Made by a program: the position numbers and the translations under genes
Assembly (NCBI RefSeq): GCF_039555535.1
Contig: NZ_CP154630.1
Span: 4,772,501 to 4,830,894 of the forward strand
Direction of reading: 5' to 3'
Source of the DNA: Stenotrophomonas maltophilia
Lineage (GTDB): Bacteria; Pseudomonadota; Gammaproteobacteria; Xanthomonadales; Xanthomonadaceae
Length of the DNA: 58,394 bases
The notes under the pieces: model-generated
The model's database searches: none
Told to the model about the DNA's origin: nothing
What the model saw: only the letters and a program-made list of their open reading frames with translations
Part shown: piece by piece, positions 1-58,394 of the stretch
How the letters are laid out: the number at the start of each line of letters is the position of its first letter
Position numbering within the stretch: the first letter of the stretch is position 1

Positions 1-645
1 CTGGTCGGTATCGCGGTCGCGGCCAGCCGCGGCCTGCTGCACGCACAGCAGGTGCAGCTGCAGCTGGCGGTACCGCAATGGGTGACCCCCTCCTTGTCCT
101 GGACGGCGGTGGCCGGCATCGCCCTGCCCTTGTTCGTGGTCACCATGGCCTCGCAGAACATTCCGGGCGTGGCGGTGATGCGGGCGTCCGGCTACGACGC
201 GCCGGTATCGCCGCTGATCGGCTGGATCGGTGTGGTCAATACGTTGCTGGCGCCCTTCGGTGCCTACGCGCTGAACCTGGCCGCGATCACGGCCGCGATC
301 TGCATGGGCCGCGATGCGCATGAAGATCCGACACGGCGCTATACCGCCGCCATGGCCGCCGGGGCCTTCTATATCGTCATCGGGCTGTTCGGTGCAACGG
401 TTGCCGCACTGTTTGCCGCCTTCCCGAAGGAGCTGGTGGCCTGCGTGGCCGGTATCGCGCTGTTCAGCACCATCGCCAACAGCCTGGCCAGTGCGCTGGC
501 GGTAGAGCGGGACCGCGAGGCGGCACTGGTCACCTTCCTGGTCACCGCCTCCGGTGTCACGCTGGCCGGCATCGGCTCGGCGTTCTGGGGCCTGGTGGCC
601 GGTGCGCTGTGCCTGCTGGTATTGCGGCCCCGCGGGGGTCGCTGA
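1..645 (+). CDS. benE: BenE-family benzoate/H+ symporter (5' truncated by window)
   Basis: This is the C-terminal 214 residues of an inner-membrane permease; the frame is already open at base 1, so the start lies outside the window. The sequence is a run of hydrophobic helices rich in Gly and Ala. The stretch ASQNIPGVAVMRASGY and the following helix with AAITAAICMG are typical of the BenE family, which imports benzoate with protons. The gene ends in a short arginine-containing tail and converges on the next gene with a 6-bp gap. Family membership rests on recognised sequence. The substrate is inferred from the family, and no benzoate catabolic genes lie in the window. Confidence 0.85.
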   Translation: MVGIAVAASRGLLHAQQVQLQLAVPQWVTPSLSWTAVAGIALPLFVVTMASQNIPGVAVMRASGYDAPVSPLIGWIGVVNTLLAPFGAYALNLAAITAAICMGRDAHEDPTRRYTAAMAAGAFYIVIGLFGATVAALFAAFPKELVACVAGIALFSTIANSLASALAVERDREAALVTFLVTASGVTLAGIGSAFWGLVAGALCLLVLRPRGGR

Positions 646-651
646 TCCAGC

Positions 652-1425
652 CTATCCCGCCAGCACAGCACCAACCGTACCCACCGCCAGCATGATGACG
701 ATGGCCACCAGTGTGGCAACTACGCTGGTGCCACCACGCGCGGCCAGTTCGTTGCGCATGCGTGCTTCATCGCCCCCCGCCACGGCACGGGCGCGGGCGA
801 TCTGTCGCTGGCAATGGGCCAGGTACCAGCTGTTGCCGAACATGCCGGTGGTGATGCTGAGCGCAAAGGTGATGACCAGTGACAGGCCATCCGGCACATC
901 CAGCAAGGTCTCCACCACGCTGATCAGCAGCAGCAGGCCAACCCAGAGCGCCGCGAGGCGGTACATCCTGCGGTACATCATCCACACCAGGCCGATCAGG
1001 AATGCCGGCCAGTGCCAGGTTCCGGCACCCGTGGCGATGCCTTGATCCAGGCGCCAGCGCTGTCGGTAGACCGGGAAGTTGCCGCCGACCACGCTGGCGT
1101 ACAAGGCCATCTCGCCCTCCAGCCCGGCGGCCGCAGCCATCTCCGGTGCAGCGGCAGGCGCACGATACGGATCGGACGGGTCGCCGACACTTGGCGCAAT
1201 GCCCTCAACCCCCGGTATCGCGTCGATATCCGGGGGCGGAGCCACCGCGATGGGTGTTGAGACCTGCTCCAGCTCCGCCAACGGCCGCCACGAGAGCATG
1301 CCTTCGCACCACACCAGCGTGCGTGCCGTAACCGTTCCTTCCTGCTGCAGCTGGCGAAGACCGGCCAGATCCACCGGTCCTTCGCTCTGCCTGCCGTTGG
1401 CGTACCACCATTGTGCTTCCTGCAT
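652..1425 (-). CDS. GYF_2 (DUF4339) and DUF2628 membrane protein
   Basis: Predicted 257-residue protein of unknown function. Residues 1-55 form a GYF_2/DUF4339 domain: WWYANGRQSEGPV near the start, then a leucine-rich helix and a conserved tryptophan segment (LVWCEGMLSWRPL). A proline/alanine-rich linker follows. The rest resembles DUF2628, with WHWPAFLIGLVWMMYRRMY leading into several membrane helices, so the GYF-like domain is probably cytoplasmic. I chose the ATG at 1425 because an AAGG lies 9 bases upstream; an ATG at 1434 is the alternative. The frame stays open upstream, but that extension looks non-coding. GYF_2 domains are often protein-interaction modules on bacterial membrane proteins; the role here is unknown. 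Confidence 0.8.
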   Translation of the reverse strand: MQEAQWWYANGRQSEGPVDLAGLRQLQQEGTVTARTLVWCEGMLSWRPLAELEQVSTPIAVAPPPDIDAIPGVEGIAPSVGDPSDPYRAPAAAPEMAAAAGLEGEMALYASVVGGNFPVYRQRWRLDQGIATGAGTWHWPAFLIGLVWMMYRRMYRLAALWVGLLLLISVVETLLDVPDGLSLVITFALSITTGMFGNSWYLAHCQRQIARARAVAGGDEARMRNELAARGGTSVVATLVAIVIMLAVGTVGAVLAG

Positions 1426-1475
1426 GTTTTCCATCCTTGTTACCCACATCGACAAACTGAAACTGCTGCCAGCGC

Positions 1476-2342
1476 TTACAGCGTGGAACTGGCCAGGGTC
1501 TGCACCAGCTGATGGCGCGCGCCCGGCACAAGGGTCATCTGCCCAGGCCCGGCGTTGGCCACTTCCAGGCACACATAGTCGCGCCAGCCATCGCCGACAT
1601 CCGCCATGTTTGCCGCCGCCTCGGCGCCCGGATTCCAGGCCACCAGGGTCTGGCTGCCTTCGCTGCGGATCTCGATCCGCCGTTGCAGCACCGGATCGCG
1701 CAGCACGTAATGGCCGCCGGCACCGTTGTAGATGCGATCACTGCGGCCCGGGTCACGCGGGTCGCGCAATGACCACGGCCCCTGCTGCAGGCGCAGCTGC
1801 GCGTAGTCCTCGTACTTGTCCAGGTACTGCAGGCCATCAAGGCCATCGACCTGGGCACGGAGCGCATCGCCCACGCGGAAGTAGCTGTGCAGGGCCTGGG
1901 TGAACGTCACCGGCGACGTTCCCGTGTTCTCGGTGATCAGCTGCTGGCGCAGCTGGCGGCCGATGCGCAGCTGCATCTGCAGGCGCAGGCCGGGATGGTC
2001 AGCCGTGGAGGGTGCCAGCCCCAGTTCCACGTCGCCGGCCTCATTCTGCCCGGCGTGCTGCAACTCCCAGCGCGCGGTTCGCACCAGGCCATGTGCGGGA
2101 GCATCAGCATCCTGCCCCTGGCGGCCGAACCACGGCCAGCACACCGGCACGCCACCGCGGATCGGCGTCGGCAGCTCCGCGCGTTGCGGCGACAGCCACA
2201 GCAGGTCCGGTTGCCCTTCGGGGATGAACGACAACAGCTGTCCACCGAACACGCTGATGACCGCCGTCGCGTTGGAGGTGCGCACGTGCCAGGCCTCCAG
2301 GCCGTGATACAGGCCGGTGCTGATGTCCGGATTCAACTGCAT
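1476..2342 (-). CDS. D-hexose-6-phosphate mutarotase (aldose 1-epimerase family)
   Basis: Cytosolic 288-residue enzyme of the YeaD-like branch of the galactose mutarotase superfamily, expected to interconvert alpha and beta anomers of hexose 6-phosphates. Recognisable blocks are the GGVPVCWPWFGRQG substrate-site segment, AHGLVRTARWEL, the likely catalytic histidine region (QALHSYFRVGDA) and a C-terminal VAWNPGAEAAANMADVG block ending near YVCLEVANAG. The start at 2342 is supported by an AAGGAG ribosome-binding site 9 bases upstream. Transglycosylase gene 2383-3651 lies 40 bp upstream on the same strand, so the two may be co-transcribed, although the functions do not suggest a pathway. Confidence 0.88.
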   Translation of the reverse strand: MQLNPDISTGLYHGLEAWHVRTSNATAVISVFGGQLLSFIPEGQPDLLWLSPQRAELPTPIRGGVPVCWPWFGRQGQDADAPAHGLVRTARWELQHAGQNEAGDVELGLAPSTADHPGLRLQMQLRIGRQLRQQLITENTGTSPVTFTQALHSYFRVGDALRAQVDGLDGLQYLDKYEDYAQLRLQQGPWSLRDPRDPGRSDRIYNGAGGHYVLRDPVLQRRIEIRSEGSQTLVAWNPGAEAAANMADVGDGWRDYVCLEVANAGPGQMTLVPGARHQLVQTLASSTL

Positions 2343-2382
2343 GCGATGACGCTCCTTGAAGACCGCGGCGATGATGTCGCGG

Positions 2383-3651
2383 TCAACGTGCCGCCGGCAA
2401 GGCCTTCTGCCCAGCGGGTGCGATGGCGGCGGCCTCTTCCTGCAGCGCGCGCAGGATGCGTTGTCCGGCGCGCCCATCCGCATTGGCCCATCCAAGGCGT
2501 TGCTGCTCGGCCTGGATCGCGCGACGCGTGGCGGTGCCGATCATGCCGTCGGCAGCGCCGATATCGTGGCCGCGGGACAGCAGCAGGGTCTGCAGCTGGC
2601 GGCGCTCATCACGGCCGATGCCGGGATCGTCGGTCGGCCAGGCCGTGGCCAGCCCGGTACCGCCGCGCAGCTGGTCGGCCAGCGTGGCGATCGCGAGCGC
2701 GTAGCTTTCGGCGGCGTTGTAGCTGTAAATCGCGTCGTAGTTGCGGAACACCAGCAGCGCTGGGCCCTTGCTGCCGGCCGGCAGCAGCAGGGCGGCACGC
2801 GCGTCGGCCGGGAGGTTGGCCGGGGCCAACGCACTGCCATCCAGCGCGGTCACGCCTTGCACGCGCCAGTCGGCCAAGGCCCGACGTTGGGTACGCCCCG
2901 CCTGGCTGGCATTGAAACCCGCGGGGATCCGCACTTCCATGCCCCACGGCTCGCCACTGCGCCAGCCGGCGCGCTTGAGGTAGTTGGCGGTGGAGGCCAG
3001 TGCATCGGGAATGCTGCCGACCAGATCGCGGCGACCATCGCCATCACCGTCCACGGCGATGCGTGCATAGGTGCTGGGCATGAACTGCGTGTGCCCGAAA
3101 GCACCGGCCCAGGAGCCGGTGAGCCCCTGCGCCTGCAGGTCGCCGCGGTCGATCAGCTTGAGCAGGGCCAGCAGCTCACCACGGAAGAAAGGCTGGCGGC
3201 GGCCGGCGCAGGACAGCGTAGCCAATGACTGCAGCAGCGGGCGCTTGCCGAACACGCGGCCGTAGTCGCTCTCCACGCCCCAGACCGCGACGATGGTGGC
3301 CGGATCGACGCCGTACTGGGCCGACACGCGATCGAGCAGGTCGCGGTGCTGCAGCAGCAGGGCGCGCCCATCGTCCACGCGCTGGCGATCGACCAGCGCG
3401 GCCAGGTAGTCCCAGATCGGCGTAGTGAATTCGGGCTGTGCATCGAGCAGGCCGAGCACGCTGGGGTCGGGTGTGAGGCCGGCGGTGATTTCATTGAAGC
3501 GGTCGGGACGGATTCCTTGTGTCGCAGCAGTGGCCTGCAGGCCCGACAGGCAGCGGCTGAACGCCGGATCGATGCCGGCGGCAGGGGCGGCAGGCGCTGT
3601 CGGCGCCGAGGCAAGCGCGGCCGCCAGGCCGAGCGTGGTCAGAATGGGCAT
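2383..3651 (-). CDS. MltB-family lytic murein transglycosylase with C-terminal peptidoglycan-binding domain
   Basis: Periplasmic 422-residue enzyme that cleaves the MurNAc-GlcNAc bond of peptidoglycan to give 1,6-anhydro products. Residues 1-25 are a signal peptide rich in Ala and Pro. The SLT_2/MltB catalytic domain follows, with the predicted catalytic Glu at about residue 127 in WGVESDYGRVFGKRP, then GAFGHTQFMPSTY and the GSIPDALASTANYL block. The last 75 residues form a PG_binding_1 module (LLSRGHDIGAADGMIGTATRRAIQ). The start is well set: GGAGG lies 5 bases upstream of the ATG at 3651. No lipobox is visible, so it is likely a soluble periplasmic member of the TIGR02283-like group rather than a lipoprotein like E. 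coli MltB. Confidence 0.9.
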   Translation of the reverse strand: MPILTTLGLAAALASAPTAPAAPAAGIDPAFSRCLSGLQATAATQGIRPDRFNEITAGLTPDPSVLGLLDAQPEFTTPIWDYLAALVDRQRVDDGRALLLQHRDLLDRVSAQYGVDPATIVAVWGVESDYGRVFGKRPLLQSLATLSCAGRRQPFFRGELLALLKLIDRGDLQAQGLTGSWAGAFGHTQFMPSTYARIAVDGDGDGRRDLVGSIPDALASTANYLKRAGWRSGEPWGMEVRIPAGFNASQAGRTQRRALADWRVQGVTALDGSALAPANLPADARAALLLPAGSKGPALLVFRNYDAIYSYNAAESYALAIATLADQLRGGTGLATAWPTDDPGIGRDERRQLQTLLLSRGHDIGAADGMIGTATRRAIQAEQQRLGWANADGRAGQRILRALQEEAAAIAPAGQKALPAAR

Positions 3652-3732
3652 GGCGTCCTCCGTGTTGCCGTTGCAGGGCCATCTTAGGCGCAGCGTCGCC
3701 ATCGAACCTGAAGCGGCGCCGGCTGCCGGTGG

Positions 3733-4707
3733 CTATATGCCGCGCAACAGGCGCAGGCCATAGGCCGGGCTTTCAGCATCCCAGCGCCGCACGAGCTGCA
3801 GGCCCGCTGGCAGCAGAAGCGCTTCGAAGCTGTCGTCGGTGTACTTGTGGCTGTATTCGACGCGGATCGGTTCGTTGGCCTCGATATGGAAAGTGCGGCC
3901 ATCCAGATGGACGTCCTGTGCGCGCTGGCTGACCAGATCGGTCTCAATGCGCAGCCGCGCTGTGCTGTAGCGGGCGCGGTGGCGGAAGCCGTCCAGGTCG
4001 AAGTCGCTGCCGATCTCGCGGTTGAGGCGGGCCAGCAGGTTGAGGGTGAACGCGGCGGTGACACCCTGTGCATCGTTGTAGGCCGCCTCGATCAGGGCCG
4101 GGTCCTTGTGCAGGTCGATGCCGACCAGGGCCAGGCCATCACGGCCCATGGTCTGGCGCATCGCGCGCAGCAACGCGATGGCATCCTCTTCGACGAAATT
4201 GCCCAACGTGGAACCGGGGAAGAACAGCAACCTCCGCGCGGGTTCGCGTTCGGGCATGGGAACGGCAACGGGACGGGTGAAGTCTGCACAGACCGGCAGC
4301 ATCTCGACCTCGGGCAGCGCCGGGGCCAGATGGTCGATGCTGGACAGCAGGGCGGCACGCGAGATCTCGATGGGGGTATACGCCACCGGTTCACGCAGCG
4401 CGGCCAGCAGCAGTGCGGTCTTGCGGCCACTGCCACTGCCCAGCTCCACCACGTGCAGGTGCGGGCCGACGCTGCGGGCGATGTCCGGCAGTACCTGCGA
4501 AAGCAGGGCCAGCTCGGTGCGCGTGGGGTAATACTCGCGGGTCCGGGTGATCTGTTCGAACAGGCGCGAGCCACGTGCATCGTAGAAGTACTTGGACGGC
4601 AGCTGGCGCGGTGTGCGGGACAACCCGGCCACCACGTCAGAAAGGATCTGCTGGCGACCGGGCGTGAGATCGGTCAGCGCCTGCAGCGCGTCGTGCACCG
4701 TGCTCAT
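3733..4707 (-). CDS. egtD: L-histidine N(alpha)-methyltransferase EgtD
   Basis: Cytosolic 324-residue SAM-dependent enzyme that trimethylates histidine to hercynine, the first step of ergothioneine synthesis. Family features are the N-terminal block LPSKYFYDARGSRLFEQIT followed by REYYPTRTE, the SAM-binding loop VVELGSGSGRKTALLL at about residues 87-101, and the FFPGSTLGNF segment. The start codon overlaps the stop of egtB by 4 bases (ATGA), so the two genes form a translationally coupled operon in the order egtB-egtD. The length fits the family (about 320 residues). No egtA, egtC or egtE is adjacent. Confidence 0.92.
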   Translation of the reverse strand: MSTVHDALQALTDLTPGRQQILSDVVAGLSRTPRQLPSKYFYDARGSRLFEQITRTREYYPTRTELALLSQVLPDIARSVGPHLHVVELGSGSGRKTALLLAALREPVAYTPIEISRAALLSSIDHLAPALPEVEMLPVCADFTRPVAVPMPEREPARRLLFFPGSTLGNFVEEDAIALLRAMRQTMGRDGLALVGIDLHKDPALIEAAYNDAQGVTAAFTLNLLARLNREIGSDFDLDGFRHRARYSTARLRIETDLVSQRAQDVHLDGRTFHIEANEPIRVEYSHKYTDDSFEALLLPAGLQLVRRWDAESPAYGLRLLRGI

Positions 4708-6014
4708 GACAGATCCCGGGCCAGGCGCAGGCCGGAGAACTGCCAACGCGCCGGTGGCATGAAGAAGTTGCGGTAGCTGGCGCGCACATGGCCACGGGGC
4801 GTGGCACAGCTGCCGCCGCGCAGCACCCATTGGCCACACATGAATTTGCCGTTGTACTCGCCGAGGTTGCCGGCAAAGGGGCGGAAGCCCGGGTAGGCGC
4901 CGTAGGCGCTGTGGGTCCATTCCCAGACATCACCGAACAGCTGCCGCAGGCCGCTGCCCTGCCCCACCTGGGGATGCAGATGATCGTCATCAGCGAAGTG
5001 ACCCCGCACCGGCTGAGACGCGGCCGCAGCCTCCCACTCGAACTCGCTGGGCAGGCGCGCTCCGGCCCAGCGGGCACAGGCGTCGGCCTCGAAGTAGCTG
5101 AGATGGCAGACCGGCGCGTGCGGATCCAGTTCGCGCCAGCCGCCCAAGGTGTATTCGCGCTGCAGGGTGTCATCCCAGTACAGCGGATGCTGCCAGTCTT
5201 CGGTTTCGCGCAGTGCCCAGCCTTCGCTGAGCCACCAGCGCGGTTCGCGGTAGCCGCCGGCGTCGATGAAGGCGCGGTACTCGGCGTTGCTGAGCGGGCG
5301 TTCGGCCAGGGCGTGGGCGGGCAGCAGCACGCGGTGCGGCGGCGATTCGTTGTCGTAGGCGAACACGGCGTGGTGCGGCCAAGAGGCGGCGCCGACGGTG
5401 ACGATGCGTTCGGGCGATTCGATCCAGCCCTGGGCACTGGCAGCGCCGGGGGTGGTAGGCAGGTCCTCGCGGTAGGCCGGCTGCAGCGGATTGCACCAGA
5501 ACGCGTGCTTGATGTCGGTGAGCAGCAGCTCCTGGTGCTGCTGTTCGTGCTGCAGGCCCAGCTGCAGGTGCTGCAGCGCCTGATCGTCGAGATCACCCGC
5601 GTCCAGCCGTGACTGTACCTGCGCATCGATCTGGCAGCGGTAGTCCTGCACCTGCTGCAGCGAGGGCCGTGACAGCAGCCCGCGCTGCGGCCGTGCATGC
5701 GCCGGGCCGATGCTCTTGTAGTAACTGTTGAACAGGTAATCCCAGCCAGGGTCATGCGCCGGTGCAGCCGGGAAGCCGGCCAGCACGAAACGTTCGAAGA
5801 ACCAGGTGGTGTGGGCCAGGTGCCACTTGCTGGGGCTGGCATCGGCCATGCTCTGCAGCATGGCATCTTCGGCACTGAGGGGGGCCGCCAACTGCACGCT
5901 GCGGTCCCGCACACGTGCGTACTGGCGGGCGAGATCGCGCTGCGGGGCAGCGACGGCGGCGGCTACGCTGTCCATGCCGGCAGCATCGGCGCCGGCGGGT
6001 GAGTGCGACGTCAT
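4704..6014 (-). CDS. egtB: Ergothioneine biosynthesis protein EgtB (hercynine sulfoxide synthase)
   Basis: Non-haem iron enzyme of 436 residues that joins hercynine to a thiol donor (gamma-glutamylcysteine or cysteine, depending on the subtype) with O2 to form a sulfoxide. The N-terminal DinB-like half carries the iron ligands: SKWHLAHTTWFFE at about residues 62-74, and the HxxxHxE motif HEQQHQE at 156-162. The C-terminal half is an FGE-sulfatase (formylglycine-generating-like) domain, with WEWTHSAYGAYPGF and RGGSCATPRGHVRASYRNFF. The protein lacks the fused C-terminal methyltransferase of OvoA, and the methyltransferase is instead the coupled downstream gene. The thiol donor cannot be read from the sequence alone. 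The gene is divergent from the GGDEF gene starting near 6126. Confidence 0.92.
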   Translation of the reverse strand: MTSHSPAGADAAGMDSVAAAVAAPQRDLARQYARVRDRSVQLAAPLSAEDAMLQSMADASPSKWHLAHTTWFFERFVLAGFPAAPAHDPGWDYLFNSYYKSIGPAHARPQRGLLSRPSLQQVQDYRCQIDAQVQSRLDAGDLDDQALQHLQLGLQHEQQHQELLLTDIKHAFWCNPLQPAYREDLPTTPGAASAQGWIESPERIVTVGAASWPHHAVFAYDNESPPHRVLLPAHALAERPLSNAEYRAFIDAGGYREPRWWLSEGWALRETEDWQHPLYWDDTLQREYTLGGWRELDPHAPVCHLSYFEADACARWAGARLPSEFEWEAAAASQPVRGHFADDDHLHPQVGQGSGLRQLFGDVWEWTHSAYGAYPGFRPFAGNLGEYNGKFMCGQWVLRGGSCATPRGHVRASYRNFFMPPARWQFSGLRLARDLS

Positions 6015-6125
6015 GGTTCGACGTCACTGCGTTCACAAGCGTGACCGCGCCGCACTCAAGAAGCCGGTGCGGGCGCCGCTAACGGCAATGCTGCGGCCGC
6101 GTCGTCACCGCGCTGGAATTCCTGC

Positions 6126-7406
6126 TTGCCCCTGCATCCGCTCCGCCAGCCTGCGCATTACCTGTTCGTGCTGCCCGCCGTGCTGGTTGCCGTGGTGCTG
6201 TGGGCAGCACTGGGCAACGAAGACGTGGCCAGTCCGGCCCAACGCATCCTGCCCTGGCTGCTGGCCTGCCTCGGCGCCGGCCTTGCCCTGCTCTACCACC
6301 AGGTGCGTACGCTCTGCCTGATGCTGGTGGTGGCCGTGATGTTCGCCCTGCTGCACCAGGACGTGGGTGGCTACCTGCGCAGCGGCCATGTCACGGCGCT
6401 GACACCGTTGCGCTTCCATGCCATTTCGGCCTGGTTGCCCTTGCTGTTCGCTGGCCTGGCGTTGTGGCCCGAGCGCGGCCGCCGCCGCCGCGACCTGCTG
6501 CTGCGGGGCGTTTCCAGTGGCACCGCGCTGATGATCTTCCTGCTGCTGGCCACGCAGCAACCGCGTGGCATGCACGATCTCCTGTCCAACCGCCACTGGA
6601 GCTGGATTCCGGCCGACTGGAACGCGCTGGCACAGCTGCCAGCCCTGCTGTTCCTGTTGGCAGCCGCCGCGCTGGGCTGGCAGGCCTGGCGGCATCCGCG
6701 CCCACTGCACACGGCGATGCTGCTGGCCCTGCTGTGCCTGTGGTGGATGCTGCCAAGGGTGTTCCTGCAGCCGGTGCTGCTACCGGCACTGGCCAGTGCG
6801 GCCCTGCTGCTGCTGCTGGGCGCGATGCTGCAGGAGTCGTTCCATATGGCCTTCCGCGATGAACTGACCGGCCTGCCGGGGCGCCGCGCATTCAATGAGA
6901 CCCTGCAACGGGCGCGTGGCACCTACAGCATCGCGATGGTGGACGTGGACCACTTCAAATCGTTCAACGACACCCACGGCCACGACACCGGGGACGATGT
7001 GCTGCGCCTGGTGGCCTCGCGCCTGGGCCGGGTGGATGACGGTGGCCGGGCGTTCCGCTACGGCGGCGAGGAGTTCGCGGTGGTGTTCCTGGATCGTCCC
7101 GCAGCGGCCTGCGTGGATGCGGTCGAGGCACTGCGGCAGACCATCGAGGAAACCCGCATGCAGCTGCGCGACCGGAGCACCCGCAGCCGCGACGATGAGA
7201 CGGGGCGCCAGCAGCGCGGGCGCGGCGGAAGCGGGCAGACGGTGCAGGTGACGGTGAGCATCGGGCTGGCGGACAGCCGCGTGGATGGGCGGCCGGCCGC
7301 AGTGATCAAGGCCGCCGACCTGGCGTTGTACGCAGCCAAGGACGGTGGCCGCAACCAGGTCCGCGCGCATGCCGGCCAGCGCGTGTTGGCGGTACGCGGC
7401 GGCTGA
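6126..7406 (+). CDS. Membrane-anchored GGDEF diguanylate cyclase
   Basis: Predicted 426-residue inner-membrane protein that makes cyclic di-GMP. The first 235 residues contain about six to seven hydrophobic helices with no recognised sensory domain. A GGDEF domain follows (FRDELTGLPGRRAFNE, MVDVDHFKSFNDTHGHDTGDD), with an intact GGEEF active-site signature at residues 313-317. A canonical RxxD inhibitory site at the usual spacing is not evident. The region around residues 347-373 is an unusual Arg/Ser/Gly-rich insertion before the final beta strand (TVSIGLADS). The start is uncertain: the frame has no ATG or GTG before the first helix, so the TTG at 6126, with GGAA 7 bases upstream, was used. 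Confidence 0.85.
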   Translation: MPLHPLRQPAHYLFVLPAVLVAVVLWAALGNEDVASPAQRILPWLLACLGAGLALLYHQVRTLCLMLVVAVMFALLHQDVGGYLRSGHVTALTPLRFHAISAWLPLLFAGLALWPERGRRRRDLLLRGVSSGTALMIFLLLATQQPRGMHDLLSNRHWSWIPADWNALAQLPALLFLLAAAALGWQAWRHPRPLHTAMLLALLCLWWMLPRVFLQPVLLPALASAALLLLLGAMLQESFHMAFRDELTGLPGRRAFNETLQRARGTYSIAMVDVDHFKSFNDTHGHDTGDDVLRLVASRLGRVDDGGRAFRYGGEEFAVVFLDRPAAACVDAVEALRQTIEETRMQLRDRSTRSRDDETGRQQRGRGGSGQTVQVTVSIGLADSRVDGRPAAVIKAADLALYAAKDGGRNQVRAHAGQRVLAVRGG

Positions 7407-7409
7407 GGC

Positions 7410-7802
7410 TCACACAGCGTCGAGGTAGTACCAGCGGCCGTCGATGCGCAGGAAGCGGCTGTGCTCGGCCATCTTCACCGCGCTGCCGCCGCCCACGCGG
7501 TAGCGGGCGGTGAAGCGTACTTCGGCGCTGTCGGCACCGGTGACCGTGTGTTCGTGCACGGTCAGGCCCAGCCAGTGCGTACGCTGGCCCGGCGCATCGT
7601 CCAACGCCAGCTCGGCCGGGCGGGTATCCGGGTGCCAGCTCTGGCGCAGATAGTCCGCCAGCCCCCGCACATAGGCGCTGTAGCGCGATCGCATCAGGTG
7701 CTCGGCATCGGGTGCGGCCTCACCGGCATGGAAACGGCCACAGCAGGCGGCGTAATCGGCGGGAAGGCCGCAGGGACAGGGATCGGAGGGTTTTCGGCTC
7801 AT
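7410..7802 (-). CDS. YchJ family protein with SEC-C-like zinc motif
   Basis: Small cytosolic protein of 130 residues in the YchJ/UPF0225 family. The N-terminus has the zinc-binding cluster [17 protein letters not shown] (SEC-C-like), followed by [15 protein letters not shown], a hallmark of the family. The C-terminal half has an NTF2-like fold signature (VRFTARYRV and [16 protein letters not shown]). The biochemical role of the family is not established. The ATG at 7802 begins MSRKPSD. The gene converges on the GGDEF gene with a 3-bp gap and is divergent from the TSUP permease that begins about 100 bp away. Confidence 0.88.
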
Positions 7803-7904
7803 GCGGGCATTGTCGCCGGGTTGTGCGGATTGATCCACGCGGGGCACGGGTCAGCCGGTGCGGGACAGGCGTATGCTGTCGCGCCCCCACATCGATTGAT
7901 CGCC

Positions 7905-8684
7905 GTGCTGGAACTGGTTCCCCCTGAGTTGTGGTGGCTGGTGGTGATCGCCTTCATCGCCGGCCTGGTCGATGCCGCCGTCGGTGGCGGTGGGCTGGTG
8001 CAGCTACCCGGCCTGTTCACCGTGCTGCCGCAGCAGACGCCGGCGATGCTGTTCGGCACCAACAAGTTCAGTTCGATGTTCGGCACCGGTGCAGCCGCCT
8101 GGCGCTATGCGCGCAATGTGCGCTTCCCGTGGAAGCCGGTGTTGTTCGCGGCAGGCACAGCCTTCCTCTTTTCCTTCGCCGGCGCCACCGCGGTAAGCCT
8201 GCTGCCCAAGGACGCGGTGCGCCCACTGGTGCTGGTGCTGCTGATCGCGATGCTGGGCTACACGCTGTGGAAGAAGGATTTCGGCGCGCTGCACCGGCCG
8301 CAGGAGATCGGCCGCCGTGAACTGGCGATCGCGCTGGCCATCGGTGCAGCGATCGGCTTCTACGACGGCTTCTTCGGGCCGGGCACCGGCAGCTTCCTGA
8401 TCTTCCTGTTCGTGCGCTTCTTCGGCCTGGATTTCCTGCGTGCTTCTGCGGCATCGAAGGTGGTGAACCTGGCGACGAATGTGGCGGCGATCTCGTTCTT
8501 CGTGCCGACCGGCAACATCCTGTGGTTGTTCGCGCTGCCGATGGCAGCGGTCAACATCATCGGTTCGGTGGTGGGCACGCGTCTGGCGCTGAAGGGCGGC
8601 ACGCCGTTCATCCGCAAGCTGTTCGTGGGGCTGGTGGTGGTGCTGATCGCGCGGATGGCGTGGGATACGTTCCGCGGTTCTTGA
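7905..8684 (+). CDS. TSUP family (TauE/SafE, YfcA-like) membrane transporter
   Basis: Predicted inner-membrane permease of 259 residues with about seven to eight helices. The TSUP pattern is clear: IAGLVDAAVGGGGLVQLPGL in the first half and FYDGFFGPGTGSFLIFLFVR at the start of the second half form the pseudo-repeat typical of TauE/SafE proteins, which export or import sulfur-containing or organic anions. The start was placed at the GTG at 7905; a TTG at 7896 in the same frame is an alternative. The frame stays open far upstream, across the YchJ-like gene on the other strand, but that part looks non-coding. The substrate is unknown. Confidence 0.87.
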   Translation: MLELVPPELWWLVVIAFIAGLVDAAVGGGGLVQLPGLFTVLPQQTPAMLFGTNKFSSMFGTGAAAWRYARNVRFPWKPVLFAAGTAFLFSFAGATAVSLLPKDAVRPLVLVLLIAMLGYTLWKKDFGALHRPQEIGRRELAIALAIGAAIGFYDGFFGPGTGSFLIFLFVRFFGLDFLRASAASKVVNLATNVAAISFFVPTGNILWLFALPMAAVNIIGSVVGTRLALKGGTPFIRKLFVGLVVVLIARMAWDTFRGS

Positions 8685-8704
8685 GGGGCGTTATGACGTG
8701 GCAG

Positions 8705-8769
8705 GTGCCAACCTTGGTTGGCACGTTGTTTCAGGTCGCGAAGGGCAGCCGAGCATGGCTCGGCTCTAC
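8705..8769. repeat. Two palindromic REP-like elements after the TSUP gene
   Basis: A perfect 20-bp palindrome, GTGCCAACC/GGTTGGCAC, lies at 8705-8724. A SMAG-type GTAG element on the minus strand lies at 8747-8769 (AGCCGAGC...GCTCGGCTCTAC). Both sit between the converging TSUP and SMC-ATPase genes, 20 bases or more from each stop codon. Confidence 0.8.
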
Positions 8770-8789
8770 AGGTGGATTGCCCGAGGCGC

Positions 8790-11700
8790 TCAGGCCTCGG
8801 CTTCTTCCGGTTCGTTGGCCTGTTGGCGGCTGCGTTCGGGCAACCTCAGGCGCTTGCCCTCTTCGTCGTACTCGATCAGCAGCACGCCGGAGTCGTGGCG
8901 GCCGCTGATTTCGACGAAGCAGGCGCCGCCGATGAACGGTTCCAGCGTCATCACCGACTTCAGCGGGGTGGCGACCACCATCTGGAAGCCGAAGTTGTCG
9001 AAGATGTTCATCGCCAGCGCGGTGAACTCGTTGTCGGCCTTGTCGAAGGCCTCGTCGAGCACAACCGCGGCATAGCTGGGCAACTGGCTGTCGGCACCAC
9101 CCAACTGGTAGCGCAGCGCGGCGGCCAGGCAGGTGGTGGCCAGCTTCTGGCGCTGGCCACCAGACTTGCCGGCGCCGCTTCGGTAGATCTCGACCTGCTG
9201 GCGCGTTTCCGCATCCAGCTCGACGCCGATGAACTCCACGTGCATGCGCACGTCCAGCACCAGCTCGCGCCAGCGCTTGTCCTCGCCTTCCTGCGAGCCG
9301 AGGCGGTTGACCAGCTGCCGCAGCACGGTGAACTGCGATTCGGCCAGCTCGCGCTGCTCGGTCTGCTGCTGCGACAGCACCTCGCGCAGCTGCAGGTGGA
9401 ACTCACCCACCTCCGGCAGGCGGCGGTCGCTCAGTTCGATGGTCAGCAACGTGCCACGGTTGAACGGCACCTGTTCCAGGCTGGCGTTCACTTCGTCCAG
9501 GCGCTGGCCGATCGACTTGCGTGCCTCCGCGCTGTGGCGCTGCAGGGCCAGCAGGTTGTTCTTGCTCTGGTTCTGCAGCAGGTCGAAGAAGCGCTCTTCG
9601 TGCTGCGGCAGGCCATCGCGCTCCAGCCGTTCGAGGCGGGCGAGGAAGTCCTCGGCCGACGCCACCGACACGGTGAAGTCGCCCGATTCCTCCGGCCACT
9701 GCTGGATGAAGCGGCGGAAACAGCCGACCAGCTGGTTCTCGATGCGGTTGAGGTCCTGCTGCGAGGAGGACAGCTGCTCGTTCAGCGCGTTGCTGACCTG
9801 GCGCATGTGCGCTTCCAGCGTTTCCAGGCTGAGCGGGCCCTGCTCCTGCAGGCGCTCGGCCAGACCGGCTTCCTGCTCCTGGGCCAGGCTCGGCAGCACC
9901 AGCGCACGGCTCTGCTGGCGTGCGCGGTCGAGGCGATCGCGCTCCTTGACCAGCTGGCCACGCTCGACGCGGACGTCTTCATAGGTGCGGCGCGACTGTT
10001 CGATGTCCGCGCGCACCGCGTCGATCTGCTTGGCCAGCTTGGCCAGGTCGGCGTTGCCTTCGCGCAGGTCGCGCAGCGTCGCTTCGATATCGCTCAGGCG
10101 CTGCTGCGGGGCGGCGATATCGATCTCGTTCCAGCTGATGCTGACCAGCTCGTGACAGGCCAGGCGGCGTTCGTTGTCGCGGTCACGCTGGCCACGCAGG
10201 CGCGCGATGTCGGTCTCGCAGCCGGCGATGCGCTTGGCCAGTTCCTGCGCTTCACGCTCGAAGGCGCCGACCTTGTCGTGGTTGTTGAAGCCGAGGATCC
10301 AGCGACGGCGGTCGCCAACGGCGCTGCGGTCGTCCTTCTCGAAACGGTCGCCCGGATGCTTGACCTGGCCTTCGCGGGTGATGCCGCGGTCAACGTTGCG
10401 CAGCTGCCTGGCGTCCACGCACTCGTAGTCGAAGCGCTTGCCGAGTTCGCGGCGCAGCCAGCTTTCAAACACGTGCTCGCGCAGTTCCAGCTTGTGCAGC
10501 AGCGACTTCGCCGACGGCTCGCGGGCGAACGCATCGTCGTTGCGGCGCACGCGGTAATAGGTGAAGCGCATGCCCAGGTGGGTACGGTTCACCCACTCGG
10601 CGACGTCGTTGTAGTGCTTGTCATCGACCAGCAGCGACAATGCGAAGCCGCCCAGCACGCGCTCGATGGCCCCTTGCCAGCCCTGCTCTTCCGAGCGGAC
10701 CTGGATCAGCTCGCCGACGAACGGCAGCGCCGCTTCGGCGATGCCGGTTTCCTCGGCCAGGCGCGCGCGCAGCTTCTGCATCGGCGCCGGGATGTTGGAC
10801 GGCGTGCGCTGCATCGCTTCAAGTTCCGCGCGGACTTCACCGAAGCGGCGCTCGTCATCGCGCTTGCCGCCCAGGCGATCGCTGATCGCGTCGTCCAGTG
10901 CCGAAGAGGCACGCTGGCGGTCCTGCAGTTCGTTCTGCGCGCGCTCGACCAGCTCGGCGAAGCCGTGCGCGTCGTCCGGCAGTTCAGCCTGCAGCTGCTG
11001 CGCGGCCTGGCGTGCCTGCTCGCGCTTGGCCTGGCGGCGGTCGCGCTCGGCTTCGGCACGGCCCTGCTCGCGTTCCAGTTCCTCGATGCGCTCACCGCCC
11101 TGCTGGCGGCGCTGCAGTTCCAGCTCGGCCAGGCGCTCGGTGTGATTGTCGAGTGCGGCACGGCGCTGGGCTTCCTCGCCCAGCAGGCCACGGTCACGCA
11201 CGTCCATCTCGCGCAGGCGCGCTTCGATCAGCGCCTGGCGGCGGCTTTCGCGGAAGCTGTCGACGCCGAGCTTCAGCGCTTCGTCGTCGCCACGCTGGCG
11301 GTGCATTTCCTTCAGGTCGTTGTAGTAGGCGCGTGCCGGCAGCAGGGTTTCCACCTGGCGGCGCGCGGTGACCACCGCCTGGTGCGCGCCATCAAGCTCG
11401 GCGAAGTCGCTGACCAGGCGCTCGGCGGCGTCGAAAGTCTTCGGCGTGTCGAGCATGAAGTCGCGCAGGAAGACGTTGAGGTCGCCCAGGTTCTTCGCCG
11501 ACTGCGTCTTGTGCAGCAGGCGCAGCGCCATTTCGTTGTCGATGCCGAGCAGGTCGCGGAAGCGCTCGGCGTAGCCGGAGAAGGTGTCGAAGTGGTGCAG
11601 GTCGGACAGCTTCTGCTTGAGCTTGCGCAGGTCCAGGTCGAAGCCACCAAGATCCTTGGCGATGTCGAACGGGCGTTCGGCGATCATGTAGTGCTTGCGC

Positions 11701-12170
11701 ACATCGCCGGCCGAGGTGCCGTTGCCGGAGATCCACAGCAGGCGCACCAGGCTGACCACACGGCCATCGCCGGCGCGGTATTCCAGCACCAGCGCGGTCC
11801 AGGTCGCGCCCTTGCGCAGGTACTGGGTGGCGATTTCGCCGGTGCCGCTGTCCTGCTGGTCGGCCCACGCGCCACGCACGTAGGACACCAGGTTGCGGTC
11901 GCGGCCACTGCGCTCGGCTTCACGCGCGGCGGCGTTGAAGTCGACGATGGCCGGCGGCGTCAGCAGCGCGGACATGGCATCGAGCAGGGTCGACTTGCCC
12001 GAGCCGGAACGGCCGACGAACAGGAAGCCACGCTCGGCGATCGGTACTTCGGTCAGGCCGTTGAACGTGCCCCAGTTGTGCACCTGCAGACGGCGCATGC
12101 GGAACTGCTGCAGGCGCGGGTCCGGCAGGCCTTCGTTGAACAGGGCGGGAGTGTGCTTGGAGATAGCCAT
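8790..12170 (-). CDS. jetC: SMC-like ATPase of a Wadjet/Mks-type condensin (JetC/MksB-like)
   Basis: Large 1126-residue ABC-type ATPase with SMC architecture. The N-terminal head has Walker A at residues 53-60 (GRSGSGKS) after RLQVHNWGTFNG. Long Arg/Glu/Gln-rich coiled coils follow (about 310-420 and 580-880), with a globular hinge-like region around 450-570. The C-terminal head has the signature SGGQRQKLATTCLAAAL at about 1003 and Walker B VVLDEAFDKAD, with D1039 and E1040. The neighbours are DUF4194 and DUF3375 genes, exactly the JetC context, in the order jetA-jetB-jetC. The gap to jetB is 16 bp. Such complexes extrude DNA loops; with JetD they cleave small circular plasmids. The acidic C-terminal tail (EPEEAEA) is just before the REP elements. 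Confidence 0.88.
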   Translation of the reverse strand: MAISKHTPALFNEGLPDPRLQQFRMRRLQVHNWGTFNGLTEVPIAERGFLFVGRSGSGKSTLLDAMSALLTPPAIVDFNAAAREAERSGRDRNLVSYVRGAWADQQDSGTGEIATQYLRKGATWTALVLEYRAGDGRVVSLVRLLWISGNGTSAGDVRKHYMIAERPFDIAKDLGGFDLDLRKLKQKLSDLHHFDTFSGYAERFRDLLGIDNEMALRLLHKTQSAKNLGDLNVFLRDFMLDTPKTFDAAERLVSDFAELDGAHQAVVTARRQVETLLPARAYYNDLKEMHRQRGDDEALKLGVDSFRESRRQALIEARLREMDVRDRGLLGEEAQRRAALDNHTERLAELELQRRQQGGERIEELEREQGRAEAERDRRQAKREQARQAAQQLQAELPDDAHGFAELVERAQNELQDRQRASSALDDAISDRLGGKRDDERRFGEVRAELEAMQRTPSNIPAPMQKLRARLAEETGIAEAALPFVGELIQVRSEEQGWQGAIERVLGGFALSLLVDDKHYNDVAEWVNRTHLGMRFTYYRVRRNDDAFAREPSAKSLLHKLELREHVFESWLRRELGKRFDYECVDARQLRNVDRGITREGQVKHPGDRFEKDDRSAVGDRRRWILGFNNHDKVGAFEREAQELAKRIAGCETDIARLRGQRDRDNERRLACHELVSISWNEIDIAAPQQRLSDIEATLRDLREGNADLAKLAKQIDAVRADIEQSRRTYEDVRVERGQLVKERDRLDRARQQSRALVLPSLAQEQEAGLAERLQEQGPLSLETLEAHMRQVSNALNEQLSSSQQDLNRIENQLVGCFRRFIQQWPEESGDFTVSVASAEDFLARLERLERDGLPQHEERFFDLLQNQSKNNLLALQRHSAEARKSIGQRLDEVNASLEQVPFNRGTLLTIELSDRRLPEVGEFHLQLREVLSQQQTEQRELAESQFTVLRQLVNRLGSQEGEDKRWRELVLDVRMHVEFIGVELDAETRQQVEIYRSGAGKSGGQRQKLATTCLAAALRYQLGGADSQLPSYAAVVLDEAFDKADNEFTALAMNIFDNFGFQMVVATPLKSVMTLEPFIGGACFVEISGRHDSGVLLIEYDEEGKRLRLPERSRQQANEPEEAEA

Positions 12171-12186
12171 GCGATGGTCGGGTCTC

Positions 12187-15068
<2,882 letters not shown>

Positions 15069-15179
15069 TGCGTACAGCGTCCCGAACGGGGGGCGAGCAT
15101 CGTACCCGACCGGGGGGTGGGTCGTCCTGTTGGGACGGTTCATCGGGGGTCTCTTGCGGCGCCTCGTTGCTATCGGTTT

Positions 15180-15284
15180 GGAGGAGGAGAGGGGGCTGCG
15201 CAGGACACGCCGTAAACCCGTCCCTGGGGCTCGATGGCGCCATCCATGGCGCCAACGGTCCTGCGCAGCCCCCTCTCCCCCTCC
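15180..15284. repeat. Large inverted repeat with 27-bp arms
   Basis: Arms at 15180-15206 and 15258-15284 match at 26 of 27 positions (core GGGGGCTGCGCAGGAC). The 51-base interior carries its own palindrome, TGGCGCCATCCATGGCGCCA. As RNA or single-stranded DNA this would fold into a long compound hairpin. It resembles palindromic intergenic repeats of Xanthomonadaceae, but I cannot confirm that without a genome-wide count. Confidence 0.7.
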
Positions 15285-15470
15285 CTGACGGTTTCCTGCG
15301 GGCGCGGCCGAACCGCCCGAAAGCGGGGTCGAAAGCTTGGGTTCATGGCTTCGGAAGCGCCGCGCGACTGCGCGACTGCTGTGGTGGGTGCGAACCCTTG
15401 GTCCGCACAGCGTTGGCTTCTGCCCCTGCCTTTAAAGAGCCAACCCACCGCGCTCGCGGGATGTGGGGTG

Positions 15471-15657
15471 GGTGGCGGAGGGCCGGGCGGGGCAGGGCCG
15501 TGAGGCGCATGGATGCGCCGATCGAGCTTACATGGGTGAGGGCGCTTTGCTTGCGAGGCATGCCTCGCAAGCGACCGAACGCCCGGCCGCCAGCGGCTGG
15601 GCCGGGCCCCGGAGGGGTACTTGCAGCGTGCCCTGCCCCGTCCGGCCCTCCGCCACC
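15471..15657. repeat. Inverted repeat with 28-bp arms and nested palindromes
   Basis: Arms at 15471-15498 and 15630-15657 are complementary at 27 of 28 positions, and the single difference becomes a G-U pair in RNA read from the plus strand. Inside are two further palindromes: GGCGCATGGATGCGCC near 15503 and TTGCGAGGCATGCCTCGCAA near 15551. The whole unit is 187 bp and could be a mobile palindromic element or a structured RNA. Confidence 0.65.
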
Positions 15658-15721
15658 CCAGCCGATAGCCAGCAGGCGCAACGCTTTCCTCAACCCACCC
15701 ACCCATTCAGCAAAAACCATT

Positions 15722-15750
15722 GATAGGAATGAAATTAGTAGTATCCTATC
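15722..15750. promoter_or_regulatory. Probable MarR operator upstream of the regulator gene
   Basis: The inverted repeat GATAGGA (15722-15728) and TCCTATC (15744-15750), with a 15-base AT-rich spacer, lies immediately before the ATG at 15759. Its position over the likely promoter fits autorepression by the MarR protein, which usually also controls the adjacent efflux genes. Confidence 0.5.
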
Positions 15751-15758
15751 TATCTCTT

Positions 15759-16214
15759 ATGGACCGACCCCTCGACGAGCGCACCGTGCTGCAGATGCAG
15801 CTCAGCTCCGGCCTGCTGTACGCAGGGCGGCAGTGGCAGCGCCTGGCCGACAGCCGGCTCGGCAGCTACGGCATCTCCACCGCCTGCACCATGCCGCTGC
15901 TGATGATCGGCCGCTCCGGCGGTGGCATCCGGCAGGTGGCGCTGGCCCAGCAGCTGGGCATGGAGGGTCCCTCCCTGGTGCGCCTGCTGGACAAGCTGTG
16001 CGCCAGCGACCTGGTCCGCCGCGAAAGCGATGCCAGCGACCGCCGCGCCAACCTGTTGTGGCTGACCGACGCCGGCCAGGCGCTGGTCAGCGAGCTGGAA
16101 GACCAGTTGATCGGCCTGCGCCAGGACGTGTTCGGCGAACTGTCCATGGATGAACTGCACGCCGTGCTGAAGGCATGGCGCCTGCTGGCCGAGGCCGCCG
16201 ACCGCATCACGTAA
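15759..16214 (+). CDS. MarR-family transcriptional regulator
   Basis: Predicted 151-residue winged-helix regulator. Helices typical of MarR are followed by a DNA-recognition region (IRQVALAQQLGMEGPSLVRLLDKL) and the wing (DLVRRESDASDRRANLLWLTDAG). It precedes the four-gene efflux operon and probably represses it until a substrate, perhaps an aromatic acid, binds. The ATG at 15759 is preferred because upstream starts in frame (15729, 15720) would place the operator-like inverted repeat inside the coding sequence. No good Shine-Dalgarno site is seen for any of them, so a leaderless or weakly translated message is possible. Confidence 0.88.
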   Translation: MDRPLDERTVLQMQLSSGLLYAGRQWQRLADSRLGSYGISTACTMPLLMIGRSGGGIRQVALAQQLGMEGPSLVRLLDKLCASDLVRRESDASDRRANLLWLTDAGQALVSELEDQLIGLRQDVFGELSMDELHAVLKAWRLLAEAADRIT

Positions 16215-16322
16215 GCGCGCTGCCCCCGAACACCGCCGCTGCCGTGCACACGCCAGCGGCTTTTGCCCGTTGCCGTTGTTCTGTTGTTCCTCCCCTCCCC
16301 CACTTGCCCCCGCCCCCTACCG

Positions 16323-16532
16323 ATGCCCGGTGAATTCAGTCTCCACGGAGTGTTCGTCCCGACCCTGCTCGGGTTGATGGTGTTGGCCTACCTGGTCAAC
16401 AGCGGTCTGCATGCGCTGCTGCAGCGTGCCGGTGCCTATCGCCATATATGGCACCCGCCACTGTTCAACCTGGCGCTGTACGGGATCGTGCTTGGCCTGC
16501 TGTTCCACCTCCTGCGTTGGATGCAATCGTGA
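16323..16532 (+). CDS. DUF1656 small membrane protein (AaeX-like)
   Basis: Small 69-residue protein with two hydrophobic helices. It begins MPGEFSLHGVFVP, typical of DUF1656 proteins such as AaeX, which almost always precede a membrane fusion protein and an AaeB/FUSC efflux protein. Its stop overlaps the GTG start of the next gene by 4 bases (GTGA). Its precise role in the pump is unknown. Confidence 0.88.
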   Translation: MPGEFSLHGVFVPTLLGLMVLAYLVNSGLHALLQRAGAYRHIWHPPLFNLALYGIVLGLLFHLLRWMQS

Positions 16533-17446
16533 ACAAGATCGTGAAGAAAGCCCTTCCCGTACTGCTGACCAGCGCAGCGGTGATCGTCGCCCTGCTGGTG
16601 CTGCGCCAGCTGTGGGTCTATTACATGGATGAGCCGTGGACCCGCGACGCCCACGTCGGCGCCGATGTGGTGCAGGTCGCGCCGGACGTGTCCGGGCTGG
16701 TGGAAACAGTTGACGTGGCCGACAACCAGGCGGTGAAGAAGGGCGACCTGCTGTTCGTGGTCGACCGCGCGCGCTACCGCATCGCGCTGGAGCAGGCGCG
16801 GGCCAGCCTGGCCGAGCGCCAGGCCTCGGTAGCGCAGCTGCGCCGCGAGATCGGTCGCGACCGCAGCCTGCAGGACCTGGTCGCCGCCGAGGATGCCGAA
16901 GTGCGCCGCGCCAAGCTGCAGGCTGCACAGGCGGCGCTGGCCACCGCACAGGCCGCGGTCGACCTGGCCGAGCTCAACCTGGGCCGTACCGAGGTGCGCG
17001 CGCCGGCCGATGGCCGGGTCAACGACCGCACGATGCGCGTAGGCGACTATGTGGTGGCCGGCAAGCCGGTGCTGGCGTTGCTGGATACCGGCTCGTTCCG
17101 CATTGATGGCTATTTCGAGGAAACCCGACTGCGCGGCGTGGCGCCGGGGCAGACGGTGGACATCCGGCTGATGGGTGAATCGACGCCGCTGCGCGGCCAT
17201 GTGGAAAGCATCGCCGCCGGTATCGAGGACCGCTACCGCAGCAACGGCAGCACCCTGTTGCCGAACGTGACGCCGGCCTTCGACTGGGTGCGGCTGGCGC
17301 AGCGCATCCCGGTGCGCATCGCCATCGACGAAGTGCCCAAGGGCGTTGAGCTGATTGCCGGGCGTACCGCCACGGTGACCGTGCAGACCAACAGCACGAA
17401 GCACGCAGACAAGGCCGGCGCCGCGCCGACACAGGCGGGCCTGTGA
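16529..17446 (+). CDS. HlyD/EmrA-type periplasmic membrane fusion protein of an efflux pump
   Basis: Predicted 305-residue adaptor linking the inner-membrane pump to an outer-membrane channel. One N-terminal membrane helix (about residues 8-26) is followed by a biotinyl-lipoyl-like half (YMDEPWTRDAHVGADVVQVAPDVSGLV), a short coiled-coil hairpin (RASLAERQASVAQLRREI to LAELNLGRTEVRAPADGRV) and a beta-barrel region. The TRDAHV and VRAPADGRV motifs are typical of AaeA-type proteins. The gene starts at a GTG that overlaps the DUF1656 stop and ends overlapping the GTG of the next gene, so translation of the operon is coupled throughout. Confidence 0.9.
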   Translation: MNKIVKKALPVLLTSAAVIVALLVLRQLWVYYMDEPWTRDAHVGADVVQVAPDVSGLVETVDVADNQAVKKGDLLFVVDRARYRIALEQARASLAERQASVAQLRREIGRDRSLQDLVAAEDAEVRRAKLQAAQAALATAQAAVDLAELNLGRTEVRAPADGRVNDRTMRVGDYVVAGKPVLALLDTGSFRIDGYFEETRLRGVAPGQTVDIRLMGESTPLRGHVESIAAGIEDRYRSNGSTLLPNVTPAFDWVRLAQRIPVRIAIDEVPKGVELIAGRTATVTVQTNSTKHADKAGAAPTQAGL

Positions 17447-18903
17447 ACGCCACCCTGCCCCGTCTCGGCCTGATTGTCGCGCTGGCCAGCCTGGCCGCGT
17501 GCAGGACCGTTGGCCCGGACTATGCATTGCCGGAAGGCTCGGCGTTCAAGCGCCCCGAAGCCAATGCTGCCTTCATCGATACACAGAACCCGCACGTGGC
17601 CGCCAACCAGGCGCTGCCCGACCGCTGGTGGTCGTTGTACAACGACCCGGTGCTGGACGGGCTGATCACCCAGGCGCTGCGTGACAACGTGGAACTGAAG
17701 GCCGCCGATGCGCACCTGCGCCGCGCCGCCGCCGTGTACGAACAGGCGCTGGACGCCGGTGGCTTCGAGTACGAGGCCGAGGCCGGCGTCAGCCGCGCGC
17801 AGCTGTCGGCCGAATCGTTCCTGCAGGAGCACGAGCTGCCGGTGATCAACCTGGCCGATGGCAAGTTCGCGGTCAGCTACCAGTTCGATCTGTTCGGCAA
17901 GCTCAAGCGCGGCGCCGAAGCGGCGCGTGCCGACGAGCAGTCGGTGGCGGCGGCACGCGATCTGGCCCAGGTCAGCGTGGTCGCGCAGGTGGCCGACAGT
18001 TACCTGGAAATCTGCCACGCCAACCACGAGCTGCACGTGGCCGAACATTCGCTGCAGCTGCAGCAACGCAGCCGCACGGTCACCGAGCGCCTGATCGCGG
18101 CTGGCCGTGGCACGCCGCCGGAGCTGGCCCGCGCCAATGCCCAGGTGGCACTGCTGGAAGCTGCACTGCCGCCACTGCGCGCGCAGCGCTCGGCGGCCGC
18201 CTATTCGCTGGCCGCGTTGCTGGGCCAGACCCCGGGCCAGCTGCCGGCCGGCGTGATCGACTGCGCGCACGCGCCCAGCCTGGCGCAGCCGCTTCCGGTC
18301 GGTGATGGCCGTGCGCTGCTGCAGCGTCGCCCCGACATCCGCCAGGCCGAACGCAAGCTGGCCTCGGCCACCGCGCGCATTGGCGTGGCCACCGCCGAGC
18401 TGTATCCGGACATCCGTCTGGGTGCCTCGGTGGGCGCCGCCGGCCTGCTGGAAGACTTCGGTACGCCGATGACCCAGCAGTGGTCGATCGGCCCGCTGAT
18501 CTCGTGGACGCTGCCGTCGTCGGGCACGCACGCGCGCATCCACGCTGCCGAAGCCGGCGCCGACGCCGCGCTGGCCGAGTTCGACCACACCGTGCTGCAG
18601 GCGCTGCGGGAGACCCAGACCGCGCTGGACCGCTATGCGCAGGACCTGCGCCGCCTGCAGTCGCTGCGCACCGCACAGGAGCAGGCCGCGCTGGCCGCCG
18701 AGCAGAACCGCCGGCTGTACCAGGGCGGCCGCACGCCCTACCTGTCCAGCCTGGATGCCGACCGCAGTCTGGCCACCAGCGACGCCACCCTGGCCGCCGC
18801 CGAAGCGCAGGTCTCGCGCGACCAGATCCATCTGTTCCTGGTGCTGGGTGGCGGCTGGCAGGCAAGCCGGCCACCGCACAGGCCTCGGCGAAGTAAGCCA
18901 TGA
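17443..18903 (+). CDS. NodT-family outer-membrane efflux lipoprotein (TolC-like factor)
   Basis: Predicted 486-residue outer-membrane channel. A signal peptide ends in the lipobox ASLAAC followed by RTVGPDYALPEG, typical of NodT-type lipoproteins. Two OEP repeats follow: WWSLYNDPVLDGLITQAL begins the first, and DIRLGASVGAAGLLEDF lies in the second half. GTG start at 17443; the stop overlaps the ATG of the FUSC gene (ATGA). The extreme C-terminus (PPHRPRRSKP) is basic. Having a dedicated outer-membrane factor in the operon makes this a complete tripartite pump, unlike E. coli aaeXAB, which uses a channel encoded elsewhere. Confidence 0.9.
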   Translation: MNATLPRLGLIVALASLAACRTVGPDYALPEGSAFKRPEANAAFIDTQNPHVAANQALPDRWWSLYNDPVLDGLITQALRDNVELKAADAHLRRAAAVYEQALDAGGFEYEAEAGVSRAQLSAESFLQEHELPVINLADGKFAVSYQFDLFGKLKRGAEAARADEQSVAAARDLAQVSVVAQVADSYLEICHANHELHVAEHSLQLQQRSRTVTERLIAAGRGTPPELARANAQVALLEAALPPLRAQRSAAAYSLAALLGQTPGQLPAGVIDCAHAPSLAQPLPVGDGRALLQRRPDIRQAERKLASATARIGVATAELYPDIRLGASVGAAGLLEDFGTPMTQQWSIGPLISWTLPSSGTHARIHAAEAGADAALAEFDHTVLQALRETQTALDRYAQDLRRLQSLRTAQEQAALAAEQNRRLYQGGRTPYLSSLDADRSLATSDATLAAAEAQVSRDQIHLFLVLGGGWQASRPPHRPRRSKP

Positions 18904-20939
18904 ACGCGCTGACCGACCGCCAGGCGTGGCTGTTCTCGATCAAGACCTACCTGGCCGCGGTGGCCGCGCTGTACATCGCCATGGCCGGCAACCTGTCGCG
19001 CCCGTACTGGGCGATGGGCACGGTGTACATCGTCAGCCAGCCGCTGCTGGGCCCGACCCGCGCCAAGGGCGTATACCGCATCGTCGGCACGCTGGTAGCC
19101 GGCCTGGCCACCCTGCTGGTGCTGCCAGCACTGGTGGAAACGCCGCTGGTGCTGAGCGCAGCGATGTCGATCTGGCTGGCCGGTTGCCTGTTCATGGCCC
19201 TGCTCAACCGCGGCCCGCGCGGCTACGCATTCCTGCTGGCCGGCTACACCACCGCCTTCATCGGCTTCCCCGCAGTGACCTCGCCGGAAACCATCTTCGA
19301 CACGGTGGTGGCGCGCAGCGAGGAGATCATCCTCGGCACGGTGGTGGCGGTGCTGTTTGCCTCGCTGCTGTTCCCGGCCTCGGTGCGCCCGATGCTGCGC
19401 GCGCGCATCGGCAACTGGATGGAGGACGCCGCACAGTGGTGCCGGCAGATTCTTGAACGCGGTCGCGCACATGCGCCGCGCAACCGGCTGGCCGCCGACC
19501 TGGTGCAGTTCGAGGCGCTGATCGAATTCCTGCGCCGCGATGATCCACGCCATGCCGGGTCGGCGGTGTCGATGGAGCGCCTGCGCGAGCGCATGCTGCT
19601 GCTGTTGCCGGTGCTGTCCTCGATCGCCGACCGCCTGAGCGCGCTGCGCAGCGACGGCCAGGCGTTGCCCGAAGGCCTGCCGGCGTTGATCGACGACATC
19701 CACGACTGGCTGGACGGGCCGACCAATGCCAGCGAGTACGCTCGCCTGCGTGCGCGCATCAGTGCGCTGAAGCCGCAGGTGGACCGCGACCTGCAGCACC
19801 TGCAGCTGGCCAGCCTGCTGCTGCGCCTGGAGGAACTGGTGGACCTGTGGCAGGACTGCCGCACCCTGCAGCACGCGATCGACCACGGCACCGCGCCGCT
19901 GGACCGCGCGCATTACCGCATCCGCACCGAGCGCGTGGCCGCCGACAAGCACGTCGACTACGGCATGGCGCTGTTCTCCGCGCTCAGCGCCGGCGTGGCA
20001 CTGATGAGCTACTGCGTGCTGTGGATCGCACTGGGATGGGAAGGCGGAGGCAACGGCGCGATGATGGCCGCGGTGACCGCCGCGTTCTTCGCCGCGCAGG
20101 ACGATCCGGCACCGAGCATGGTGTCGTTCCTGGTGTGGGCGATGGTGGCCTCGGTAGTGGCCGGCGTGTACCTGTTCGGCGTGTTCCCGGCGGTACACGA
20201 CTTCGGCCTGCTGGCATTGGTACTGGCGGTGGTGTTCCTGCCACTGGGCCTGATGCTGCACCACCCGAAGAGCGCGCTGTTCGCGCTGCCGCTGACAGTG
20301 AACCTGGCTGCGCTGCTGAGCTTGCAGAACACCTACAGCGCCAACATCCAGACCTTCCTCAACTCGTCCATCGCGATGTTCATCGGCATTGGCTTTGCGG
20401 TGGTGATGACCCGTCTGTTCCGTTCGGTGGGTGCCGAGTGGACCGCGCGCCGGCTGGTGAGGCAGGGCTGGACCACGCTGGCCGAAGCCGCCGAGGGTCG
20501 TGGCCAGCAGGACCGCCAGCGCTTCGCCGCACGCATGCTCGACCTGCTGGGCCTGCTCGCACCACGCCTGGCGGCAACGCCGGAAGGCAGCGACATCGCC
20601 TCGGTGGACATGCTCAACGAGGCACGCATCGGCCTGAACATCCTGCAGCTGCGCCGCGCCCGGCTGGAGCTGCCCGAGCGCAGCCGCGAGGCGGTCGAGC
20701 ACATCCTGGAGGACATCGCCGCGCACTACCGGCAGCAGATTGCCGCGCGCAAACCGATGGTGGCGGCCGAGGCGCTGCGCGAGCGGTTGGATACCTCGCT
20801 GGGCCGGGTCGGCAGCGTGGGCGCCTGCAAGGCCCGCGACGAAGCGCTGATGGGTCTGATCGGCCTGCGCTTCGCACTGTTTCCCGAGGCGAAGGCGTTG
20901 GCGCCGGGCTTGGCAATGGACACGGCGACGCAGCCGTAG
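18900..20939 (+). CDS. FUSC/AaeB-family inner-membrane efflux protein
   Basis: Predicted 679-residue inner-membrane transporter of the aromatic acid exporter/fusaric acid resistance family. It has two membrane domains, each of about five to six helices (roughly residues 15-165 and 350-510), and each is followed by a cytosolic helical domain. The first helix region reads YWAMGTVYIVSQPLLGPTRAKGVYRIVGTL, the classic FUSC segment, given here only to identify the family. Family members export p-hydroxybenzoate or fusaric acid. It is the last gene of the operon. The TAG stop is part of a small palindrome, GTAGCGCGCTAC, at 20936-20947. Confidence 0.9.
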   Translation: MNALTDRQAWLFSIKTYLAAVAALYIAMAGNLSRPYWAMGTVYIVSQPLLGPTRAKGVYRIVGTLVAGLATLLVLPALVETPLVLSAAMSIWLAGCLFMALLNRGPRGYAFLLAGYTTAFIGFPAVTSPETIFDTVVARSEEIILGTVVAVLFASLLFPASVRPMLRARIGNWMEDAAQWCRQILERGRAHAPRNRLAADLVQFEALIEFLRRDDPRHAGSAVSMERLRERMLLLLPVLSSIADRLSALRSDGQALPEGLPALIDDIHDWLDGPTNASEYARLRARISALKPQVDRDLQHLQLASLLLRLEELVDLWQDCRTLQHAIDHGTAPLDRAHYRIRTERVAADKHVDYGMALFSALSAGVALMSYCVLWIALGWEGGGNGAMMAAVTAAFFAAQDDPAPSMVSFLVWAMVASVVAGVYLFGVFPAVHDFGLLALVLAVVFLPLGLMLHHPKSALFALPLTVNLAALLSLQNTYSANIQTFLNSSIAMFIGIGFAVVMTRLFRSVGAEWTARRLVRQGWTTLAEAAEGRGQQDRQRFAARMLDLLGLLAPRLAATPEGSDIASVDMLNEARIGLNILQLRRARLELPERSREAVEHILEDIAAHYRQQIAARKPMVAAEALRERLDTSLGRVGSVGACKARDEALMGLIGLRFALFPEAKALAPGLAMDTATQP

Positions 20940-20972
20940 CGCGCTACCCTCTGTGTCCACAGACTCCGCTCC

Positions 20973-21011
20973 GGGGTCGGATCCTTCGCCCCAGGCGAAG
21001 GCTCTGACCCC
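20973..21011 (+). repeat. GGGGTCGGATCC/GGCTCTGACCCC palindromic element, copy 1
   Basis: Constant ends GGGGTCGGATCC and GGCTCTGACCCC flank a variable core stem (TTCGCC/GGCGAA). The copy lies 33 bp after the FUSC stop codon, in the same orientation as that gene. Confidence 0.8.
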
Positions 21012-21032
21012 CGCTCTGCACAGGAAGCTCCA

Positions 21033-21431
21033 ATGAGTTACGACATGATGGTGTTCGAGGCCAGCGCGGCCCCACGCGAGGCGGCGGCCTTCATCGCCTG
21101 GTTCGAGAAGCAGACGCAGTGGAACGAGCGCCACGAGTACGACGACCCGGTAGTCAGCAGCCCGGCGCTGCAGGCGTGGTTCGCGGAGATGGCGCAGGAA
21201 TTTCCGCCGCTGGACGGACCACTCAGCAACGACGATGACGATCGTGACGAAGTGACCGAGTACAGCATCGGCCGGCAGGTGATCTACGGTGCGTTCGCCT
21301 ACTCGGTGGCCGAGCGCGCGCACGGCCGTGTGCAGGACCTGGCCGAGAAGCACGGCGTGGGGTTCTTCGATGTGAGTGCCGATGAAGCGGCGATCGTGTT
21401 CCCCGATGGCCTGGTGCTGATCGCGGAATGA
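21033..21431 (+). CDS. Hypothetical acidic protein
   Basis: Predicted 132-residue soluble protein of unknown function, rich in Asp, Glu and Ala, with a run DDDDRDE in the middle. It has a clear start, with GGAAG about 8 bases before the ATG, and no signal peptide or membrane helix. The beginning (MSYDMMVFEASAAPREAAAFIAWFE) and the end (GVGFFDVSADEAAIVFPDG) look like a compact alpha/beta protein of a kind often annotated as hypothetical in proteobacteria. The only neighbours are palindromic repeats on both sides, so it is probably monocistronic. Confidence 0.8.
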   Translation: MSYDMMVFEASAAPREAAAFIAWFEKQTQWNERHEYDDPVVSSPALQAWFAEMAQEFPPLDGPLSNDDDDRDEVTEYSIGRQVIYGAFAYSVAERAHGRVQDLAEKHGVGFFDVSADEAAIVFPDGLVLIAE

Positions 21432-21435
21432 CGCC

Positions 21436-21470
21436 GGGTCGGATCCCTCCCGAAGGGAGGGCTCTGACCC
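21436..21470 (+). repeat. GGGGTCGGATCC/GGCTCTGACCCC palindromic element, copy 2
   Basis: GGGTCGGATCC and GGCTCTGACCC ends enclose the core CTCCCGAAGGGAG. It begins 4 bp after the stop codon of the hypothetical gene and has the same orientation as that gene. Confidence 0.8.
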
Positions 21471-21500
21471 GGGCAAGCAAACAGGCGTGTCTCGGGCGCC

Positions 21501-21541
21501 GGGGTCAGAGCCCGTTCCCGTTGGGAACGGGATCCGACCCC
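21501..21541 (-). repeat. GGGGTCGGATCC/GGCTCTGACCCC palindromic element, copy 3
   Basis: Inverted copy with core CGTTCCCGTTGGGAACGG. Read on the minus strand it begins 3 bp after the recD stop codon, in recD orientation. With copy 2 it forms a tail-to-tail pair between two converging genes. Confidence 0.8.
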
Positions 21542-21544
21542 GGT

Positions 21545-23425
21545 TCAGAACAACTGGCCCTGCACCGCTGGCTGTTCGATGGGCGCCGGTGCTTCGATCA
21601 CGTCTTCCGCACCCAGCCGCCAGGCCAGGCCACCCAACCGGCTGGCGTGGCGCTTCAACGCCGCCTGCAGCACGTCGGCGCCGCCGGCCACATGCAGCAC
21701 CTGGCGGGCACGGGTCAGGCCGGTGTAGACCAGTTCGCGCGACAGCACGCGGCTGTCCTGGCGTGGCATCTGCAACCACACTTCGTCGAACTCCGAACCC
21801 TGTGCCTTGTGTACGGTCATCGCGAACGCGCTTTCGTGCGCGGGCAACGCGGCCGGGTGGAAGGCGCGCGGCTGCTCGACGGTGTCGCCGGGGAACCAGG
21901 CCACCATCGCGCCGCTGCCGTCGCGCAGGCAGATGCCGATATCGCCGTTGAACAGGCGGTGCCGGTAGCTGTTCTCGGTCACCAGCAGCAGGCGGCCCTG
22001 GAAGTAGCCCGGGGTGTTGCCGGCCAGCAGCTGCTCGATGCGGCTGTTGAGCCCACGCGCGCCCTGCGGGCCTTCGCGCAATGCGGTCAGCACGCGCAAG
22101 CGGCCGGCCTGCTGCAGGGCAAGCGCTGGATCGGCCACGTCGGCCAACGCACGCCAATGGCCCAGCAGGTGCTCGCGTTGGCCACGCAATGGATCGGCTT
22201 CGCCTTCGTGGAAATGTACGCCTGCCAGCGACCCACCACGCAGCAGCTGCAATGCGGTGCTGCTGTCGCCTTCACGCACGGCATGCGCCAGCGATGCCAG
22301 GTCCAGCGCATCACTCTGCCGGTAACCGCGCAGCAGCTGCACGCGACGGCCGGCGAAGGCGCGTGGCGTGGCCTGTGGCTGCAGCGTCGCCGGCGCCAGC
22401 AGGCCATGCAGCGCCTGCGCATCGTCGGCGCGGGTGCCGATGCCATCGCCGCTGGCACGCAGGATCGCACTGAGTACGTCGCCGGCTTCCACCGACGGCA
22501 ACTGGTCCGGGTCGCCGAGCAGGATCAACCGGGTGCCGCTGGCGATCGCATCGACCAGCTTGGCCATCATCGGCAGATCGATCATCGACGCTTCGTCGAC
22601 CACCACCACGTCCACCGGCAACGGGTTGTCGGCGTGGTGGCGGAAGCGCGGCGAATCGGGAATCACGCCAAGCAGGCGATGCAGGGTGGTGCCGGTACTG
22701 GGCAGTGCCGCGCACAGTGCCGGGTCCACGCCGTCCTCCTGCAGGCGCTGCACGGCCAGCCGCAGGCTCTCGGCCATGCGTTCGGCGGCGCGCCCGGTGG
22801 GTGCGGCCAAGGCCACCTCGGGCAGCGGCTGCCCGGCCTGCCGGGCCTGCGCTGCCAACAGCAGCAGCAGGCGCGCGATGGTGGTGGTCTTGCCGGTACC
22901 GGGGCCGCCGGTCACCAGCGCCAGCGGATGGCGCAGGGTCACGCCGGCGGCGCGGGCCTGATGATCTTCGCTGTCCAACGCCCGCGGGAACAGGCGCGCG
23001 AACAGCGGTGCCAGTGCGGCCATGTCCGGCGCCGGCAGTGGATGCCGGCCGATGCGCTGCAACCCGGCCGCCAGCTGGCGTTCGTACTCGCGATATCGGC
23101 GCAGGTAGAGCAGGCCGTTTTCCAGCACCAGCGGCGCGTCCTCGGCGATGGCGTCGAACTGCTTGGGTGTCGCTACCCAAGGGGATGCGCGCAGCTGGGC
23201 CAGCCAGTCCTGCGCATCCGGCCATTCCGGTACGCCTTCCAGCAGGCGCTGCGGCTGCGCCGGATCGAAGCCGGCGTGGCCCTGCGACACTGCCAGCGAG
23301 GCCAGCGCCGCCGCCAGCGCCACGCTCTCGGGCGTGTCGTCGCGCAGCCGCATCAGGCTGGTCGCCAACGCATGGTCGAGGGTGCGCAGCTGGCCTTTCT
23401 TGTGCAGTTCCTTCAACAGGCTCAT
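21545..23425 (-). CDS. recD: Exodeoxyribonuclease V subunit alpha (RecD helicase)
   Basis: Cytosolic 626-residue 5'-3' DNA helicase of the RecBCD complex, which processes double-strand breaks for RecA loading. Walker A is GGPGTGKT at residues 173-180 (VTGGPGTGKTTTIARLL). Further SF1 motifs are VVVDEASMIDLPMM (motif II), LILLGDPDQLPSVEAGDVL (motif III) and, near the C-terminus, FAMTVHKAQGSEFDEV with VYTGLTRARQVLHV (motifs V/VI). Its length is close to E. coli RecD. It overlaps recB by 4 bases (ATGA) and is the last gene of recC-recB-recD. Confidence 0.95.
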   Translation of the reverse strand: MSLLKELHKKGQLRTLDHALATSLMRLRDDTPESVALAAALASLAVSQGHAGFDPAQPQRLLEGVPEWPDAQDWLAQLRASPWVATPKQFDAIAEDAPLVLENGLLYLRRYREYERQLAAGLQRIGRHPLPAPDMAALAPLFARLFPRALDSEDHQARAAGVTLRHPLALVTGGPGTGKTTTIARLLLLLAAQARQAGQPLPEVALAAPTGRAAERMAESLRLAVQRLQEDGVDPALCAALPSTGTTLHRLLGVIPDSPRFRHHADNPLPVDVVVVDEASMIDLPMMAKLVDAIASGTRLILLGDPDQLPSVEAGDVLSAILRASGDGIGTRADDAQALHGLLAPATLQPQATPRAFAGRRVQLLRGYRQSDALDLASLAHAVREGDSSTALQLLRGGSLAGVHFHEGEADPLRGQREHLLGHWRALADVADPALALQQAGRLRVLTALREGPQGARGLNSRIEQLLAGNTPGYFQGRLLLVTENSYRHRLFNGDIGICLRDGSGAMVAWFPGDTVEQPRAFHPAALPAHESAFAMTVHKAQGSEFDEVWLQMPRQDSRVLSRELVYTGLTRARQVLHVAGGADVLQAALKRHASRLGGLAWRLGAEDVIEAPAPIEQPAVQGQLF

Positions 23426-26400
23426 GCGCTGGCTCCACGCGCACGCGCCGCCAGTTCGGCCTGGGCCTGCTCGCCACCGGCGAACAGCGCGTCCAGTGCA
23501 TCCACCAGCGCCAGCGGGAAGCGGTCCACATGCACGCCGTTGCCAGCGCCATCCAGCCCGCGGCAGAACAGGTAGCGGATGCCACCCATGTCGCGCTCGT
23601 AGTCGTAGGCTGCCCCCAGGCGGAAGCGCAGCCAGCGATGCAGGGCCACGGTGTAGATCAGTGCCTGCAGGTCATATTCGCTGTGGCGCATGGCGATGGC
23701 CAGCAGGTCCGGGCTGTAGCCGGGCAGGCGGTTGGACTTGTAGTCGAGCACGTACCAGCGCCCATCGCGCACGTAGGTCAAGTCGATCATGCCGGTCATC
23801 AGGCCTTCCAACCGGCGGCGCTGGCCGAAGCCTCGGCGACTGCTGGAAACGCCATGCGCGTGCAGTACCTGCAGCAGCGCCGGCACGGTGGTCGGTTCGA
23901 TGGCGAAGTGGAAGTCGATTTCCGCGCGGCGCTCGCCCTCGGCCAGGCTGCACAGGGCGCCGCCTTCGGGCAGCGGTACGGTCAGCGTGTGGCCAACCAA
24001 CGGCACCAGCACCGCCACGCCATCGTCCAGATCGACATCGGCATAGCCTTCGTCGTGCAGCGCCTTGCGCAGCACCTCGGCTTGCCCCTCGGGCGCTTCC
24101 AGGCCCGGTTGCCAATCCGCCCATGCAGCGAAGTCGACGTTCTCCATCGCCTCATGCAGCACGTTGCCGAAGCGGCTGCCCATGAAACGCGGATCAAGCG
24201 GCGCGCTGTCTGCGGCGGCCGCGGCGGGTTCCGGCAGGGCCGGTTCCAGCGGCAGTTCCGGGCCAGCCGGTTCGTCGGCCGCCGGTGCTGGCAGTTCGGT
24301 GGCGGCCGCTTCGATATCGTCGCCGGCGCCAGCATCGGCATGGGCCAGCTGGGTGAAGCTGTACACCCACCAGTCATGCGGCACGCGCCGGGTCAGCGCA
24401 CGCACGGCCGGCAGGTCACCTTCCACTTCGGCCGCCAGCTGCGGCAGCGCGGCCGGCGCCTCGCTGTCGTCGACATACACATCAGCATGTGTGCGCAGCA
24501 CCTGCAGGTCACCCAGCAGCGGCGCCAGCCGCGTCCTGCCGAGCCCAGCCAGATCGCCCACGGCGATCCACAGCGCGTGCTCGGCACGGGTCAGGCCCAC
24601 ATACAACAGGCGTGCATCTTCGGCACGCTGCTCGCGTTCGCGCTGCGCGGTGGCCGCTTCCCAGGCCTCGTCCTTGTCGAGCTTCCAGTGCAGCTGGCGC
24701 TGGCCGCCCACATACACCGTGCAGTGCGACGCGGTGTTCGGCGCCCCGCCGTCGATGCCGATGAAGGGCAGGAACACCAGCGGATACTCCAGGCCCTTGC
24801 TCTTGTGCAGGGTGATGATCTGCACACGACGCGCGTCCGATTCCAGGCGCAGCAGCTGCTGCTCGTCATCCTGGTCGGCATTGGCCATCTGTCCCTGCAG
24901 CCAGTCCAGCAGGCCATGCATGCCCAGCGCCTGCGCGGAGGCTTCCTGCAGTAGTTCGCCCAACTGCAGGTAGTTGGTCAGGCGGCGCTCGCCATCGATC
25001 AGCGCCAGCAGGCGCTCGCCTTGTGCAGCACAGATTTCGGCGATCACCGCGAACGGGCCACCACGCTGCCAGCGTTCGCGCCAGTGCAGCAGCTGTGCCT
25101 GGAACCCGCGTTGCAGGTCGCCCTCGCGTTCCATCGCGGCGATCGCGCTGGCCTGCTGGCCGAGCAGTACGGTGGCCAGTGCCGCACGCAGGCGGCCTTC
25201 ATCGGCCGGTTGCAGCAGGGCCAGCAGCAGCGCACGAAGATCGCGCGCTTCAGGGGTGGCAAACAGGCTCTGCTTGCCGGCCGCCACCGCCGGAATGCCC
25301 ACCGCGGCCAGCGCGCGCTGTACCAGGGTGGCCTCGCGATGCGAACGCACCAGCACCGCGATGTCGCCCGGCTGCACCGGTCGCCCACGCAGCACGGCGT
25401 TGCCGGCACGCGCAGCAACCAGGGTCTGGTGGATCGCTGCCACACAGGCCTGGGTGGCGGCATCGCGCGAGGCATCGGCGCTCATCGCCTTGTCGCCGCC
25501 ACTGCGCAGCACGCGCAGGGTCAGCGCGACGGCGGCACGACCATCGCGCAGGTAATCCTCGTCAACCCGCACGCCGCCGGGCCGCACCGGCTCGAACTGG
25601 ATGTCGCGTTCGAGGAAAGCGTCTTCGCCGCCGTTGTCATACAACGCCTGCAGCGCACGCAGCACGGCCGGTCGCGAGCGGAAGTTCTGGTCCAGCACCG
25701 GTGCCTTCTGCGCCACCTGCTTGGCCTTCAGGTAGGTGTGGATATCACCGCCGCGGAAGCCATAGATCGCCTGCTTGGGGTCACCGATCAGGAACAGCGC
25801 CGGCGCCAGGCCGAGTTCGCGCACCTCCGGCGAATTGCCGAACACGGTGTGGAAGATGCCCCATTGGCGGTCGTCGGTATCCTGGAACTCATCGACCAGC
25901 GCGATGCGGTACTGCGCGCGCAGCTGCTTCACCAGTGCCAGCCGCTGCGGGCCTTCCAGCGCCAACGCCACGCCATCGATCAGATCGTCGTAGGTCTGCA
26001 CCCGGCGAGTGCGCTTCAGTGCCTGCAGCCGCTGCGTGGCGTCGGCGCGAAGCGCGTGCAGGAAATTCAACGCGGTGGCACGCAGCCAGGCATCGCGTTC
26101 GGCCAGCAACGCGACATAGCGCGCCAACGGCGCCTGCAACGGCGACGATGGCGTGCGCTCGGCGAACTTCTTGTTGGTCTTGGCGGCCAGTGCCTCGGGC
26201 AGCAGCGCTGGCAGGCGCTCATTGGCCAGCAGCTCGCGCGGGTCGGCGCGCTCGGCCCAGGCCAGCAGCTGCCGGCCCAGCGGGTGCAGCCACCCCAGCT
26301 TGTAGGACACGCCGTTGATCCACTTGTTGTCGACCGCATCGCAGAGGTCGATGAAGAACTGCTCGCCATGCGCGCGCACGCTTGCGGACAGTGCTTCCGC

Positions 26401-27102
26401 CGCGCTCTGCAGGGCCGGATGCGGATCGGCCAACGCCACCGGCTGCGGCAACGGATGCAGCGGCGGTGCGGCCAGCAGCGCGCGCAGATCGGCGGCCAGC
26501 GCGTCCGGGGTGGACCACAGCCAGGTCAGCGGTTCCAGCGTGGCCGGGTCGTTGGCATGCACACGCCACAGGTCGGCCGCCAGCTCCTCCAGCAGCTCAC
26601 GGTCACTGGCCAGCAGTTCCGGCGGGTCGAAGGTGTGGCCGCTCTCCAGCGCATGCTCGCGCAGCACGCGGGTGCAGAAGCCGTGGATGGTGAAGATGGA
26701 GGCCAGGTCGATCTCGTCCGCGGCCACCTGCAGGCGCCGCTTCAGTGCGGTGGCACTCTCGGAGCCGCCCTGCAGATGGCGCTGCAGGACTTCGCGGGTC
26801 AGGCATACATCCGGCGCTTCACCCTCGGCCGGTTCCAGATCGACCAGGCGTGCCGCCAGCGCCAGGCGCTCGCGGATGCGCTTGCGCAGTTCCTGGGTGG
26901 CAGCGTCGGTGAAGGTCACTGCCAGGATCTGGCCGATGCGCAGGCCCTGCTCCACCACCAGGCGGGTGAACAGCGTGGCCAGGGTGAAGGTCTTGCCGGT
27001 GCCGGCGCTGGCTTCGATCAGTCGAATGCCATCCAGCGGCAGGGCCAGGTAGGGATCGCGGCTGAGGAGCTCGATGCCGTCCCCGATGATCACGGTGCTC
27101 AT
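23422..27102 (-). CDS. recB: Exodeoxyribonuclease V subunit beta (RecB helicase-nuclease)
   Basis: Cytosolic 1226-residue subunit carrying the 3'-5' helicase and the single nuclease of RecBCD. Walker A is ASAGTGKT at residues 31-38, with motif Ib nearby (ILAVTFTDAATQELRKRI). Motif II is IALVDEFQDTDDRQW and motif VI is LLYVGLTRAEHALW. The C-terminal nuclease domain has the family signature VLDYKSN, with D1120 and K1122 as metal-binding and catalytic residues. It follows recC with a 4-base overlap and precedes recD with another, giving a tightly coupled three-gene operon. A low-complexity Pro/Ala/Glu linker (about residues 930-985) joins helicase and nuclease regions. Confidence 0.96.
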   Translation of the reverse strand: MSTVIIGDGIELLSRDPYLALPLDGIRLIEASAGTGKTFTLATLFTRLVVEQGLRIGQILAVTFTDAATQELRKRIRERLALAARLVDLEPAEGEAPDVCLTREVLQRHLQGGSESATALKRRLQVAADEIDLASIFTIHGFCTRVLREHALESGHTFDPPELLASDRELLEELAADLWRVHANDPATLEPLTWLWSTPDALAADLRALLAAPPLHPLPQPVALADPHPALQSAAEALSASVRAHGEQFFIDLCDAVDNKWINGVSYKLGWLHPLGRQLLAWAERADPRELLANERLPALLPEALAAKTNKKFAERTPSSPLQAPLARYVALLAERDAWLRATALNFLHALRADATQRLQALKRTRRVQTYDDLIDGVALALEGPQRLALVKQLRAQYRIALVDEFQDTDDRQWGIFHTVFGNSPEVRELGLAPALFLIGDPKQAIYGFRGGDIHTYLKAKQVAQKAPVLDQNFRSRPAVLRALQALYDNGGEDAFLERDIQFEPVRPGGVRVDEDYLRDGRAAVALTLRVLRSGGDKAMSADASRDAATQACVAAIHQTLVAARAGNAVLRGRPVQPGDIAVLVRSHREATLVQRALAAVGIPAVAAGKQSLFATPEARDLRALLLALLQPADEGRLRAALATVLLGQQASAIAAMEREGDLQRGFQAQLLHWRERWQRGGPFAVIAEICAAQGERLLALIDGERRLTNYLQLGELLQEASAQALGMHGLLDWLQGQMANADQDDEQQLLRLESDARRVQIITLHKSKGLEYPLVFLPFIGIDGGAPNTASHCTVYVGGQRQLHWKLDKDEAWEAATAQREREQRAEDARLLYVGLTRAEHALWIAVGDLAGLGRTRLAPLLGDLQVLRTHADVYVDDSEAPAALPQLAAEVEGDLPAVRALTRRVPHDWWVYSFTQLAHADAGAGDDIEAAATELPAPAADEPAGPELPLEPALPEPAAAAADSAPLDPRFMGSRFGNVLHEAMENVDFAAWADWQPGLEAPEGQAEVLRKALHDEGYADVDLDDGVAVLVPLVGHTLTVPLPEGGALCSLAEGERRAEIDFHFAIEPTTVPALLQVLHAHGVSSSRRGFGQRRRLEGLMTGMIDLTYVRDGRWYVLDYKSNRLPGYSPDLLAIAMRHSEYDLQALIYTVALHRWLRFRLGAAYDYERDMGGIRYLFCRGLDGAGNGVHVDRFPLALVDALDALFAGGEQAQAELAARARGASA

Positions 27103-30100
27103 GCGCTGCCCTCCTGGCGTGATTCCGTGCCGAGGGTGCGGCCTTCGCGCACCGCGCTGAAGACCACCTGGCTGTTGCGCAGCAGGTCGGCATAGCTGGC
27201 ATCGGTGGCGAATGGGTCGGCACCGCGCAGCAGCAGCTGCCAGGCGTCGCTGCTGGATTCACCCCAGGTGCGGTCGCTGCCGTGCCACTGCTTCCAGCCT
27301 TCGCTGCGCTGTTTTTCTGCCGGCGCGTTGTACAGCACCCAGCCGGTGTACGGGGCAAAGCGCAGCGGCTCACGCAGGCCACGCTGGCGCAGCTGCAGCA
27401 GTGCACGCAGCGCCGCGCGTGCGGCGGGAACGCTCAGCGCCGGTACGACATGCGGGCCCGGCCCGGCATCGCCGCCATCATGGAACTGCACCAGCGGCAA
27501 GGCATCACCGGCGGCATTGGCCAGCAGCCAGTCCAGGCCATGGCGGATCACCGCGTTGCCGTTGAGGGTGCCGGCGCGCAGGCGCACCAGGCCCTCGGGA
27601 TGCCGATCGGCCACGCGGCCGTGCAGGCGCACCCCGTCGATTTCCACTTCGTAGCGACGGCTTTCCAGTGGTTCGCCCTGCATCCAGCCCAGCAGCGCAC
27701 TGGCATACGGGCGGGTTTTCAGCTGCTCCACCTCGAACTGGCGCTCGCCCAATGGACCCGACGGCAGCAGTCCACGCGCGCGCAGGCGCGGGTACAACGG
27801 CTCGGTATCGCCGCTGAGCGTGGCACGTACCACCGCCGCCTGCACGCTGCGCTTCTCCGGCCCCCGCGAAGACAGCACCAGCGGTTCCAGGTCATCCACC
27901 TCCTCGACCTCGTCAGCCAGGCGCAGGCCCAGTGACTGTGCGAGAAACTGCCCGGCCGGGTCGCACAGGAAGCGACGCAGGGTATCGAGCGAGACCTCCT
28001 CTTCCACCGCATCGTCGAGCGGCGGTGGCAACGGTGCATCGAACCACGGCTGCAGGCCTCCACGCTGGCCGGTGAGGCGACCGGCAGCGGGATGCCACTG
28101 GCGGCGATAGCTGAAGCGGCGCGGGTCGCCATCGCCGAACGCGCCTGGCGAAAACGGCTGCAGTGCGTGGCGCACGGTGAAGTCGCGGGTGGCCACAGCC
28201 GGATCGAGGTGATACGCCGCAGCCGCATCGATCAGTTCGCTGACCAGCACCGACGGCTCACGCACGCTGCCATCGCGCGGATCAGCACCGAGGTAGCTGA
28301 GATAGAACACCTCCTGCGCGGCGGCGAACAGCTGCAGGAACAGGAAGCGATCGTCCTCGCGGGTGGAGCGGTCGCCCGGCCGGCGGCGCGGCGTATCCAG
28401 CTCCGCAGTGAGCTGGTTGAGACCGGCGGCCGGGTCACGGCGCGGGAAATCGCCATCGTTGAGGCCCAGCACGCAGATCACCCGGAACGGCAGCAGGCGC
28501 ATCGGCACCATGCGGCCGAAGCTGATGCCACCGGTCAGCAGCGGTGCGCGCGTATCGGCCTCGCCCAGCGCGCCGGCGAAGTGCGAACGCACCACCTCCG
28601 GCGGCACGCCGTCTTCGAAACCGGCCTTGGCGGCGTCTTCAGCGAACTGGTTGAGCAGCTTGCGCAGGCGCTCAAGGGCACGCTGGCTGTTGGGCGAGCT
28701 GGGCGCGGTTGGCAGCAGTGCATCCAGCAGCGACAGCAGGCGCTGCCGCCACTGCGCGGGCGTCAGCAGTTCGCCGAGGCGTCGCTGATACACCGCCAGC
28801 ACACGCAGCAGGCGCAGCAGACGGTCCAAGGCGTCCAACGCGCCGCCTTCCAGTTCGATCCACGGCGCCACGCCGGCCAGATCGGCCTCGCTGCCGGTGG
28901 CATGGCCGAGTACCAGGCGATCCAGTGCGAACTGCCAGGTATAGGCATCGTCGGCTGGCGCCTGATGCTGGTTGCGGTGCTTCGCATCCAGGCCCCAGCG
29001 CGCACCGGCCTGTTGCAGCCAGCCGTGCAGGCGGTCGAAGTCCACTGCTTCCAGCCCGGCCGCTTCGGCCAACGGCGCGCTGGCCAGCAGGTCCAGCACT
29101 TCGTTCAGGCCAAAACGCGAGACCGGCAGGCCCAGCAGGTGCACGAACACATCGGCCAGCGGCTCGCCGGCCAGCGGGCTGCTGTCGGCCAGCGCATACG
29201 GAATGTGCTCCTCGTCGCCCCCCCGGCCTCCGAATACCGCTTCCAGATACGGCACGTAGGGATCGATGTCCGGCGCCAGCACCGCGATCTCGCGTGCCTG
29301 CAGCGGTGGGTCGAAACGTGGGTCCTGCAGCAGGCTGCGCAGCTGGTCGTGCAGCACCTGCAGCTCGCGCAGGCGGGTATGGCAGGCATGCACCTGCAGG
29401 CTGGGATCGTCGCTGCGCAGAGCCTCGCGCAGCGCGCCCGAGGGCAGCGCACGGCGGTGGAACAGATCGCGCTGGAGGCGATGCAGCAGGCTGTCGGACA
29501 GTCCACCTTCGTCCAGGGTTGGCCGGGTGTCTTCCTCCGGATCGGAATAGGCGGCGATCTCGCCGGCCGGGTGCACCACCTCGTAGCTGCCCAGCACCGC
29601 CATGAAATCGCGGCCGGCCGCCCCCCAGGCTTCCAACAGGCGGTTCTCGCCGGCGGCCTCGCCGAACGGGTCCGGTGCGCCGCTGCGCAATCGCTCGGCC
29701 AGCGTCTGCAGGTCGCCCCAGTACGACTGCACCGGGGTGGGCATGTAGAAATGCAGTTCGCCCACCCGCGCCTGGGTGGCCATCACCCGCAGCACATCGG
29801 GCGAGATGTTGAGCGTCGCGAACGCAGACATGCGCGGCGGCAGCCCCTGCGGCAGCGGCTTGCCGGCGCCTTCGAAGCGGTCCAGGTACTCCTGGATGCG
29901 ACGTGCACGGTAATCATGACCGTGGGTGATGGTGCGCCACAGGATCGCCTGCGGGTCGGCCGGATCGGCACCGGCTGCCCAGCGCAGCAGCCAGTCGCGG
30001 CGCCACGCCTGGTACTTCTCGAATACCGAGGCCAGCTCGCCCGCCAGCGCCCACGGCTTCAATGCGTCACCGCCGGCAAGATAGGACCGCAGCGCGCGCA

Positions 30101-30443
30101 TCGGTGGCTGCGCCAGCAACGCCGGGTCGCGCAGCGCCTGGTACAGCTTCCAGTGCAGGCCGGCCGCGTCCAGGTCGTCCTGCTCGCCGCTGACATTGGC
30201 CTTCAGCGCGCGGGCCACGAACTCGCCCGGGGTGAGGAATTCGAGGTTGGCAGCGACACCGAATTCGGCGGCCAGTGTCGCTTGCAGCCAGCGGCGCATC
30301 GCGACCTGCGGGATCAGCACCACTTCCGGCGCCAGCAACGGCTGGCTCGGCACCGGCGCGCGCACGTTGCGCGCCAGCAGCGCGGCCAGCACGTCCAGGG
30401 AATTGGAATGGTAGAGGCGGAAATCGCTGCCTGGGTCACTCAT
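27099..30443 (-). CDS. recC: Exodeoxyribonuclease V subunit gamma (RecC)
   Basis: Predicted 1114-residue scaffold and Chi-recognition subunit of RecBCD, derived from an inactive helicase. The N-terminus reads FRLYHSNSLDVLAALLA, which is characteristic of RecC. Further family segments are PEVVLIPQVAMRRWLQATLA, ICVLGLNDGDFPRRD and DDRFLFLQLFAAAQEVFYLSYLG. The start was set at the second of two adjacent ATG codons (30443; the other is 30446); no strong Shine-Dalgarno site precedes either. The gene is divergent from mlaF with about 180 bp between them, which must hold both promoters. Confidence 0.94.
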   Translation of the reverse strand: MSDPGSDFRLYHSNSLDVLAALLARNVRAPVPSQPLLAPEVVLIPQVAMRRWLQATLAAEFGVAANLEFLTPGEFVARALKANVSGEQDDLDAAGLHWKLYQALRDPALLAQPPMRALRSYLAGGDALKPWALAGELASVFEKYQAWRRDWLLRWAAGADPADPQAILWRTITHGHDYRARRIQEYLDRFEGAGKPLPQGLPPRMSAFATLNISPDVLRVMATQARVGELHFYMPTPVQSYWGDLQTLAERLRSGAPDPFGEAAGENRLLEAWGAAGRDFMAVLGSYEVVHPAGEIAAYSDPEEDTRPTLDEGGLSDSLLHRLQRDLFHRRALPSGALREALRSDDPSLQVHACHTRLRELQVLHDQLRSLLQDPRFDPPLQAREIAVLAPDIDPYVPYLEAVFGGRGGDEEHIPYALADSSPLAGEPLADVFVHLLGLPVSRFGLNEVLDLLASAPLAEAAGLEAVDFDRLHGWLQQAGARWGLDAKHRNQHQAPADDAYTWQFALDRLVLGHATGSEADLAGVAPWIELEGGALDALDRLLRLLRVLAVYQRRLGELLTPAQWRQRLLSLLDALLPTAPSSPNSQRALERLRKLLNQFAEDAAKAGFEDGVPPEVVRSHFAGALGEADTRAPLLTGGISFGRMVPMRLLPFRVICVLGLNDGDFPRRDPAAGLNQLTAELDTPRRRPGDRSTREDDRFLFLQLFAAAQEVFYLSYLGADPRDGSVREPSVLVSELIDAAAAYHLDPAVATRDFTVRHALQPFSPGAFGDGDPRRFSYRRQWHPAAGRLTGQRGGLQPWFDAPLPPPLDDAVEEEVSLDTLRRFLCDPAGQFLAQSLGLRLADEVEEVDDLEPLVLSSRGPEKRSVQAAVVRATLSGDTEPLYPRLRARGLLPSGPLGERQFEVEQLKTRPYASALLGWMQGEPLESRRYEVEIDGVRLHGRVADRHPEGLVRLRAGTLNGNAVIRHGLDWLLANAAGDALPLVQFHDGGDAGPGPHVVPALSVPAARAALRALLQLRQRGLREPLRFAPYTGWVLYNAPAEKQRSEGWKQWHGSDRTWGESSSDAWQLLLRGADPFATDASYADLLRNSQVVFSAVREGRTLGTESRQEGSA

Positions 30444-30626
30444 CATGCACAGTGTGCAGGACGGCAGGCAGTATTCAATGGTCGGTCCATCGACGGTACG
30501 GATTGTTCCGGGCTGCCGGCCGATTGTCCCGGCCTGCGCCAAGCCCTGCCGTGCAACAATACTGGACCGTCCAGTCTGCTTATGTTCAGCCGGCTGGCCC
30601 GATCCTTCGATGTCTAAAAAACGTTA

Positions 30627-31424
30627 ATGGTGCCCATGTCGGCTTCCGCCTCCAGTCTGGTGCAGTTGTCCAACGTCCGCATCGACCGGAGCGGACGCAC
30701 GATCCTGCGCGACGTGTCGCTGCAGGTGCCCAAGGGCAGCATCACTGCCGTGCTCGGCCCGTCCGGCAGTGGCAAGTCGACCCTGCTGGCGGCACTGACC
30801 GGCGAGCTGCGACCGGTCGCCGGTGAGGTCACCCTGTTCGGCAAGCCGATCCCGCACGACAGCAGCGCGCTGCTGGAGATGCGCAAGAGCGTGGGCGTGC
30901 TGCTGCAGGGCAATGGCCTGCTGACCGACCTCACCGTGGCCGAAAACGTCGCACTGCCGCTGCGCACGCATACCCGCCTGCCGGCCGCCGTGCTGCGCCG
31001 GCTGGTGGAGATGAAGCTGCATGCGGTGGGCCTGCTGGCCGCCGCCGATGCGTGGCCGCGCGAACTGTCCGGCGGCATGGCACGCCGCGTGGCGCTGGCC
31101 CGTGCGCTGGCGCTGGACCCGCCGCTGATGATCTACGACGAGCCGCTGACCGGGCTGGACCCGATCGCCTCCGGGGTGATCATGAGCCTGATCCAGCGCC
31201 TCAACCACAGCCTGGGCCTGACCAGCATCATCGTCAGCCATCACGTGCACGAGACCCTGCCGATCTGCGACCAGGTGATCGCCATCGCCAATGGCGGCAT
31301 CGTGTTCCAGGGATCGCCCGAGGCACTGGAGTCCAGCCAGGATCCGCTGCTGCGGCAGTTCCTGCATGGCCAGCCCGATGGCCCCATCCCGTTCGATGCC
31401 GCGCCGCGCGCGAGGGTTGCCTGA
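30627..31424 (+). CDS. mlaF: Phospholipid ABC transporter ATP-binding protein MlaF
   Basis: Cytosolic 265-residue ATPase of the MlaFEDB complex, which works with periplasmic MlaC and outer-membrane MlaA to keep phospholipids out of the outer leaflet. Walker A is GPSGSGKST at residues 44-52, the signature is LSGGMARRVALARAL and Walker B is PLMIYDEPLTGLD. The C-terminal end extends past the H-loop (IIVSHHVHET) as in other MlaF proteins. Two in-frame ATGs occur (30627 and 30636), neither with a strong ribosome-binding site. The stop overlaps the mlaE start (TGATG). Confidence 0.94.
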   Translation: MVPMSASASSLVQLSNVRIDRSGRTILRDVSLQVPKGSITAVLGPSGSGKSTLLAALTGELRPVAGEVTLFGKPIPHDSSALLEMRKSVGVLLQGNGLLTDLTVAENVALPLRTHTRLPAAVLRRLVEMKLHAVGLLAAADAWPRELSGGMARRVALARALALDPPLMIYDEPLTGLDPIASGVIMSLIQRLNHSLGLTSIIVSHHVHETLPICDQVIAIANGGIVFQGSPEALESSQDPLLRQFLHGQPDGPIPFDAAPRARVA

Positions 31425-32173
31425 TGCCGTTCGTTCAAGCCACCCGTTCGCTGGGCCGCGCCGGCCTGTTCTCGCTGACCGTGCTGCGCGGTTCGCTGCC
31501 GACCCGTGACTTCCTGGCCGAACTGACCCGCGAGATCTACAAGATCGGCGCGCGCTCGCTGCCCATCATCGCCGTCGGTGGCGCCTTCGTCGGCCTGGTG
31601 CTGACCCTGCAGGGCTACCGCACGTTGACCACCTTTGGCGCGGCCGACGCGCTGTCGACCCTGCTCGGCCTGTCGCTGTACCGCGAGCTGGCGCCGGTGC
31701 TGACCGCGCTGCTGTTCATCGGCCGCGCCGGCAGTTCGATCGCCGCCGAGCTGGGCCTGATGCGCGCCACCGACCAGATCAAGGCGCTGGAGCTGATGGC
31801 CATCGACCCGGTGGCCAAGGCCGTGGCACCACGCTTCTGGGCGGCGGTGCTGACCGTGCCGCTGCTGACCGGCATCTTCTGCTCGCTGGCGATCAGTGCC
31901 AGCTACTTCGAGGCCGTGCACGTGCTGGGCCTGGACAATGGCGTGTTCTGGTCGGCGCTGCGCAACAGCGTCGATTTCTGGGATGACTTCGGCGTGGCGA
32001 TGCTGAAGTCGGCGATCTTCGGCGGCACCGCCGCCCTGGTCGCCGCCTACGTTGGCTTCCACGCCGAGCCGACCATCGAGGGCACCTCGGTGGCGACCAC
32101 CCGTGCGGTGGTCAACGCCTCGCTGCTGGTGCTGATGTTCAACTTCGTGCTGTCGGCAATGTTGTTCACCTAA
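31424..32173 (+). CDS. mlaE: Phospholipid ABC transporter permease MlaE
   Basis: Inner-membrane permease of 249 residues with about five to six helices. The MlaE/YrbE family pattern is clear: PIIAVGGAFVGLVLTLQGY, RELAPVLTALLFIGRAGSSIAAELGLM with the conserved coupling region KALELMAIDP, and a final helix after EGTSVATTRAVVNASLLVL. The ATG at 31424 overlaps the mlaF stop by one base. A 59-bp gap follows before mlaD. Confidence 0.95.
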   Translation: MPFVQATRSLGRAGLFSLTVLRGSLPTRDFLAELTREIYKIGARSLPIIAVGGAFVGLVLTLQGYRTLTTFGAADALSTLLGLSLYRELAPVLTALLFIGRAGSSIAAELGLMRATDQIKALELMAIDPVAKAVAPRFWAAVLTVPLLTGIFCSLAISASYFEAVHVLGLDNGVFWSALRNSVDFWDDFGVAMLKSAIFGGTAALVAAYVGFHAEPTIEGTSVATTRAVVNASLLVLMFNFVLSAMLFT

Positions 32174-32232
32174 CCCCTCCACCGGCGGTGCGCTGGCGCG
32201 CGCGGCCACCACGACTTGATCAGGTAATCCAC

Positions 32233-32757
32233 ATGGCCATCCGCGGTCCCAGACTCGAATTCTCCGTCGGCGCTTTCCTGCTGCTGGCCCTGGCCTCGCT
32301 GATGGTGCTGGCCGTGGCTTCGACCAACCAGCGCTGGAGCTGGGGCAGCCAGGGCTACGAACTGAAGGCGCGATTCTCCCAGGTCGGCCAGCTGCGCAAG
32401 CAGGCGCCGGTGAAGATCGGCGGCGTCACCGTCGGCCAGGTCGCCTCGATCGACCTGGACCCGGTGAAGTTCGAGTCCATCGTGACCCTGCGCATGGACA
32501 GCAAGGTCAAGGACCTGCCGGCGGATACCTCGGCCGGCATCTTCACCAGTGGTTTGCTCGGCGAGAGCTATATCGGTCTGCAGCCGGGCGGTGATCCGGA
32601 CGTGCTGAAGGCCGGCGACGAGATTGTCTTCACCCAGCCGGCGGTTGACCTGATCCAGCTGGTCGGCAAGTACATGTTCAGTGGTGGTGCCGGTGGCGGC
32701 GCTGCTCAGAAGCCCAACGATGGCGCGCAGGCGCCTGCAACGGAACCGCAACCATGA
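32233..32757 (+). CDS. mlaD: Mce-domain substrate-binding protein MlaD
   Basis: Predicted 174-residue inner-membrane-anchored protein whose single MCE domain forms a hexameric ring on MlaE. The N-terminal membrane helix (about residues 10-28) is followed by the MCE core (YELKARFSQVGQLRKQAPVKIGGVTVGQV), SAGIFTSGLLGESYIGLQPGG and an amphipathic helix (AVDLIQLVGKYMF). The last 25 residues are a Gly/Ala/Pro-rich tail. ATG at 32233; the stop overlaps mlaC by 4 bases. Confidence 0.94.
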   Translation: MAIRGPRLEFSVGAFLLLALASLMVLAVASTNQRWSWGSQGYELKARFSQVGQLRKQAPVKIGGVTVGQVASIDLDPVKFESIVTLRMDSKVKDLPADTSAGIFTSGLLGESYIGLQPGGDPDVLKAGDEIVFTQPAVDLIQLVGKYMFSGGAGGGAAQKPNDGAQAPATEPQP

Positions 32758-33416
32758 AGATGAAACTGATCCCGGCCCTGCTCGCCTCGGCGCTGCTGGC
32801 GGCTACTCCGTTCCTCGCCCAGGCCCAGGCCGCCGCTCCCGCCGCTGCCGCGACGCAGGGCCAGGCCGGCAAGGTGGTGATCGATGCCAGCACGCGCATC
32901 CTCACCACCCTGCAGCAGCGCAGGAGCGAGTTCGGCAGCAACCCGGCCAGCCTGCGCAACTACATCGACAGCGAACTGAACCGCACCTTCGACCGCGACT
33001 ATGCCGCGCGCCTGGTGCTGGGCCCGCACGCACGCGGTGCCTCGGATGCCGACATCAAGCTGTTCGCCGATGCCATGGCCGACAGCCTGATGCAGCGCTA
33101 TGGTTCGACCCTGCTCAACATCCAGGGCAAGCCGAGCTTCCGCCTGAAGGGTGAAAGCCCGCTGCCGGGCAACCGCGGCGTGCGCGTGAGCACCGAGCTG
33201 GTGCGTGCCGGCAGCGAGCCGACCCCGGTCGAGTACTGGATGCGCAACGTGAACGGCCAGTGGAAGATCTTCGACGTCAACATCGAAGGCATCTCCTACG
33301 TGCAGACGTTCCGCAACCAGTTCGACACCCCGCTGCGCCAGAAGGGCATCAAGCAGGTGGCCAGCGAACTGCACAGCGGCAGCATGCAGGCCGGGCCCGC
33401 GGGCAATGGCAAGTAA
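32754..33416 (+). CDS. mlaC: Periplasmic phospholipid shuttle protein MlaC
   Basis: Periplasmic 220-residue lipid carrier between MlaA and MlaFEDB. A signal peptide (residues 1-24, ending around AQAQA) precedes an Ala-rich stretch and the MlaC domain, with ILTTLQQRRSEFGSNPASLRNYI, FDRDYAARLVLG and WKIFDVNIEGISYVQTFRNQF. The order in the operon and the 4-base overlap with mlaD match the E. coli mlaFEDCB cluster. The 3' end overlaps mlaB by 11 bases. Confidence 0.95.
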   Translation: MKMKLIPALLASALLAATPFLAQAQAAAPAAAATQGQAGKVVIDASTRILTTLQQRRSEFGSNPASLRNYIDSELNRTFDRDYAARLVLGPHARGASDADIKLFADAMADSLMQRYGSTLLNIQGKPSFRLKGESPLPGNRGVRVSTELVRAGSEPTPVEYWMRNVNGQWKIFDVNIEGISYVQTFRNQFDTPLRQKGIKQVASELHSGSMQAGPAGNGK

Positions 33417-33717
33417 CGCACTGGCACTGCTGGAAGGCGACACCCTGCGCCTGCGCGGGGTGCTCGACCGCGCCGCAGTGATCGCGCTGTGGCCGCAGCT
33501 GCAGGCCCTGCCGGCAAAGCTGGCACGGCTTGAGCTGAGCGAGGTCGAGCGCGTGGACAGCGCCGGCCTGGCCCTGCTGGCCGAGCTCGCGGCACGTGCG
33601 CGCAAGGCCGGCCACCCGCTGGTGATCACCGGCGCGCCGGCTGGCTACAACGAATTGAGCGCGGCCTATCGGCTGTCGCCCAACCTGGATTTCAACGCTA
33701 CTTCTGCTGCGAGCTGA
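33406..33717 (+). CDS. mlaB: STAS-domain protein MlaB
   Basis: Small cytosolic STAS protein (103 residues) that binds MlaF and supports its ATPase activity. The STAS core is seen as LRLRGVLDRAAVIALW, the helix-start region VERVDSAGLALLAELAARA and the final NELSAAYRLS. The ATG at 33406 lies inside the end of mlaC, and mlaA starts one base after the mlaB stop. Confidence 0.92.
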   Translation: MASNALALLEGDTLRLRGVLDRAAVIALWPQLQALPAKLARLELSEVERVDSAGLALLAELAARARKAGHPLVITGAPAGYNELSAAYRLSPNLDFNATSAAS

Positions 33718-33718
33718 C

Positions 33719-34735
33719 ATGAACGTCGTGCGCACCCTCCCCCTGATCGTCCTGGCCACCGCCCTCACCGCCTGTGCCGGCAAGCCCGCGCGCAGCGATG
33801 CCCCCGCGGCCAGCACCCTGGTTCCGGCCAGTACCTCCACCTCACCCGCCGCCGCGGCCACCGATGCAGGCACGGCTGACGCTGCACCGGTCGCACCCGT
33901 GGCCAATCCGCCGGCTGCTGTCGCATCGTCGCCGGCTGCGCCGACCGACAGCGGCGACAGCAGTGCAGCGAAGACCGCCACAGCCGCCACGCCCGGTGGC
34001 GATGACGACTTCGATGCCCTCTATGGCGGTGCCGGCAACACCACCAATGCGGCGGCCTACGACCCGTGGGAACCGTTCAACCGCAAGGTGCACAAGTTCA
34101 ACAACGCGGTCGACCGCGGCGTCGCGCGTCCGCTGGCCACCGCCTATACCCACGTGGTGCCGCGCTTCGCCCGCACCGGCGTCAGCAACTTCTTCAGCAA
34201 CCTGCGCGCGCCGGTGACCATCACCAACCAGCTGCTGCAGGGCCGTGGTGCCGATGCCTGGGACAGCCTGGGCCGCTTCCTGATGAACAGCACGCTGGGC
34301 ATTGGCGGCCTGTTCGATCCGGCCAGCAAGGCGATGGTGCCGCGTCGCAATGAAGACTTCGGCCAGACCCTGGGCGTGTGGGGCTGGCGTCGCTCGCGCT
34401 ACGTGGAACTGCCGTTCTTCGGCCCGCGTACCGTGCGCGATGTGTTCGGCCTGGCCGGCGACATCCCGCTGTCGCCGATCCGCCGCATCGAAGAGGACAA
34501 GGTCCGCATCGGCCTGCAGGGCCTGCAGCTGGTCGACACCCGCGCGCAGCTGCTGGCGATCGACGACCTGCGTGATACCGCCGTGGACGAGTACTCGCTG
34601 GTGCGCGATGCGTGGATGCAGCGCCGCAACTACCAGATCGAGAACGATCTGCGCAGCAAGCGCGAGCGTGGCCACGACGACGCCAATTCGCCGATCCCGG
34701 TCGATGCAATGCCGATGCCGCAGTGGACCCACTGA
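33719..34735 (+). CDS. mlaA: Outer-membrane lipoprotein MlaA (VacJ) with a long linker
   Basis: Outer-membrane lipoprotein of 338 residues that removes phospholipids from the outer leaflet and passes them to MlaC. The lipobox LTAC puts the lipidated cysteine at residue 19. The MlaA domain begins at DPWEPFNRKVHKFN (about residue 115) and includes VTITNQLLQGRG, RFLMNSTLGIGGLFDPASK and PFFGPRTVRDVFG. Between them lie about 95 residues of Ala/Pro/Thr/Ser-rich low-complexity sequence, far longer than the short spacer in E. coli MlaA. Here mlaA is the last gene of the mlaFEDCB operon rather than a separate locus, and a strong terminator follows. Confidence 0.94.
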   Translation: MNVVRTLPLIVLATALTACAGKPARSDAPAASTLVPASTSTSPAAAATDAGTADAAPVAPVANPPAAVASSPAAPTDSGDSSAAKTATAATPGGDDDFDALYGGAGNTTNAAAYDPWEPFNRKVHKFNNAVDRGVARPLATAYTHVVPRFARTGVSNFFSNLRAPVTITNQLLQGRGADAWDSLGRFLMNSTLGIGGLFDPASKAMVPRRNEDFGQTLGVWGWRRSRYVELPFFGPRTVRDVFGLAGDIPLSPIRRIEEDKVRIGLQGLQLVDTRAQLLAIDDLRDTAVDEYSLVRDAWMQRRNYQIENDLRSKRERGHDDANSPIPVDAMPMPQWTH

Positions 34736-34754
34736 GTCCTTTCAGCAGCGCATG

Positions 34755-34784
34755 AAAAACCCCGCCTCGGCGGGGTTTTTCTTT
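34755..34784 (+). terminator. Rho-independent terminator of the mla operon
   Basis: AAAAACCCCGCC and GGCGGGGTTTTT form a 12-bp stem (TC loop region), followed by CTTT. It starts 20 bp after the mlaA stop and is symmetrical enough to act also on transcripts from the opposite strand. Confidence 0.9.
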
Positions 34785-34797
34785 GGCGCTTCGGGGT

Positions 34798-34837
34798 GGG
34801 TCGGAGCCCTTTCCCGTGGAAAGGGATCCGGCCCCGG
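34798..34837 (-). repeat. GGGGTCGGATCC/GGCTCTGACCCC palindromic element, copy 4 (diverged)
   Basis: On the minus strand the ends read GGGGCCGGATCC and GGCTCCGACCC, with core CTTTCC/GGAAAG. It begins 4 bp after the glutathione peroxidase stop codon, in that gene's orientation. Confidence 0.75.
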
Positions 34838-34841
34838 CCGA

Positions 34842-35387
34842 TCAGGCCGCCAGGGCGGCCTCGATGGCTTCGCGCAGGCGCGCGTCATCGGCCGCCACGT
34901 CCGGAGCAAAGCGCGCGAGGACCTTGCCGTCGCGGCCAACCAGGAACTTCTCGAAGTTCCACAGCACCGCCGGTGCTGCGTGGATCGGGATCTCCTTGCT
35001 GGCCAGGCGCTCGCGCAACGGACCTTCACCGATCGACTGCGGCTGAGCGGCGATCAGCTGCTGGTACAGCGGGTGGGTGTCGTCACCGGCCACGCTGATC
35101 TTGGAGAACATCGGGAAGCTGACGTCGTAGGTGAGCTGGCAGAACTGCTGGATTTCCGCCTCGCTGCCCGGCTCCTGGCCGAGGAAGTTGTTGGCGGGGA
35201 AGCCCAGCACTTCCAGGCCCTGCGCGTGCTTTTCCGCATACAGCGCCTGCAGGCCTTCGTATTGCGGGGTCAGGCCGCACTTGGAGGCGACGTTGACCAG
35301 CAGCAGCACCTTGCCCTGGTAGTCGGCAAGCGAGGACGGCTGGCCGTCGATGGTGGTGAGGGAAATGTCCTGGATCGGGGTGCTCAC
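34842..35387 (-). CDS. Glutathione peroxidase family thiol peroxidase
   Basis: Predicted 181-residue thioredoxin-fold peroxidase that reduces H2O2 and organic or lipid hydroperoxides. The catalytic tetrad is visible: C37 in NVASKCGLTPQY (cysteine, not selenocysteine), Q71 in FPANNFLGQEPGS, and W143-N144 in LWNFEKFLV. Cysteine-type members usually depend on thioredoxin rather than glutathione; a further cysteine, QFCQL at about residue 83, could be the resolving cysteine. The start is a GTG at 35387 (VSTPIQDISL) with GGAG upstream. No signal peptide. Confidence 0.93.
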   Translation of the reverse strand: MSTPIQDISLTTIDGQPSSLADYQGKVLLLVNVASKCGLTPQYEGLQALYAEKHAQGLEVLGFPANNFLGQEPGSEAEIQQFCQLTYDVSFPMFSKISVAGDDTHPLYQQLIAAQPQSIGEGPLRERLASKEIPIHAAPAVLWNFEKFLVGRDGKVLARFAPDVAADDARLREAIEAALAA

Positions 35388-35445
35388 GCGGGGGCTCCGG
35401 CTACGGCGGGGAATGGCCCACCAGCATAGCGCCGCGCACGCGGTT

Positions 35446-35504
35446 GTAGAGCCGGGCCCACGCTCGGCTGATGCCACAGCAGCCGAGCGTGGGCTCGGCT
35501 CTAC
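35446..35504. repeat. SMAG-type GTAG REP pair
   Basis: Two GTAGAGCCG-type palindromes in inverted orientation (GTAG at 35446, CTAC at 35501-35504), cores GCCCACGCTCGGCT and AGCCGAGCGTGGGC. They sit between the peroxidase start and the lipoprotein gene, ending 9 bp from the latter's stop codon. Confidence 0.88.
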
Positions 35505-35513
35505 AGGCAGGAT

Positions 35514-35912
35514 TCAATCCACGCAGATCGTGCCCTGCGCCTTGCCGTCCTCGATGCGCTGGCGGCAGCCGAAGTTCTGGCTGGCATCGCGCTGGCAGGT
35601 ACCGGTGGCGACGCTGCCAGCGGCCACCTCGCCGCTGGCCAGGCATTGGCCCGTGCAGTCGCTCTTGCGACTGCAGGCCTTGCCGGCATCGGCGTAGGGA
35701 ATCACGCACTGCTCGCGCTGCAGCCGGCCCAGCCGCTGCAGGGTGCCACCGGCCGCCTGGCAGTCGACGTCGCGTGCCTCCTGGTAGGCCTCGGCGGCTT
35801 CGGGGCTGGCCGCAGTGCCGGTCTGCGCCGCCACGTCCACGGCCGGCGGCGCACTGCTGCAGGCGGCAAGCAGTGCGGTCAAGACAAGGCTGGAGCAGAG
35901 GCGCAGGCGCAT
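35514..35912 (-). CDS. Hypothetical cysteine-rich lipoprotein
   Basis: Predicted 132-residue lipoprotein of unknown function. The signal peptide MRLRLCSSLVLTALLAAC ends in a good lipobox (LAAC, Cys18). The mature part has an Ala/Val/Thr-rich stretch, then nine or so residues spaced around cysteines (DCQAAGG, EQCVIP, ACSRKSDCTGQC, GTCQRD, FGCRQR, ICVD), suggesting several disulfide bonds in the periplasm or on the outer membrane. The ATG at 35912 gives a proper signal sequence; the longer frame upstream does not. It lies 70 bp downstream of nothing on its own strand except the rmuC stop at 35984, so it might be read from rmuC. Confidence 0.82.
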   Translation of the reverse strand: MRLRLCSSLVLTALLAACSSAPPAVDVAAQTGTAASPEAAEAYQEARDVDCQAAGGTLQRLGRLQREQCVIPYADAGKACSRKSDCTGQCLASGEVAAGSVATGTCQRDASQNFGCRQRIEDGKAQGTICVD

Positions 35913-35983
35913 GGCGGTACCTGATCGAAGCGGACAGGCCGCCAGCATACGCATCGGCGATGCAGGCGGCGTGTCAGCGTGGC

Positions 35984-37534
35984 TCAGGCCTCGTCGCCGT
36001 CGTTGCCTTCGTCCTCGCCGGCCCCATCGCCCTCGGCCAGATCACCCAGCAGCGACTGCGCCTGTTCGGACGCCAACGATTCCACGCCACGCAGGCGTCG
36101 TTCGATGGTGCGCGTCTTGCGGCTGGCCTCGCCGATGCTGCGGCCGACCGTGGTGATCTGCTTCTCGGCCTTTTCCAGGATGCCGGCGAACTTGCCGAAC
36201 TCACTCTTCACCGCACCCAGCAGGCTCCACACTTCGCTGGAGCGCTGCTCGATGGCCAACGTTCGGAAGCCCATCTGCAAGCTGTTGAGCAGGGCAGTGA
36301 CGGTGGTCGGCCCGGCCACCACCACGCGATGCTCGCGCTGCAACAGGTCGACCAGGCCCGGGCGCCGGATCACTTCGGCGTACAGGCCTTCGGTGGGCAG
36401 GAACATCACCGCGAAATCGGTGGTGTGCGGCGGCGCGATGTACTTGTCGCAGATCGACTTGGCCTGCACGCGCACCGCGCGCTCCAGCTGGATGCCCTGC
36501 AGGCGCACGCCCTCTGCGTCCCCCTGGTCCTGCGCATCCAGCAGCCGTTCGTAGTCCTCGCGCGGGAACTTGGAGTCGATCGGCAGCCACACGGGCGTGT
36601 CATCGCTGCTGCGCCCCGGCAGGCGTACGGCAATGTCGACCATTTCACCGCTGTCCGGCCGCACCTTCACCGCACGTGCGTACTGCTCCTGGGTGAGCGT
36701 CTGCTCGAGGATGTTCTCCAGCTGCACTTCACCCCAGCTGCCACGGTTCTTGACGTTGGTCAGCACACGCTTGAGATCGCCGACGCCGGTGGCCAGCTGC
36801 TGCATCTCGCCGAGGCCACGCTGCACCTGCTCCAGTCGCTCGGACACCAGCTTGAAAGAGTTGCCCAGGCGCGTTTCCAGCGTCGACTGCAGCTTCTCGT
36901 CCACCGTGTGGCGCATCTGCTCCAGCTTCTGTGCGTTGTCGTTCTGCAGCGCGCGCAACTGTTCTTCCAGCGTGGCGCGCATTTCGGCAATGCGCTGTTC
37001 GTTGCGCTGGGTCAGTTCCTGCAGGCGCAGGCCCAGGCTTTCGGTCAGGCGCTGCTGCGACTGCGCACCTTCCTCACGGCCCTTGCGCGCATCGTCCACC
37101 AATGTCTGCCGCAGCGCGCCAAGCTGGGTGTCGGTGCGCCCGGTGAGCTCCTGCAGCTGCTGGCCGAACGCGTGGATGCGCGCTTCCTGCTGCTGGCCGA
37201 AGGTTTCCAGCTGGCCGCGCAGTTCCTGCAGGCGCTGTCCCATCAACGCGGCGCCGCGCTGCTGGCTGTCGGCGGCTTCGGCGCGCGCCTTGCGGGCGTC
37301 TTCGCCCAAGGCTTCGCGCAGCAGGTCCAGGCGCTGGTCGGTGCGGGTGGAGAGGTCGGTCAGCGCGCGGGCAAAACCATCGAGCTGTTCGCGCAGTTCG
37401 CTGCGCCCGGCGCGTGCCTCCTCGCGCACCGCCTGTTCCAGGCGGTCATGCGGTGGACGGCGCAGCAGGGCGACCAGCTGCAGGATGAGCACGGCCAATA
37501 GAAGGCCGCCGATGAGCAGATATTCGGTTTGCAT
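35984..37534 (-). CDS. rmuC: DNA recombination protein RmuC
   Basis: Predicted 516-residue membrane-anchored coiled-coil protein that limits recombination between short inverted repeats in E. coli. An N-terminal helix (about residues 5-24) anchors it. A long coiled coil rich in Gln, Arg, Glu and Leu follows (about 35-235), then the RmuC nuclease-like domain with NVKNRGSWGEVQLENILEQ, LPGRSSDDTPVWLPIDSKFPREDY and PTEGLYAEVIRRPGLVDLL. A C-terminal acidic tail (GDGAGEDEGNDGDEA) ends the protein. The ATG at 37534 starts MQTEYLLIGG; the frame is open far upstream but that region overlaps the divergent GST gene. Confidence 0.94.
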   Translation of the reverse strand: MQTEYLLIGGLLLAVLILQLVALLRRPPHDRLEQAVREEARAGRSELREQLDGFARALTDLSTRTDQRLDLLREALGEDARKARAEAADSQQRGAALMGQRLQELRGQLETFGQQQEARIHAFGQQLQELTGRTDTQLGALRQTLVDDARKGREEGAQSQQRLTESLGLRLQELTQRNEQRIAEMRATLEEQLRALQNDNAQKLEQMRHTVDEKLQSTLETRLGNSFKLVSERLEQVQRGLGEMQQLATGVGDLKRVLTNVKNRGSWGEVQLENILEQTLTQEQYARAVKVRPDSGEMVDIAVRLPGRSSDDTPVWLPIDSKFPREDYERLLDAQDQGDAEGVRLQGIQLERAVRVQAKSICDKYIAPPHTTDFAVMFLPTEGLYAEVIRRPGLVDLLQREHRVVVAGPTTVTALLNSLQMGFRTLAIEQRSSEVWSLLGAVKSEFGKFAGILEKAEKQITTVGRSIGEASRKTRTIERRLRGVESLASEQAQSLLGDLAEGDGAGEDEGNDGDEA

Positions 37535-37579
37535 GGCACAAGTGTAGGCTGGCGGAGTCTCAGCTGCTGCGCCGGAACC

Positions 37580-38185
37580 ATGCTCGCTCTGTACGGAAAG
37601 CCAACCTCCATCAATGTGCGCAAGGTGCTGTGGCTGTGCGCGGGGCTGGATCTGCCCCTGCACCACGAGCCTGCGCCACCGGCAGACCTGGTGGCCACAC
37701 TGAATCCGAACCGGCAGGTACCGGTGCTGCGCGATGGCGACTTCGTGCTGTGGGAGTCCAACAGCATCTGCCGGTACCTGGCCGTGCTCGCCGGCCGTGA
37801 CGACCTGCTGCCTGCTGCGGCGCAGGCCCGTGCGCGGGTGGAGCAGTGGATGGACTGGCAGGCCAGCGACCTCAACAGTGCCTGGCGCCACGTGTTCATG
37901 GCGCGGGTACGGCAACACCCGGACTACCCGGATGACGCCCGCGCCGAGGCCAGCCTGGCGCAGTGGAACCGGCTGATGGGGGTGCTTGATGCACAGCTGG
38001 CCGCCACCGATGGCTACGTGGCGGGCAGCACCTTCACCCTCGCTGATGTCGTGCTGGGGCTGTCGACCCAGCGCTGGCGCAGCACACCGGGCCACAAGCC
38101 CGTGCTGTCACACCTCGCGGCGTGGTTCGAACGCCTGCGCCAGCAACCGGGCTTCACCGCCCATGTCGACAACGGCGTAGCCTGA
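37580..38185 (+). CDS. Glutathione S-transferase family protein
   Basis: Predicted 201-residue cytosolic GST. The thioredoxin-like N-terminal domain has MLALYGKPTSINVRKVLWLCAG, NPNRQVPVLRDGD with the cis-proline, and the glutathione-binding ESNSICRYLA. The C-terminal helical domain includes VEQWMDWQASDLN and GSTFTLADVVLG, the usual N-capping box. The ATG at 37580 has GGAA close upstream. It is divergent from rmuC with a 45-bp gap. The substrate is unknown. Confidence 0.92.
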   Translation: MLALYGKPTSINVRKVLWLCAGLDLPLHHEPAPPADLVATLNPNRQVPVLRDGDFVLWESNSICRYLAVLAGRDDLLPAAAQARARVEQWMDWQASDLNSAWRHVFMARVRQHPDYPDDARAEASLAQWNRLMGVLDAQLAATDGYVAGSTFTLADVVLGLSTQRWRSTPGHKPVLSHLAAWFERLRQQPGFTAHVDNGVA

Positions 38186-38211
38186 GGGGAGGTGCCGGTC
38201 GCTGTTGGCAG

Positions 38212-38231
38212 GTGTCGACCTGGGTCGACAC
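38212..38231. repeat. 20-bp perfect palindrome after the GST gene
   Basis: GTGTCGACC and GGTCGACAC around a TG centre, resembling the stem of a REP element without the GTAG head. It lies 26 bp after the GST stop and 32 bp before a SMAG pair. Confidence 0.65.
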
Positions 38232-38263
38232 GGTGGATCCATGCCATTCGTGGATGAATCTCT

Positions 38264-38331
38264 GTAGAGCCGAGCCCATGCTCGGCTGAGCGGCGTGCGC
38301 TGACGGCAGCCGAGCGTGGGCTCGGCTCTAC
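38264..38331. repeat. SMAG-type GTAG REP pair
   Basis: Inverted pair: GTAGAGCCGAGCCCATGC at the left and GCGTGGGCTCGGCTCTAC at the right. It ends 15 bp from the stop codon of the minus-strand oxidoreductase gene. Confidence 0.9.
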
Positions 38332-38346
38332 AGGAAAAACCGGGCC

Positions 38347-39354
38347 TTACCAGCCTTCCAGCACGATCTTGCCCTTGGCGCGGTGGCTTTCCAGCAGCGC
38401 GTGCGCGCGCCGCAGGTTGGCCGCGTCGATGCGCCCGAAGTGCTCACCGAGCGTGGTCTGCAGCACGCCTGCATCGATCAGCTCGGCCACCCGGTTCAAC
38501 AGCTCATGCTGGCGCTGCATGTCCGCGGTCCTGTACAGCGGGCGGGTGAACATCGATTCCCAGTGCAGCGACAGCGCCTTGCGCTTGAGCGCCATCACAT
38601 CCACCTGGCCCGGGTCATCGATCAGGCCGAACTGGCCCTGCGGCGCCAGCAGTTCGACGATCTGCGCGTAGTGCTGGTCGGAATGGGTCAGGCTGGCCAC
38701 ATGCTGCACCTCGCTGATGCCCAGCCGTGCCAGGCCTTCGGCCAGCGGCTGGCTGTGGTCGATCACGTGGTGCGCGCCCATCGCATACACCCAGTCCTGG
38801 GTGTCCGGGCGCGATGCGGTGCCAATCACCGTCAGTTTCGTCAGCTTCCGCGCCAGCTGCACCAGGATCGAGCCGACGCCACCGGCGGCACCGATCACCA
38901 GCAGGGTCTGGCCCTCGCCACCACCCTCGGGAATACGCAGGCGGTCGAACAGCAGCTCCCAGGCGGTGATCGCAGTCAGCGGCAATGCCGCGGCGGCCGC
39001 ATCACCGAGGCTGGCCGGCTTGCGACCGACGCTGCGCTCGTCCACCAGCTGGTATTCGGCATTGCTGCCCGGCCGGTCGATCACGCCGGCGTAGTAGACC
39101 GCATCGCCGGGCTGGAACAGGGTCACTTCGCTGCCCACGGCGTCGACGATGCCGACCGCATCCCAGCCCAGCACGCGCGGGCCATCGGTGGCCACGCCGC
39201 GGCGGACCTTGGTGTCGACCGGGTTCACCGCCACCGCGCGCACCGCCACCCGCAGGTCGCGGGGGCCAGGCTGCGGCAGTTCCAGTTCGATGTCGATCAG
39301 GGCCCGGGCGTCGTCGATCGGCAGGCCGGCGTGGGTGTAGGCAATGGCGCGCAT
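38347..39354 (-). CDS. Zinc-type alcohol dehydrogenase-like/quinone oxidoreductase (MDR superfamily)
   Basis: Predicted 335-residue NAD(P)H-dependent reductase of the medium-chain dehydrogenase superfamily. The GroES-like N-terminal half includes AVNPVDTKVRRGV and VLGWDAVGIVDAVGSEV. The Rossmann half has the nucleotide-binding signature VIGAAGGVGSILVQLARK, with family segments LTAITAWELLFDRL and YAMGAHHVIDHSQPL. No zinc-binding cysteine cluster is evident, consistent with a zinc-independent quinone oxidoreductase despite the family name. It is divergent from a LysR gene 91 bp away, the usual arrangement for a regulator and its target. Confidence 0.9.
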   Translation of the reverse strand: MRAIAYTHAGLPIDDARALIDIELELPQPGPRDLRVAVRAVAVNPVDTKVRRGVATDGPRVLGWDAVGIVDAVGSEVTLFQPGDAVYYAGVIDRPGSNAEYQLVDERSVGRKPASLGDAAAAALPLTAITAWELLFDRLRIPEGGGEGQTLLVIGAAGGVGSILVQLARKLTKLTVIGTASRPDTQDWVYAMGAHHVIDHSQPLAEGLARLGISEVQHVASLTHSDQHYAQIVELLAPQGQFGLIDDPGQVDVMALKRKALSLHWESMFTRPLYRTADMQRQHELLNRVAELIDAGVLQTTLGEHFGRIDAANLRRAHALLESHRAKGKIVLEGW

Positions 39355-39445
39355 GGCAGCGGTCCAGTGGGGAAGGAGTGGACAGGTTGCGCCGCGCAAG
39401 GCCGCTCAGAAAGGCGCAGAATCGGGCAGCACTTTCACTCTGGCA

Positions 39446-40417
39446 ATGAAGATGATCCGCTTCGACGATCTGCAGTTGTTCGTCCGCACGGCCGCACTGG
39501 GCAGCTTCTCGCAGGCCGCGCGCGAGGCCGACCTGTTGCCCGGCCAGGTCGCTGCCGCCGTGGCGCGGCTGGAGCGCGAACTGGACCTGCGCCTGTTCGT
39601 GCGCACCACCCGCAGCCTGCGCCTGACCGGTGAGGGCGCGCTGTACCTGCCGTATGCGCAGGAGGTGCTGGCTACCCTGCGCGAAGGTCGGGCCCGCGTG
39701 CAGGGCGAGGACGCCGAACTGCACGGCACGCTGCAGCTGTCGGCGCCATCGGACTTCGGTCGCAACCTGCTGCTGCCGTGGCTGACCGCGTTCCGAGCCG
39801 CCCATCCACGGCTGCGCCTGCACCTGCAGCTGTCCGATGAGGTAGCTGACGTGTTCCGCGATCCGGTCGATGTGGCAATCCGCATCGGCCACTTCGACGA
39901 CGCCAACTACGTGGCCCTGCCCCTGCTCGAAGGCAACCGCCGTGTACTCGCGGCTTCGCCCGATTACCTGCGGCGACGGGGCACGCCCGTGCGCCTGGAC
40001 GAACTGCGCGAGCACGATTGCCTGGTCTACCAGCTCAGTGGCCGCGCCTACGATCGCTGGTCGTTCGAGGTCGACGGGCGCCGCACCGTGATCCCGGTGC
40101 GCGGCCCGCTGGTCTGCGACGACGCCGACGTGGTGCGGCGCTGGGCGGTGGCCGGCGAAGGCATCACCTACAAATCCTGGCTGGACCTGCGCGAAGACGT
40201 GCTGGCCGGCCGCCTGCAGCTGCTGCTCGATGGCGTTGGCAGCCACATTCCGCTGCAGCTGGTGTGCCCGCATCGCAAGCAGTTCTCGCCGGCGGTGCGG
40301 CAGCTGCACGCGCAGCTGCGCCAGCACCTGCAACCGCTGCTGTCTGGCATGCCCGATGGACTCACCAGCCCCCTGTCGCCCGCCCCGGTGCTGGCCGACA
40401 ATGACGGCCCTCCGTAA
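39446..40417 (+). CDS. LysR-family transcriptional regulator
   Basis: Predicted 323-residue regulator. The N-terminal winged helix is clear (IRFDDLQLFVRTAALGSFSQAAREADLLPGQ, split by family-typical residues) followed by VAAAVARLERELDLRLFVRTTRSLRLTGEG. The effector domain follows (GTLQLSAPSDFGRNLLLPWL, RDPVDVAIRIGHFDDANYVALPL). The C-terminus is extended by about 25 Pro/Ser-rich residues. It begins at ATG 39446, with a second in-frame ATG at 39452. It is divergent from the MDR oxidoreductase gene and probably regulates it; the LysE-type exporter lies 14 bp downstream and may be co-transcribed. Confidence 0.92.
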   Translation: MKMIRFDDLQLFVRTAALGSFSQAAREADLLPGQVAAAVARLERELDLRLFVRTTRSLRLTGEGALYLPYAQEVLATLREGRARVQGEDAELHGTLQLSAPSDFGRNLLLPWLTAFRAAHPRLRLHLQLSDEVADVFRDPVDVAIRIGHFDDANYVALPLLEGNRRVLAASPDYLRRRGTPVRLDELREHDCLVYQLSGRAYDRWSFEVDGRRTVIPVRGPLVCDDADVVRRWAVAGEGITYKSWLDLREDVLAGRLQLLLDGVGSHIPLQLVCPHRKQFSPAVRQLHAQLRQHLQPLLSGMPDGLTSPLSPAPVLADNDGPP

Positions 40418-40431
40418 AAGAGAACACCGCC

Positions 40432-41061
40432 ATGCCGTGGATGGGCATCCAGGACCTGTGGACGTTTCTGGTCGCCGTGCTGGTGTTCCTCGCCCTGCCC
40501 GGCCCCGGCACCTTCACCCTGCTGACCGCCACCGGCCGAGGCGGCGTGCGCGGTGGCTACACGGCACTGGCCGGCCTGCTGGTCGGTGACCAGATCCTGA
40601 TGTGGCTGGCGCTGGCCGGCGTGGCTGCGCTGCTCAAAGCCAATCCGCTGGTGTTCCATGCCGTGCAGTACCTGGGTGCGGCCTACCTGGTGTGGGTGGG
40701 CATCAGCCTGCTGCGCACGCCCAGGCACGAGGGCGGCGACGCCGGTCCGATCCGCATGCAGCCCGGCCGCTACTTCCAGCAGGCGATCCTGGTCAGCCTG
40801 CTCAACCCGAAGGCAATCCTGTTCTACATGGCCTTCCTGCCGTTGTTCATCGATCCCAAGGCACACCAGGGCATCGCCACCTTCGCCGCGCTGGCCGGCA
40901 TCATCCTGGTGGTCAGCATCGCCTACTGCTCGATGCTGATCGGGGTCGGCAACCTGGCCCGCCGCCGGTTGATCCAGCATCCGCGCATCAGCGATGCGCT
41001 GCGCCGGGTGGCCGGCCTGTTCCTGGTGGGGTTCGGCATCCGGCTGGGGTTGAACGGCTGA
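40432..41061 (+). CDS. LysE/RhtB-family amino acid exporter
   Basis: Predicted 209-residue inner-membrane exporter with about six helices. The family signature is PGPGTFTLLTATGRGGVRGGYTAL-type (PGPGTFTLLTATGRGG seen at residues 24-39), followed by YLGAAYLVWVGISLLR and the conserved VSLLNPKAILFYMAFLPLF. Family members export amino acids such as homoserine, threonine or lysine, or related metabolites; the substrate here is not readable. It follows the LysR gene with a 14-bp gap. Confidence 0.92.
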   Translation: MPWMGIQDLWTFLVAVLVFLALPGPGTFTLLTATGRGGVRGGYTALAGLLVGDQILMWLALAGVAALLKANPLVFHAVQYLGAAYLVWVGISLLRTPRHEGGDAGPIRMQPGRYFQQAILVSLLNPKAILFYMAFLPLFIDPKAHQGIATFAALAGIILVVSIAYCSMLIGVGNLARRRLIQHPRISDALRRVAGLFLVGFGIRLGLNG

Positions 41062-41091
41062 TACCGCCGTCGAGCAGGCTCTGACGCCGCG

Positions 41092-41213
41092 TCGACCAAC
41101 CAAGGTTGGCCTCTACCAGAGCGCGGGATCCGGTAGTCGCCGGCCTTGGTGGCGCTGGCGCCACCGGCGTTCATGGTCCCAGAGGCCGTCTGCCAACCAG
41201 GGTTGTCCTCTAC
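41092..41213. repeat. Cluster of three degenerate GTAG REP elements
   Basis: CCAACCAAGGTTGG followed by CTACC lies at 41097-41117, GTAGTCGCCGG with TGGCGCTGGCGCCA at 41133-41169, and GCCAACCAGGGTTGTCCTC with CTACC at 41192-41214. The last unit, read on the minus strand, begins GTAG and supplies the TAG stop codon of the LysR gene at 41210-41212. Confidence 0.75.
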
Positions 41214-42130
41214 CGGCCGTGCATTTCGGCACGCAGATGGTCGATGAACACCCGCAGTTTCGGTGCCATGTGCTCGCGTGCCGGGTAGTACAGATGAAAG
41301 CCGGCAAAGGGCGGCTGCCAGTCGTCCAGCACCGCCTGCAGGCGCCCGGCCACCAGATCATCGGCTACCAGCGAGGCGAACCCCTGTGCCATGCCCAGCC
41401 CGGCCAGCACGGCGGCGTAGGCCAGTTCGGCATCGTTGAACACCAGGCGGCCGGTCACGTCCACCTCCAGATCGTGGCCATCCCGGCTGAACTCCCACGG
41501 CATCAACCGGCCATTGGCACGACGGTGGACGATGCACGGATACCCCTGCAGATCATGCGGGCTGGCCGGGATGCCATGCCGCGCGAAGTAATCCGGCGTG
41601 GCCACCACCACCTGTCGCTCCGGCGGCCCGATCGGCACCGCGATCATGCCGCGCGCCAGTGATTCACCCAGGCGGATGCCAGCATCGAAGCCCTCAGCCA
41701 CCAGATCGGTCAGCGCCGGCTCGACGCACAGTTCCACCTCCACCTGCGGGTAGCGCGCCAGGAACGCAGGCAGTGTGGGCAGCACCCGGCGCTCGGCAAC
41801 GATGCGTGGCAGGGTGATGCGCAGCTTCCCGGCCGGGACCGCGCGCACGCTGTCGAGATCGGCGAACGCCGATTCGATCTGTGCCAGCCCGCCGCGTACA
41901 TGTGCGAGGAAGCGCGCACCGTGTTCGGTCAGGCCAACCCGGCGCGTCGTCCGCTGCAGCAGGCGCACGCCCATCCGCGCTTCCAGCGCGCGCACGCTCT
42001 GCGACAGCGCCGAGGTGGAGACCCCCAGCGCATCGGCGGCGCGGGTAAAGCTGGCATGGTCGGCGACGTGGACGAAGGCAACCACCGCCGACAACGGTGC
42101 GGAGGGATCCATTGTGAAGCCACTCTTCAT
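41210..42130 (-). CDS. LysR-family transcriptional regulator
   Basis: Predicted 306-residue regulator. The N-terminal winged helix (AFVHVADHASFTRAADALG, then STSALSQSVRALEARMGV and RLLQRTTRRVGLTEHGARFL) is classic. The effector domain follows, with GKLRITLPRIVAERRVLP, EGFDAGIRLGESLARGMIAVPIG and a C-terminal GFHLYYPAREHMAPKLRVFIDHL. This is the subgroup often found divergent from oxidoreductases, and here an aldo/keto reductase begins 94 bp away. The ATG at 42130 (GGAAGGAA upstream) was chosen; ATG 42112 is possible. The TAG stop is formed by a GTAG repeat element. Confidence 0.92.
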   Translation of the reverse strand: MKSGFTMDPSAPLSAVVAFVHVADHASFTRAADALGVSTSALSQSVRALEARMGVRLLQRTTRRVGLTEHGARFLAHVRGGLAQIESAFADLDSVRAVPAGKLRITLPRIVAERRVLPTLPAFLARYPQVEVELCVEPALTDLVAEGFDAGIRLGESLARGMIAVPIGPPERQVVVATPDYFARHGIPASPHDLQGYPCIVHRRANGRLMPWEFSRDGHDLEVDVTGRLVFNDAELAYAAVLAGLGMAQGFASLVADDLVAGRLQAVLDDWQPPFAGFHLYYPAREHMAPKLRVFIDHLRAEMHGR

Positions 42131-42224
42131 GGTGAGTCCGGTTCCTTCCAGTTTATCCACAGGATCGGGCGACGGATGCTGTGGCTCCCGGCGGTGCAGC
42201 CGCCTTCCTGTGAGAGAGCCCCAC

Positions 42225-43295
42225 ATGTCGCTGGACCACTACCGCCTGCTTGGCCGCTCCGGCCTTCGCGTCAGCCCGTTGGCACTGGGTACGATGACCT
42301 TCGGTGCCGACTGGGGCTGGGGCGCGGACGAAGCCGAGGCCCGCCGCATCTTCGACAGCTACGTCGAACGCGGCGGCAATTTCATCGATACCGCGAACAA
42401 CTACACCAATGGCAGCGCCGAGACCCTGCTCGGACGCTTCGCCCAGGGCCAGCGCGACCGGCTGGTGATCGCCAGCAAGTACACGCTGGCCACCGTACCC
42501 GGCGACCCGAACAATGCCGGCAACCACCGCAAGAGCATGCTGCGCTCGGTGGAGGACAGCCTGCGCCGGCTGGGTACCGACTACCTGGACCTGCTGTACC
42601 TGCATGCCTGGGACGACACCACCGGCGTGGACGAGGTGATGCGCGGCTTCGACGACCTGGTCCGCAGCGGCAAGGTGCTCTACGCCGGCATCTCGGACAC
42701 GCCGGCCTGGCAGATCGCGCGCATGCAGACCCTGGCCGACCTGCGCGGCTGGGCACCGTTGGTGGCGCTGCAGATCGAGTACAGCCTGATCCAGCGCAGC
42801 GTCGAGCACGAACTGCTGCCGATGGCCGATACGCTTGGGTTGGGCGTGGTGGCGTGGTCGCCGCTGGGCAGTGGCGTGCTGACCGGCAAATACAGCGCCG
42901 CCGACCTGGCCCAGGGCGATGCCCTCGATGCCTCACCGGGTGGCTCACGCCGCAATGTCGCCCTGATCAATGGTGCATTGACCCCACGTTCGCTGCAGAT
43001 TGCCGAGGAAGTCGGGTTGATCGCCGCCGCTCTTTCGCATTCGCCTGCGCAGGTGGCACTGGCCTGGTTGCTGCAGCGCCCCGGTACCGGCGCGCTGCCG
43101 ATCATCGGCGCCCGTACCCTTGCGCAGTTCGAGCACAACCTGGCCGCGCTGCAACTGGTGCTGCCGGCCGATGCCCTGGCTCGTCTTGATGCGATCAGTG
43201 CGGTGGCGCCTTCGTTCCCACACGATTTCCTGCAGATGCCATTGCCAAGAATGCTGATGAGCGGCGGCACCCGTCTGCGCGCCCGCGGGCGCTGA
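42225..43295 (+). CDS. Aldo/keto reductase
   Basis: Predicted 356-residue NADPH-dependent oxidoreductase with the (beta/alpha)8 fold. The catalytic tetrad is visible: D55 and Y60 in NFIDTANNYTNGSAE, K85 in IASKY and H127 in LLYLHAWDD. The beginning RLLGRSGLRVSPLALGTM and the cofactor region near ALPIIGARTLAQFEHNL are typical of the YajO/Tas-like group. It has its own ribosome-binding site (GAGAGAG) and is divergent from the LysR gene, its likely regulator. The natural substrate is unknown. Confidence 0.93.
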   Translation: MSLDHYRLLGRSGLRVSPLALGTMTFGADWGWGADEAEARRIFDSYVERGGNFIDTANNYTNGSAETLLGRFAQGQRDRLVIASKYTLATVPGDPNNAGNHRKSMLRSVEDSLRRLGTDYLDLLYLHAWDDTTGVDEVMRGFDDLVRSGKVLYAGISDTPAWQIARMQTLADLRGWAPLVALQIEYSLIQRSVEHELLPMADTLGLGVVAWSPLGSGVLTGKYSAADLAQGDALDASPGGSRRNVALINGALTPRSLQIAEEVGLIAAALSHSPAQVALAWLLQRPGTGALPIIGARTLAQFEHNLAALQLVLPADALARLDAISAVAPSFPHDFLQMPLPRMLMSGGTRLRARGR

Positions 43296-43352
43296 GGCCC
43301 TGGCAGGGAGGGCGCGCTATGCTGGCCTTCCCTGCCGAATGGACGCGCGTGG

Positions 43353-43772
43353 ATGGCCCGGTTGGCTCGCTGTACCCTGCCCTTGCTGCTGCTCGCCGGC
43401 ACCGCCTCTGGCACCACCGTGCAGGACCATCGCTGCCTGACCGGTGGTCGCAATGACAGCATCCACCTGGAATGGCGCTGGCTGGAGGACGGCCAGTCCG
43501 ACGTGCGCTACGCGGGCCACCGCGATCGCCTGCCGCTGCGCCGGGTTTCGATGGAGACCACGGTGCTGGCCGAAGATCGCCCCTACCAGTTCGACAGCGT
43601 CTGGGAAGAGCATGTCGATGGCCGCCTCAACGGCCGTTACCTGCTGAGCACGCAGGGTGCCCTGGTGCTGGATCTGCGCTACGAACGCGCCCGCGACGGC
43701 CGCAGCACCACCTTCCACGACGACCCCGAAGCCTGGCAGGAAGACGGCTGCCACTGGCCCAGCCCCCCCTGA
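43353..43772 (+). CDS. Hypothetical secreted protein
   Basis: Predicted 139-residue protein with an N-terminal signal peptide (MARLARCTLPLLLLAGTASG) and no lipobox. The mature part is charged, with many Arg, Asp and Trp residues (IHLEWRWLEDG, HRDRLPLRRVSMET, LVLDLRYERARDGRS) and two or three cysteines (HRCLTGG and GCHWP) that could pair in the periplasm. I do not recognise the family. No operon partner is obvious; a 158-bp gap follows before the permease gene. Confidence 0.75.
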   Translation: MARLARCTLPLLLLAGTASGTTVQDHRCLTGGRNDSIHLEWRWLEDGQSDVRYAGHRDRLPLRRVSMETTVLAEDRPYQFDSVWEEHVDGRLNGRYLLSTQGALVLDLRYERARDGRSTTFHDDPEAWQEDGCHWPSPP

Positions 43773-43930
43773 GGCGGTACCGGGCTTACGGCCCTTTATG
43801 CCGATTCCGGCAGCCTGCTCGCGGTGCAGCGCGCGGCGTGTCGGGTATGACCCGCGTCAGTGGTAATGCTGCGCTGCGTTCGGTCACACTCGGGGACTTG
43901 TCGTTCTTAGTCACCCCTTCCGAGGCCTGC

Positions 43931-45358
43931 ATGTCCCTGTTCCGGCGCAAGTCCCTAGATTCCGTCACCGTCCACGAAGCCGGCAGGCGCCTGATCCCGA
44001 CGCTCAGCTGGCCGCACCTGATCGCGCTGGGCATCGGCGCCATCGTCGGTACCGGCATCTACACGCTGATCGGCGTTGGTGCCAACCTGGCCGGCCCGGC
44101 CGTTCTGATCTCCTTCGCGATTGCCGGTGCGGTCTGCGCCTGCGCGGCACTGTCCTACGCCGAACTGTCGACGATGATGCCGGCCGCCGGCAGTGCCTAC
44201 ACCTACAGCTACAGCGCGCTGGGCGAGGTATTCGCCTGGGTGGTGGGCTGGAGCCTGATCCTGGAGTACTCGCTGGTGGTGAGTACGGTGGCGGTGGGCT
44301 GGTCCGGCTACTTCGTCGGCTTCCTCGAATGGGTCCACACCCAGTTCGGCTGGAACGTGCACCTGCCGGCCTGGCTGGCCGCCGGCCCGCACGTGGAAGG
44401 CGGCATGATCAACCTGCCGGCGATCATCATCACCTGGCTGGTAGCCGGTATGCTGATGGCCGGCACCAAGGAAAGCGCCACCCTCAACGCCATCCTGGTG
44501 GTGTTCAAGCTGATCGCGCTGGCCATCTTCGTGGCGGTGGCCCTGCCCGCCTTCGACAGCAACAACCTGCAGCCGTTCATGCCGTACGGCTTCGCCAAGT
44601 CGATGGGCCCCGATGGCGTCGAGCACGGCGTGATGGCGGCAGCGGCAATCATCTTCTTCGCCTTCTACGGCTTCGATGCGATCTCCACTGCTGCGGAGGA
44701 AACCAAGAACCCGGGCCGCGACCTTTCGATCGGCATCATCGGTTCGATGATCGGTTGCACCATCGTCTACGTGCTGGTCGCGCTCGCCGCCGTTGGTGCG
44801 ATGAGCTACGCCGTGTTCGGCCACAGTGCCGAGCCGCTGGCGCTGATCATGCGCCAGCTCGGCCATCCGACCGCGGCAATGGTGATCGGCGTGATCGCGA
44901 TCATCGCGCTGCCGACCGTGCTGCTGGCCTTCCTGTACGGCCAGAGCCGCATCTTCTTCGTGATGAGCCGCGATGGCCTGCTGCCGCGTGGCCTGTCCAA
45001 GGTCAACGCCCGCACCGGCACACCGGTGGCGACCACGCTGTTTACCGCCGTGGTGGTGTCGGCGCTGGCCGGCGTGGCGCGCCTGGACGAGATCGCGGCA
45101 CTGGCCAACGCCGGCACCCTGGCCGCGTTCACCGCGGTGGGCATCTGCCTGGTGGTGCTGCGCCTGCGCGAACCCGACCGTGCGCGTACCTTCCGCACGC
45201 CGCTGGCCTTCGTGGTCGGTCCGCTGGCCGCGCTCGGCTGCATCTACCTGTTCATCAGCCTGCCGCACACCACCCAGCTGTACTTCCTGGTGTGGAACGT
45301 GGTCGGCCTGGTGCTGTACTTGCTGTACAGCCGCCGCCACGCGTTGATCGCGAAGTAA
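43931..45358 (+). CDS. APC-superfamily amino acid permease
   Basis: Predicted 475-residue inner-membrane transporter with about twelve helices, closest to the cationic amino acid transporter (CAT/YfnA-like) group. Evidence includes LIALGIGAIVGTGIYTLIG (substrate-site helix 1), SYAELSTMMPAAGSAYTYSY (helix 3), FFAFYGFDAISTAAEETKNPGRD (helix 6 and the following loop) and FVMSRDGLLPRGLSKVN. Likely a proton-coupled amino acid importer; the substrate is not determined. The ATG at 43931 starts MSLFRRKSLDSV; the open frame upstream overlaps the previous gene. Confidence 0.92.
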   Translation: MSLFRRKSLDSVTVHEAGRRLIPTLSWPHLIALGIGAIVGTGIYTLIGVGANLAGPAVLISFAIAGAVCACAALSYAELSTMMPAAGSAYTYSYSALGEVFAWVVGWSLILEYSLVVSTVAVGWSGYFVGFLEWVHTQFGWNVHLPAWLAAGPHVEGGMINLPAIIITWLVAGMLMAGTKESATLNAILVVFKLIALAIFVAVALPAFDSNNLQPFMPYGFAKSMGPDGVEHGVMAAAAIIFFAFYGFDAISTAAEETKNPGRDLSIGIIGSMIGCTIVYVLVALAAVGAMSYAVFGHSAEPLALIMRQLGHPTAAMVIGVIAIIALPTVLLAFLYGQSRIFFVMSRDGLLPRGLSKVNARTGTPVATTLFTAVVVSALAGVARLDEIAALANAGTLAAFTAVGICLVVLRLREPDRARTFRTPLAFVVGPLAALGCIYLFISLPHTTQLYFLVWNVVGLVLYLLYSRRHALIAK

Positions 45359-45390
45359 GGAGGCCGCCGGGCATGGCCCGGCGCTCCTCT

Positions 45391-45488
45391 GTAGAGTCGA
45401 GCCATGCTCGGCTCACGGGGTGCCTATCGAAAGCAGTCGAGCATGGCTCGACTCTACAAAGGCGCAGTCGAGCGCCGCTCGACTCTAC
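45391..45488. repeat. SMAG-type GTAG REP triplet; last unit overlaps a stop codon
   Basis: Three units: GTAGAGTCGAGCCATGCTC at 45391, a partner ending CTAC at 45457, and a third (AGTCGAGCGCCGCTCGAC then CTAC) at 45466-45488. The third, read on the minus strand, begins GTAG, and its TAG (45485-45487) is the stop codon of the dipeptidase gene. Confidence 0.9.
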
Positions 45489-46720
45489 GGAGCAGCGGCG
45501 TACTCCTGCGCCTGGCGCATCACCCGCAGCAGGTTGCCGCCCCAGATGCCGGCAATCTGCTGCTCGGTATAGCCCTTGCGCAGCAGCCACGCGGTGATCT
45601 TCGGCAGCTGGCTGACATCGGGCAGATCGCTCAGGCCACCGCCGCCATCCCAGTCCAGGCCGATGCCCACATGTTCCGGGCCGACCACCTTGAGGATGTG
45701 CTCGAAGTGGGCGAAGAAGTCGTCCAGGCTGGCATGGCGCACCGGGTGCTCATGGTCCAGCGCCTGTTCGGCGTTGAGCAGAGCCACACCCTGCTCGATG
45801 CCCATGCCTTCCCAGCCGCCCAGCTGCTTGCTGAGCGCTTCTTCGGCCTGCTTGCGCTCGGGCGTCTTCGCGGTGTCGATCAGGTAACCGCCATAGGCAT
45901 TCACCTGGATCACGCCACCGGCCTTGGCCAGCTTGCGCAGGCGCGCATCGTCGAGGTTGCGCGGGTGGTTGTAGATCGCCTTGGCCGAGCTGTGCGAGAG
46001 CACGAACGGCACCTGCATCATCGCCAGCAGGTCATCGAACACCGCGTCCGACGCATGCGACTGGTCGATCACGATGCCCAGCTTCACCGCTTGCCGCACC
46101 AGGTCCTTGCCGGCCGGGCTCAGGCCTTTCCATTCCGCGCCCTTGGGGTCGGTGGCCGAATCGGCGAACTCGTTGTTGGCGAAATGCACGGTGCTGAGCA
46201 GGCGCAGGCCGGCGCGGTGGTAGAACGAGAGCAGGCTCGGGTCAGCCACCAGCGGGCTGGCATTTTCCATGCTGATGTAGACCACGCGCTTGCCGGCGGC
46301 CTTGATCCGCGCCGCGTCATCGGCGGTCAATGCCAGCGCGAAACGCTCGGGATTGGCGGCCAGCATTTCGCGGATCTCCAGCAGCCGCTGCAGGCCGTGG
46401 TCACGCTCGGCCAGATGGGCGGCGGCGGTGCGGTCGCCCTGGTCGGTGTAGATCGCCCAGAAACCGCCGTCCAGCGCGCCTTCGACCATGCGCGGGTAGT
46501 CCACCTGCGAGAGCGCGTTGCGGTCGTGGCGCTGTTCGATGTCGAAGCCGGCGCGGCCGAAATTGGCCGGCGTATCCAGATGGCTGTCGAGGGTGACCAG
46601 GCGTTGCTGCAGGGCCTTGGCCCGCGCCAGCTCCTGCGCGCTGAACTCGATGGCATGGGCGGACAGCGGCGCACTCAGCGCCAGGGCAAGCACAACGGAC
46701 AGACGACGCAACGATGGCAT
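45485..46720 (-). CDS. Membrane dipeptidase-like peptidase, family M19
   Basis: Predicted 411-residue exported zinc peptidase of the renal dipeptidase family. A signal peptide (MPSLRRLSVVLALALSAPLSAHA) precedes the catalytic domain. Metal-binding signatures are H47-x-D49 in TLDSHLDTP, the VIDQSHASDAVFDDLL block, PFVLSHSSAKAI and HVGIGLDWDGGGG. Members hydrolyse dipeptides, including L-D and dehydrodipeptides. The stop codon lies in a GTAG repeat that reached right into the gene end. The signal peptide suggests periplasmic location. Confidence 0.92.
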   Translation of the reverse strand: MPSLRRLSVVLALALSAPLSAHAIEFSAQELARAKALQQRLVTLDSHLDTPANFGRAGFDIEQRHDRNALSQVDYPRMVEGALDGGFWAIYTDQGDRTAAAHLAERDHGLQRLLEIREMLAANPERFALALTADDAARIKAAGKRVVYISMENASPLVADPSLLSFYHRAGLRLLSTVHFANNEFADSATDPKGAEWKGLSPAGKDLVRQAVKLGIVIDQSHASDAVFDDLLAMMQVPFVLSHSSAKAIYNHPRNLDDARLRKLAKAGGVIQVNAYGGYLIDTAKTPERKQAEEALSKQLGGWEGMGIEQGVALLNAEQALDHEHPVRHASLDDFFAHFEHILKVVGPEHVGIGLDWDGGGGLSDLPDVSQLPKITAWLLRKGYTEQQIAGIWGGNLLRVMRQAQEYAAAP

Positions 46721-46775
46721 GGGCTCTCACCGGCATTGGGAAGAGCCCGACCATAGCGCTGCGGCCGCGCATTGG

Positions 46776-46846
46776 GTAGCGCCGGGCCACGCCCGGCGGA
46801 TCTTGAGGCTGTCAGGCAGATCAGCCGAGCATGGGCTCGGCTCTAC
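46776..46846. repeat. GTAG REP pair (mixed subtypes)
   Basis: The left unit GTAGCGCCGGGCCACGCCC and the right unit AGCCGAGCATGGGCTCGGCTCTAC differ in stem sequence, so the pair combines two subtypes. It ends 12 bp before the methyltransferase stop codon on the minus strand. Confidence 0.85.
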
Positions 46847-46858
46847 AGCGTCCCGCGG

Positions 46859-48028
46859 TCAATCCACCACGCGGCAGAACACGGCCTTCAGGTAACGCGA
46901 TTCCTGCACGTGGGCCATGAACGGATGGTCCGGACCGGCGCCAGCCACCTTCAGGATCTGGATCGTGCGGCCGGAGAAATAGGCCGCGCGGCGCAGCATG
47001 TCGAGGAACTGGTCCTCGGCCACCAGGCCGGTGCAGGAGAACGTGGCGAACAGGCCGCCCGGCTTCACCACGCCCAGCGCCAGCTTGTTCATGTCCAGGT
47101 ACTTCTTCAGCGCAGTGATCACCTGGTCGCGGTCGCGGGTCATCTTCGCCGGGTCCAGGATCACCACGTCGTACTGCTCGCCACGGTTGGCGGCATCGCG
47201 CAGCCACGGGAAGATGTCGGACTGCACGAACTTCGGGCGCACGTTGTTCAGGCGCGAATTGCCCTTGGCGATCTGGATGACGTCTTCATCGATGTCGATG
47301 CCGACCACTTCCGAAGCGCCACGCGCCGCCGCATACACGGCGAAACCGCCGGTGTTGCAGCACAGGTCCAGCACGCTCTTGCCTTCCACCTGCTGGCTCA
47401 GCCACTCGCGGTTCTCGCGCTGGTCGGCGAAGAAGCCGGTCTTGTGCGCACCGGCCGGGTCGGCGCGGAACTTGATGCCGTACTCGGTGATCACCGACGC
47501 TTCGGTGGTGGTGTTGCCGTGGAAGTCGAAACTTTCCTGCTTCTGCACGTGCTCGTCGGCGAAGCTGTGGAAGCGGCAACCCGGGAACTGCTCGCGCAGG
47601 GCGTCGTAGATCCACTCGCGGTGGCGGAACATGCCGGCGGCGAAGAACTCGACCACCACCAGGTCGCCGTAGCGGTCGACCACCAGGCCGGACAGGCCGT
47701 CGCCTTCGCTGTGCACCACGCGCCAGGCGTCGGACACCGCGTCCAGCTTCAGCACCTCACGGCGCAGCGACACCGCTTGGGCGATCTTGCGCGAGAACCA
47801 GCCGGCATCGACCGGCACGTTCTGATCGGTTTCGAGGATGCGCACGGCGATGCGCGAGTGCCCGTTGTAGAACCCGCGGCCAATGAACTCACCATCGATG
47901 CCGACCACGTCGACGATGGAACCGGGCTTGGGCCGGACGGTCGGCTTCTCGACCAGTTTCTGGAAGATCCACGGGTGGCTGGAACGCCACGCATTCTTGA
48001 GGCGGACAATCGGAAGGGGGGTATTCAT
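46859..48028 (-). CDS. rlmI: Class I SAM-dependent rRNA methyltransferase, RlmI-type
   Basis: Predicted 389-residue enzyme, probably forming 5-methylcytosine in 23S rRNA (C1962 in E. coli). The N-terminal PUA-like domain (LKNAWRSSHPWIFQK, GSIVDVVGIDGEFIGRGFYN) and central EEHD region are followed by the Rossmann domain with VLDLCCNTGGFAVYAAARGA, GIDIDEDVIQIAK, and the catalytic block DVVILDPAKMTR and CTGLVAEDQFLDML. The size and domain order match RlmI. The start ATG at 48028 has a close GGTGG. The exact base modified is inferred from the family. Confidence 0.85.
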   Translation of the reverse strand: MNTPLPIVRLKNAWRSSHPWIFQKLVEKPTVRPKPGSIVDVVGIDGEFIGRGFYNGHSRIAVRILETDQNVPVDAGWFSRKIAQAVSLRREVLKLDAVSDAWRVVHSEGDGLSGLVVDRYGDLVVVEFFAAGMFRHREWIYDALREQFPGCRFHSFADEHVQKQESFDFHGNTTTEASVITEYGIKFRADPAGAHKTGFFADQRENREWLSQQVEGKSVLDLCCNTGGFAVYAAARGASEVVGIDIDEDVIQIAKGNSRLNNVRPKFVQSDIFPWLRDAANRGEQYDVVILDPAKMTRDRDQVITALKKYLDMNKLALGVVKPGGLFATFSCTGLVAEDQFLDMLRRAAYFSGRTIQILKVAGAGPDHPFMAHVQESRYLKAVFCRVVD

Positions 48029-48051
48029 CCACCTATTGTAAACCGGCCGCC

Positions 48052-48082
48052 GGGGTCGGATCCCCGCAGGGGCTCTGACTCC
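48052..48082 (+). repeat. GGGGTCGGATCC/GGCTCTGACCCC palindromic element, copy 5
   Basis: Ends GGGGTCGGATCC and GGCTCTGACTCC with the short core CCGCAGG. Unlike the other copies it lies between two divergent genes, 23 bp before the start of the methyltransferase gene. Confidence 0.75.
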
Positions 48083-48148
48083 ATTGGGGTTCCCGCCCCG
48101 CCCGGGCCCCATTTGACGGCAGCCCGCCCAGACGGCAGAATCGGCGCC

Positions 48149-48286
48149 AGAAGGGGAGTAGCTCCCAGACGTTGTCGCCGTCATTTCGAGCCCGCAGGCT
48201 CCGGTGCAACGGCAGTTCCAGCCGACTGGGACTGCGAGCGAGACCTTCGCCGTACTGGCGAAGCTCTGTCCCTGGATCCCCCTCCC
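48149..48286 (+). promoter_or_regulatory. yybP-ykoY (manganese) riboswitch upstream of alx
   Basis: The motif AGAAGGGGAGTAGCTCCC at 48149 opens the element. The conserved 3' part includes ACCTTCGCC, then GGCGAAG, and CTCTGTCCCTGGATCCCCCT near 48264-48283, whose CCCC pairs with the GGGG at the 5' end to form P1. This fits the yybP-ykoY class, which senses Mn2+ and activates export genes. It precedes the alx/TerC gene by about 60 bp. Confidence 0.85.
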
Positions 48287-48348
48287 GATCCTCCGTTGCA
48301 GATCCTCGCCGTCCGGCCTGGCATTCATCTTTCCAACGGACATTCCCA

Positions 48349-49311
48349 ATGCAGACGATCGGTAACGTGTGGTTGTGGGGCGGCTTCGCAGCGGTGGTGG
48401 TCATCGCCCTGCTGGTCGACCTCGTGTTGATGCGCCATGGTGGACCGCACAAGGTCACCTTCAAGGAGGCCCTGTGGTGGTCGATCGGCTGGGTCGCGCT
48501 GGCCCTGCTGTTCAACGCCGGCCTCTGGTACTACCTGAATGAGACCGCCGGCCAGGTCGTGGCCAACAAGGTCGGCCTCGAATTCCTGACCGGTTACCTG
48601 GTCGAGAAGGCGCTGGCGGTCGACAACATCTTTGTCTTCCTGATGATCATGAGCTACTTCGCGGTGCCGGAGGAGCAGCGCCAGAAGGTGCTGATCATCG
48701 GCATCCTGGGTGCGATCGTGCTGCGTACGATCATGATCTTCGCTGGCAGCGTGCTGATCAGCCAGTTCCATTGGCTGCTCTACGTGTTCGGCGCCTTCCT
48801 GCTGTTCACCGGCTGGAAGATGTGGTTCGCCGCCGGCCAGGAGCCTGATCTGGAAACCAATCCCGCGCTGCGCTGGATGCGCAAGCACCTGCGCCTGCTG
48901 CCGGACTACGCCGGCAACGCACTGAGCGTGAAGCGCGACGGCGTGCGCTGGTTCACCCCGCTGTTTGCCGTGCTGATCCTGATCGCGGTCACCGACGTGA
49001 TCTTCGCCGTGGACAGCATCCCGGCGATCTTCGCGATCACCACCGACCCGTTCATCGTGCTCACCTCCAACGTGTTTGCAGTGCTGGGCCTGCGCGCGAT
49101 GTTCTTCCTGCTGGCCGGCATGGCCGACCGCTTCCACCTGCTGCCGTACGGGCTGGCACTGGTGCTGGGCTTCATCGGCATCAAGATGATGATCATCGAC
49201 CTGTTCAAGATCCCGACCCCGGTGTCGCTGGGCGTGGTGGCGGTGATCATCGCCGCCACCGTGGTGCTGAGCCTGAAGTACCCGCCGAAGGAAGGCGAAG
49301 GCCAGGCCTGA
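48349..49311 (+). CDS. alx: Alx/TerC-family membrane protein
   Basis: Predicted 320-residue inner-membrane protein with about nine helices, matching the size of E. coli Alx (321 residues). The TerC-family pattern includes GYLVEKALAVDNIFVFLMIM with conserved acidic residues in helices, VTDVIFAVDSIPAIFAI and FFLLAGMADRFHLLPYGLALVLGFIGIKM. E. coli Alx is tied to Mn2+ homeostasis and its mRNA carries a yybP-ykoY element; the riboswitch upstream here points to the same control. Start ATG at 48349. Probably exports Mn2+, inferred from the family and the riboswitch. Confidence 0.92.
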   Translation: MQTIGNVWLWGGFAAVVVIALLVDLVLMRHGGPHKVTFKEALWWSIGWVALALLFNAGLWYYLNETAGQVVANKVGLEFLTGYLVEKALAVDNIFVFLMIMSYFAVPEEQRQKVLIIGILGAIVLRTIMIFAGSVLISQFHWLLYVFGAFLLFTGWKMWFAAGQEPDLETNPALRWMRKHLRLLPDYAGNALSVKRDGVRWFTPLFAVLILIAVTDVIFAVDSIPAIFAITTDPFIVLTSNVFAVLGLRAMFFLLAGMADRFHLLPYGLALVLGFIGIKMMIIDLFKIPTPVSLGVVAVIIAATVVLSLKYPPKEGEGQA

Positions 49312-49416
49312 GCCTGACCGTTGAACGGCGCGGCCGGTGGGATTGTCCCGCCGGCCGTTTCCACTCTCCCGCTGCGGTGGCCTTGGTTTCGCGCCACTCA
49401 CCGCCATTGCTGGGGT

Positions 49417-50187
49417 ATGGACAACAACGCGCCCCTGCCCGCCGGCGACGTACCGGCCCCTCGCAATGACCGCTCGCGCATCCTGCGGGCGTTCAATGTC
49501 AGCCTGGCCGCCGTGCTGATGCTGGTGGCCGTGTTCGCCCTGCAGGGCACCTTCGACTGGCGGCCCTGGGCCGTGGCGCCACTGGAAGCGAAGGGCCTGC
49601 TCGGCCTCATCGGTGGCCCGATGCTGCATGCCTCGGTCGAGCATATCGCCGCCAACAGCATCGCCATCCTGATCCTGGGCACCCTGGCCGGCAGCGTGTA
49701 TCCGAAAGCCACCGTACGCGCGCTGCCCCTGCTATGGCTGGGCTCGGGCCTCGGTGCGTGGATGCTGGGCAACCCCGGCAGCGTGCACCTGGGCGCCAGT
49801 GGCGTGACCCATGGCCTGATGTTCCTGCTGGCCAGCCTGGGCCTGCTGCGCCGCGACCGCGCGGCAATCGCCACCGGCCTGATCGGCATGCTGTTCTACG
49901 GCGGCATGCTGATGACCGTCCTGCCGCACGCCGACGGCGTGTCCTGGCAGTCGCACATGGGCGGCGCCTTCGCCGGCATCATCGCCGCGCTGCTGTTCCG
50001 CAACGCCGACCCGCTGCCGCCGCGCCAGCGCTACAGCTGGGAAGACGAGGAGGACGAGGTCGAGCCGCTGGCCGACGACGAGCTGGAGCCGCCGTCACCG
50101 CAGCGCGTGCCGGTGCTGTGGCAGCCGCGCGAAGGACAGGACTACGTGGTGATTCCGTTCCGCCGCCCGGACGAGCCGCGCGGTTGA
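49417..50187 (+). CDS. Rhomboid-family intramembrane serine protease
   Basis: Predicted 256-residue inner-membrane protease with about six helices. The catalytic serine is S128 in the GASG motif (VHLGASGVTHGL) and the catalytic histidine is H180 in WQSHMGGAFAG. The second helix carries H76 and N80 (EHIAANS), as in active rhomboids. An N-terminal cytosolic segment of about 25 residues precedes helix 1, and a highly acidic C-terminal tail (about 202-256) follows helix 6. The ATG at 49417 was chosen from the frame starting upstream. The substrate is unknown. It follows alx by 105 bp and may or may not be co-transcribed with it. Confidence 0.9.
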   Translation: MDNNAPLPAGDVPAPRNDRSRILRAFNVSLAAVLMLVAVFALQGTFDWRPWAVAPLEAKGLLGLIGGPMLHASVEHIAANSIAILILGTLAGSVYPKATVRALPLLWLGSGLGAWMLGNPGSVHLGASGVTHGLMFLLASLGLLRRDRAAIATGLIGMLFYGGMLMTVLPHADGVSWQSHMGGAFAGIIAALLFRNADPLPPRQRYSWEDEEDEVEPLADDELEPPSPQRVPVLWQPREGQDYVVIPFRRPDEPRG

Positions 50188-50195
50188 TCGGTGAC

Positions 50196-50226
50196 GGGGT
50201 CGGATCCCCGAAGGGGCTCTGACCCC
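50196..50226 (+). repeat. GGGGTCGGATCC/GGCTCTGACCCC palindromic element, copy 6
   Basis: Ends GGGGTCGGATCC and GGCTCTGACCCC with the core CCGAAGG. It begins 8 bp after the rhomboid gene stop codon, in the gene's orientation. Confidence 0.8.
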
Positions 50227-50247
50227 ATCCGGCATCTTCATGACCCG

Positions 50248-50304
50248 GTAGTGGCCGACCTTGGTCGGCGCTCCTGCTGCATGCCAACCAAGGTTGGCAA
50301 CTAC
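50248..50304. repeat. GTAG REP pair with CCAACC/GGTTGG-type stem
   Basis: GTAGTGGCCGACCTTGGTCGGC at 50248 and GCCAACCAAGGTTGGCAACTAC ending at 50304 form an inverted pair of a subtype different from the GTAGAGCCGAGC type. It lies 23 bp from the stop codon of glpQ. Confidence 0.85.
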
Positions 50305-50327
50305 CAGAGCACGCGGACCAGCGCGGG

Positions 50328-51443
50328 TCAGTCCGCCGCGCTACCCGCCGCGCCCATTCCATCCACCGCCTGCCGGCCCAGCGCCGGGTCATCGGTGAAG
50401 AACGCATCGATGCCGGTGGCCAGGTAGGCACGCATTTCGGCGATCGATCCCTCGGCATTGCGCGCGTTGTCGGCGCCCTTGCGCAGGTTGCTGGCCTGGA
50501 AATGGTTCTCCGGGCGGAAGGTATACGGGATCACCATCAGCCCCACCGCATGCGCATCGCGCACCAGCGAAGTCGGCGTGCCCAGTGCACCCTTGGCATC
50601 CAGCGGAATGATCGAGCGCAACTCCGGACCGATGCTGTCGGCGTAGCCGGCGATGTCCTTCAGCCCGGCCGGGGTCATCATCTGCGCGTAGGTCAGCTTT
50701 CCACCAGCCTTGGCGATGTCGGCCGGCTGGGTATCGCCCTTCCACAGCAGCTGCAGCAGGCGGATGTTGCTGCCACGCGGGATCTTGCCGCGCAGGTAAC
50801 GCAGGTTGGCGATCTCGAACGACTGGATGGTGACCGGGCCGACGTTGGTATAGGCGTTGCCGCGCAGCGCGGCCAGCAGCTTGTCTTCCATCGGCAGGCC
50901 GATCGACTGGAAGTAGGTCGGGTGCTTGATCTCCGGCACCAGGCCGATGCCGCGGTTGGCGCGCCCGGCCTGCTGGACCAGGAAGGCCAGGATCTCGTCC
51001 AGGCTGGCGATGCGGAACTGGCCGTCGTAGGCGGTGCTGCGCAGCTCCGGCAGGCGCTCCCGCGCGTACAGGGTCTTCAGCTCGGCCAGGGTGAAGTCTT
51101 CGGTGAACCAGCCATCGACCTTCTGCCCATCGATGACCTTGCTGGTGCGGCGACTGGCGAACTCGGGATGCGAGGCCACGTCGGTAGTGCCGCTGATCTC
51201 GTTCTCGTGGCGGGCCACCATCACCCCGTCCCTGGTCATCACCAGGTCCGGCTCGATGTAGTCGGCGCCGTCGGCGATGGCCTGGGCGTAGGCCGCCAGG
51301 GTGTGCTCGGGCAGCAGCGCGCTTGCGCCGCGATGGCCGTAGACCGACACCTTGGGCGCGGCCGGGGTGGAGGATTCAGCACTCATGGCCACCGATGGTG
51401 CCACGGCCAGCGACAACAGCAACGCACAACCCCACGACTTCAC
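50328..51443 (-). CDS. glpQ: Glycerophosphodiester phosphodiesterase, GlpQ-type
   Basis: Predicted 371-residue periplasmic enzyme that hydrolyses glycerophosphodiesters to glycerol 3-phosphate and an alcohol. The signal peptide (VKSWGCALLLSLAVAPSVAMSA) is followed by the catalytic block VSVYGHRGASALLPEHTLAAY, YIEPDLVMTRDGVMVARHENEI (metal-binding Glu and Asp) and the family insert VIDGQKVDGWFTEDFTLAEL. The start is a GTG at 51443 with GGGGAAG 5 bases upstream; the open frame continues above it but gives no signal peptide. Its location and size match GlpQ. Confidence 0.92.
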   Translation of the reverse strand: MKSWGCALLLSLAVAPSVAMSAESSTPAAPKVSVYGHRGASALLPEHTLAAYAQAIADGADYIEPDLVMTRDGVMVARHENEISGTTDVASHPEFASRRTSKVIDGQKVDGWFTEDFTLAELKTLYARERLPELRSTAYDGQFRIASLDEILAFLVQQAGRANRGIGLVPEIKHPTYFQSIGLPMEDKLLAALRGNAYTNVGPVTIQSFEIANLRYLRGKIPRGSNIRLLQLLWKGDTQPADIAKAGGKLTYAQMMTPAGLKDIAGYADSIGPELRSIIPLDAKGALGTPTSLVRDAHAVGLMVIPYTFRPENHFQASNLRKGADNARNAEGSIAEMRAYLATGIDAFFTDDPALGRQAVDGMGAAGSAAD

Positions 51444-51518
51444 TGCGACTTCCCCAAGCGGTATGTGATGGGCGTCAGTATGAGGCGGCAATGTGACAGG
51501 CGGGGGAAGCGTGCACCT

Positions 51519-51578
51519 GTAGAGCCGAGCCCATGCTCGGCTGACGGGTAGAACCGCCGAGCATGGGCTCGGCTCTAC
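51519..51578. repeat. SMAG-type GTAG REP pair
   Basis: GTAGAGCCGAGCCCATGCTC at 51519 and GAGCATGGGCTCGGCTCTAC ending at 51578 form an inverted pair. The right unit ends 2 bp from the mnmE stop codon on the minus strand. Confidence 0.9.
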
Positions 51579-51580
51579 AG

Positions 51581-52930
51581 TTACTTCCCGATGCAGAAAC
51601 TGGAGAAGATCCGTCCCAACAGGTCATCGGCGCTCATCTGCCCGGTGATCTCGCCCAGCGCGTCATGCGCCAGGCGCAGCTCCTCGGCGGCCAGTTCCAG
51701 GTGTTCGTGCGCCAGCTCGCCATCGGCGCGCTGTGCGTGTTCCTGTGCGCGTTCGATCGCATCCACGTGGCGTGTGCGTGCGGAGAACTCACCGTCCACC
51801 TGCTCCCCTGCCCCGGCAGAGGCAATCGAGCGCAGACGCGCATGCAGGTCCTCCAGGCCGGCACCAGTCGCGGCCGAAACGAACACGCGGTCCGGGTCAT
51901 CCAGCGCCGGCAACGCTTCCAGCAGGTCCGACTTGTTGTGGATGTAGACCCTGTGCGGCACCGCCGCTACGGCATCACCCAGCGCGGCCTCACCGGCCGC
52001 CGGATCGCGCGCGTCCAGGACGATCAACGCCAGATCGGTACGCTCGATCTCCACGTGGGCGCGGCGCATGCCTTCGCGTTCGATGGCGTCACCGCCGTCG
52101 CGCAGGCCGGCGGTGTCGACCAGGGTCAGCTCCAGGCCGTCCAGGCGGATGGTCTCGCGCAGGGTGTCGCGGGTGGTACCGGCGATGTCGGTGACGATGG
52201 CGCGCTCGCTACCGGCCAGCGCGTTGAGCAGTGAACTCTTGCCCGCATTCGGCGGACCGATCAGCACCGCGTGCAGGCCATCGCGGAGGCGACGGCCGCG
52301 TTCGGCATCGCGGCGCAGAATGGCCAGATCGCTGCGCGCCTGTTCCAGCCCACGCCGCACCTGCGCGCCACCGAGGGTATCCAGCGGTTCGTCAGCGAAG
52401 TCGATGGCCGCTTCCACATGGATGCGCAGCAGCACAAGCTGTTCGACCACGGCCTCGATGCGGCGCGAGAACACGCCATCCAGCGAGCGGCGTGCCGCGC
52501 GCGCGGCGCGGTTGTCACCGGCGGCGATCAGGTCGGCGATGGCCTCGGCCTGGGCCAGATCGAGCTTGCCGTTGAGGAAGGCGCGTTCGCTGAACTCGCC
52601 CGGCCGCGCCTGGCGGGCGCCCAGTGCGATGCAGCGCGCGACCAGTTGCTGCAGCAGCACCGGACTACCGTGGCCCTGCAGTTCCACCACTTCCTCGCCG
52701 GTGAAGCTGTTCGGCGCCGGGAACCACAGCACGATGCCATCGTCGATGACCTCGCCGTCGGCATCGCGCAGGCGCGCGTAGTGCGCATGGCGCGGCCGCA
52801 GCGCGGGCGCGCCCAGCGCGTTGGCGATCACCGCGGCGCGCGGGCCGGACAGGCGCAGCAGGCCGACACCGCCGGCGCCCGGCGCACTGGCAATCGCCAC
52901 GATGGTGTCGGTGCGGATCGCGTCGTTCAT
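51581..52930 (-). CDS. mnmE: tRNA uridine-5-carboxymethylaminomethyl modification GTPase MnmE
   Basis: Cytosolic 449-residue GTPase that works with MnmG to modify wobble uridine 34 in several tRNAs. The N-terminal formyl-THF-binding domain begins [22 protein letters not shown]. The G domain has G1 GPPNAGKS at residues 225-232, G2/G3 in [12 protein letters not shown] and VDTAGLRDG, and G4 as HNKSD. The protein ends FCIGK, with the catalytic cysteine C446. It starts 3 bases after the stop codon of the NodB-caspase gene upstream, so it probably depends on that transcript or on a promoter inside it. Confidence 0.96.
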
Positions 52931-52933
52931 GGC

Positions 52934-55606
52934 TCAGAGCTTCTCCAGCTGCGCGCGCGCCTGCGCCGCACCGCTGCCCTGTGGCTGCAGCGCCAGGTAA
53001 GTGGTGTAGGCCTGCTTCGCCTTGGGCTTGTCGCCCGCGTTGAAGTAGGCATCGCCCAGATTCAGATAGGCCACGGCGCGCGAGGGATCGATGTTCAGCG
53101 TGTTCTCCAGCCAGCGTGCGGCTTCAGCGTAGCGCTGCTGGCGGTAATAGACGAAGCCGAGGTTGTTGGCAGCCTGGGCAAAGTCCGGGCGAAGCTTCAG
53201 CGCCTCGGTGAACTGCGCCACCGCCTCGTCGTACTGCTTCTCGCGGTACAGCAGCAGGCCGCGGTCATTGGCCTGCTGCGCGCGCTGGCGATCCGATGCC
53301 GGGCCCGCAGTGGGCACCACCAGCTTGGCTTTGCCGCCCTGCAGGTCAGCCACGGTCACCGGTGCCTGGCTGCCCTTGGCTTCGCTGGCGGCTTCAACCT
53401 TGTTGTTCAGTGCGATCGCGTCGGCGGTCAGCTGGCGCGTATCGGCGTTGAGGAATTCCTGGCTGTCCGGCACCTGGAACACGAACTCGCCGCCCTGGGA
53501 ACCGGGCAGGCTGCCGAACGCCGGCGTCTGGTGCGAAACGGCCGAGACGGCCGGCGCCACGTAGGCGGCCAGTTCGGTACCCGTGATCAGGCCATCGCCG
53601 TTGAGGTCGCCCTTGCCGGCCAGCGCCTGCAGCAGTACCCACGTAAACACCGAATGGCCATTGGGGCCGGCGTCGGCCACCTGCTGGTCGGCACCGCCGG
53701 CGGTCAGCATCTGGCGCGCGCTGCGGCGTGCGTTCTCGCGCAGGAACGACGACGACGAAGGGCCGCCACGGGTCAGGCCCAGGCCGCTGTAGCAGGCATC
53801 CATCACGAACATCACATGCTTGGCCTGCATGCTCTCGGCGATGTTCTGGATGTCGGTCATCGCGATGGCGTCGGTAGCGAATTCCTTCGGGTCCGAATCA
53901 ACCGGGATGATGTAGCCGAGGTCGCGCCCGGAGGCGAGCTGGCGGGTAGCACCATGGCCGGCGAAGAACACGAACACACGGTCGTTCTTTCCGGTGCGGT
54001 CATCGGCCAGGCGGTCGTGGAAGGCGGCCAGGATGTTGTTGCGGGTGGCCTGCTCGTTCTTCAGCACGATCACCTGCGAGGACGGGAAGCCGAACTGTCC
54101 GGTCAATGTGTCGGCCACTGCCTGCGCGTCATGGCTGGCGTACTCCAGCTTCGGCCACTTGGCGTAGTTGTCGATGCCGACCACGATCGCCCACGACTTC
54201 TCGTAGCCGGTGGTGACGGTGGCGGCACCGGTGTCGCCCTTGCGCGCGCGCGCAACGGTGAAGTCGCGGCCGTTCCAGCCTGCGAACTGGTAGCCATCGG
54301 CAATCAGGCGGTCGAGGATCTGCGGCAGCGCCTTCACCGCACGATCGTGGATGTCGTGGAACAGGATGATGCCGCGCTGTTCCTTGTTCACCTGGTCGAG
54401 CACGCGCTGCACGATCGACTCCGGCACCGGATCGGCCCAGTCCATCGAGTCGATGTTCCACATGATCGATTTCAGCCCGGCCTCGTTGAGCAGCTGCAGG
54501 CCTTCGGCGTTGCGCGCGCCATAAGGGAAGCGGAACAGCGGTGCACGCTTGCTGTCGACGTCCTTCAGCAGCGTGTCGGTGTCCAGCACCTGCTGGCGCA
54601 GCGCATCACCGGTGGTGCGCGAGAGCTGGGCGTGGGTCAGGCTGTGGTTGCCCACCGCATAGCCCTCTTCCATCAGGTTGCGACTGATCTTCGCCATCGG
54701 GCCGAGACTGACCTTGCCATCGGCTTCCACCTTGCCCAGGTTGCGGCCCACTTCGAAGAACACGCCCGGCACGTCGTAACGCTTGAGGATGGCCACCACT
54801 TCATCGGTGTAGGCCTTGTGCGGGCCATCGTCGAAGGTCAGCACCACGGTCTTTGCGGGCAGGTCGCGGCCGAAGATCTCGCGGTCGCTGTCCTTCATCG
54901 ACATCGGATACGGCTCGATCACGCCATAATCGCGCAGGATCGCTTCGCGGCTGTAGTCCTTGTGCAGGTGGGCGATGTAGTCCTCCCACTTCTCGCGCTT
55001 GAGCTCGATGGCACGGGTGCGCTCGAAGCGGCTGAAGATGCGGGTCAGTTCCTGGTTGTAGTTGCGTTCGATCTCATCGAGCGCTTCCAGGTCCTCGCCG
55101 ATGCGCTGGTGCAGCTTCACCGCCGGCAGCGAAGAGTCGGTGCCAACGCGCTCATGCAGATCGCGCAGCACTTCGCGGAAAGCCAGGCGGTCGGCGTCGA
55201 ACAGTTCCGGCGCCGACTCGATGTAGTCCAGCACGGTGCCGAGGGTGGCGAAGCGCTGAGGGCTGGAACCACGCAGCAGCGCATCGAACTGTGCGGCGAT
55301 CGCCGTGCGCTGTTCCAGCCCATCGTGGAACAGCTGCTGGCCCACGCGCGTGGAGGTGCCGCGGTCGGCGGCCGACTGCTGTTCCTCGTCAGCCAGCAGC
55401 ACGATGATCCGACGGTACCCGTCGAGCTGCTTCTGCAACGCAGCCAGCAACGGTGCGGCGGTCGGATCGGCGGCCGCCGCCGCCTGCGCGCTGGGCTGGG
55501 TGAGGGTGGTCGCCGGTGCCTTCGCGGCCTTGTCACCGCAGCTGGCAACGACCAGTGTGAGCAGCAGCGAAGGCAGGAACAGGCGGAACGACGACGCACG
55601 CGGCAT
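52934..55606 (-). CDS. Lipoprotein fusing NodB deacetylase, caspase-like protease, EF-hand loop and TPRs
   Basis: Predicted 890-residue exported protein. Residues 1-23 are a signal peptide with lipobox VASC (Cys23). After a 180-residue helical region comes a NodB domain with intact motifs: TFDDGP at 257-262, HSLTH at 321-325, FRFPYGA around 358-364, DSMDW at 386-390 and H417 in ILFHD. A caspase-like (C14) domain follows (about 470-660) with the His-Cys dyad: H551 in FFAGHGA and C605 in MDACYSG. Residues 667-678 (DLNGDGLITGTE) are a perfect EF-hand loop, DxNxDGxIxxxE. The C-terminal 115 residues are three or so TPRs. The functions are inferred from domains; an extracytoplasmic wall or polysaccharide enzyme with regulated proteolysis is one possibility. 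It lies between yidC and mnmE. Confidence 0.9.
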   Translation of the reverse strand: MPRASSFRLFLPSLLLTLVVASCGDKAAKAPATTLTQPSAQAAAAADPTAAPLLAALQKQLDGYRRIIVLLADEEQQSAADRGTSTRVGQQLFHDGLEQRTAIAAQFDALLRGSSPQRFATLGTVLDYIESAPELFDADRLAFREVLRDLHERVGTDSSLPAVKLHQRIGEDLEALDEIERNYNQELTRIFSRFERTRAIELKREKWEDYIAHLHKDYSREAILRDYGVIEPYPMSMKDSDREIFGRDLPAKTVVLTFDDGPHKAYTDEVVAILKRYDVPGVFFEVGRNLGKVEADGKVSLGPMAKISRNLMEEGYAVGNHSLTHAQLSRTTGDALRQQVLDTDTLLKDVDSKRAPLFRFPYGARNAEGLQLLNEAGLKSIMWNIDSMDWADPVPESIVQRVLDQVNKEQRGIILFHDIHDRAVKALPQILDRLIADGYQFAGWNGRDFTVARARKGDTGAATVTTGYEKSWAIVVGIDNYAKWPKLEYASHDAQAVADTLTGQFGFPSSQVIVLKNEQATRNNILAAFHDRLADDRTGKNDRVFVFFAGHGATRQLASGRDLGYIIPVDSDPKEFATDAIAMTDIQNIAESMQAKHVMFVMDACYSGLGLTRGGPSSSSFLRENARRSARQMLTAGGADQQVADAGPNGHSVFTWVLLQALAGKGDLNGDGLITGTELAAYVAPAVSAVSHQTPAFGSLPGSQGGEFVFQVPDSQEFLNADTRQLTADAIALNNKVEAASEAKGSQAPVTVADLQGGKAKLVVPTAGPASDRQRAQQANDRGLLLYREKQYDEAVAQFTEALKLRPDFAQAANNLGFVYYRQQRYAEAARWLENTLNIDPSRAVAYLNLGDAYFNAGDKPKAKQAYTTYLALQPQGSGAAQARAQLEKL

Positions 55607-55658
55607 GGCGGACTCGGAAGTGGGAGGAACGGTGTGCGGGGAATTCTAACGCCGCATG

Positions 55659-55690
55659 CGAAAAGCCCGCCTTGCGGCGGGCTTCTCGCG
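55659..55690 (-). terminator. Rho-independent terminator downstream of yidC
   Basis: On the minus strand, GCGAGAAGCCCGCC and GGCGGGCTTTTCGC form a 14-bp stem with one mismatch and a GCAA-type loop, with TTTT in the 3' arm. It lies about 94 bp after the yidC stop and about 50 bp before the NodB-caspase gene, so that gene should have its own promoter. Confidence 0.8.
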
Positions 55691-55702
55691 TCGATCGGGG
55701 CG

Positions 55703-55759
55703 GTAGAGTCGACTGTTAGTCGACTGCTCGTCCGCCAGTCGACTAACAGTCGACTCTAC
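55703..55759. repeat. GTAG REP pair with GTCGACTGTTAGTCGAC stems
   Basis: GTAGAGTCGACTGTTAGTCG at 55703 and CGACTAACAGTCGACTCTAC ending at 55759 form an inverted pair. Its stem differs from the other SMAG copies in the window. It lies 24 bp downstream of the yidC stop. Confidence 0.85.
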
Positions 55760-55783
55760 AAAGCAGGTGACCTGCGGTCGGGA

Positions 55784-57499
55784 TTACTTCTTCTTGACCG
55801 GGGCCGGGGCGGTGGTGGCCGGGACCGGCTCGCCGCCATGGCGCTTGGTCATCCACCACTGCTGCAGCAGGCCCAAGCCACCGTTCACCACCCAGTACAG
55901 CACCAGGCCGGACGGCATGAAGGCCATCATGACGCCGAACACCAGCGGCATGAACTGCATCATCTTCTGCTGCATCGGGTCCATGCCCGGTGCCGGCGTC
56001 AGCTTCTGGGTGAACCACATCACCGCCACGTTGATGACCGGCAGGATGAAGTACGGGTCGCGTGCGGTCAGGTCCTGGATCCAGCCCAGCCACGGCGCCT
56101 GGCGCAGTTCGACCGACTCGACCAGCACCCAGTACAAAGCGAAGAAGATCGGCATCTGGATGAGGATCGGCAGGCAGCCGCCCATCGGATTGATCTTTTC
56201 CTTCTTGTACAGCTCCATCATCGCGGTCTGGAACTTCTGGCGGTCATCGCCATAGCGTTCCTTCAGCTGCGCGATGCGCGGCTGGAAGCGACGCATCTTG
56301 GCGCCGCTCTTGTACTGCACGGCCGACAGCGGGTACAGCACCAGCTTCAGCAGCACCACCAGGCCGACAATCGCCCAGCCCCAGTTGCCGACCAGCTTGT
56401 GCACCTGGTTCAGCACCCAGAACAGGCCCTGGCCGATCACCGCCATCATCGAGAAGCGGCTGTAGTCGACCACGCGGTCCAGGCCCGGCACGTCTTCCTT
56501 GGCGATCAGGTTGACCAGCTTCGGGCCGACCCACAGGCGGGCTTCGGTACTGGTGGACTGGCCCGGGGCCACGGTGAAGGCCGGGCCACGCGCCTCGATC
56601 AGGTCACGACCGGCCACCTGCGACAGCACGTAGTGCGCGGTCTGGTCCTTCTGCGGGATCCAGGCGGTGAAGAAGTGGTGCTGCAGCATCGCCAGCCAGC
56701 CGCCGGTGATGTTCTGGTTCAGCGTGCCGTCTTCCAGGTAGTCCTTGAACGCACGACGCTGGTACTTCTTGTCGTTGTCGTACCAGGTGGCACCGTTGAA
56801 GCTGAACGAATCCGGGTTGGTCATGCTCCGCGACAGGATGGTCGGGGTGCGGTCCAGGGTGCGGTAGACGTAGCCGTTCCACGGCGCGGCGCCGGCATTG
56901 CTGACTTCGTCCTTGAATCGCACGGCGTACTCGTTGCGCGAGACGGTCAGGGTGCGCTTGATGGTCACGCCGTTGTCGGCGGTCCACACGAACGGGATCT
57001 GCAGCTCGTTCTGGCCCTTGGCCAGCACGAAGTCCTTGGTGTCACCGACCAGCTTGAAGCCATCGGCGCCCGGCACCGGGGTGTTCTTGTCTTCGCTGGC
57101 CCAGCCACTGATCGCGCTGTACGGATGCGCGGGGTCTTCGGTCAGCAGGCGGACCGGCGGGCTGCCCTCGTCCTTGGTCTGCGGGAACTGCAGCAGCTCG
57201 GCGTCCAGCACGCGGCCGCCGTCCAGCACCAGGCGCAGCACGTCGGTGGTGACGGTCACGCGCTGGCTGGCCGGGGTGGCGCTGGCCTGGGCCTGCACGG
57301 CCGCCTGGCCCGGTGCGCCCGGCACCTGGGCGCTGGGGATGGCGCCCGGGGTCGCGCCCGGAACACTCTGTGCGGCGGTCGGGGCCGACGTGGTCGTCGG
57401 TGCCGGGGTCGGGGCAGCCTTTTCACGGCTCCACTCCATCCACAGCAGCACGGCCACCATCAGCCAGGCAAAAATGAGGAATACGCGGGTCTGGTTCAT
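55784..57499 (-). CDS. yidC: Membrane protein insertase YidC
   Basis: Inner-membrane insertase of 571 residues that helps fold and insert membrane proteins, alone or with SecYEG. The first helix is at about residues 5-22 ([17 protein letters not shown]). An Ala/Pro/Gln-rich linker precedes the periplasmic P1 domain (about 70-350). The conserved core has five helices, starting near [25 protein letters not shown], and including [20 protein letters not shown] and [18 protein letters not shown]. The C-terminal KKK tail is typical. It overlaps the rnpA stop codon by one base. No yidD gene lies between rnpA and yidC. Confidence 0.96.
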
Positions 57500-57957
57500 C
57501 AGCGGACAGGCTCGGCGGGGCCGGGACGCGATGCCGGCTCGGTCAAAGAAGGAGTTGCGATGCCATCAGGCGGCGGCATTGTGCCGTCCACGCCCGGCGT
57601 GGGCAATGCACGCAGGCGACGCAGCAGGCGCAGGAAGGCCTGGCGGATCTCGTCGTTGCTGGCGGAACGCGCAGCACTACGGGCCACGACGACAAAGTCG
57701 CCTGGCTGGATGTCGGTACGTGTCTGACGCAGGATGTCGCGCAGGACGCGCTTGATCCGGTTACGCCCGACGGCGTTCGGATCAACCTTGCGGGAAACCG
57801 CCAGACCCAGCCTGGCCGGCCGGTCAGCCGGCAGCCAGTGCAGGGTCATCAGCGGATCGGACACACGGCGGGCGCCGTTGAAGACCGTTGAATATTCGGC
57901 ACGCGTGCGAACCCGCGCAGAGCGAGGGAATCGCTTGCGCGGGTCTGCAGTATTCAC
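57499..57957 (-). CDS. rnpA: Ribonuclease P protein component RnpA
   Basis: Protein subunit of RNase P, which matures the 5' end of tRNAs. The family core is [20 protein letters not shown], then [22 protein letters not shown] and [11 protein letters not shown], with the conserved RNR motif. I set the start at the GTG at 57957 ([11 protein letters not shown]), the usual N-terminus; an ATG at 57993 would add 12 residues that lack family character. The C-terminus is extended by a proline-rich tail ([14 protein letters not shown] and after, about 30 residues) not seen in E. coli RnpA. It ends overlapping the yidC start by one base. Confidence 0.9.
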
Positions 57958-57998
57958 TGTCGAAGGGATTGCGTCTGCCGCGAGGTGCGGCATGGCAA

Positions 57999-58139
57999 TC
58001 AGGCGCTCAGGACTTTGCGGCCCTTGGCGCGGCGACGCGACAGGATCTTGCGGCCGTCAGCGGTCTTCATACGGGCACGGAAGCCGTGGTCGCGCTTACG
58101 CTTGAGGTTGCTGGGCTGGTAGGTGCGCTTCGTGGCCAT
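57999..58139 (-). CDS. rpmH: 50S ribosomal protein L34
   Basis: A 46-residue ribosomal protein too short for routine open-frame lists. Reading from the ATG at 58139 gives [19 protein letters not shown] and ends GRKVLSA, the canonical L34 sequence. It precedes rnpA, as in most bacteria. A GAGAGG ribosome-binding site lies just upstream. Its stop codon is 41 bases before the chosen rnpA start. Confidence 0.97.
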
Positions 58140-58394
58140 TGGGGGCCTCTCGTATGAATGGGACGGAAAGAACCGGAAATTCTAGAGAGGTACCCCGGCC
58201 CAAGTCAACCCCTGGCAGCTACGCGAATTCACCGGGCTGTGCAATAGCTGTGGATGTTTTTGTGAATAAGTAGGGGACAAGCATTCCGAAGGCGGGCGCT
58301 CGGTGGTAGTCTGAGCCATCCATTTCCCCCCTTTCCGGCCTGTGTTTGGGCGCCTTGTCGCGTCCATGCCCCGGCCACCGGACGATTATTGCTG
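58140..58394. other. rpmH-dnaA intergenic region, partial; probable edge of oriC
   Basis: An AT-richer segment around 58236-58275 holds TGTGAATAA (58261-58269), one mismatch from the reverse complement of the DnaA box TTATCCACA, and TGTGGATGT (58249-58257), a second box-like site. The rpmH promoter must also be here. The window ends before any dnaA coding sequence can be seen, so the origin assignment is an inference from context. Confidence 0.55.

Follow-up and report, generated by a model that had tools for sequence, protein, structure and literature searches.

A 58,394-nucleotide stretch of Stenotrophomonas maltophilia DNA (the window), which forms the last 58 kb of a single 4.83-Mb contig, encodes a protein that is a member of the known Xanthomonas-type metacaspase group. 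It joins an export signal, a polysaccharide deacetylase, a caspase-like protease, and TPRs in one chain, and a conserved EF-hand-type loop lies inside its protease domain. On the basis of these features, we tentatively favor, with somewhat less than even confidence, a reading in which the protein is a periplasm-facing, membrane-tethered peptidoglycan deacetylase joined to a caspase-type protease that carries calcium, probably cleaves after Arg/Lys, and works in the envelope.

The gene is a single intact open reading frame with an ATG start (Table 1), and its nearest named protein and locus matches, among the matches listed, were S. maltophilia and allies. Pfam placed Polysacc_deac_1 at residues 248 to 379 (E = 5.7e-26), Peptidase_C14 at 471 to 667 (E = 2.3e-22), and several TPR families within 780 to 888. 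The NodB motifs are TFDDGP (residue 257), HSLTH (321), RFPYG (359), DSMDW (386), and LFHDIH (415), the caspase motifs are AGHG (549, with H551) and DACYSG (603, with C605), and the loop motif is DLNGDG (667). ORF, Pfam, and motif analyses thus recovered every part that the initial annotation had placed in one 890-residue protein: lipobox, NodB motifs, caspase His/Cys dyad, EF-hand-type loop, and TPRs. The open reading frame at 57499 to 57993 (minus strand), upstream of yidC, occupies what we take to be the usual place of rnpA. A 1818-codon antisense open frame (52271 to 57727, plus strand) spans the gene and yidC; we assume that it is typical of high-GC DNA and probably no gene.

Table 1. Positions of the gene, its parts, and its neighbors in the window
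Feature	Position	Strand	Size or remark
Whole gene, NodB, caspase-like, EF-hand-type loop, and TPR lipoprotein	52934..55606	-	890 aa
Signal peptide with lipobox VASC, C23 (residues 1-23)	55538..55606	-	
N-terminal all-helical domain (residues 45-230)	54917..55474	-	no Pfam family at cut-off; one module with NodB
NodB/CE4 deacetylase domain (residues 246-446)	54269..54871	-	motifs intact
Caspase-like (C14) domain (residues 467-712)	53471..54208	-	Pfam and model
His551 codon, predicted catalytic	53954..53956	-	316/316 aligned
Cys605 codon, predicted catalytic	53792..53794	-	316/316 aligned
Low-confidence loop after Cys605 (residues 609-628), with R613 and R628	53723..53782	-	model and alignment
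EF-hand-type unit: helix 653-665, loop, helix 676-690	53537..53650	-	model
12-residue loop DLNGDGLITGTE (residues 667-678)	53573..53608	-	motif and alignment
TPR domain (residues 771-890)	52937..53296	-	Pfam and model
mnmE (trmE)	51581..52930	-	start 3 bases past the gene's stop codon
yidC	55784..57499	-	upstream of the gene, 177 bases apart

The architecture itself has a name. In the available portion of PMC3501461, Asplund-Samuelsson et al. (2012) called the order polysaccharide deacetylase-metacaspase-TPR the Xanthomonas-type metacaspase. Each of the 17 sequences that they described retains the dyad, and the sources are Xanthomonas, Xylella, Stenotrophomonas, and two Acidobacteria; trmE was the neighbor in Xanthomonas, Xylella, and Stenotrophomonas, and Raju et al. 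(2007) was cited for the Xanthomonas homologue. The protein studied here resembles that group, in which Stenotrophomonas members are listed, in every one of these respects: PF01522, C14, and TPRs follow one another in one protein (Pfam), the Cys-His dyad is conserved, and trmE (mnmE) is adjacent. A novel architecture is therefore ruled out, and with it the earlier statement that no characterized protein has this combination. Other parts of that interpretation held up, namely, a caspase fold (in the predicted model), the dyad, a conserved EF-hand-type loop, and an extracytoplasmic location. The main text of PMC3501461 contains no occurrence of "EF-hand," "calcium," "periplasm," or "secreted," its sole "lipoprotein" concerns operon enzymes, and its available portion holds no description of the N-terminal helical domain. 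Among the matches listed from the open-licence literature, as far as their texts were available, none described an EF-type loop or an exported state of Xanthomonas-type metacaspases; Raju 2007 and Gautam 2002 lie outside the texts covered. Judged by locus tag and name only, the deacetylases mentioned in PMC3715506 and in PMC6337780 seem to be different genes.

Does the middle domain have a caspase fold? Structural prediction and a structure search agree that it does in the model, as had been proposed from its motifs, and the nearest structures were metacaspases and MALT1. The caspase part is 19 to 22% identical to the plant metacaspases AtMCA4 and AtMCA9 and the paracaspase MALT1, whose accessory domains and compartment presumably differ from those of the Stenotrophomonas protein. 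To follow single residues, we used an alignment of 316 sequences, made up of 241 proteins (the query, the best 120 of 2268 matches, and the best 120 of 1843 matches) and 75 locus translations; it is redundant, with 82 sequences (proteins and seven loci) left below 80% identity, and all counts from it are counts among the matches listed. Asp603, two residues before C605, was present in 315 of the 316. We take an Asp at this place to be a mark of Arg/Lys specificity, so that its conservation suggests, as a hint only, cleavage after Arg or Lys; judged from the sequence, this is probably the enzyme's preference. Metacaspases and orthocaspases are described, in the literature available in part, as cutting after Arg/Lys. 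R613 and R628, in the low-confidence loop that follows C605, were each present in 316 of 316 aligned sequences, and the loop would be a natural candidate for self-processing. Both arginines also occur in three caspases without NodB (L120, L121, and L088), and Lys/Arg in the long linkers are expected by chance. Elsewhere in the same genome, a 937-codon open frame contains another C14 caspase match, of lower score (36 bits; G000:C1:2483185-2483820; L002).

The initial annotation had put the EF-hand loop directly after the caspase domain, which proved wrong: by the model the domain runs to about residue 712, and the loop is inside it. Alignment with 14 caspases that have no NodB match listed at the same places (the L132 frames were left out) located the loop in the p10-like half, on the scaffold G-x-I-T-x-x-x-L-x-x-Y-V. 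Sequence and model agree on a helix, a 12-residue loop with ligands at positions 1, 3, 5, 9, and 12, and a second helix; the helices appear in both models, with a pLDDT of 91 to 96 in the domain model (pTM 0.87). When 130 residues of the same protein were shuffled 20000 times, the loop pattern arose at a rate of 0.0012. No Pfam EF-hand model scored above its cut-off (the best, EF-hand_5, reached 11.7 bits versus 25.9), and hence we call the loop EF-hand-type. It is also a single loop, and EF-hands are usually paired. The description of a perfect EF-hand loop is thus borne out by the ligands, the helix-loop-helix of both models, and the shuffle rate but not by the Pfam cut-offs.

Among the 316 aligned matches listed, loop position 1 was Asp and position 12 Glu in every sequence, position 3 was Asn in 194 and Asp in 122, position 5 was Asp in 194 and Asn in 122, and position 9 was Thr in 310 and Ser in 6; the second protein set, made up of 120 distant members, had D/N at positions 3/5 throughout. 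Variation is seen at positions 6 and 7, whose side chains are not metal ligands. The calcium-ligand positions, kept in all 316 family sequences, were missing in 13 of the 14 other caspases aligned there. L120, L121, and L088, the nearest caspases without NodB (over the caspase part, identity is 46% for L120 and 44% for L121), retain a large part of the scaffold and have no ligands; L122 to L130, nine longer proteins, have a shorter loop, and L133 has no ligands. The nine, of about 660 to 890 codons, belong to other families of the same order; their caspase domain is C-terminal and lacks the loop, and most of them have an IVDC-type stretch near the N terminus. L131, a caspase of another kind (DACYSG) from a genome of the same order, has a full loop, DANGDGNITYLE, in the corresponding position. 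The Xanthomonas-type family is therefore not alone in having such a loop, and bacterial caspases may have gained or retained calcium-type loops on more than one occasion. The samples read do not support the EF-type loop as a trait of bacterial caspases in general, given the missing ligands and a pattern that occurred in 0 of 29 C14 loci read (30 loci, taking the longest frame holding GHG, possibly not always the caspase's; L111 gave none).

We infer that the loop binds calcium and that the protease needs this calcium for activity. It is also quite possible that the loop serves as a structural clamp, permanently occupied by calcium in the periplasm, with no regulatory role. A single loop is embedded in the protease core under very low dN/dS (0 to 0.016 for residues 653 to 690 and 0.006 to 0.10 for the caspase part, in four Xanthomonadaceae pairs; a fifth, L046, was left out with its codons mis-mapped); relatives share the scaffold without the ligands. 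A periplasm-type compartment exchanges ions with the outside, where calcium is generally high, and the loop may therefore be occupied at all times. Against a purely structural role, related metacaspases are activated by calcium (PMC9622860), although no passage on a calcium site equivalent to this loop was found in the part of that article available.

The deacetylase half fared as the initial annotation had stated: its NodB motifs are intact, with the metal and predicted catalytic residues of a CE4 enzyme in place (motif scan and alignment), and the residues checked were kept in 314 to 316 of the 316 sequences among the matches listed, two rows being gaps. An additional feature, absent from that annotation, is an N-terminal helical domain (about residues 45 to 230) that goes with NodB. 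For residues 24 to 245, no Pfam family reached its cut-off and PDB yielded no match by sequence; an N-terminal profile likewise found nothing there. The N terminus and NodB form one module that is also present as a standalone protein. Deacetylases of Geothrix, Massilia, and Undibacterium (P0346, P0270, and P0253) match the two domains over 98 to 100% of the query at 44 to 57% identity and stop after NodB, with neither protease nor TPR. The predicted model of the module superposes on Bd3279 of Bdellovibrio bacteriovorus (PDB 5jp6), a gated peptidoglycan GlcNAc deacetylase whose solved chain of 383 residues ends with the CE4 domain and has no caspase or TPR part. Two profiles of the N terminus plus NodB matched only the NodB part in PDB, and one wider profile ran into the Bd3279 cap region; homology of the caps thus appears structural in most tests, as judged from the model, and any homology in sequence would be putative. 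PgdA of Streptococcus pneumoniae (PDB 2c1g) shares the CE4 domain, to which its match is limited (36% identity over the Foldseek alignment), and the matched chain has no caspase part. The substrate would presumably be peptidoglycan. The full-length model has a pTM of 0.53, which leaves the relative placement of the domains uncertain.

Are the two halves then independent envelope enzymes, tethered for co-localization, with a protease that processes different envelope proteins and leaves the deacetylase unregulated? We regard this as possible but on the unlikely side. The deacetylase module is a separate protein in other bacteria, and for related caspases no NodB match was listed at their positions, so either half can exist by itself. 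However, distant groups share the order deacetylase-caspase-TPR, and conservation along the protein is highest in the caspase half, with a mean majority fraction of 0.74 compared to 0.65 for NodB, 0.57 for the TPRs, 0.40 to 0.43 for residues 61 to 245, and about 0.3 for the linkers and for residues 1 to 60 (among the matches listed). This conservation suggests a joint function but is not proof of one. In Burkholderiaceae, a sample chosen independently of the caspase part by searching with the profile of the N terminus plus NodB (27 loci, in 27 of 299 genomes) gave fused forms with the dyad and the loop in 26 of the 27 loci and an in-frame stop in the other.

The protein has the signal peptide and lipobox Cys of a bacterial lipoprotein, and, among the matches listed, 119 of the 121 close sequences (one of them the query) have a hydrophobic stretch followed by the lipobox pattern. 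By a simple hydropathy test, a hydrophobic N-terminal segment was found in 120 of these 121 and in 110 of 113 distant members (those long enough, of 120), also among the matches listed. Only 2 of the 113 distant members listed had the lipobox pattern, which rules out lipoprotein as a family-wide trait. In Burkholderiaceae the pattern lies upstream of NodB in 15 of the 27 frames, a count by pattern alone with no start codons assigned, and Burkholderiales examples read by eye have an N-terminal membrane helix. The sequences thus indicate a nearly universal export signal with an anchor that varies; as export signals occur in nearly all copies tested, they point to work outside the cytoplasm, in the cell envelope, and support the location first proposed.

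This location bears on the role for which the Xanthomonas homologue is known. In the available portion of PMC3501461, the X. campestris pv. glycines polysaccharide deacetylase-caspase gene is the homologue implicated in programmed cell death; caspase-deficient mutants do not die, and studies of the Xanthomonas caspase since 2002 are invoked as evidence that bacteria undergo apoptosis-like death. The caspase activity in that literature is DEVD cleavage (PMC4006831, available in part). That the protein is a stress-activated killing protease executing such death, with an incidental deacetylase part, nevertheless seems to us distinctly unlikely. Export in nearly all members tested would carry it away from cytoplasmic targets such as DNA, and the Asp before the Cys predicts a basic specificity, which the reported DEVD cleavage does not fit. 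The X. campestris pv. glycines protein was, moreover, observed at 55 kDa versus about 100 kDa predicted, and processing is the explanation offered in PMC3501461. That the protease half is a pseudoenzyme or scaffold, of the kind of the pseudo-orthocaspases that exist according to the available part of PMC6426788, is highly improbable, given a dyad intact in 316 of 316 aligned matches listed and in all but one of the 27 Burkholderiaceae loci, where the exception has a broken frame.

Counting full-length or contig-edge matches, the gene occurs in 20 of 25 own-genus genomes, the window's own included, and in 34 of 247 family genomes, two of them with broken copies; across the phylum, 8 of 398 genomes matched at E 1e-60, one with a caspase-only match and one with a broken copy. 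Broken copies had one in-frame stop each in G521 and L185 (G945), two separate pieces in G670, and two stops and a second piece in G108. Of 68 loci, 52 have both yidC and mnmE; the gene is flanked by the two in 51 of these, and in the remaining one (L048, Stenotrophomonas koreensis) it follows mnmE. In three more, mnmE is present and the contig ends near the gene's start, and 13 labelled outside Xanthomonadaceae have neither neighbor in the fetched flanks (≤5 kb a side); one of these 13, L070, matches in the TPRs only. Between the gene and mnmE there are up to about 550 bases (L064), and in all eight own-genus genomes without the gene, yidC and mnmE are side by side, about 100 bases apart. The loci with neither neighbor, the L064 gap, the L048 order, and the eight gene-less genomes lead us to reject a general functional link to mnmE/yidC; the linkage is local.

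In a record titled Bacillus subtilis SK7B5 (L042), the gene is 88% and yidC and mnmE are 81% identical to those of the window; the assembly is most likely mislabelled or contaminated and this DNA of Stenotrophomonas type. P0071 (94%), a protein recorded for the fungus Knufia, looks like the same case. Three MAGs labelled Betaproteobacteria or Azonexus (L035, L036, and L038) encode proteins 82 to 84% identical to the window protein with no yidC/mnmE in the fetched DNA, which suggests transfer between lineages; L036 lies near leuA- and pstS-like open reading frames, read by eye.

How might an exported deacetylase and caspase-type protease work together? Going beyond the domains, intact residues, export signals, loop geometry, and solitary module read from sequences and models, the favored reading would run as follows. 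The N-terminal helical domain and NodB would form a capped peptidoglycan (GlcNAc) deacetylase, and the C-terminal half would be a protease with the caspase fold, akin to metacaspases and orthocaspases and with a predicted preference for cleavage after Arg or Lys. Its p10-like part would bind one calcium through the built-in EF-hand-type loop, and the TPR end might bind a partner. After export, extracytoplasmic calcium would complete the protease, which may then trim itself, its Arg/Lys-bearing linkers or cap, or an envelope partner, and this trimming would control the place or time of wall deacetylation. That the protease controls the deacetylase is our guess. In its most specific form, which we think unlikely, the helical cap would block the deacetylase and the protease, which calcium would complete only once it is exported, would remove or loosen the cap or free the deacetylase, making the Xanthomonas "caspase" a periplasmic wall-remodelling switch and not a cytoplasmic executioner. 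The cap match with Bd3279 is the one observation from which this gating proposal is drawn.

If the Xanthomonas "caspase" family is indeed exported, calcium binding, and tied to a peptidoglycan deacetylase, the literature on apoptosis-like death would need to be read again. The proposed mechanism, if true, would show a possible bacterial coupling of proteolysis to wall modification. The gated deacetylase was said in 2016 to appear predator specific; it would then extend from predators to ordinary soil and plant bacteria.
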